A stretch of DNA of 23,923 nucleotides. Source: a virus. Under the pieces are notes generated by a model. The model saw only the letters and a program-made list of their open reading frames with translations. It was not told the DNA's origin and ran no database searches. The stretch is from the IMG/VR virus record IMGVR_UViG_3300042376_000681, positions 1 to 23,923 of that record. One strand, written 5' to 3'. A program made the translations under genes and the position numbers. Every line of letters begins with the position of its first letter. Position 1 is the stretch's first letter. Positions 1 through 23,923 of this stretch are shown in pieces.

Positions 1-285
1 GGCAACCTCGGCGGCGGAACGTTCATGGGCTACGACGTTGTGTTCTCTCAGGTCATGCCGACCGTTTCGGCTGCATCTTCAACGCACTTCCCCTGCTACT
101 TCGGTGACTTCGAAGGCGGCTCGATGATTGGAGATCGTCAGATGCTCAGTATCGCTACGAGCGAACATGCCCTGTTCAGTTCCGACAGCATCGCCGTTCG
201 CGGCACCAGCCGGTTCAACGTGAACATCCATGGCGACGGTCGCGGTTCGACCTACGGCCCCATCGTCGGATTCAAGACGGCCTGA
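1..285 (+). CDS. Major capsid protein, HK97 fold (C-terminal part, 5' truncated by window)
   Basis: The reading frame is open from the first base to a TGA at 283-285, so 94 residues of the C-terminus are visible and the start lies upstream. The visible part matches the end of HK97-type shell proteins: a valine-rich strand leading to a Met-Pro, a central Gly-Asp-Phe, a run with Asp-Arg and Ser-Ile-Ala, and an Arg-containing strand near the end. In this family that region belongs to the A-domain and P-domain strands that build capsomers. Head-tail joining genes follow at once, which supports the call. No RBS can be judged. Missing: the N-arm, E-loop and any prohead protease, which would lie outside the window. 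Confidence 0.72.
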   Translation, partial: GNLGGGTFMGYDVVFSQVMPTVSAASSTHFPCYFGDFEGGSMIGDRQMLSIATSEHALFSSDSIAVRGTSRFNVNIHGDGRGSTYGPIVGFKTA

Positions 286-314
286 TAGACCACCAACGCA
301 AAGGAAACTGACAC

Positions 315-794
315 ATGAAAACCCTTCTCAACGCATACTTCAAGGGCGGCACCTCAACGGGTGGTCCGCTCGACATCAACGGTGCAGCCAATACGGGCAC
401 CGCATTCGATACGTCCGTTCTCGGTGGACTCGGTGAAGCCGCGTGCATCGTGACCTTCGGCAACGTCGCCGCAGATACGACCGTTCTCAAGATCGAAGAG
501 TCTGACAACAACTCAGACTGGTCGAACGTGACGAACGGCGGATTCAGTGGCGTAGATCTTCCTCTGGCAACAGGCGGCGACAACAAGCTCTGGCTGTTCC
601 ACGTTGAACTCGGCGGATCACGCAAGCGGTATCTGCGTGTTTCCTGCACCCCCGGCGCAGCGGCAACGCTGTACGGTGCGGTGTGGATCGGCCTGAATCC
701 TGCTCAGGGTGTCAACGGATCTACCGAAATCGCTCGCGGTGCAGCACAGAACCTTGGTGCGTCCTCTTCGCTCCTCGGTCGCATCGTGCTGTAA
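315..794 (+). CDS. Beta-sandwich virion protein (possible capsid decoration or head protein)
   Basis: This is a 159-residue protein starting at ATG 315 behind an AAAGGAA ribosome site. I do not recognise a named family. The composition is Gly/Ala/Thr/Ser-rich with alternating hydrophobic strands. Residues 57-70 carry a Ser-Asp-Asn...Trp signature, and residues 105-109 a Tyr-Leu-Arg-Val strand. That spacing is common in discoidin-like or jelly-roll phage proteins in which a noisy-signal strand is followed by an Arg-Val strand. The gene product of 6696-7052 shows the same two signatures at nearly the same positions, so the two are probably distant paralogues. The place right after the capsid gene suggests a head decoration or fibre protein. 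Function is inference. Confidence 0.6.
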   Translation: MKTLLNAYFKGGTSTGGPLDINGAANTGTAFDTSVLGGLGEAACIVTFGNVAADTTVLKIEESDNNSDWSNVTNGGFSGVDLPLATGGDNKLWLFHVELGGSRKRYLRVSCTPGAAATLYGAVWIGLNPAQGVNGSTEIARGAAQNLGASSSLLGRIVL

Positions 795-809
795 TCCTCC
801 TCTGTTTCT

Positions 810-848
810 CTCACCCCCGGCTCATGGAAACGTGGGCCGGTCGGTTTC
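810..848 (+). repeat. 39-nt hairpin element, copy A
   Basis: A perfect 10-bp stem (817-826 with 831-840, including two G-U pairs) is capped by a GAAA tetraloop at 827-830. An outer ACC (813-815) can pair with GGT (843-845). The element begins with CTCACCC and ends with GGTTTC. It sits 15 nt after one stop codon and just before the AAGGAG site (853-858) of the next gene. Copies of the same 39-nt length occur at 12556 and 12897, and a very similar one at 15435. Confidence 0.7.
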
Positions 849-865
849 ACCTAAGGAGCTAACAC

Positions 866-1408
866 ATGGCGGCACCCGTATACGTTGGTCCGGACATCAA
901 ACAGGGCGGTCCCGATGTGATGTTCCAAAGCAACATGTTCGGCAAGTGGATCCAGGTCCACACGGACGCGGAACAGGCGAACACCGCTGCCGAACTGCTG
1001 AACCCTATCAGCGTGTCGTCTGCGTTCGTCATTCCCGGCATCGTGACGCAGGGCACGCGGCTGATGATCCGGGCACGCATCGCCTACGCGGCGACCGTGA
1101 CAACCTCGCCAATCGTGCGGATCTTGGGAGCTGACCAGATCCCCAACTCATCGGGCGTGTTCCCTACCGGAACGCTGTTCCACCGCATCGACGGCGATTC
1201 GTTCACGGCTACGGGCCTTACGGTCACGCTGGCGGCGGCGGCATCGGCTGAGAATGACGGGTCAACCTTTGCGTGGTCATCGGTCCTGCCCGCCACCAGT
1301 GCGATGGGCTACCAGTTGCGTGGTGCGAAGGCGATCATCGTTCTGGTGTCAACCGCCGCGAACGTTTCGACCGGCACCGTTCCGCTCTACGTCAGCATCA
1401 TCAACTAA
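866..1408 (+). CDS. Beta-rich virion protein of unknown function
   Basis: This is a 180-residue protein whose ATG at 866 lies 7 nt after a strong AAGGAG. I cannot assign a family. The sequence is low in charge and rich in Ala, Thr, Val and Ser with many alternating hydrophobic positions, as in beta-sandwich capsid or decoration proteins. The second half has an Ala-run followed by strands ending in Tyr-Val-Ser-Ile. There is no signal peptide, membrane segment or coiled coil. It lies between the capsid gene and the connector gene, a slot that often holds minor capsid or head-fibre genes. The leader contains hairpin element copy A, so its expression may be set separately from the capsid gene. 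Confidence 0.6.
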   Translation: MAAPVYVGPDIKQGGPDVMFQSNMFGKWIQVHTDAEQANTAAELLNPISVSSAFVIPGIVTQGTRLMIRARIAYAATVTTSPIVRILGADQIPNSSGVFPTGTLFHRIDGDSFTATGLTVTLAAAASAENDGSTFAWSSVLPATSAMGYQLRGAKAIIVLVSTAANVSTGTVPLYVSIIN

Positions 1409-1418
1409 GGGGCTACCC

Positions 1419-2054
1419 GTGGCGTTCCTTGTCTCACGCACCGATTACAAGTCTTGGCGAGGCATCACCGGAACGGCGGACGATACGTTCATCGACTTGA
1501 TTCTCGGCTGGGTGTCAAACGACATCCGCGACTATTGCAGCCGCGACGGGACCAACGGCTTCGAGTCTGCGACACGGACTGAATACTACAGCGGTCCTGA
1601 CGATGCGATTATCCAACTCCGCGAACGGCCCGTTACGTCGATTACCTCGGTGACGCAGACCTACGCGGGTGGGCAGAGCGTGGTACTCGACTCCAGCACC
1701 TACCGCGTCGATGCTGATTCTGGCCTGCTGTCGCGGATCGACGTTGCACGCAACCGGTTCGCGTCGTATAACGCAACGTACTTGGGGCAGGGTGGCGACT
1801 TCAAGCCGTCTCCGCGATTCGAGGAAGGCTTCAACAACTTCACGGTGGTGTACGTGGCTGGCTACGCGACCATCCCCGGAGCCCTGCAGAAGGCGTGCTG
1901 CCTGCTGGCTGACATGCTGTTCAACGGGCGTGGGCGTGACATGGCGGTTCAGTCGGAAACGATCGGCCAGTATTCGTACACGCTCGCGGACCAGAAGCGG
2001 GTGGACGACATTCGCATCAGCCTGCTGCGTGGCTACGTGACGGGGGGTGCGTGA
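1419..2054 (+). CDS. Head-tail connector (adaptor) protein, gp6-like
   Basis: The frame is open far upstream, but the start chosen is GTG 1419, because AAGGGG lies 6 nt before it and the previous gene ends at 1408. The product has 211 residues. The N-terminus is an all-helical opening in which Asp-Asp-Thr-Phe-Ile-Asp-Leu and Asp-Ile-Arg-Asp-Tyr-Cys alternate, followed by Pro-Val-Thr-Ser-Ile, the pattern of HK97 gp6/SPP1 gp15-type adaptors. In that family it forms a ring under the portal and accepts the head-closure protein. The Arg-Pro-Val segment near residue 70 is typical of the group. The order connector, closure, neck, terminator, tail tube supports the role. The stop overlaps the next ATG. 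Confidence 0.66.
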   Translation: MAFLVSRTDYKSWRGITGTADDTFIDLILGWVSNDIRDYCSRDGTNGFESATRTEYYSGPDDAIIQLRERPVTSITSVTQTYAGGQSVVLDSSTYRVDADSGLLSRIDVARNRFASYNATYLGQGGDFKPSPRFEEGFNNFTVVYVAGYATIPGALQKACCLLADMLFNGRGRDMAVQSETIGQYSYTLADQKRVDDIRISLLRGYVTGGA

Positions 2055-2407
2055 TGGCATCTACCCCGTGGCACCTGCTGACGATGACGGCATCGTTGGA
2101 CAACAAGACATGGCTGACGGCGAATAGCGGAATCCCGTACGGGTCATTACCACCCGATCCGATTGAAATTGCATGTGCGATGCAGCCGACAAGTGCGGCG
2201 GACGGTCTGGTGTACGGGCGTGACACGACTACGCAGATGTTCGACCTGTTCCTGGCACCGACCGATTCAACCGGGGCCGCGTGGGACTGTTCGCCAGCTG
2301 ATCAGATTTCCATCAATAGCGTGGTGTACCGCATCGAAGGGAAACCGCAGGACATGTGCAGCATGGGCGTGCTGAAGAAGTTGGTAGTATCAAGGGATCT
2401 TGGCTAA
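2054..2407 (+). CDS. Head-closure / head-tail adaptor protein (stopper-like)
   Basis: ATG 2054 overlaps the upstream TGA; a GTG one codon earlier (2051) is also possible. The product has 117 residues. It is a small beta-rich protein with an Asp-Leu-Phe-Leu strand at mid-length and the end pattern Val-Val-Tyr-Arg-Ile-Glu-Gly-Lys-Pro, which resembles the small-barrel head-closure proteins (SPP1 gp16 type). There the core reads: ligand-free strand, Gly-Asp or similar, then Val-x-Gly-x-Pro. These proteins sit below the connector and keep DNA in. The assignment rests more on gene order and size than on a diagnostic motif. It is coupled on both sides by stop/start overlaps. Confidence 0.55.
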   Translation: MASTPWHLLTMTASLDNKTWLTANSGIPYGSLPPDPIEIACAMQPTSAADGLVYGRDTTTQMFDLFLAPTDSTGAAWDCSPADQISINSVVYRIEGKPQDMCSMGVLKKLVVSRDLG

Positions 2408-3033
2408 TGAACGTCGGCAAGGTGACAATGACCGTGGACACGGCACGACTCAAGGCGAAACTTGAGCGGGCTGTCAATACGGGCGTGTACCGTGCGGCGT
2501 TGGTCTATGAGGCGTTCATCAAGGACAGTTTCACGAAGACCGCAGTTGGAACGCATTCCGCACCGGGACAGCCACCGGGAACGCAGACGGGCATGCTGCG
2601 GAACGGCATCCGTGCTACGCCAGCCAAGAACGGCAAGAGCATCATCACGACTTCCAAAGCCAAGTACGCCGCGATGATGGAGTTTGGCGGGACGATCCGG
2701 GCGAAGTCTGGCGGGTTCCTGCCGGTTCCTCTGAACGCGGAAGCCAAGCGACTCCAGAAGCGGACAGCGGGCGGGCTTCGCAACTCCGCAACCCCGATGC
2801 ACATCCTCCGCACCAAGACCGGGCGACTGTTCCTCGTCAAGCATCTGACCCGCAAGTCAAAGAACGCCACCAAGCTCATCGGCTCGCAGATGATGTTCAT
2901 CCTCAAAAAGTCCGTGACCATCGCGGCACGCCCGTACATGCGGCCCGCTGAACAGAACGCGGCCTTGTACGTCAAGGCTACCGATGCCTTCGAGGCGGCG
3001 GTCAAGGAAGTTCTGAGCAAGGGGGCAGCATGA
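2407..3033 (+). CDS. Neck protein, HK97-gp10 family
   Basis: ATG 2407 overlaps the upstream TAA (TAATG); an in-frame ATG at 2356 would lie inside the previous gene and is rejected. The product has 208 residues. Clear family signatures are present: a Gly-Gln-Pro-Pro-Gly turn then Thr-Gly-Met-Leu-Arg near residues 57-70, a Tyr-Ala-Ala-Met-Met-Glu-Phe-Gly strand near 88-96, and Arg-Pro-Tyr-Met-Arg-Pro-Ala near 178-184. These three blocks in this order define HK97 gp10-like head-tail joining proteins, which act at the head-tail interface. It is a little longer than many members, with a basic, Lys-rich insertion between the last two blocks. The stop overlaps the next ATG. Confidence 0.78.
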   Translation: MNVGKVTMTVDTARLKAKLERAVNTGVYRAALVYEAFIKDSFTKTAVGTHSAPGQPPGTQTGMLRNGIRATPAKNGKSIITTSKAKYAAMMEFGGTIRAKSGGFLPVPLNAEAKRLQKRTAGGLRNSATPMHILRTKTGRLFLVKHLTRKSKNATKLIGSQMMFILKKSVTIAARPYMRPAEQNAALYVKATDAFEAAVKEVLSKGAA

Positions 3034-3533
3034 TCCTCGCACCGATCTATCAGGCGATCTACGACCGCATGAAGGCGGACACTGGCGCGGGTGGGCTCTA
3101 CAACGGTGGGGCGTGGAATCTCATCACGGGCGGGGCGTATACCGTGTTTGCGGCACCTACGCCGATCACCGGGCCCTACCTGGTCTTCAGCGTGGCGATG
3201 CAGCAGCAGAACACGACAACGGGCGACGAGTTCCTTTGCACGGCAACGTTCAACCTCTACGACCGTTTGAATGAATCATCGCAGACGGCGTACATCGGCA
3301 CATCGATCTTGCCAGCACTCGACCGCCTGCACGGCAATGCGGTTCTGGTGTCTGGCCGCGTTCCAACCTACGGGTTCAACCGGCATCGGCTGGTGTTGCC
3401 GACGAACGCCTATTCGGCTGTGGCGAGTACGTGCATCGTTGATGACAATGACGCAACGATTGTGAGCGAGAACGTGGTAATGGCGACGATGAAGATGACA
3501 TTCAGGGTGTCGGCAATCGCCGCGAACCCGTAA
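3030..3533 (+). CDS. Tail terminator / tail completion protein
   Basis: ATG 3030 overlaps the upstream TGA (ATGA). The product has 167 residues. It opens with a helix of the form Ile-Tyr-Gln-Ala-Ile-Tyr-Asp-Arg-Met-Lys-Ala-Asp. A Pro-Tyr-Leu-Val-Phe-Ser segment and a strand with Asp-Glu-Phe-x-Cys-Thr-Ala-Thr-Phe-Asn-Leu-Tyr follow, then a helix with Leu-Asp-Arg-Leu. This is the helix-strand-strand-helix layout of tail terminator proteins (DUF3168/gpU-like), which cap the tail tube and join it to the neck. Position between the gp10-like gene and the major tail gene fits. The call is by layout rather than by a unique residue signature. Confidence 0.58.
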   Translation: MILAPIYQAIYDRMKADTGAGGLYNGGAWNLITGGAYTVFAAPTPITGPYLVFSVAMQQQNTTTGDEFLCTATFNLYDRLNESSQTAYIGTSILPALDRLHGNAVLVSGRVPTYGFNRHRLVLPTNAYSAVASTCIVDDNDATIVSENVVMATMKMTFRVSAIAANP

Positions 3534-3545
3534 GGAGTACGACCT

Positions 3546-4406
3546 ATGGCAGACTGGCCGCTGACATCACAACTTGGTAACCTGACCTGCACGGCTGGTG
3601 CTGGCGACCTGCACTACCTGTTCGGTACTTCGATCCGCATCGCGGCGGACGTTGCCACCTTGAACATCGAGAGCAACGAGTACGACGCGACCACGCCGAC
3701 AGGTTCTGCCGTCAACTTCATGACGATGAACGCTGGACTGCGGTCTGCCACCATCGACTTCAACGGAATCTACCCGCGTGCGGCGAGCCCGCTTGGCATC
3801 ACCTCGCTGGTGGAGTACGCCAGCGGGTACGTGAAGCACATGACCGCGTTCAACATGAGCATCGAGTTCGGGGAGTTTGACGCGACTTCTACGACTGGTG
3901 CGGCTGGTACGTGGCGGGCGTTCCGTCCAAAGGGAACTGGCCGCTGGAGCGGTTCGTACACGTGCCTTGCGGACAATGCGACCCCGCCGACGTTGCCGAC
4001 TTCTGCGGCGGCTGCGGCGGCGGCTACGTTCAAGCTCGCATACGAAGCCACTTCGGTTCCGACACTCACCGGCAGCATCACGACCCCCCGACTGAATCAG
4101 ACGGTTCGGATTGGCGACGAGTCGGTATGCGTGTATTCGTTCACGGGCTCGGGCGACCTGACGCAGACGGCGGGAACGACCTTCCCCGGCCTCACCGCCG
4201 CGTCTGGTGTCATCACCAAGCCGCAATGGGATGTGACTGGTGGCACAGAAGGCGTGGCAGATAACACCTGCGTCCTGACCGTGGCATCTGGTCGCACCTA
4301 CACCGGCCCGTTCTTCTGGACGCGGTTGAACCTCGCGTGGAAGATGGATGATGTCGTGCGGGTGTCTGGTACTCTCCGGGCGGCTGGTGCTATTACCGTG
4401 GCGTAA
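3546..4406 (+). CDS. Major tail (tube) protein
   Basis: ATG 3546 follows a TAAGGAG site that also contains the stop of the upstream gene. The product has 286 residues. It is beta-rich and weakly charged, with an Ala-rich linker near residues 153-162 and a C-terminal Ig-like stretch ending in Leu-Arg-Ala-Ala-Gly-Ala-Ile-Thr-Val-Ala. Size, composition and position right after the terminator gene match tail-tube subunits that polymerise around the tape measure. The C-terminal half could be the extra Ig-like domain that many tube proteins carry. No frameshift extension is visible. A 527-codon open frame on the opposite strand across this gene is a shadow of codon bias. Confidence 0.62.
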   Translation: MADWPLTSQLGNLTCTAGAGDLHYLFGTSIRIAADVATLNIESNEYDATTPTGSAVNFMTMNAGLRSATIDFNGIYPRAASPLGITSLVEYASGYVKHMTAFNMSIEFGEFDATSTTGAAGTWRAFRPKGTGRWSGSYTCLADNATPPTLPTSAAAAAAATFKLAYEATSVPTLTGSITTPRLNQTVRIGDESVCVYSFTGSGDLTQTAGTTFPGLTAASGVITKPQWDVTGGTEGVADNTCVLTVASGRTYTGPFFWTRLNLAWKMDDVVRVSGTLRAAGAITVA

Positions 4407-4415
4407 GGGGGCACA

Positions 4416-5423
4416 ATGGCGACTCGCGGCAAAGACGGGTCTGTAGAGATTCAGGTAACTGGCGACACCTCCCCACTGGAGGCATCGGTAGCCGCTGCGA
4501 AGGCCAAGATCAATGCCGAGGGTGCAACGGGTAAGGCTGGCGAAGGTGCCGCAAAGGTAAATCAGGAAGTAGCCTCGTCCTATCAGGATGTCGCCACTTC
4601 GGCAACGAACGCCGCTACGTCGGTTGGATCTGTAGCCGCGACCACGACTGCCGCAGCCACCACGACTGAGAAGCTGTCCGGTTCTTTGAATACGGCCAAG
4701 ATTGCACTCAACGGGGTGCGTGCCGCGTTTGGTGCTGTGACGTTCGTACTTGGATCGCTTGCCGCAGCCTACGCGGTTGTGACCGCCAAGAGCGAGGAAA
4801 ACCGCAAGAAGGTCGAGGAAGCAAACCGCGACTACCTGAAGTACATCGACAGCGTGAAGCGGCTCAATGATGAGTTTGGAAAGCAGAACGATGACAAGGT
4901 TGCAAAGCGGATTGATGATGTCAATGAGAAGTTCGACGCTCAGGCGGATCTGATCTATCGCAGCACGATGGCCGACAAGGCCCGCCAAGAGGCTTTCGAG
5001 AAGAACGTCATCGACCGGGCCGCAGCACTCAAACGGGTGTACGACGAGGCCGAAGCACAAGGGAGAGCGGCCCAATCTCGCTTGGCTGCTGATCGTCGCG
5101 TGCAGGCGTTGGAGGAAGAAAACACACGCCGCGAATCTCTGCTGAAGCAACTGTCAGACGAGGAAGCCAAAGCCAAGGCGATGGAAGCCGACTTCGACAA
5201 GCTGATCGGCATGATGAAGGACTACGAAGAACAGGCGAGCCAATCGGCCAAGCGGATCAACGAAGCGTTTTCAGATTCGTTCCGCAGCATCCGCGAAGAA
5301 TCAAACCGGGCCTTCAACACAGATCAGGCCGCAACGATGGTGCAGCTCGCTGGCAACCTTCGCACGACGGCCACCATTGCAACGGCCAACATGAACCGCA
5401 TCGTTGTCGGGGGTGACGACTAA
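4416..5423 (+). CDS. Tape measure protein (unusually short)
   Basis: ATG 4416 lies 9 nt after the tail-tube stop, behind a GGGG-type site. The product has 335 residues. The N-terminus (residues 8-32) has a Ser-Val-Glu-Ile strand followed by Gly-Asp-Thr-Ser-Pro and an Ala-rich helix, a usual opening of tape measures. Residues 60-90 are Ala/Thr-rich, residues 104-123 form one hydrophobic segment, and residues 125-290 are charged and heptad-like, predicted coiled coil. In this family the length sets tail length at roughly 0.15 nm per residue, so a tail near 50 nm is inferred. Most tape measures exceed 600 residues. No tail assembly chaperone gene precedes it, which is also odd. Confidence 0.6.
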   Translation: MATRGKDGSVEIQVTGDTSPLEASVAAAKAKINAEGATGKAGEGAAKVNQEVASSYQDVATSATNAATSVGSVAATTTAAATTTEKLSGSLNTAKIALNGVRAAFGAVTFVLGSLAAAYAVVTAKSEENRKKVEEANRDYLKYIDSVKRLNDEFGKQNDDKVAKRIDDVNEKFDAQADLIYRSTMADKARQEAFEKNVIDRAAALKRVYDEAEAQGRAAQSRLAADRRVQALEEENTRRESLLKQLSDEEAKAKAMEADFDKLIGMMKDYEEQASQSAKRINEAFSDSFRSIREESNRAFNTDQAATMVQLAGNLRTTATIATANMNRIVVGGDD

Positions 5424-6286
5424 TGGCATTGACCGCCTACGAACTTGGGTTGACCGGCAACAGCCAGTCCATCGACTTCAACAACAAGGGGTCCGCTACC
5501 CGTACGTTCGTGGTGGAAACGATCAGCCCGCAGGCCGCGTTGGCCGCTGACGGCGTGCCGACGATCAACAGCCAGCATCCGACACTTCCGGGCCTGATCC
5601 TTGACGCAATTACGGTTGAGCCGCAGGACACGGGTGTTTGCAACGTGGTCTGCAGGTACAGCAACAGCCGCCAGTTCGGCTCGACCCGCACGCCGAACAA
5701 GGATAATCCCCGCTGGTATCACTGGGGATGGGCATCACGGACGGTACAGATCGACATTCCGGTAGCAGTCAAGACCAAGGTCATCGCCAAGGACCAGTTT
5801 GGGAACGGCGACGAGCGGCTGGTTTGGCGGATCAGTCACAAGTACGTCAACGAAACCCGCATCATCCGCCCGCTGAACGTGCGGGTGAAGGTGCAGAATG
5901 TGCGGGATCTGGACATCATCGCCAAGCAGAAGGACCGTTTGCACGCGATGCCTGACGGAAAGTTGTACCACTTCGAAGGGGCGACGGTCAACCAGGTTGA
6001 CGACAACGGCACCTACGACATTGCGTACATCTGGGAGCTGGATGAAGGAACGGACAAGTTCCCCGACTTCGAAACCGATAATGCTCGGTACTGCGTGCAG
6101 GTCACAAATGGTCAAGTGCCAGAAAGCCCGGACGCTGGCCCGATCTTCCGCAACCCCTACACCGTTTTCGTGGCCTATCAGATTGGCGACCCGTCAGAAA
6201 CGATTCCAAACTGCGAGCTCAACGCACTCTATCCCGTTGACGAAACCGGCTGGACGAACCTGCCCGGAGCTAACCTGATCATCTAA
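5423..6286 (+). CDS. Distal tail or baseplate-associated protein, unrecognised
   Basis: ATG 5423 overlaps the tape-measure stop (TAATG). The product has 287 residues. I do not recognise a family. It is beta-rich with many aromatic residues, including a Trp-Tyr-His-Trp-Gly-Trp cluster near residue 97 and repeated charged strands in the middle. No membrane segment, signal or coiled coil is present. Gene order just after the tape measure is where distal tail and tail-hub proteins lie in siphoviruses, so an adaptor at the tail tip is the best guess. It is also long enough to be a receptor-binding or hub subunit; the sequence alone does not decide. Confidence 0.5.
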   Translation: MALTAYELGLTGNSQSIDFNNKGSATRTFVVETISPQAALAADGVPTINSQHPTLPGLILDAITVEPQDTGVCNVVCRYSNSRQFGSTRTPNKDNPRWYHWGWASRTVQIDIPVAVKTKVIAKDQFGNGDERLVWRISHKYVNETRIIRPLNVRVKVQNVRDLDIIAKQKDRLHAMPDGKLYHFEGATVNQVDDNGTYDIAYIWELDEGTDKFPDFETDNARYCVQVTNGQVPESPDAGPIFRNPYTVFVAYQIGDPSETIPNCELNALYPVDETGWTNLPGANLII

Positions 6287-6696
6287 TGGCAAGCCCAAGA
6301 CTCATCCTCGGTCGCATCGTTGCGGTTCAAGGCACCACGCCGGGGCCTGCCAGCGGCATCACGTACACGATTGCCTGCCATGACCCGCAGGTAGATGGCC
6401 CGTTCCGCGTGACGAACCAGCGGCCCATTCGTCGCTGGCCCGATTCGATTGACACGGTGGCGTTCGCGGTTGGGTCGATGGTGGTTGGCGTGACCGATGC
6501 GGCGATCCTGCAATGGCATTCGATGGAGATGCCGGACTTTGGGGCGTGTCCTGACAACTCGGGCAAGTCGAAACTGCTGGACATGATTCAGGAGGAAGTG
6601 CGATTGCTGCGGGATCTGGAGCCGCCCAATGCGTCTACGGCTGCTGGCACGGGCACGGACGCACCGGCAGGGCCTACACCGGGAGGGGCTGAGTAA
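6286..6696 (+). CDS. Small tail-tip protein with OB-like N-terminus, unknown
   Basis: ATG 6286 overlaps the upstream stop (TAATG). The product has 136 residues in two parts. Residues 1-80 are a small barrel-like run of strands beginning Leu-Gly-Arg-Ile-Val-Ala-Val, followed by a Thr-Tyr-Thr-Ile strand and later Val-Gly-Ser-Met-Val-Val-Gly-Val. This resembles the small barrels of tail-spike or hub adaptors, though I see no diagnostic motif. Residues 95-110 form a short charged helix, and the last 25 residues are Pro/Gly/Ala/Thr-rich and likely disordered. It is coupled to both neighbours, so it is made in step with the tail-tip proteins. Function is inference. Confidence 0.5.
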   Translation: MASPRLILGRIVAVQGTTPGPASGITYTIACHDPQVDGPFRVTNQRPIRRWPDSIDTVAFAVGSMVVGVTDAAILQWHSMEMPDFGACPDNSGKSKLLDMIQEEVRLLRDLEPPNASTAAGTGTDAPAGPTPGGAE

Positions 6697-7052
6697 TGGC
6701 TATCAAGGTGGATGTTCTGTACCCGACCGGCACCGATGGGCAGGGGTTCAACCCTTCGACGGTCTATTCCGCGATCAACAGCGGGGCGACCTATGACGTT
6801 ACGGGGTACTCGTCCATTGTCGTGCAGGTGGACTGCCCGGTAGATGCGGCGTTGGCTGGCACGCTGACGGTCCAGGCATCGCTGGACAACCACAACTGGT
6901 ATGACTTCCCGGCTGCGGCGATTTCGTACACGACGGTGGGCCTGAAGCCAGCCATCAACGTGGAGGGGGTGCGGTTCGTCCGCGTGCAGTTCACGACCAC
7001 CAGCGGCACGGTGGAAGTGATGCTGACCATCTGCGGGGTGCTGAATGTCTAA
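6696..7052 (+). CDS. Discoidin-like beta-sandwich tail protein
   Basis: ATG 6696 overlaps the upstream TAA (TAATG). The product has 118 residues, all beta-like. The signature Ser-x-Asp-Asn...Trp at residues 62-68 and Arg-Phe-Val-Arg-Val at 93-97 is the spacing seen in small discoidin or jelly-roll phage proteins: the first loop plus Trp packs the core and the Arg-Val strand closes the sandwich. The gene at 315-794 has the same pair at 63-69 and 105-109. Together this suggests a duplicated fold used once near the head and once in the tail. Whether it binds carbohydrate or only decorates cannot be told. Confidence 0.55.
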   Translation: MAIKVDVLYPTGTDGQGFNPSTVYSAINSGATYDVTGYSSIVVQVDCPVDAALAGTLTVQASLDNHNWYDFPAAAISYTTVGLKPAINVEGVRFVRVQFTTTSGTVEVMLTICGVLNV

Positions 7053-7320
7053 CGTGCCTCCGCTGCCTCTGGGGGTGATTGGTTGGCCTTACGAGGTTCC
7101 CGGTGTCATCACGGAGCCGGGCGGCGGCGGGTCATTCACGGACACAATCACGTTTTACGCAGCGGCAACCAGCGGCGGCACGGTCAACGTCCTGAATACG
7201 GTGACTATTGTTGATGGGCTCATCACGAACTGGACGCAGGCAGGACCAAGCGGCACGCCGGGCGAATGGCAGTTCAATGACGCGGTGAACAGCGGGCAGT
7301 ACCTCACGATTGGATTCTGA
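7045..7320 (+). CDS. Small Gly-rich tail protein, unknown
   Basis: ATG 7045 overlaps the end of the previous gene by 8 nt in another frame. The product has 91 residues: a Pro-rich start, a Gly-rich linker near residues 26-30, then four or five short strands of the type Thr-Ile-Thr-Phe-Tyr and Val-Thr-Ile-Val-Asp-Gly. I do not recognise a family. The strand block from residue 32 on, with an Asn-Gly turn pattern and a final Tyr-Leu-Thr-Ile-Gly-Phe, could be a small beta domain placed at a fibre tip. It is coupled to the genes on either side. Low charge and no membrane segment. Confidence 0.45.
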   Translation: MSNVPPLPLGVIGWPYEVPGVITEPGGGGSFTDTITFYAAATSGGTVNVLNTVTIVDGLITNWTQAGPSGTPGEWQFNDAVNSGQYLTIGF

Positions 7321-7323
7321 CCT

Positions 7324-8232
7324 ATGGCAAACAACCTAGACATTCTGGACGCGACAGGGACGACCAAGACTGTCAAGACAACTGATAACACCAGCGTCCA
7401 CACGCCGCATCACATCGTTGATTCTGTGACTGGCACTGTGACGGTTGCTGGTACGGGTACGTTCGTGACGCAGAGCGTGGTGACCAACGCGGGCACGTTC
7501 GCGGTTCAGGCAACGCAGAGCGGCACCTGGAACATCACCAACGTATCGGGCACGGTGAGCCTGCCCACGGGTGCATCGACAGCGGCCAACCAGTCCACGA
7601 TCATCGGTCACATCGACGGCATCGAAGGCACGCTTACCACGATAGACGCGGACACGGGCAGCATTGACAGCAAGATCACGGCGTGCAATACGGGTGCGGT
7701 TGTGCTGTCATCCGGCACGGTGACGACGCTGACCACCCTCACCGGCTCGGGCGTGGCCCATGACGGCGTGGACTCGGGCAACCCCCACAAGATCGGGGCG
7801 AAGGCTACGGCCAGTGTGCTGGGTGCTACCCCGGTCGCGGCGGGCGACCGTACCGACGTATTCGCCGGGCTTGACGGCGTGATGTTCTCGCGTCCCCACA
7901 CTTCGCTGGAGGACATCATCAGCGAGGTCAAGACGAACACGGACGGATCATCAACGGCCATGACGGGGGCGTTCGCGGCGACGGCCAGCCAGCGGATCTA
8001 CCTCACCAGCCTCATCATCGCCAATAGTTCATCAACGAACATCACGGTTGACATTCGGGACGGTTCGGCGGGCTCGGTGCTTGCGACGTTCCCGGTTCCG
8101 GCGAATGGCGGCTGTATCCATGCCTTCCCCGTCCCGCTTCGGTTCACGGCAAACACGGCTCTTGCGTTCGACGGGTCTGCTGCTGCCACCACGCTCACGG
8201 TTAGTTGTGTAGGTTTCAAGAGTCGTCAGTAA
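7324..8232 (+). CDS. Tail fibre or fibre-like virion protein with VTGTV-type repeats
   Basis: ATG 7324 follows a 3-nt gap. The product has 302 residues. Residues 38-90 hold short repeated strands of the form Val-Thr-Gly-Thr-Val, Gly-Thr-Phe-Ala-Val-Gln and Gly-Thr-Trp-Asn-Ile, then Gly-Ala-Ser-Thr-Ala-Ala-Asn-Gln. I know this wording from many marine and environmental tailed phage fibre-like proteins. After that come an Ile/Asp-rich possible short coiled coil near 92-115 and a C-terminal beta domain with Thr-Asn-Ile-Thr-Val-Asp-Ile. Trimeric fibre or head-fibre use is likely by family resemblance. A role in host binding is inference. Confidence 0.55.
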   Translation: MANNLDILDATGTTKTVKTTDNTSVHTPHHIVDSVTGTVTVAGTGTFVTQSVVTNAGTFAVQATQSGTWNITNVSGTVSLPTGASTAANQSTIIGHIDGIEGTLTTIDADTGSIDSKITACNTGAVVLSSGTVTTLTTLTGSGVAHDGVDSGNPHKIGAKATASVLGATPVAAGDRTDVFAGLDGVMFSRPHTSLEDIISEVKTNTDGSSTAMTGAFAATASQRIYLTSLIIANSSSTNITVDIRDGSAGSVLATFPVPANGGCIHAFPVPLRFTANTALAFDGSAAATTLTVSCVGFKSRQ

Positions 8233-8244
8233 CAAGGATCACCC

Positions 8245-8544
8245 ATGGCAACCACCTCTCTCTACCTCATCCCCCGCCCCGCACCAATCCCCGGCACGCC
8301 CGAAATCCCGGCAGACGGAGACACGCCAGCAGTACCGGCAACTCCCGGCGTTCCGCTGAACAACAACACTGTCGGCTCATTCAGCAGCGTGGCACCGACC
8401 GACCGGGCCATCCTCGTTCGCCAGTACGGTGCCACCAATGACATCGAAACGGTCATCAAGTTGCTCCAAGGGATGCAGCCCGAACTGCTGGCAATGACCG
8501 GCTACCCCGTCGCAATCCGCCTGGACCTCATCGCACCGGACTGA
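8245..8544 (+). CDS. Pro-rich small virion-module protein, unknown
   Basis: ATG 8245 sits behind a CAAGGAT site. The product has 99 residues. The first 40 are Pro/Ala/Thr-rich and probably extended; the rest forms a compact part with Ala-Ile-Leu-Val-Arg-Gln-Tyr and a helix Glu-Thr-Val-Ile-Lys-Leu-Leu. I do not recognise a family. It lies between two large fibre-like genes, so a small spacer or chaperone for tail fibres is possible. Nothing in the sequence shows catalysis, metal binding or membrane insertion. Confidence 0.4.
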   Translation: MATTSLYLIPRPAPIPGTPEIPADGDTPAVPATPGVPLNNNTVGSFSSVAPTDRAILVRQYGATNDIETVIKLLQGMQPELLAMTGYPVAIRLDLIAPD

Positions 8545-8548
8545 ACCC

Positions 8549-9610
8549 ATGGCACTCACATCATTGGGCGGCGGCATGTTCATGCCGAAGCCAGAGAACT
8601 TTCCAATCAACAACGCGAACCAACTGCTCGACGCATCCGGCGAGAAGCTGGCCGCTGTGTTCCGTGTGCCCAAGACCGGCACGCTTGGGAAGGTTCGGTT
8701 CCGCACGGGTGTAGTTACCACGGGCGACACCATGAAGGTGTCGTTCCAAGATGTGGACATGGCGACTGGAAACCCCGATGAAACGGCGGACCAATACCGC
8801 ACCGTGAGCGTTTCATCGTCTGACGATAGTGTGTGGATCAGCACTGGCCTAATTACCACGGACGGGACTGATGGCGGCGGCAAGCGGTCGGTGACTCGCG
8901 GCGATCTGCTGGCCATCGTGATTGAGTTCGATTCTTACGTGTCGGGAAATATGAACCTAGTCAATGCGGCGCAACTTGTCGATTATGGCAATGGTGCGTA
9001 CACCACTTTGAAGACTGGCGGTACGTGGGCAAAGACAACGGCATCGCTTGGATGCCTTGAGCTTGAGTACGACGACTCAACGTTGGCTTACACCGACACG
9101 TTATTGCCTGGAGTCAATTCTTCCGGCACGCTCGCTTCAAACACCACGCCGGATGAAGTGGCTTTGTATTTCCGATTTCCCGTGGGAGTGACGGTCGGCG
9201 GGGCATACGTCATCATCGACCTAGACGCTGCGGCAGATGTGGTTCTGTATGACACAGACGGGACCACGGCACTTGCTACTGTTTCTCTCGATTCGGATGT
9301 ACGGGCAACCACGACAGTCAACGGCACGCTGATCGTCTTCCCGTCCGAAATCGACCTGACCGCGAACGCATACTACAGATTGGCAATCAAGCCGACCACA
9401 ACCACGGCGGTAGGCTATCGACGAGTGGAAGTTCGGGCGGCGGCATCGTTTGATATGTTCGACCTTGGGCAGAATGCGTACTGGTCACAGCGGACGGACG
9501 CGGGGGCGTGGACAGAAACAACAACGGCGAGGCCGCGCATGTCGCTGCTGGTAACCAAGGTACACGACGGATCAGGCGGCAGCACATCGGGCATCGTCAT
9601 CGGCGGGTAA
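8549..9610 (+). CDS. Tail protein with two beta-sandwich domains, unknown
   Basis: ATG 8549 follows 4 nt after the previous stop, with no strong ribosome site, so it may be translated by coupling. The product has 353 residues and is beta-rich. The N-terminal half begins with a Gly-Gly-Gly-Met-Phe-Met-Pro-Lys-Pro motif, then repeated strands with Phe-Arg and Val-Phe-Arg. The C-terminal half has strands such as Leu-Tyr-Phe-Arg-Phe-Pro-Val and Tyr-Tyr-Arg-Leu-Ala-Ile-Lys-Pro, which look like a carbohydrate-binding or fibre head sandwich. The last residues are Gly/Ser-rich. It belongs to the distal tail series by position. I do not recognise a named family. Confidence 0.5.
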   Translation: MALTSLGGGMFMPKPENFPINNANQLLDASGEKLAAVFRVPKTGTLGKVRFRTGVVTTGDTMKVSFQDVDMATGNPDETADQYRTVSVSSSDDSVWISTGLITTDGTDGGGKRSVTRGDLLAIVIEFDSYVSGNMNLVNAAQLVDYGNGAYTTLKTGGTWAKTTASLGCLELEYDDSTLAYTDTLLPGVNSSGTLASNTTPDEVALYFRFPVGVTVGGAYVIIDLDAAADVVLYDTDGTTALATVSLDSDVRATTTVNGTLIVFPSEIDLTANAYYRLAIKPTTTTAVGYRRVEVRAAASFDMFDLGQNAYWSQRTDAGAWTETTTARPRMSLLVTKVHDGSGGSTSGIVIGG

Positions 9611-9626
9611 CACAAGGAACTGAACA

Positions 9627-10532
9627 ATGGCTGACTCATATCTCATCGCAGGTGCAACGTCATTCGCGGCATCGGCATCAAACTGGACCGACACCAACGG
9701 CATCAACGCGGCGAACGCGACATGCTTCATCCAGAGCGGCACGCAGACCATCACGGGCGGGCTGGCCGTGTCGATTTCTACCGGCATCAACAACCTGGAC
9801 ATCCTGCCTGGGTTCTCCGGCACGATCGGCGGGTCGGCTGGTTCGTTGGCGGTCGAAACCGACTTGGCATCGTTCAACGCATCGACGCAGGTGAGCCGCA
9901 TCCGCTACAACGCAGCTGGCGGTCTGATGAACTACAGCCCGCAGGGTGCTGGCGGTGCTGCCAACTCTGCCGGGTTCGTCCAGATCATCGGCGGCGGGTT
10001 CATGTCGATCACCGGCACGGGCACGATTCGCCGCGTGGAGTGCCAGAGCGGGCGGCTGCTGGTTGGTGCTGCCATTGACAGCATCGCCACCTATCGCTGG
10101 GTGGTCAGCGGCGGATCGGCCACCATCGACGGTATCAGCGGATCGACCAAGGTTCATGCCCTGACGATGAGCGGCGGGCAGTTGATCCTGAAGCGTGGTA
10201 TTCAGGGAAGCACGATGGTATCGACTGGGTTCGTGGAAGGGCTCAACGTCTGCGGCGGTCAGTTGACGATTGACGCATACGGCGAGACGATCAGCGACCT
10301 TCGCATCTACGGCGGGTACACCACGATCCTGAACGCTGGCACGATTGCCGTCATCTCCGGGTACGCCGGTACGCTGGACTTCTCGCGGCTCCAGCGGCCC
10401 CTTACCGTCACACTGCTCGAAGACGGCCCCGGCCTGACGGTCATCCCTTCGAAGCTCCTGACCATCACCACCTACAGCGGCGTTACCAACGGTCGCCAGT
10501 CCATCGGTACGGGTGCCAACGGCCTGACCTGA
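9627..10532 (+). CDS. Beta-solenoid (right-handed helix-like) tail protein
   Basis: ATG 9627 follows AAGGAA. The product has 301 residues with a regular repeat of about 20-25 residues. Gly-Gly turns are followed by short strands of the type Leu-x-Ile or Val-x-Gly-Gly-x-Leu, for example near residues 125, 155, 180 and 215. That is the pattern of parallel beta-solenoids found in tail spikes and fibre shafts. The start has Asn-Trp-Thr-Asp, then Gly-Leu and Leu-Asp-Ile-Leu-Pro-Gly-Phe-Ser-Gly-Thr-Ile-Gly. I recall similar openings from environmental phage spike proteins, so this is family impression, not proof. There is no lyase or hydrolase signature that I can name. Confidence 0.55.
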   Translation: MADSYLIAGATSFAASASNWTDTNGINAANATCFIQSGTQTITGGLAVSISTGINNLDILPGFSGTIGGSAGSLAVETDLASFNASTQVSRIRYNAAGGLMNYSPQGAGGAANSAGFVQIIGGGFMSITGTGTIRRVECQSGRLLVGAAIDSIATYRWVVSGGSATIDGISGSTKVHALTMSGGQLILKRGIQGSTMVSTGFVEGLNVCGGQLTIDAYGETISDLRIYGGYTTILNAGTIAVISGYAGTLDFSRLQRPLTVTLLEDGPGLTVIPSKLLTITTYSGVTNGRQSIGTGANGLT

Positions 10533-10541
10533 GTCTGACAC

Positions 10542-11462
10542 GTGCCCAAACTCCTCGCCATCGACCGCAAACTACGGACGCTCTCGCGGCGGCTGGTGAC
10601 GGACGCGGGCGGGGCTCCGTGCTGCTGTGTCGGCTCGCATCCGCAGTGCTGCGATAGTTCGTGGCAATGCCTACCTCGGTACGTGGCTCAGTGCGTGAAC
10701 GGCCAGTTCCGGGCGGACTACTGCCGCGACGCTCGGGCAATGACGGAGAACGTGACGCTCACGGTTTCATCGCAGCGGGTGTTCACTGTGTCAAACGGCT
10801 ACCGACTGTTCACAAGTACGGCGGCTCAGTTCGTGTTTGTGTTGTGCCGTCCGAGCGGTCTGCCAATGACAATCCTGCCTGAGTTTTTGGCGGGGTACAT
10901 CAGCATCAACGAAACGCGGAACGGTGCGGAGCTGTATCGGTTCGAGTCTGCGGGCGAGACGCTTGGGATTGGTTCCTACGACTCGTCACAGTGGCCCGTG
11001 CAATACCAGACGGCTGGACGAGGGCCGACTTCGCTTGGCCTTCTGTTCCCGTTCGTCGCTGCGCGTGAGACGTTCGCGGGTGCCAACGTGGAAGCGGCTG
11101 GCAGTGCCCCCATCGTGGGGCCGGGCGGGTTCTTCCAGACTACCGGGGCAATCGGTGCCGGGTACAAGACCGCTGGGCCACAGTCCGCCGCGTGTTCTGG
11201 TTCGTTGCGGCAGGACCTCGATACTGGTTTCAACGCATGGACATGGAACGCTTCGGATTCGTGCGACGGCCCCGCGTCGATTGCATCGCGGTTTGAGTCC
11301 GGGCAGGATTTCACGCAACGCGGCCTGCGAGTGGTCGAATCGACGTTCAGCGATTATCAGTTGACCGCTACCCGCCAGTGGTGCTTGTGCGAAACGACGA
11401 ACCAGATCAGCGGCGGCTGCTCCAACTGCGGCGACCGTTCGACGCTGGAGCCGTTCGTATGA
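10542..11462 (+). CDS. Cysteine-rich tail-module protein, unknown
   Basis: The start is GTG 10542, with no good ribosome site; an upstream start is not available because the prior gene ends at 10532. The product has 306 residues and about 15 cysteines. Eight of them fall in residues 27-60, including a Cys-Cys-Cys and a Cys-Cys, and four near residues 280-300 in a Trp-Cys-Leu-Cys...Cys-Ser-Asn-Cys block. Between these lies an extended Gly/Thr/Phe-rich beta region. Disulphides or metal sites at both ends are likely. It follows the fibre-like genes and precedes another Cys-rich gene, so a late or virion role is plausible. I do not recognise a family. Confidence 0.45.
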   Translation: MPKLLAIDRKLRTLSRRLVTDAGGAPCCCVGSHPQCCDSSWQCLPRYVAQCVNGQFRADYCRDARAMTENVTLTVSSQRVFTVSNGYRLFTSTAAQFVFVLCRPSGLPMTILPEFLAGYISINETRNGAELYRFESAGETLGIGSYDSSQWPVQYQTAGRGPTSLGLLFPFVAARETFAGANVEAAGSAPIVGPGGFFQTTGAIGAGYKTAGPQSAACSGSLRQDLDTGFNAWTWNASDSCDGPASIASRFESGQDFTQRGLRVVESTFSDYQLTATRQWCLCETTNQISGGCSNCGDRSTLEPFV

Positions 11463-11758
11463 GCCTCATCGGGCGAGCCTGGGCGGGCGTGACGGGTGCG
11501 GCCCGGTGGATCAGTTGCCAGCCCGTCGCGGCGGGCGTGGCTGAACAGAGGGCCAGCATTTGCCGCCAATGCCCGTCCGTGGTGCCGATGCGGGTGCGTG
11601 GCACGGTTCTGGCTGCGGGCTTCTGCGGCGACCCGTTAGCGGCGACTAACCGAACGTGTGGGTGTCTGGTGCTGTGGAGCGGCGATGGGGGCAAGCCTGA
11701 CACAGCAGCGGGGAAGGTGACTTGCAGCGGCGAGAAATGCCCCCAAGGACGCTGGTAG
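11459..11758 (+). CDS. Small Cys-rich protein, probable zinc binder
   Basis: ATG 11459 overlaps the upstream TGA (ATGA); the frame is open further back but inside the previous gene. The product has 99 residues. Cysteines occur as Cys-Arg-Gln-Cys near residue 35, Phe-Cys-Gly-Asp near 56, Cys-Gly-Cys-Leu near 67 and Cys...Cys-Pro-Gln-Gly-Arg-Trp at the end. I have seen the same layout, ending in Cys-Pro-x-Gly-x-Trp, in small phage proteins next to tail genes; the role is unknown. Two zinc sites are an inference from the spacing. It is the last gene of the virion block, since a 145-nt gap with a promoter-like site follows. Confidence 0.5.
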   Translation: MSLIGRAWAGVTGAARWISCQPVAAGVAEQRASICRQCPSVVPMRVRGTVLAAGFCGDPLAATNRTCGCLVLWSGDGGKPDTAAGKVTCSGEKCPQGRW

Positions 11759-11819
11759 CAAACCGACACCAAACGGCACGTTAGGGTGCTGCTGACGATT
11801 TGAAGGAATCGGGTGCAGA

Positions 11820-11879
11820 ATGTGTACCTTGGAGTGGAACGGGACGATAGTGTACCGTAGAGTAACGGGTCAGGAATAA
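11820..11879 (+). CDS. Possible 19-residue leader ORF
   Basis: ATG 11820 opens a 19-codon frame ending TAA 11877-11879, with GAAGGA about 12 nt upstream. The bases just before it (GGAATC..GGTGCAGAATG, 11805-11822) recur before the start of the real gene at 22702. The frame runs through the 20-nt repeat and its end falls inside the hairpin at 11867-11888. Either a leader peptide or a chance frame in a promoter region. Confidence 0.25.
   Translation: MCTLEWNGTIVYRRVTGQE
11829..11858 (+). promoter_or_regulatory. Promoter-like site containing 20-nt repeat copy 1
   Basis: TTGGAG (11829-11834), an 18-nt gap, then TACCGT (11853-11858). The last 20 nt (11839-11858) match 18 of 20 bases at 13318-13337. 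If it is a promoter, the RNA would start near 11865, at the base of a hairpin, and would drive the small-gene cluster. An operator or repressor site is an equal alternative. Confidence 0.4.
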
Positions 11880-11888
11880 GCCTGACTC
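11867..11888 (+). other. 8-bp hairpin in leader of the small-gene cluster
   Basis: Arms 11867-11874 and 11881-11888 pair over 8 bp with one G-U, around a 6-nt loop. No T-run follows, so it is not a terminator. Its place at the presumed RNA 5' end, 10 nt before the ribosome site of the next gene, suggests transcript protection or translation control. Confidence 0.45.
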
Positions 11889-11903
11889 AACGAGGACCGC
11901 ACC

Positions 11904-12107
11904 ATGAAGATTGCATATGTGAACATCACATCTGGATTCAAGGGACCTTTGTTTCAGTCGCCGCAAAACCAGCTCGGAAGAAAATTGGGTAGGTATGAAA
12001 CGATTGTTCCGGGGCCGAAGGGCGGAACGGTCAAGGATTCAGATGGAAAGTATTGGGATTGGCATCTTGATGATGCCGGAGTCGTGCAGGTATACAAGGC
12101 TGTTTGA
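11904..12107 (+). CDS. Small hypothetical protein (67 aa)
   Basis: ATG 11904 follows GAGG with a good gap. The product has 67 residues. It begins with a Lys-Ile-Ala-Tyr-Val-Asn-Ile-Thr strand and ends with Tyr-Trp-Asp-Trp-His-Leu then Val-Val-Gln-Val-Tyr-Lys-Ala-Val, so it looks like a compact, mostly beta fold. I do not recognise a family. It is the first gene after the virion block and the promoter-like site, in a cluster of short genes that phages often use early for host take-over; that role is inference from position and size only. Confidence 0.55.
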   Translation: MKIAYVNITSGFKGPLFQSPQNQLGRKLGRYETIVPGPKGGTVKDSDGKYWDWHLDDAGVVQVYKAV

Positions 12108-12122
12108 CAAATAACCGCCCCC

Positions 12123-12136
12123 TGCCGGAAACGGCA
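12123..12136 (+). other. Small GAAA-capped hairpin
   Basis: TGCCG and CGGCA pair perfectly around a GAAA loop. It lies in the 80-nt gap before the gene at 12188. It lacks the GGTTT end of the 39-nt family, so it is listed separately. Confidence 0.4.
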
Positions 12137-12187
12137 CGGAGCGGCTTACCGGAACCAAGCACGATCCGGCGTGCAGGAGATTTCACT

Positions 12188-12331
12188 GTGGCAACGATTC
12201 ACTCAGGAAAGTTCGGTTGGGTAGTTGTGTACTACAACGACAAGACTTCCAACTGGCAGACCTACACGCACCTGACGTTGACAGAGGCAGAGAAATTGGC
12301 GGCAGAGTTGAACACCAAGGAGACACCATGA
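12188..12331 (+). CDS. Small hypothetical protein (47 aa)
   Basis: The frame could start at TTG 12104, but GTG 12188 has AGGAG 8 nt before it and is chosen. The product has 47 residues: a strand pair Gly-Trp-Val-Val-Val-Tyr-Tyr followed by Trp-Gln-Thr-Tyr-Thr-His-Leu, then a helix with Thr-Glu-Ala-Glu-Lys-Leu-Ala-Ala-Glu-Leu. That beta-beta-alpha form is common in small phage proteins of unknown role. The stop overlaps the next ATG (ATGA), so the two are a translational pair. No family recognised. Confidence 0.5.
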   Translation: MATIHSGKFGWVVVYYNDKTSNWQTYTHLTLTEAEKLAAELNTKETP

Positions 12332-12552
12332 AGATGACACAGCAAGACACCGAGGCCATGAACGGGTTCGCAGTACGTGCTGCCGAGATTCGAAAGATTG
12401 TCGAATCGCTCAAGAACGACATTTCGCAGCACATGGACATTTGCGAGGACGATAACGAAGACACCTACAACGAGTTCGCATCGGCGTGGGAGAAGTCCAT
12501 CACTGCGGCTGGTGCGTTGGAAGAAATCGCAGACCGTTACCAGATCCTCTGA
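12328..12552 (+). CDS. Small acidic helical protein (74 aa)
   Basis: ATG 12328 overlaps the upstream TGA and follows AAGGAG. The product has 74 residues, almost wholly helical by pattern, acidic in the middle (Glu-Asp-Asp-Asn-Glu-Asp) and with hydrophobic heptad-like spacing at both ends. No cysteine pair, membrane segment or DNA-binding motif is visible beyond one Cys. Acidic helical small proteins are common among phage inhibitors of host enzymes, but nothing here shows a target. Unrecognised. Confidence 0.55.
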   Translation: MKMTQQDTEAMNGFAVRAAEIRKIVESLKNDISQHMDICEDDNEDTYNEFASAWEKSITAAGALEEIADRYQIL

Positions 12553-12555
12553 CTC

Positions 12556-12594
12556 CTCACCCGTCGCGTGCGGAAACAATCGCGGCGAGGTTTC
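12556..12594 (+). repeat. 39-nt hairpin element, copy B
   Basis: It starts CTCACCC and ends GGTTTC, like copies A and C. Outer ACC (12559-12561) can pair with GGT (12589-12591); the 7-bp stem is 12562-12568 with 12581-12587, one G-U. The inner part is irregular but keeps GAAA at 12573-12576. It begins 3 nt after a stop codon and ends 17 nt before the next ATG. Confidence 0.68.
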
Positions 12595-12610
12595 AACAGA
12601 AAGGACCGCC

Positions 12611-12868
12611 ATGCTCCATTTGATTCTGTCCATCGTGCTTCTGTCCGCCCCGCCGCTCACCCCCACCTACTCCAGTTGCTTCGAGGCGTTCTTGGCGAAG
12701 TTGACGCAGATCAACACAATGGACTCCCAAGGGCTCATCACCCACGAAACGGCACGCACGCGGCGACTGCAGGCCATTGCGGACTACCAGCAGTGCAAAC
12801 GTGATGCGTTCCGGTCGTGGCTGCGGGACAACATCCGCCGCTTCCCTGACCGCCTGGACGACCGCTGA
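12611..12868 (+). CDS. Small exported-like protein (85 aa)
   Basis: ATG 12611 follows AAAGGA; longer in-frame openings overlap the previous gene and lack a site. The product has 85 residues. Residues 1-16 are a short hydrophobic run that reads as a signal peptide or anchor, followed by Pro-Pro-Leu-Thr-Pro-Thr. The mature part is helical and Arg-rich, with Cys near residue 23 and another near 62 that could form one disulphide. No lipobox is clear. A periplasmic or envelope role is inferred only from the N-terminus. No family recognised. Confidence 0.5.
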   Translation: MLHLILSIVLLSAPPLTPTYSSCFEAFLAKLTQINTMDSQGLITHETARTRRLQAIADYQQCKRDAFRSWLRDNIRRFPDRLDDR

Positions 12869-12896
12869 CACACACGGGGCTTGTGGCCCCGGCTCT

Positions 12897-12935
12897 CTCA
12901 CCCGTCGCCAGTCGAAACGCTGGCGGCGAGGTTTC
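12897..12935 (+). repeat. 39-nt hairpin element, copy C
   Basis: It starts CTCACCC and ends GGTTTC. The stem 12903-12912 with 12919-12928 pairs over 10 bp with two G-U, then one C-C mismatch and a GAAA loop at 12914-12917. ACC (12900-12902) pairs with GGT (12930-12932) across a 1-nt bulge. CGAAAC in the loop could also pair with GTTTCG at 12931-12936, a possible pseudoknot. Confidence 0.7.
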
Positions 12936-12978
12936 GGCAGCGTGCAGCCCTTCCGCACGCCTTCAAGTGGTCGCGACC

Positions 12979-13071
12979 ATGGCCGACAAACGCACTTCCC
13001 GCCGTGAGCAATCGCGGCGGCGAGGTTTCAACTGTTCGGTAGTTCCGAATAGTTCACACAAGGAGCTTTGA
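12979..13071 (+). CDS. Possible 30-residue basic ORF
   Basis: ATG 12979 to TGA 13069-13071 encodes 30 residues rich in Arg and Lys. It ends 1 nt before the next ATG, which favours a real coupled gene, but there is no ribosome site and it runs through hairpin copy D. Kept as a low-confidence option. Confidence 0.15.
   Translation: MADKRTSRREQSRRRGFNCSVVPNSSHKEL
12999..13029 (+). repeat. Degenerate hairpin element, copy D
   Basis: Stem 12999-13004 with 13015-13020 (6 bp, extendable by two more), followed after 3 nt by GGTTTC. The 3' half (CAATCGCGGCG then GAGGTTTCAAC) equals copy B with a 3-nt insertion, but the GAAA loop and leading CTCACCC are missing. It lies 43 nt before the next gene. 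Confidence 0.45.
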
Positions 13072-13072
13072 A

Positions 13073-13312
13073 ATGGGCGACGATAGATTCGACGGCGGCT
13101 GTCCTGCGGACGTTGGCACTGATCAGAAGGCGGAGGCCGATCCGTTCATGGACACCGTGAAGCGGTACGGCGACAACCGGGCCTCGCTCGGGTTCGCGGA
13201 GGGGTACAACCACGCGGCCCGCATGCTGCTCGACACGCACCCGGAGGCGGCGTTGGTTCTGATCGACTCGTTCCATGCGGAAGTCGCCAAGCGTGACGAG
13301 AAGCCCGCTTGA
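13073..13312 (+). CDS. Small hypothetical protein (79 aa)
   Basis: ATG 13073 follows an AAGGAG site. The product has 79 residues. The start is acidic and Gly-rich with one Cys; from residue 25 on it is helical, with Gly-Phe-Ala-Glu-Gly-Tyr-Asn-His-Ala-Ala-Arg-Met-Leu-Leu and Ala-Leu-Val-Leu-Ile-Asp-Ser-Phe. The helix pair would make a small bundle. I do not recognise a family. It stands alone between leaders, so it likely has its own control. It belongs to the short-gene cluster between virion and recombination genes. Confidence 0.5.
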   Translation: MGDDRFDGGCPADVGTDQKAEADPFMDTVKRYGDNRASLGFAEGYNHAARMLLDTHPEAALVLIDSFHAEVAKRDEKPA

Positions 13313-13337
13313 CTTCTACGGGACGAAAGCGTACCGT
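13309..13337 (+). promoter_or_regulatory. 20-nt repeat copy 2 in promoter-like context
   Basis: TTGACT (13309-13314), 17 nt, TACCGT (13332-13337); the inner 20 nt (13318-13337) match 11839-11858 at 18 positions. Hexamers and spacing look good, but transcription would then start almost on the ribosome site of the next gene, so a protein-binding site is as likely as a promoter. Confidence 0.35.
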
Positions 13338-13355
13338 CATGCAAGGAGATTCACC

Positions 13356-13526
13356 ATGTGCCAATGCAGAACCGTCGAACGCAGAACGCCAATCGAAGAC
13401 CGCGACTCGCACAAGTGCGACAAGTGCGGCAAGCCGATGGATCATGAGCCGGATGACCCGGATACTGGCGTGAGCGAATGCGTCTGGTACTGTGCCGCGT
13501 GTGACGACGCAGCCGACAACAACTAA
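13356..13526 (+). CDS. Small zinc-ribbon protein (56 aa)
   Basis: ATG 13356 lies 7 nt after AAGGAG. The product has 56 residues with Cys-x-Cys at the start, Cys-Asp-Lys-Cys-Gly-Lys-Pro near residues 21-27 and Cys-Val-Trp-Tyr-Cys-Ala-Ala-Cys near 42-49. Two Cys pairs of that type are a zinc ribbon or treble-clef scaffold, used for nucleic acid or protein contact. The link between them is acidic (Asp-Asp-Pro-Asp-Thr). Longer frames upstream have no ribosome site. The leader carries repeat copy 2. Function beyond metal binding is unknown. Confidence 0.6.
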   Translation: MCQCRTVERRTPIEDRDSHKCDKCGKPMDHEPDDPDTGVSECVWYCAACDDAADNN

Positions 13527-13531
13527 CCCAC

Positions 13532-13558
13532 GACCGCCAGGCTAACGCTGACGCGGTC
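13532..13558 (+). other. Hairpin E in ERF leader
   Basis: GACCGC (13532-13537) pairs with GCGGTC (13553-13558), and CAG with CTG inside, with a 2-nt bulge and a 7-nt loop. It is loosely like the 39-nt family, though the GGTTTC end is replaced by GTCATTTC. Confidence 0.4.
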
Positions 13559-13562
13559 ATTT

Positions 13563-13609
13563 CGGCGGCGTTCTCCGTTGGTGCGGTTGAACGTTGTTAA
13601 GAGCCGCCG
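13563..13609 (+). promoter_or_regulatory. Candidate antiterminator pairing in ERF leader
   Basis: CGGCGGC (13563-13569) pairs perfectly with GCCGCCG (13603-13609). The same bases 13603-13610 form the left arm of the terminator at 13603-13645, so the two structures exclude each other. The enclosed part can form its own hairpin, CGTTC (13569-13573) with GAACG (13589-13593). Confidence 0.45.
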
Positions 13610-13645
13610 CGTGTCGCCGTGCCTTGTTGGTGCGGCGGCGTTTTT
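13603..13645 (+). terminator. Intrinsic terminator directly before the ERF gene
   Basis: GCCGCCGC (13603-13610) pairs with GCGGCGGC (13632-13639) and is followed by GTTTTT. The loop is 21 nt, so it is less tight than a standard terminator. GAGGAG, the ribosome site of the ERF gene, follows the T-run at once. Such placement is typical of attenuation rather than of operon end. Confidence 0.55.
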
Positions 13646-13658
13646 GAGGAGCAATCGA

Positions 13659-14414
13659 ATGAGCGAAATCGTTACCCGTCAGTCCGAACCGTCAGCACTT
13701 GCAAACGTGGAGTTGTCGCCGCTTGGCATCATCTCGCAGGCGGTGAAGTCTGGCATGTCGCCAGAAGCACTTTCGCAGCTCGTCGCCTTGTCCGAACGCA
13801 TGGACGCGACGAACGCACGCAAGGCGTTTGCGGACGCTATGGCACGCTTTGGCTCGATCTGCCCGCCTGTGCAGCGGCGGACGGAGAACAGCCAATTCCA
13901 AGTGACCCGCGACGGTCGCAAGGTCAATCGCATGTACGCCAGCCTTGACGACATCGCGGCGACGATCCGCAAGCCGTTGGCCGAGTGCGGGCTGTCCTAC
14001 CGATGGTCTAACGCGGTGGTCGATGGTGGCAAGCTCACGCTGTCGTGCGTGGTGTCGCATGAGTTGGGCCATTCGGAATCTTCGAGCGTGACGCTGCCGA
14101 CCGAGAGCCGGGCCGGGTGCAGCGAAGCACAGAAGATCGGGGCCGTGACGACCTACGCCCAGCGGTATTCGCTGGTGAACGCATTGGGATTGACGAGCTG
14201 CGACGAGGACACGGACGGGAACGCGGACGCAGCAACGGGCGAAACGATAAGCGAGGCGGATCTGCTGGCGTTGGAAGTCGATCTGGATTCGATCAAGGCC
14301 GACATTGGCAAGTTCAAGGCATACATGGGCGTGGAGAATCTGCGCGACATTCCCGCGTCCAAGGTGCGGCAGGCGTTCGAGGCGATTGCACGGCGGAAGG
14401 CTGGTGCGAAGTGA
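13659..14414 (+). CDS. erf: ERF family single-strand annealing recombinase
   Basis: ATG 13659 lies 8 nt after GAGGAG; upstream codons in frame run through the terminator and are rejected. The product has 251 residues. The ERF core spans about residues 50-190: an Ala-Arg-Lys-Ala-Phe-Ala-Asp-Ala helix, then Met-Tyr-Ala-Ser-Leu-Asp-Asp-Ile with Gly-Leu-Ser-Tyr, a His-Glu-Leu-Gly-His segment, and the diagnostic Thr-Tyr-Ala-Gln-Arg-Tyr-Ser-Leu (165-172) followed by Asp-Glu-Asp-Thr-Asp-Gly. ERF proteins coat single strands and anneal complementary DNA, used for phage recombination or end-joining. Its exonuclease partner is two genes on, at 14764. Regulation by attenuation is suggested by the leader. 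Confidence 0.86.
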   Translation: MSEIVTRQSEPSALANVELSPLGIISQAVKSGMSPEALSQLVALSERMDATNARKAFADAMARFGSICPPVQRRTENSQFQVTRDGRKVNRMYASLDDIAATIRKPLAECGLSYRWSNAVVDGGKLTLSCVVSHELGHSESSSVTLPTESRAGCSEAQKIGAVTTYAQRYSLVNALGLTSCDEDTDGNADAATGETISEADLLALEVDLDSIKADIGKFKAYMGVENLRDIPASKVRQAFEAIARRKAGAK

Positions 14415-14767
14415 CAGATGAATACTACGAACTTCAGAAGTTCGTGAAGGCATGGATGCACACTCCGAAAGCGTTGTCTGTTTCCGCGGCGACACGCGAT
14501 CTTGTGTGGGCATTGTTTGAAATCGCCGCGGAAGGTCGGCGTTCAGTGACGATCAACGGTAACACAATGATCGTCGTGGTTGATTCTGGTATGGAATACA
14601 TCGAACGCCATACCGGACGATCAGAGGCTGCGATCAAGATGCGGGTCAGGGTCGCCAAGAAATGCGGGCTGATTGCGACACAACGACAGATGGGCGGGTG
14701 TGGCCTGATCGTCGCTGAACTGTGTATCCCTGTCGGATGCGACCGTTTGATGGAGCGTTACGAATGA
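14411..14767 (+). CDS. Winged-helix-like small protein between ERF and exonuclease
   Basis: GTG 14411 overlaps the ERF stop (GTGA). The product has 118 residues. Residues 20-90 run helix, helix, then Gly-Met-Glu-Tyr-Ile-Glu-Arg-His-Thr-Gly-Arg-Ser-Glu-Ala-Ala-Ile-Lys-Met-Arg-Val and Cys-Gly-Leu-Ile, the usual turn and recognition helix plus wing of a winged helix-turn-helix, as in phage replication organiser N-domains. A strand with Thr-Ile-Asn-Gly-Asn-Thr-Met-Ile-Val comes before it. It is translated between two recombination genes, so it may guide that pair to DNA or act in replication start. Family not certain. Confidence 0.5.
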   Translation: MTDEYYELQKFVKAWMHTPKALSVSAATRDLVWALFEIAAEGRRSVTINGNTMIVVVDSGMEYIERHTGRSEAAIKMRVRVAKKCGLIATQRQMGGCGLIVAELCIPVGCDRLMERYE

Positions 14768-15417
14768 AGATCATCAAGTGCAAGCAGGGTTCCCCCGAGT
14801 GGCTGCAAGCCCGCCTCGGCGTGCCGACCGCGAGCGAGTTTGACAGCATCATCACATCGAAGGGCCTGAAGCCGTCCGCATCGCAGGCCAAGTACAGGGC
14901 CAGACTCATGGCCGAGTGGTACTTGGGCCAGCCGTTGGATGACGCATCGAGCGGGTTCATGCAGCGTGGCACCGGGCTCGAAGGCGAGGCTGTGCGGTGG
15001 TTCGAGTTCGAGACTGGACTGGACACGGCTGAGGTAGGTTTCTGCCTGCGTGACGAGGGCGATTGCGGGGCAAGCCCTGACCGCCTGGTAGGCGACGATG
15101 GCCTGCTCGAAATCAAATGCCCAAGTGCTGAAACCCACATGGGGTATCTGCTCAACGGGTTCGATGACTACACGCTCCAAGTGCAGGGACAGTTGTGGGT
15201 GACGGGTAGGCAGTTCGTGTACCAGCTCTCGTACAACCCGATCATTCCGTCAGTGTTGAAGCGTGTGGAGCGTGATGACAAGATCATCGCGGCACTGGCC
15301 GAACACGTGCCGGCGTTCGCGGCATCGCTGGCCGAGTGCCGTGCGAAGTTGCGGGCGATGCGTGCCGACAATGCGGCGACGGTTGATGCGTTCCGTGGCG
15401 AGGATGTTCCGTTCTGA
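14764..15417 (+). CDS. YqaJ / lambda-exonuclease-like viral recombinase nuclease
   Basis: ATG 14764 overlaps the upstream TGA (ATGA). The product has 217 residues. PD-(D/E)xK nuclease features are clear: Trp-Leu-Gln-Ala-Arg-Leu-Gly then Thr-Ala-Ser (residues 13-24), Gly-Leu-Glu-Gly-Glu-Ala (71-76), Ser-Pro-Asp-Arg-Leu (104-108), Leu-Glu-Ile-Lys-Cys-Pro (115-120) and a Gln-rich helix near 139-143. Asp106, Glu116 and Lys118 are the likely catalytic set. The family chews one strand of duplex ends 5' to 3' and hands the other to an annealing protein. With ERF it would form a Red-like pair. It is near the usual family length. Confidence 0.84.
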   Translation: MKIIKCKQGSPEWLQARLGVPTASEFDSIITSKGLKPSASQAKYRARLMAEWYLGQPLDDASSGFMQRGTGLEGEAVRWFEFETGLDTAEVGFCLRDEGDCGASPDRLVGDDGLLEIKCPSAETHMGYLLNGFDDYTLQVQGQLWVTGRQFVYQLSYNPIIPSVLKRVERDDKIIAALAEHVPAFAASLAECRAKLRAMRADNAATVDAFRGEDVPF

Positions 15418-15434
15418 TTCTCTGTGTGCGGTGG

Positions 15435-15470
15435 ACCTGCCCGCGTGCGAAAGTGCGTGGGCATGGTTTA
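15435..15470 (+). repeat. Hairpin element, copy F
   Basis: A 10-bp stem, 15439-15448 with 15453-15462 including three G-U pairs, carries a GAAA loop (15449-15452). ACC (15435-15437) pairs with GGT (15465-15467), with the same 1-nt and 2-nt spacers as copy A. AAGGAG follows at 15470-15475. Stem sequence is unlike copy A although the shape is identical. The leading CTC and final C of the other copies are absent. Confidence 0.62.
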
Positions 15471-15481
15471 AGGAGCAAGCG

Positions 15482-15712
15482 ATGAGCGATACTGACGAGG
15501 CGACTGACTTGGAAGCGGCACGTAACGCGATGTTCAACGAGCGTTTCTACACGCTTGGCTGGCGATCATACCTCAGTGGTATGAAGGAGCCGGTATCTTG
15601 GAACGCACACTGCGTGCGTGGCTGGCGTGACGCGAAGCACGCCCGCGAAGCCTGCGGACGCAACCTGATGTGGTCGATGGACTGCACGTTCCCCGCGATG
15701 AACAGCCTGTAA
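15482..15712 (+). CDS. Small Rmf-like protein (76 aa), tentative
   Basis: ATG 15482 follows AAGGAG directly after hairpin element copy F. The product has 76 residues. The central part, Leu-Gly-Trp-Arg-Ser-Tyr-Leu-Ser-Gly followed by a Cys and then Val-Arg-Gly-Trp-Arg-Asp-Ala, resembles the pattern of ribosome modulation factor-like proteins (a Gly-aromatic block, one Cys, then Gly-Trp-Arg), though the usual Cys-Pro-Tyr is here His-Cys-Val. In that family the protein binds ribosomes and dimerises them. I would call it only Rmf-like by eye. The N-terminus is acidic. Confidence 0.45.
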   Translation: MSDTDEATDLEAARNAMFNERFYTLGWRSYLSGMKEPVSWNAHCVRGWRDAKHAREACGRNLMWSMDCTFPAMNSL

Positions 15713-15720
15713 GGAGACAC

Positions 15721-15975
15721 ATGGAAATCTTGATCGTTGGCATTCTGTTCTTCGGGTTGATCGGTGTCATGGCGGCGACGGCACGCGGCTGGAATCAGGC
15801 CGTGGGCTTTCTAGCTGGTGCGATCCTTGGCCCGTTATCTGTGCTTCTGTTCTTCGTGAGCGGCGTGACACGCAAGCCCGCCGGCGAGCCGATGAAGGTC
15901 TGCGGCCAGTGTGCCGAGCATGTGCGTCCCGAGGCGAAGGTGTGCCGGTATTGCGGGCACAAGTTCGACTGGTGA
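15721..15975 (+). CDS. Membrane protein with C-terminal zinc ribbon (84 aa)
   Basis: ATG 15721 follows TAAGGAG that includes the upstream stop. The product has 84 residues: two hydrophobic segments (about residues 1-20 and 26-47, the second Gly/Ala-rich), a short basic link with Arg-Lys-Pro, and a C-terminal Cys-Gly-Gln-Cys...Cys-Arg-Tyr-Cys-Gly-His ribbon from residue 61. That form, two helices plus a cytoplasmic zinc ribbon, is found in many small host and phage membrane proteins of unknown job. It could sense or bind a partner at the membrane. It sits just before the region 4 leader. Confidence 0.6.
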   Translation: MEILIVGILFFGLIGVMAATARGWNQAVGFLAGAILGPLSVLLFFVSGVTRKPAGEPMKVCGQCAEHVRPEAKVCRYCGHKFDW

Positions 15976-15993
15976 AACGTGGTGGCGTATACT
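15964..15993 (+). promoter_or_regulatory. Promoter-like site of the replication leader
   Basis: TATACT at 15988-15993 with TTCGAC (18-nt gap) or TCGACT (17-nt gap) before it. It overlaps the end of the upstream gene. The predicted RNA start near 16000 falls in the left arm of a 12-bp inverted repeat. Confidence 0.4.
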
Positions 15994-15996
15994 CCC

Positions 15997-16112
15997 GTGC
16001 TTGCGGAGTCAGTTGATGCTCGATACCACTCACAACAAATCACCGGCCCCGATCCGTGGGAACACGCTCAACGCATGCTCCGCAAGCACACGGATTCGGG
16101 CCGGTTGTTTTT
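15997..16112 (+). ncRNA. Structured leader or small RNA with terminator
   Basis: Arm A (15997-16008) has a perfect 12-bp partner at 16078-16089. Between them, 16043-16058 pairs with 16089-16104 over 15 of 16 positions (one mismatch, one G-U) and is followed by TTGTTTTT, an intrinsic terminator. GTTGA (16012-16016) can also pair with TCAAC (16068-16072). The order of arms is interleaved, as in a pseudoknot or competing-hairpin switch. A separate small RNA of about 110 nt or an attenuator of the next gene are both possible. It is not a tRNA. Confidence 0.5.
16043..16112 (+). terminator. Strong intrinsic terminator directly before the replication gene
   Basis: The 16-position GC stem is 16043-16058 with 16089-16104, loop 30 nt, then a T-rich run 16105-16112. 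The ribosome site GGAG of the next gene starts 1 nt after the run. A terminator in this spot only makes sense if read-through is controlled or if this ends a small RNA. Confidence 0.6.
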
Positions 16113-16124
16113 GGAGTGCCACCG

Positions 16125-16868
16125 ATGGCAGGTGATTGGATCAAAGTACGGACGCGGCTGCTGGAGGACCCGGCAGTATTCCGCATGTCGGACATGCTCG
16201 GTCTGAGCGTGGAGGCCGTTGGCGGGCACCTGATCCGCGTCTGGTCATGGGCCACCGATCAGGTCATCGAAGGTAACGCTCCCGGCGTTACAGAAAAGCA
16301 TCTCGACCGTATCGCGTGCGTTACAGGAATGGGTGCGGCCCTTGCGTGTGTGGGGTGGATCACCTTCACCGACACGGGGGCGACATTCCCGAACTGGGAC
16401 CGGCATCTTGCGCAAGGTGCGAAGGCTCGGGCACTTACGGCATTGCGGGTACAGAAGAGCCGTAACGGTGCCAGCGTTACCGATGCGTTACCAGAGAAGA
16501 GAAGAGAAGAGAAGAGTGTAAATACACCCCCTAGCCCCCAAGGGGATGGGGTGGCGGCACCTGCACCGAAGGCCGAGAAGAGCCCTCCGAAACTGATCCC
16601 GGACTTCTCCCCCCAGTTCCTCGCCTTCTGGAACGCATACCCAACCGTCCGCCGTCAGGACAAGCAGAAGTGCTGGAAGCGATGGCAGGCCGACTTCCTT
16701 GACCGGGAGAAGGCTTCTGCGGTTGTGACCGAGGGCCTGCACCGCTGGAAGAAGTGCCACCAGTGGACGAAGGATGGCGGGCAGTTTGTGTGCAACCCGT
16801 ACCGCTGGCTGATGAACCGGATGTATCTTGAGAATCCCCCAACCGCCCCAATCAAGGAGTTCGAATGA
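16125..16868 (+). CDS. Replication initiator / replisome organiser-like protein
   Basis: ATG 16125 follows GGAG; an in-frame GTG at 16056 lies inside the terminator and is rejected. The product has 247 residues. The N-terminus (Trp-Ile-Lys-Val-Arg-Thr-Arg-Leu-Leu-Glu-Asp, then helices ending Gly-His-Leu-Ile-Arg-Val-Trp) is the winged-helix opening of phage replication proteins. Residues 120-170 are a charged, Pro/Ala-rich link. From residue 178 the tail reads Phe-Leu-Ala-Phe-Trp-Asn-Ala-Tyr-Pro, then Trp-Lys-Arg-Trp and a final Tyr-Arg-Trp-Leu-Met-Asn-Arg, typical of the C-domain that meets helicase or primase. It likely binds the origin and loads the helicase encoded next. Confidence 0.62.
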   Translation: MAGDWIKVRTRLLEDPAVFRMSDMLGLSVEAVGGHLIRVWSWATDQVIEGNAPGVTEKHLDRIACVTGMGAALACVGWITFTDTGATFPNWDRHLAQGAKARALTALRVQKSRNGASVTDALPEKRREEKSVNTPPSPQGDGVAAPAPKAEKSPPKLIPDFSPQFLAFWNAYPTVRRQDKQKCWKRWQADFLDREKASAVVTEGLHRWKKCHQWTKDGGQFVCNPYRWLMNRMYLENPPTAPIKEFE

Positions 16869-17383
16869 GTTTCAACCAACCGCCCGACCACGAAGTAGCG
16901 ATGACCGCCGCGATGGTGCTTTCCCCGACCGTCCGCAAGTGGGCATCCGAAATGGGTGTGACCAGCCAAGCGTTCACGCACGGCGATTGCAAGTACGTCT
17001 ACGACATCATCGTCGGGGGTGGGTCATTCGATGCCACCCTACTCCAAGAATGCCGGGAGAGGCCATTCACGGGCCCGCAAATGGGTCTCTGGAGGAACCT
17101 TGAAGACGCGGTGCTGTATTACTCGGCTCCATGCTGGACCGATAACCATGGATTGCTTATGGCGTTCCAGCGTGGGGCGAACATGACGTTCCACCGTTGG
17201 GGCATCCCGGTTCTTTCGTGGTGCGTCAAGATGCTCGGGGAAGGAACCGATAAGCGGATTGTGCGGCGAGCGGCTGAGGTGCTGGCGTTCGCGGCGTGGG
17301 ACTTCAAGGGCGATGGGGTGTGGATCTACCAGCCGGGCGAGGAACTGCGGGTGAAGTGGGACAGCTACGCGGGGGTGCAATGA
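16865..17383 (+). CDS. DnaB N-terminal-domain-like protein (separate gene)
   Basis: ATG 16865 overlaps the previous TGA (ATGA). The product has 172 residues, helical. The start, with Pro-Pro-Asp-His-Glu-Val-Ala-Met and a later Tyr-Val-Tyr-Asp-Ile-Ile then Ser-Phe-Asp-Ala-Thr-Leu-Leu, follows the DnaB N-domain pattern (Pro-x-x-x-Glu start, a helix with Tyr/Ile, then Asp at the strand break). The end, Arg-Ile-Val-Arg-Arg-Ala-Ala-Glu-Val-Leu-Ala, is like the exit helix of that domain. It lacks any Walker motif; the ATPase is the next gene. This reading is moderate: the domain is weakly conserved. Confidence 0.45.
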   Translation: MSFNQPPDHEVAMTAAMVLSPTVRKWASEMGVTSQAFTHGDCKYVYDIIVGGGSFDATLLQECRERPFTGPQMGLWRNLEDAVLYYSAPCWTDNHGLLMAFQRGANMTFHRWGIPVLSWCVKMLGEGTDKRIVRRAAEVLAFAAWDFKGDGVWIYQPGEELRVKWDSYAGVQ

Positions 17384-18357
17384 CACACGACGACAGCAAC
17401 GATGCTCCATGGTTCAGCGACTTCAAGTACGAAGCGAACAAGGCAGCGGAGCCAGCCAAGAGCGGCTACCAGATCCTGAAGGAACGCTTTGACGCAATCG
17501 CGTCTGGAAAGATGCGGGTTCTTCCGACACCGTGGGCGATGATCAACGCCGATGTACGCCTCAACCTGCCCGGCACGCTTAACGTCATTTGCGGCGACCC
17601 AGGTTCGGCCAAGTCTTTCTTCACGCTGCAACTGTTCATGTTCGCCATTGCGTCAGGCGAGAAGGCCAGCTTGTACGAACTGGAGGAAACCAAGGGGTGG
17701 CACATGGCCCGTGCTTTGGCCCAGTTGAGCGGCGACCCGCGAGTTACCGATGTGGTATTCGTCCAGCAGAACGCCGACCGCGTGTCGATGCTTTCCGACC
17801 GCTGGCGGGCCGAACTGGAAATGCTCGGCGGGTCGATGATTTGCCCCGATGGGCACGCGGTGCCATCTGACGAGGTGATTCAGTGGGCCGAACGCGAATG
17901 CAAGGCTGGTGCGAGGATCATCGGCATCGACCCTATCACCGCACTCCTTCCGTCAGAGAAGCCATGGATTGACGACCAGCACATGATGACGCACCTGCGG
18001 CGGATCGTGGACAGGTACCACGCATCCGTGTGGATCGTGACGCACCCGAAGAAGGGGAGGAAGTTTGAAATCTCCATGGATGTCATGGCGGGTGGTGCGG
18101 CTATGTCTCGGTTCGTGAACAACGTGCTGTGGCTGGAGCGGCCAGATAAGCCGGAGACGCATGTTCTGTACGGAGGCACGACCATCGAGGCCGACCGCAT
18201 CCTGCACATCTGCAAGTGCCGCGACGGGTTGGCGGCGGGTCGCAAGCTCTCGATGAGCCTACGGCGTGACAACCTCACGTTCGTTGAGCATGGGTGGATC
18301 AAGGAGCGGCGGGACGGAGACACGACCGAGGACATGGCAAAGGAGTTTGGGCTATGA
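17380..18357 (+). CDS. DnaB-type RecA-fold ATPase (helicase C-domain-like)
   Basis: ATG 17380 overlaps the previous TGA; a longer frame begins inside the upstream gene. The product has 325 residues. Walker A is Gly-Asp-Pro-Gly-Ser-Ala-Lys-Ser (72-79). A Tyr-Glu-Leu-Glu-Glu block (99-103) stands where DnaB proteins have their catalytic Glu. Walker B is Ile-Gly-Ile-Asp (181-184), and Ile-Val-Thr-His-Pro (219-223) is the next motif. The fold is that of DnaB or RepA hexameric helicases, which unwind the fork. It has only about 50 residues before the ATPase core, so the N-domain is missing and may be supplied by the gene before it. Single-domain RepA-like ATPases are the alternative. Confidence 0.72.
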   Translation: MTHDDSNDAPWFSDFKYEANKAAEPAKSGYQILKERFDAIASGKMRVLPTPWAMINADVRLNLPGTLNVICGDPGSAKSFFTLQLFMFAIASGEKASLYELEETKGWHMARALAQLSGDPRVTDVVFVQQNADRVSMLSDRWRAELEMLGGSMICPDGHAVPSDEVIQWAERECKAGARIIGIDPITALLPSEKPWIDDQHMMTHLRRIVDRYHASVWIVTHPKKGRKFEISMDVMAGGAAMSRFVNNVLWLERPDKPETHVLYGGTTIEADRILHICKCRDGLAAGRKLSMSLRRDNLTFVEHGWIKERRDGDTTEDMAKEFGL

Positions 18358-18566
18358 GCGAACCAGAACTAACCACCATGCTGCACCAACTGATCCGGCT
18401 GAAGTTCGACGAACATCCGCAAGCGGTCATGAATCGCATGGGACCGGCGTGGCGTGCCGAAGCCTACCTGCGGCTGCGTGAGGCCATGGCAACCGGCGAG
18501 GCCGTGACGATTGAAAGCCTGTGGGGGAGTCCCACGCATCCGAAGGTGTGGAGGTGCTGCCGATGA
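18354..18566 (+). CDS. Small helical protein (70 aa), unknown
   Basis: ATG 18354 overlaps the helicase TGA (ATGA). The product has 70 residues, mostly helical (Leu-Thr-Thr-Met-Leu-His-Gln-Leu-Ile-Arg-Leu, then Ala-Tyr-Leu-Arg-Leu-Arg-Glu-Ala), ending Trp-Arg-Cys-Cys-Arg. No motif is recognised. Being coupled on both sides, to the ATPase and to a methyltransferase, it could be a replication accessory or a loader. That is inference from position. Confidence 0.5.
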   Translation: MSEPELTTMLHQLIRLKFDEHPQAVMNRMGPAWRAEAYLRLREAMATGEAVTIESLWGSPTHPKVWRCCR

Positions 18567-19363
18567 AGCCAACATGGGAACGCGGGAACGTGCGGCTGTA
18601 CCTTGGCGACACTCTGGAAATCGTGCCGCAACTTCCAGAGGGATTTGCCGACGCGATTGTAACGGACCCGCCATTTTCAAGCGGTGGAGCCTTCCGTGGC
18701 GACAGGACACAATCGACGATAGCAAAGTATGTGCAGACGGGAACAATGACGCAACGAACAGACTTTGGCGGAGACTCACGCGACCAGCGATCATTCTTCG
18801 CGTGGTGTTCGCTTTGGATGTGTGCTGGTCTGCGGCTGTGTTCTCCCGGTGGGGTGCTTGTGTGCTTTACCGATTGGCGGCAACTTCCGGTGATGACGGA
18901 TTCTGTGCAAGCAGGAGGTTGGGTTTGGAGGAACTTGGCTACATGGTGGAAGCCGGGATGCCGGATGCAGCGTGGTCGGTTCAGCTCATCGGCTGAGTAT
19001 GTGATTTACGCAACAGCAGGGGCACACGCATCGGACGGTGAAGAGTCTCCGCAAAACGTGCTTTCGTGTGCCACGCTTGCTGGCGACGATAAAGAACACA
19101 TTGCAGAAAAGCCCGGTGCAGTTATGGATTGGTGTGTTGGAGTGACGCGGCCCGGTGCTGTGGTTATCGACCCATTCATGGGTTCTGGTGCTACCGGAGA
19201 GGCTTGCCTGCGTAGTGGAAGGTCATTTGTTGGAATCGAGAAAGACCCAGCATGCTTCGAAATCGCCGTGCGGCGGATCGACAAGGCTATTGACGCTGGT
19301 GCGTTGTTCGCACCCGTACCGCCAGCCGTGCGGCAAGCGAATCTGTTTGGGGGTGACGCATGA
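18563..19363 (+). CDS. DNA N6-adenine or N4-cytosine methyltransferase (beta class)
   Basis: ATG 18563 overlaps the upstream TGA (ATGA). The product has 266 residues. Catalytic motif IV is Asp-Pro-Pro-Phe (35-38) near the start, and motif I is Asp-Pro-Phe-Met-Gly-Ser-Gly-Ala-Thr (203-211) near the end, followed by Phe-Val-Gly-Ile-Glu (222-226). That order (IV before I) is the beta class of amino-methyltransferases, which use S-adenosylmethionine. The middle part, about 60-160, would hold the target recognition domain. No restriction enzyme lies next to it, so the use is likely self-protection, replication marking or gene control. The target base cannot be fixed from sequence. Confidence 0.83.
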   Translation: MKPTWERGNVRLYLGDTLEIVPQLPEGFADAIVTDPPFSSGGAFRGDRTQSTIAKYVQTGTMTQRTDFGGDSRDQRSFFAWCSLWMCAGLRLCSPGGVLVCFTDWRQLPVMTDSVQAGGWVWRNLATWWKPGCRMQRGRFSSSAEYVIYATAGAHASDGEESPQNVLSCATLAGDDKEHIAEKPGAVMDWCVGVTRPGAVVIDPFMGSGATGEACLRSGRSFVGIEKDPACFEIAVRRIDKAIDAGALFAPVPPAVRQANLFGGDA

Positions 19364-19866
19364 AGGCCCGCAACCTGCTCGACACAACACCGATCCCAGA
19401 GGACGGATGCACGGTCAAACCGTCGCCGCTGCCGATGGGGCCGGACCTGCCGAGGTGGATGGAGCATCCGAAGAAGACCATCGCAATGGCTAGGGCGGCG
19501 GAACTGATGTACGCCGTGCGGTACTTCCAGACCCGCGAGATGCAGGCACGGGCCGACCGTGAGCATTACATCGGGGACGGAAACCACATGGCCGTAAGCA
19601 TGCACAACGCGTGCATCGTGGCTGGCACGACCATCGAGCATGTCACAGCGAAATCAACACTCGGGACGCTGCTGCGTGGCGGCGACCGGGTAGCCAAACG
19701 ACGCGAGGTGTTTGCGATCCTGCGGCGGGCAGGGTACTCGCTGCCGGAAATCGCGGCGGCGTTTGGCACGAATCACTCGACCGTTATGACATCACTGAAA
19801 GGAGTCCGCAATGTTGAACCCAAGCGTACGTGGGCAGGACCGTACCAGGCTCAGGACGCAGCTTGA
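19360..19866 (+). CDS. Protein with DnaA domain IV-like helix-turn-helix
   Basis: ATG 19360 overlaps the methyltransferase TGA (ATGA). The product has 168 residues. Residues 113-149 carry Lys-Arg-Arg-Glu-Val-Phe-Ala-Ile-Leu then Ser-Leu-Pro-Glu-Ile-Ala-Ala-Ala-Phe-Gly and Asn-His-Ser-Thr-Val-Met-Thr-Ser-Leu, matching the DnaA signature Ser-x-x-x-Ile-Gly-x-x-Phe-Gly-x-x-x-His-Ser-Thr-Val. In DnaA this is the DNA-box binding domain. No AAA+ part is present. The first 100 residues are helical with no motif I know. It may bind the phage origin or a host DnaA box. The last 56 bases also encode the start of the next gene. Confidence 0.7.
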   Translation: MKARNLLDTTPIPEDGCTVKPSPLPMGPDLPRWMEHPKKTIAMARAAELMYAVRYFQTREMQARADREHYIGDGNHMAVSMHNACIVAGTTIEHVTAKSTLGTLLRGGDRVAKRREVFAILRRAGYSLPEIAAAFGTNHSTVMTSLKGVRNVEPKRTWAGPYQAQDAA

Positions 19867-20089
19867 CCGCGTGCGTGCTGTGCTGTTCGAGAACTTCAAT
19901 CGGCCTCTAACGCTGGCTGCAATCGCCCGCAAGGCGAAGGCGCCCCAAGCGAGTGCGTCCGCCCGCATCCGCGACGTTCGCAGCGAGGGGGCGACGATCC
20001 GGGTAGTAGCCAAGCGGCGTGGGCTTCACACCTACACGCTGGTTGGATTTATACGCGGTAGCATTGACTACCGTGCGGAGGGGTCGTAA
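19811..20089 (+). CDS. Small winged-helix DNA-binding-like protein (92 aa)
   Basis: ATG 19811 lies inside the end of the previous gene, in another frame, and follows AAAGGAG at 19798-19804. The product has 92 residues, strongly basic. Residues 26-75 read Leu-Thr-Leu-Ala-Ala-Ile-Ala-Arg-Lys-Ala, then Ala-Ser-Ala-Arg-Ile-Arg-Asp-Val-Arg and Tyr-Thr-Leu-Val, the helix-turn-helix plus wing used in small phage DNA-binding proteins that control helicase loading or gene sets. The 56-nt overlap with a DnaA-like gene ties the two together in expression. Function is inference. Confidence 0.6.
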   Translation: MLNPSVRGQDRTRLRTQLDRVRAVLFENFNRPLTLAAIARKAKAPQASASARIRDVRSEGATIRVVAKRRGLHTYTLVGFIRGSIDYRAEGS

Positions 20090-20093
20090 CGTC

Positions 20094-20297
20094 ATGCGGA
20101 TGAAGACCAGATGGGTACAGAACTACGTGCTTGGCATCTACCGCGAAAGCGGCAAGCGGCCCGTGCAAATCTACAGCCAGTTGCCGAATGTCAATCGGTC
20201 ACTGCTGACGCGGTGGCTGAAAGGGTGCCGCAAGACGCGGCTATCAGAGGCGAGCATCGACCGCGTGGTGGATGCGATCAGGAAGGAATCAACCTAA
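20094..20297 (+). CDS. Small HTH (XRE-like) protein (67 aa)
   Basis: ATG 20094 follows the upstream stop by 4 nt; ATG 20100 and GTG 20109 are options, all with poor ribosome sites. The product has 67 residues, basic. Residues 22-60 fit a helix-turn-helix of Cro/XRE form: Ile-Tyr-Ser-Gln-Leu, then Asn-Arg-Ser-Leu-Leu-Thr-Arg-Trp-Leu-Lys-Gly, then Leu-Ser-Glu-Ala-Ser-Ile-Asp-Arg-Val-Val-Asp-Ala-Ile. It probably binds an operator. It is placed next to another winged helix gene, so the pair may set early gene timing. Confidence 0.55.
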   Translation: MRMKTRWVQNYVLGIYRESGKRPVQIYSQLPNVNRSLLTRWLKGCRKTRLSEASIDRVVDAIRKEST

Positions 20298-20656
20298 TGG
20301 ACGTTCAAACGGCGGCGACTCTGGCGGACCTGCGGCAGCAACTTGAACAGGCACGCACGGAAGCCGACTTCCTGCGTGGGTTCGCCAATAACCCGGACAT
20401 GCAGAAACTTCGGGACGAGCGTGACGCGGCACGCCAAGCACTCAACGACACCGACCTTGAACTTGCAAAGTCGATGAGCAGGGCGGACGTTCTGGCGGCG
20501 GAGGTTGTTGCGTGGCACGCATGGGACGACAAGTACTTCGATGAGCTTGCGACCGCCGAAGACGCAAGGCGGGCTGAAGAATATCTCGATGCGTGCATCG
20601 TGCGGACGGTCGATACCAACGCCCTCGACTCGGCGAAGTTTGAGGGGAAGCCATGA
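20297..20656 (+). CDS. Coiled-coil protein with AWxAW motif (119 aa)
   Basis: ATG 20297 overlaps the upstream TAA (TAATG). The product has 119 residues, charged and helical with heptads over about residues 10-70 (Leu-Arg-Gln-Gln-Leu-Glu-Gln-Ala). It then has Val-Leu-Ala-x-Glu-x-x-Ala-Trp-His-Ala-Trp at 65-76 and an acidic tail. The gene at 21944 has the same block, Val-Leu-Ala-x-Glu-x-x-Ala-Trp-Arg-Ala-Trp, at 44-55, so the two appear related. I do not recognise a named family. Coupling to the methyltransferase after it suggests shared control, not a shared reaction. Confidence 0.55.
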   Translation: MDVQTAATLADLRQQLEQARTEADFLRGFANNPDMQKLRDERDAARQALNDTDLELAKSMSRADVLAAEVVAWHAWDDKYFDELATAEDARRAEEYLDACIVRTVDTNALDSAKFEGKP

Positions 20657-21171
20657 GATTCGCCTACGCAGATCCGCCGTACTTGGGCATGGGTGCCAAG
20701 ATGTACAAACGTTCCGAATGGGACAAGCCAGAGACTCACGCGGCACTCATCGAGCGGATGCAGACGGAATACCCGGACGGGTGGGCAATGTCATGCAGTT
20801 CGCCAAGCCTTCGCGTGCTGTTGCCGATGTGCCCGCCAGATGTGCGGATTGCCGCGTGGGTCAAGCCGTTCTGTGCGTTCCGCCCAAACGTCAAGCCCGC
20901 GTATGGGTGGGAGCCAGTTCTGTTCCGTGGCGGCAGGACTCGCACGCGGGCCGACGAGACTTGGCACGACTGGCACAGCGAGAACATCGCCATGCGGAAG
21001 GGGTTTCAGGGAGCCAAGCCAGCAGGGTTTGCACAGTGGATTGTGCGGCTGTTGAACGCGGACGTTCGGAAAAACGACACCATCACCGACCTGTTCCACG
21101 GCAGCGGTGCGATGCTTGGCGTGTGGAGAGTGGACGCATCACAGATCATTCATCAGCAGGAGCAGCCATGA
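20653..21171 (+). CDS. Second DNA methyltransferase-like protein (172 aa)
   Basis: ATG 20653 overlaps the previous TGA (ATGA). The product has 172 residues. Motif IV is Ala-Asp-Pro-Pro-Tyr at residues 6-10 and motif I-like Asp-Leu-Phe-His-Gly-Ser-Gly-Ala-Met at 146-154. That order matches the beta class of amino-methyltransferases, as in the gene at 18563, but this one is shorter, with only about 130 residues between the motifs and a poor fit after motif I. It may be a compact MT-A70-like or phage Dam-like enzyme. Asp-Pro-Pro-Tyr is compatible with adenine N6 action. Active state is likely but not sure. Confidence 0.68.
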   Translation: MRFAYADPPYLGMGAKMYKRSEWDKPETHAALIERMQTEYPDGWAMSCSSPSLRVLLPMCPPDVRIAAWVKPFCAFRPNVKPAYGWEPVLFRGGRTRTRADETWHDWHSENIAMRKGFQGAKPAGFAQWIVRLLNADVRKNDTITDLFHGSGAMLGVWRVDASQIIHQQEQP

Positions 21172-21320
21172 AAGACGCAGCAGCGAAGATCAACCAGGCG
21201 AAGCGGCCAAGCCGCAGGCGGAAGTGACGTGGAATCGACCACAAGAACCTGCGGGCGAAGGATTGGGGCTACAGCACACCCGAGGCGGCGAAAGCCGCGA
21301 TGGAAGGAGGCAAGGCGTGA
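21168..21320 (+). pseudogene. 49-codon frame interrupted by one TGA (19-aa ORF or broken gene)
   Basis: ATG 21168 overlaps the methyltransferase TGA, with CAGGAG before it. After 19 codons there is TGA (21225-21227), yet the same frame goes on for 30 more codons to TGA 21318-21320, which overlaps the next GTG start. The first part ends with a run of Arg/Lys; the second has Lys-Asn-Leu-Arg-Ala-Lys-Asp-Trp-Gly-Tyr-Ser-Thr then an Ala-rich helix. Perfect coupling at both outer ends points to one gene with a nonsense change, a sequence error or readthrough (TGA then C). No family recognised. Confidence 0.4.
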
Positions 21321-21715
21321 GTGTTGCACTTGATAGGCTGGTGGCGGAGCGTGTGTTCGGGTGGACCGTCGTTGCGTCATCAGACGGCGAGCCGATCTGG
21401 TCAAACGACTGCGGCACGCCGCTCGCGTTTCAGTACGCATCGGCACCAGTGAAGTTTGGCCCGAACTTTTCAACCGAGATTGCGGCAGCGTGGGAGGTTG
21501 TCGAGAAACTGCGGAAGCAGCGGCGTGATTGCGGGTGGCGGAAGTATTTGGTGTCGATCATCGACCACATTACCGACATGGAGGTGACGATTCAGACGAT
21601 GGGCGGAAACGACATTGCCGTGTCGCGGCACGAATCCGCACCAATGGCAATCTGCTTGGCAGCACTTCGAGCGATGAACGTTCCCGAGGCGACCATTCAG
21701 GAGGCGTGCAAGTGA
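21317..21715 (+). CDS. Phage ABA-sandwich domain protein
   Basis: GTG 21317 overlaps the upstream TGA and follows GGAGG with a good gap; the longer frame upstream is rejected. The product has 132 residues. The start Leu-Asp-Arg-Leu-Val-Ala-Glu-Arg-Val-Phe-Gly-Trp, a central Tyr-Ala-Ser, then Phe-Ser-Thr-Glu-Ile-Ala-Ala-Ala-Trp-Glu-Val-Val-Glu-Lys-Leu (about residues 51-65) is the recognised pattern of the phage ABA-sandwich domain, seen in many phages as a short early protein of unknown role. The C-terminal part ends with Ala-Ile-Cys-Leu-Ala-Ala-Leu-Arg-Ala, as is common in that family. Confidence 0.72.
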   Translation: MSVALDRLVAERVFGWTVVASSDGEPIWSNDCGTPLAFQYASAPVKFGPNFSTEIAAAWEVVEKLRKQRRDCGWRKYLVSIIDHITDMEVTIQTMGGNDIAVSRHESAPMAICLAALRAMNVPEATIQEACK

Positions 21716-21954
21716 GCGACAACGACAACCTGGCGAAGTGGACCGCGTTCGCACGGTCAACCGACCCCGAGGCCGTGGGGCACATGCTCAACGAACTGGC
21801 GGGGGAGATTGGGAGGCTGCGGGGCGTGTGCCGCCTTTCCAGCGATTACGTGTGCGACATTCGCGGTCACACTACGCCGCGTTCCGTCGAATGGACGATG
21901 CTCAACAACTTGGCGAAGGATCTGGCGAACGAAGGGAGCAAGGATGGGAAGTGA
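21712..21954 (+). CDS. Small helical protein (80 aa), unknown
   Basis: GTG 21712 overlaps the upstream TGA (GTGA). The product has 80 residues, helical, with Leu-Asn-Glu-Leu-Ala-Gly-Glu-Ile-Gly-Arg-Leu-Arg, a Cys pair 14 residues apart (about 40 and 48) and a final Leu-Ala-Lys-Asp-Leu-Ala-Asn. No family recognised. It is coupled to the ABA-sandwich gene and overlaps the next gene by 11 nt. It might be a partner of the coiled-coil proteins around it, which is inference. Confidence 0.5.
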   Translation: MSDNDNLAKWTAFARSTDPEAVGHMLNELAGEIGRLRGVCRLSSDYVCDIRGHTTPRSVEWTMLNNLAKDLANEGSKDGK

Positions 21955-22273
21955 ACACGACAAGTACGCCGAGCAGGTGTTAGCGTGGGCTGGCACCGGA
22001 AACCCAAAGGACGTTGGCGAGGTTGTTGCAAAGATGCGTGACCGCATCACGGCCTTGGAGGAAGCGGTGCGGGTGCTTGCAGAGGAAACATCCGCTTGGC
22101 GGGCGTGGGAGCGGTCATGCTCCGCAATGGCGGTGCAAGTGCTGAACAAGCAGGACAGCCCCGAGTTGAATGAGACGGCTGATAGGCAGTGGATTGAGGC
22201 CGGTTCATTCCGTGTGAACGCGACAAACGCAAACCCAATCGCGGCAGAGGCCGTGAGGAAGGCGGGGGGATGA
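21944..22273 (+). CDS. Coiled-coil protein with AWxAW motif (109 aa)
   Basis: ATG 21944 lies in the end of the previous gene, after GGGAGC. The product has 109 residues: a helical half with Ile-Thr-Ala-Leu-Glu-Glu-Ala-Val-Arg, then Val-Leu-Ala-x-Glu-x-x-Ala-Trp-Arg-Ala-Trp (44-55) and a less ordered end with Thr-Asn-Ala. The block is shared with the gene at 20297 (8 of 12 identical), and a Thr-Asn-Ala also occurs late in both. They are probable paralogues of a small phage family. The role is not known. The next gene overlaps by 4 nt. Confidence 0.55.
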   Translation: MGSEHDKYAEQVLAWAGTGNPKDVGEVVAKMRDRITALEEAVRVLAEETSAWRAWERSCSAMAVQVLNKQDSPELNETADRQWIEAGSFRVNATNANPIAAEAVRKAGG

Positions 22274-22374
22274 TCTACCTAGCAATCATCGTCGCCGCAA
22301 TCCTCGCGGCGTTTGGAATCGTTCTGCGGATCGAGCATGCACTTCAGATGCATGACGACGAAAGGCGGGCGTAA
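22270..22374 (+). CDS. Single-span membrane peptide (34 aa)
   Basis: ATG 22270 overlaps the upstream TGA (ATGA) and its TAA overlaps the next ATG (TAATG), so it fits between two genes exactly. The product has 34 residues: hydrophobic 2-19 (Ile-Tyr-Leu-Ala-Ile-Ile-Val-Ala-Ala-Ile) and a charged tail with His, Asp, Glu and Arg. GGGGGG stands before it. A single-pass membrane protein with a short cytoplasmic or outer tail is clear by pattern. Holin, Rz-like or immunity roles are possible but not shown. Confidence 0.6.
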   Translation: MIYLAIIVAAILAAFGIVLRIEHALQMHDDERRA

Positions 22375-22694
22375 TGGGCCAGGCTGAGAACGCCGTCACA
22401 AAGGCCGTGCGTCAGGCGTGCCAACTTCGCGGGGCGATGGTGGTCCGTGTGCAGGCTGGCTCCCACATGGTCGGCAAGCATTTCGTACGCGGTGCTGAGG
22501 CTGGCACAGCGGACCTGATCGGCTCGTACATGGGCCGTGCAATCGCTCTCGAAGTCAAGACCGTCAGGGGCAAACAGCAGCCGTCGCAAGTCGAATGGGC
22601 AGCACAGTGGAACGAAGCGGGCGGGTGGTATTTCGTGGTTAGGTCGGCGGAAGATACGCTGGCCGCGTTGGATGAAGTCAAGAAAGGAATCTAG
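22374..22694 (+). CDS. VRR-NUC domain nuclease
   Basis: ATG 22374 overlaps the upstream TAA. The product has 106 residues, the usual size of a stand-alone VRR-NUC. The PD-(D/E)xK set is visible: an early helix with Glu5, Gly-Thr-Ala-Asp-Leu-Ile (44-49, Asp47), Ala-Leu-Glu-Val-Lys-Thr (58-63, Glu60, Lys62) and Gln-Gln-Pro-Ser-Gln (68-72), then Gly-Trp-Tyr-Phe-Val-Val. This family cleaves branched DNA such as Holliday junctions in phages or nicks DNA. It could resolve the replication and recombination products of the ERF/YqaJ pathway before packaging. Confidence 0.8.
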   Translation: MGQAENAVTKAVRQACQLRGAMVVRVQAGSHMVGKHFVRGAEAGTADLIGSYMGRAIALEVKTVRGKQQPSQVEWAAQWNEAGGWYFVVRSAEDTLAALDEVKKGI

Positions 22695-22701
22695 GTGCAG
22701 A

Positions 22702-23085
22702 ATGGCAAATCGTGAACGTGTGTACGTGGACAATCTGTTGTGCGAACTGATGACCGCTCGCGGGTCTGTGCAGGTACTACGCCTATTCGAAATGGGCGAA
22801 GTGTCCGTGGTTCGCGGCGTGATCATCATTTGGGACAAAGACTTCGATGACCGTGCAATCGACTTCGTGAACTCGCTTCCTGATGATGCCTTGACGTACG
22901 TCCGTTGGGTGGCGATTCAAGGCATCGGCATCGACATCGGCGTTTGCACCGGAACGATCATCCCCGAGATTTCCGAATGGATCGGGTGCAGCAGTGCAGA
23001 CACAGTGACGATTGGGGAGAACGTGTACGATGTGATCTGGTGGAACGCCCAGACTCAAACGGAAGTTACGGGACCAATGGCGTAA
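22702..23085 (+). CDS. Hypothetical protein (127 aa)
   Basis: ATG 22702 is chosen; the base sequence before it (GGAATCTAGGTGCAGA) is like that before the 19-codon frame at 11820. The longer frame upstream overlaps the nuclease and lacks a site. The product has 127 residues, alpha/beta, with Val-Val-Arg-Gly-Val-Ile-Ile-Ile-Trp-Asp and Trp-Val-Ala-Ile-Gln-Gly-Ile-Gly-Ile-Asp-Ile-Gly as hydrophobic strands and many acidic residues. No family recognised and no membrane span. It stands between nuclease and DUF2325-like genes. Confidence 0.5.
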   Translation: MANRERVYVDNLLCELMTARGSVQVLRLFEMGEVSVVRGVIIIWDKDFDDRAIDFVNSLPDDALTYVRWVAIQGIGIDIGVCTGTIIPEISEWIGCSSADTVTIGENVYDVIWWNAQTQTEVTGPMA

Positions 23086-23093
23086 GGAGTCGC

Positions 23094-23459
23094 ATGATCC
23101 CCCCACCCATCGCATCCTACATGGACCGTCGCCGCGTGCTACTCATCGGTGGCGACTGCAGGCCCGACCAGCTCTCACGGCTGGAAGAAGCCTTCCCGCA
23201 CTCAACAATCGAATGGGTGCCGACCAGCGAACGCAACACGCGGTCCAGCACTTATCGGGCAATCGTCGAAAGGTTCCGGCCCGGCCTGCTCGTCTGTATC
23301 TTCGGCCTGCTGAGAACGCAGGCGACCAAGGAACTGCGGGCCATATGCTCATCCAACGGCATCCCAATGGCCTACGTCAAACGTCCAACACCGATGGCGA
23401 TTGTCGCTGCGGTGCAACACTCAAGGGCACACACAGAGGGAGACACATGCCACGCATAG
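23094..23459 (+). CDS. DUF2325-like protein (121 aa)
   Basis: ATG 23094 follows TAAGGAG that includes the upstream stop. The product has 121 residues. Val-Leu-Leu-Ile-Gly-Gly-Asp-Cys-Arg (15-23) is followed by a helix with Arg-Leu-Glu-Glu-Ala-Phe, a strand Ile-Glu-Trp-Val, then Leu-Leu-Val-Cys-Ile-Phe-Gly and a late Lys-Glu-Leu-Arg-Ala-Ile-Cys-Ser-Ser-Asn-Gly-Ile-Pro strand. This is the Rossmann-like plan of DUF2325, a small fold of unknown reaction with a Gly-Gly-x-x turn after the first strand. It is rare enough in phages to be worth note. It overlaps the next gene by 13 nt. Confidence 0.62.
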   Translation: MIPPPIASYMDRRRVLLIGGDCRPDQLSRLEEAFPHSTIEWVPTSERNTRSSTYRAIVERFRPGLLVCIFGLLRTQATKELRAICSSNGIPMAYVKRPTPMAIVAAVQHSRAHTEGDTCHA

Positions 23460-23767
23460 CAGCCTACAGCGGTGATCGGTCATTCGTACCGTCGCCGCAA
23501 TCGCAGATCATCCACAAGGATCTACCCGCACACCTTGAACGCTTGGAAGGTGTCAAGCAGAACGCGAAACGGGTTCTGGCGTTGAAGCCGAACGCCAAGG
23601 TGTTGGTGAACATGAACAGCGGACCCGTGGAGGCCGTTCTAGTTCAGGCGTACGCATGGCGGGCGGATCAGTCGGTAGTCGTCGCCGTGGTCAGGTACGA
23701 CAACGGCAAGACGGGCAAGGTGGAAGGGAGCCGCGTGCTGGAAATCAGAACGAAGGGGAAGAAATGA
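23447..23767 (+). CDS. Hypothetical protein (106 aa)
   Basis: ATG 23447 overlaps the upstream gene by 13 nt and follows GGGAGA. The product has 106 residues, basic, with a helix near 25-45 (Leu-Pro-Ala-His-Leu-Glu-Arg-Leu-Glu-Gly) and strands Lys-Val-Leu-Val-Asn and Val-Val-Val-Ala-Val-Val-Arg-Tyr, then Lys-Gly-Lys-Lys at the end. I do not recognise a family. A small alpha/beta protein binding nucleic acid is possible from charge alone. The stop overlaps the next ATG (ATGA). Confidence 0.5.
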   Translation: MPRIAAYSGDRSFVPSPQSQIIHKDLPAHLERLEGVKQNAKRVLALKPNAKVLVNMNSGPVEAVLVQAYAWRADQSVVVAVVRYDNGKTGKVEGSRVLEIRTKGKK

Positions 23768-23923
23768 GCGAGGCAGCATTGGTCATCTGTTGGATCGTGT
23801 CGGTAGTTGTGGCGTTGCTGGCCGGGTACATCACCGGCTCATGCGTGGTCGGTCGCGTGCTGGCGAATGCGATCTTCTACCGGCGGCAGCGGACGAACAT
23901 CGAAGGTGCCAAGGTTCTCGATC
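23764..23923 (+). CDS. Membrane protein, 3' truncated by window
   Basis: ATG 23764 overlaps the upstream TGA (ATGA). Fifty-three residues are visible before the window ends. Residues 5-30 form one hydrophobic span (Leu-Val-Ile-Cys-Trp-Ile-Val-Ser-Val-Val-Val-Ala-Leu-Leu-Ala), followed by a Gly/Ser-rich turn and a basic tail with Arg-Arg-Gln-Arg. The rest is not visible, so size and family cannot be told. Like the peptide at 22270 it adds to a set of small membrane proteins in this tail of the early region. Confidence 0.5.
   Translation, partial: MSEAALVICWIVSVVVALLAGYITGSCVVGRVLANAIFYRRQRTNIEGAKVLD

Follow-up and report, generated by a model that had tools for sequence, protein, structure and literature searches.

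Read-through into a replication initiator gene is decided by antisense RNA in the plasmid attenuators of pT181 and pIP501, where the antisense RNA comes from the opposite strand. IsrK/STnc1160 of the Salmonella prophage Gifsy-1 belongs to the same Rfam clan as C4, the antisense RNA (RF01695) of phages P1, P7 and N15. The structure of C4 and its processing by RNase P have been described (PMC5320573), and Weinberg et al. have entries for 'c4 antisense RNA' as well as 'c4-a1b1', found in proteobacteria and phages (PMC2864571). The CI RNA of P4 pairs with seqA upstream and with seqC downstream and terminates transcription of the replication genes in the lysogen (PMC4825925). For IsrK/STnc1160, a promoter and a small RNA with an intrinsic terminator are reported, and the complementarity between the leader and the downstream RNA is likened to CI (PMC4825925).

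The locus that we compare with these systems lies in a 23.9-kb uncultured viral record, which we analysed over its whole length of 23,923 nt and refer to as the window. An earlier note on this DNA had placed a TATACT box, a perfect 12-bp repeat and, interleaved with the repeat, a 16-position terminator stem in front of the replication genes. We found all three, and the region reads as follows:

15965-15993, + strand: predicted sigma-70-type promoter, from hexamer matches, with the -35 TCGACT at 15965-15970 and the -10 TATACT at 15988-15993
15997-16008, + strand: arm a, GTGCTTGCGGAG, the a1-like target at the predicted 5' end of the RNA; perfect complement of 16078-16089
16012-16019, + strand: second, b1-like leader arm, GTTGATGC, which in the fold of the truncated RNA pairs with GCTCAAC at 16066-16072 with one bulge
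16043-16058, + strand: 5' strand of the closing (terminator) stem, which pairs with 16089-16104
16066-16072, + strand: b'-like antisense segment GCTCAAC inside the terminator loop, placed as is b' in C4 of P1, P4 and N15
16078-16089, + strand: a'-like antisense segment, CTCCGCAAGCAC, which adjoins the 3' strand of the closing stem, base 16089 being common to both
16089-16112, + strand: 3' strand of the terminator stem (16089-16104, from sequence and pairing) and the T-run TTGTTTTT (16105-16112)
16113-16116, + strand: ribosome-binding site GGAG of the initiator gene, whose ATG is at 16125
16125-16868, + strand: replication initiator of 247 aa, the first gene behind the putative switch (PHROG 2509, E 1.8e-41), a distant relative of Rac YdaU
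17296-18357, + strand: DnaB-like helicase gene, a replication gene downstream of the initiator

The two arms of the repeat are fully complementary, and the terminator stem consists of 8+8 pairs, one of them G.U, around a single C.C mismatch. The hexamers of the promoter are separated by a 17-nt spacer and match at 9 of 12 positions; the RNA is expected to start near 16000. The terminator had been placed 1 nt before the ribosome site; its position before the initiator stands, and the gap disappears, as GGAG directly abuts the T-run. Our built-in terminator scan overlooked this hairpin because its 30-nt loop exceeds the limit of the scan. The third helix (16012-16019/16066-16072), the location of an arm at the predicted transcript start and the link to C4 are absent from the earlier note.

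Upstream of the element lie the Erf and YqaJ recombination genes and a small zinc-ribbon protein (PF13248, 15670-15975), which ends about 25 nt before the predicted RNA start and whose last codons are overlapped by the promoter -35. Downstream of the replication genes, 19360-19866 gives a weak match to a DnaA C-terminal/HTH domain (E 2.3e-5, under the cut-off). The leader before the Erf gene (13505-13650) ends in an 11-bp hairpin with a T-run, its overall fold is unremarkable (z -1.1) and we found no crossing-helix element in it; the suggestion that the leaders of the recombination and replication genes share a control is thus not borne out.

In the window, folding of the hairpin 16037-16112 gives -35.1 kcal/mol (z = -4.5), a value that none of 200 shuffles reached, and the crossing-helix score of the 350-nt upstream region lies above that of all 60 shuffles. 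The computed fold in which the leader pairs with the loop reaches -34.7 kcal/mol, as against -31.0 kcal/mol for the terminator stem, and an RNA that ends just before the 3' strand of the terminator folds into a long leader-loop helix (-32.5 kcal/mol). Since the energies of the two folds are close, the two states appear balanced, and the leader helix could form first.

Initiator relatives were gathered from viral contigs, annotated phages and genomes, and loci are given L numbers where they need to be told apart. Crossing helices with differing arm sequences occur in 11-12 distinct phages, or 15 with weaker cases (among them L009, L039 and L043). These members were gathered mostly through the initiator protein, which by itself accounts for part of the association with replication. 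In several of them, the order is arm a, stem 5' strand, a' and stem 3' strand, with a' touching the stem 3' strand (a gap of 0 in the window and in most members). Directly before the initiator, arms a/a' are GCTTGTCGGG/CCGGACAAGC in L005, GCGAGTCCG/CGGACTCGC in L007, GCTAGTCCG/CGGACTAGC in L008, GTGGTGT/ACACCAC in L014, CTGAGAAA/TTTCTCAG in L028, CTGACACT/AGTGTCAG in L044 and TAGAGAGAA/TTCTCTCTA in L099; L007 and L008 differ by a clean compensatory change. The element lies further upstream, with other genes intervening, in L217 (a Planctomycetota genome whose version, of 20 bp, precedes the initiator gene by 540 nt), L114 (about 1.2 kb upstream), L039, L043 and L009. Most members carry a T-run terminator on the closing stem; L007/L008 and L044 have no T-run. 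The earlier note had named relatives that lose both stems as a sign against the element; distinct relatives retain both through compensatory change, and L004 retains them too. In L004 (4358-4488; also L079), the RNA stands before an initiator that shares about 80% identity with the window protein in its C-terminal part and has an unrelated N-terminal domain; by sequence, this is a swap of the initiator domain with the RNA kept.

A kissing-hairpin variant occurs in L024 (4880-4985) and, at about the same place, in L029; there, a separate 5' hairpin carries GGTCGAG in its loop, the complement of CTCGACC in the loop inside the terminator hairpin. The element was absent from the 16 upstream regions scanned in named phages with related initiators, in most of which a coding gene reaches right up to the initiator. 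Phage records yielded no useful close DNA relatives of the window.

These relatives bear on the reading of the locus as a leader switch that a phage or host protein or a ligand reads in order to control read-through or translation of the initiator, for example in initiator autoregulation. Two folds as close in energy as -34.7 and -31.0 kcal/mol, and a terminator directly before the ribosome site, are what such a switch would offer. However, arm, loop and linker sequences are almost wholly different between distant members, leaving no conserved binding site to be seen, and L004 keeps the RNA despite the unrelated N-terminal domain of its initiator. We therefore regard a protein- or ligand-read switch as improbable.

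How far the crossing helices exceed chance was assessed across the members. Among 189 nonredundant upstream regions, 24 had a crossing-helix score that no more than 1 of 60 shuffles attained, a count in which a few are expected by chance and several look like chance; the expectation of about 1.4 given by the script counts only regions with any hit and is too low for all 189. The score of a member's own a:a' pair averaged 22.7, compared with 10.3 (sd 3.4) for a' against the leaders of other members, and 5 of 182 crossed cells were as high as the own score, although the members were partly chosen by this same score. In the five near members that can be aligned, 85.9% of cells are paired (74.2% in shuffles and 34-42% when slid), 11 pairs show two-sided change as against 4.5 in shuffles, and the covariation of 0.341 (0.141 shuffled) was matched by 0 of 500 shuffles. 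When all eight members were aligned with MAFFT, the helices came out misaligned; these counts leave that alignment out. At several positions of the crossing helix, the members between them show all four types of Watson-Crick pair.

Two further tests are free of the bias from member selection. First, the second, nested leader-loop helix has a combined Fisher p of 3e-7 over the members. It is weak in the window itself (GTTGA/TCAAC, p 0.14), longer in relatives, and clear in L005 as well as in L004 (CATGTCTG/CAGACATG), L007 (CATGCTGA/TCAGCATG), L028 (ACATGAC/GTCATGT) and L114 (GACCCGTGAAG/TTTCACGGGTC). Second, matches to the -10 hexamer are most frequent 3-6 nt before arm a, where 7-8 of 14 members have one; at this offset, the window, L004, L005, L007, L011 and L217 match TATAAT at 5 of 6 positions and L044 at 4 of 6.

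An ordinary terminator with chance complementarity is an explanation that scans like ours invite, since they do yield chance hits on control strands and shuffles, but the 11 pairs with two-sided change, the 0/500 shuffles and recurrence in at least 11 distinct phages leave it hardly any credence. On these comparisons the element is conserved as crossing helices beyond chance, above all because related phages show this arrangement again with arms of other sequence. That the element acts as DNA, with single-stranded hairpins serving as a replication start or primosome site, would fit its location at replication genes and the primosomal annotation of the initiator family in several phages. However, the closing stems hold 21 G.U (G.T as DNA) against 3 A.C on this strand, an excess inflated by the scoring, and the promoter at a fixed offset, the T-runs in most members and the C4 match of L044 (below) also speak for RNA. 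We consider a DNA-level element very improbable.

The known systems give the RNA its closest parallels. In the C4 loci, which the Rfam model finds in P1, P4 and N15 with 68.8, 74.9 and 78.8 bits, a' (CTGTCAA, TTCTCAC and GTTGAGAA, respectively) stands immediately ahead of the closing stem's 3' strand, as it does in the window. The leader complements a1 and b1 come in the same upstream order in both, and b' of P1, P4 and N15 lies in the inner loop, where the window has its b'-like segment with the weaker pairing. Upstream, a1 is at -82/-160/-75 and b1 at -69/-144/-60 in P1/P4/N15, with the downstream complements a2 at 0/+4/+7 and b2 at +28/+35/+33, whereas in the window family we see the upstream target alone, at about -46 and -31. 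The leader target of P4 is 144-160 nt upstream, as compared with about 30-46 nt in the window. C4 further differs in its UUCG-type hairpin, its processing by RNase P and its downstream target a2b2, whereas in the window a T-run terminator sits on the closing stem. By inspection of its sequence, the window RNA has neither a UUCG-type hairpin inside the closing stem nor a CCACC-like 3' end for RNase P, and no downstream a2b2 complement rose above chance in any of the 14 members.

With respect to function, P1 C4 acts on an antirepressor operon and not on replication. P4 CI is an antisense RNA from the leader of a replication operon (PMC4825925) whose locus falls within Rfam C4; unlike the window RNA, it is followed by seqC, and its closing stem bears no T-run. 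An antirepressor operon is also what IsrK controls, and its terminator lies between the leader RNA and the CI-like RNA, whereas the window terminator is the closing stem itself. Unlike pT181 and pIP501, with their opposite-strand antisense RNA, the window would carry its antisense segments on the same strand and in the same transcript. In the papers that our literature search covered, we found no RNA of this kind before a phage initiator gene.

A search of the window against Rfam gave no match, the C4 model giving none up to E 5-10, and at the gathering score there was none in 20 further initiator loci. L044, however, matches the C4 model over its full length with 40.7 bits (E 1e-8 for its record), just under the cut-off of 45 bits. 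The same RNA as in L044 occurs in L105 (1903-1984), with a UUCG hairpin and a CCCACC end, before a replication initiator; it might connect C4 with the window type. R1, a model built on the five near members, finds only its own members and their weak reverse-strand echoes and misses both L044 and classical C4, so descent from C4 is not established. In 294 genomes of the phylum Planctomycetota, the R1 and C4 models found nothing, a negative that is uninformative for want of a positive control. By layout, the window RNA would work like C4 and P4 CI; from its sequence we call it a variant of the C4/P4-CI kind and keep it outside the C4 family, since our tests for a match to the model, for a UUCG hairpin and for a downstream target were all negative. 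An HDV-like ribozyme has a similar order of helices and was rejected, as the RNA lacks both P4 and a J4/2 strand and has a predicted promoter of its own at its start.

Within the window, a search for a second copy of the target gave short matches only, all inside coding regions. One of these regions holds a near copy of arm a at 22073-22084 (1 mismatch) and, about 45 nt from it, an exact 12-nt copy of part of a' (CATGCTCCGCAA) at 22116-22128, with no obvious stem between the two. Elsewhere, the 34 nt at 21760-21793 resemble the stem and loop of the RNA (16042-16074) with at least 28 matches and two 1-nt gaps. They lie in an apparently coding region whose frame the gaps break, and the resemblance could be due to chance or be a trace of recombination.

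We think it reasonably probable that in this element a C4/P4-CI-like antisense RNA and an intrinsic terminator are fused into a self-limiting transcription attenuator before the replication genes. The transcript, its termination, the release of free a' and b' and the direction of the switch are what we infer. An RNA that starts at about 16000 would carry the target a, then b1, then a hairpin with b' and a' in its loop, whose closing stem doubles as the terminator. In a fresh transcript, with little free antisense RNA present, a' and b' would be bound in cis by a and b1 while the 3' strand of the terminator has yet to be transcribed. This cis helix of about 19 bp (the -34.7 kcal/mol fold) would trap the 5' strand of the terminator in its loop, hinder termination and allow read-through into the initiator and helicase genes. 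Terminated and possibly processed RNA would be the source of free b' and a', which would bind b1 and a of new transcripts in trans, let the terminator form and turn the replication genes off. In the full RNA, a' is taken up by its cis partner, so a step that frees it would be needed, either processing or a kinetic window in which binding precedes refolding. The earlier note had offered a small RNA of about 110 nt or a switch that gates replication; both parts would hold, not as alternatives but as two faces of one P1/P4-like design in which the antisense RNA targets its own leader.

A different view takes the product as a stand-alone stable small RNA, its 5' and 3' ends sealed by a coaxial pseudoknot of both helices at once, that acts elsewhere on a host or phage target and has the replication gene merely as a neighbour. 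Such an RNA would have its own promoter at a fixed offset and a terminator at its end, as predicted here; a' abuts the stem as coaxial stacking would have it, and L217, L114, L039, L043 and L009 place the element upstream of intervening genes. However, the leader holds complements of both a' and b', an arrangement that makes it a target in C4 systems, and the arms vary freely between phages, which fits a self-target and not a fixed outside target. The element also always lies in the replication region here, though the loci were fetched through the initiator. On balance, we find a stand-alone RNA unlikely.

Under the attenuator that we favor, the window phage can probably switch off its own replication genes through the RNA. 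It may have an immunity role in this phage, but we found neither an integrase nor an HTH_3 repressor in the record of the window or in those of its four closest members, all possibly fragments; four member records (L039, L044, L114 and L011) do hold integrases or a serine recombinase.

More tentatively, the element may be a self-contained attenuator whose single short transcript serves as target, antisense repressor and terminator together and which times or shuts replication in many phages, including a Planctomycetota prophage; it could have come from C4 once the downstream target was lost, or have arisen independently. Relatives that have a crossing helix and not a sequence in common escape RNA-family searches, and present RNA models fail to recognize the version carried by the uncultured phages. 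If our reading is true, swapping an arm pair should redirect which RNA represses which leader, which would amount to immunity specificity, and RNA-based control of phage immunity and replication would extend from P1, P4 and N15 to a wide set of uncultured phages.
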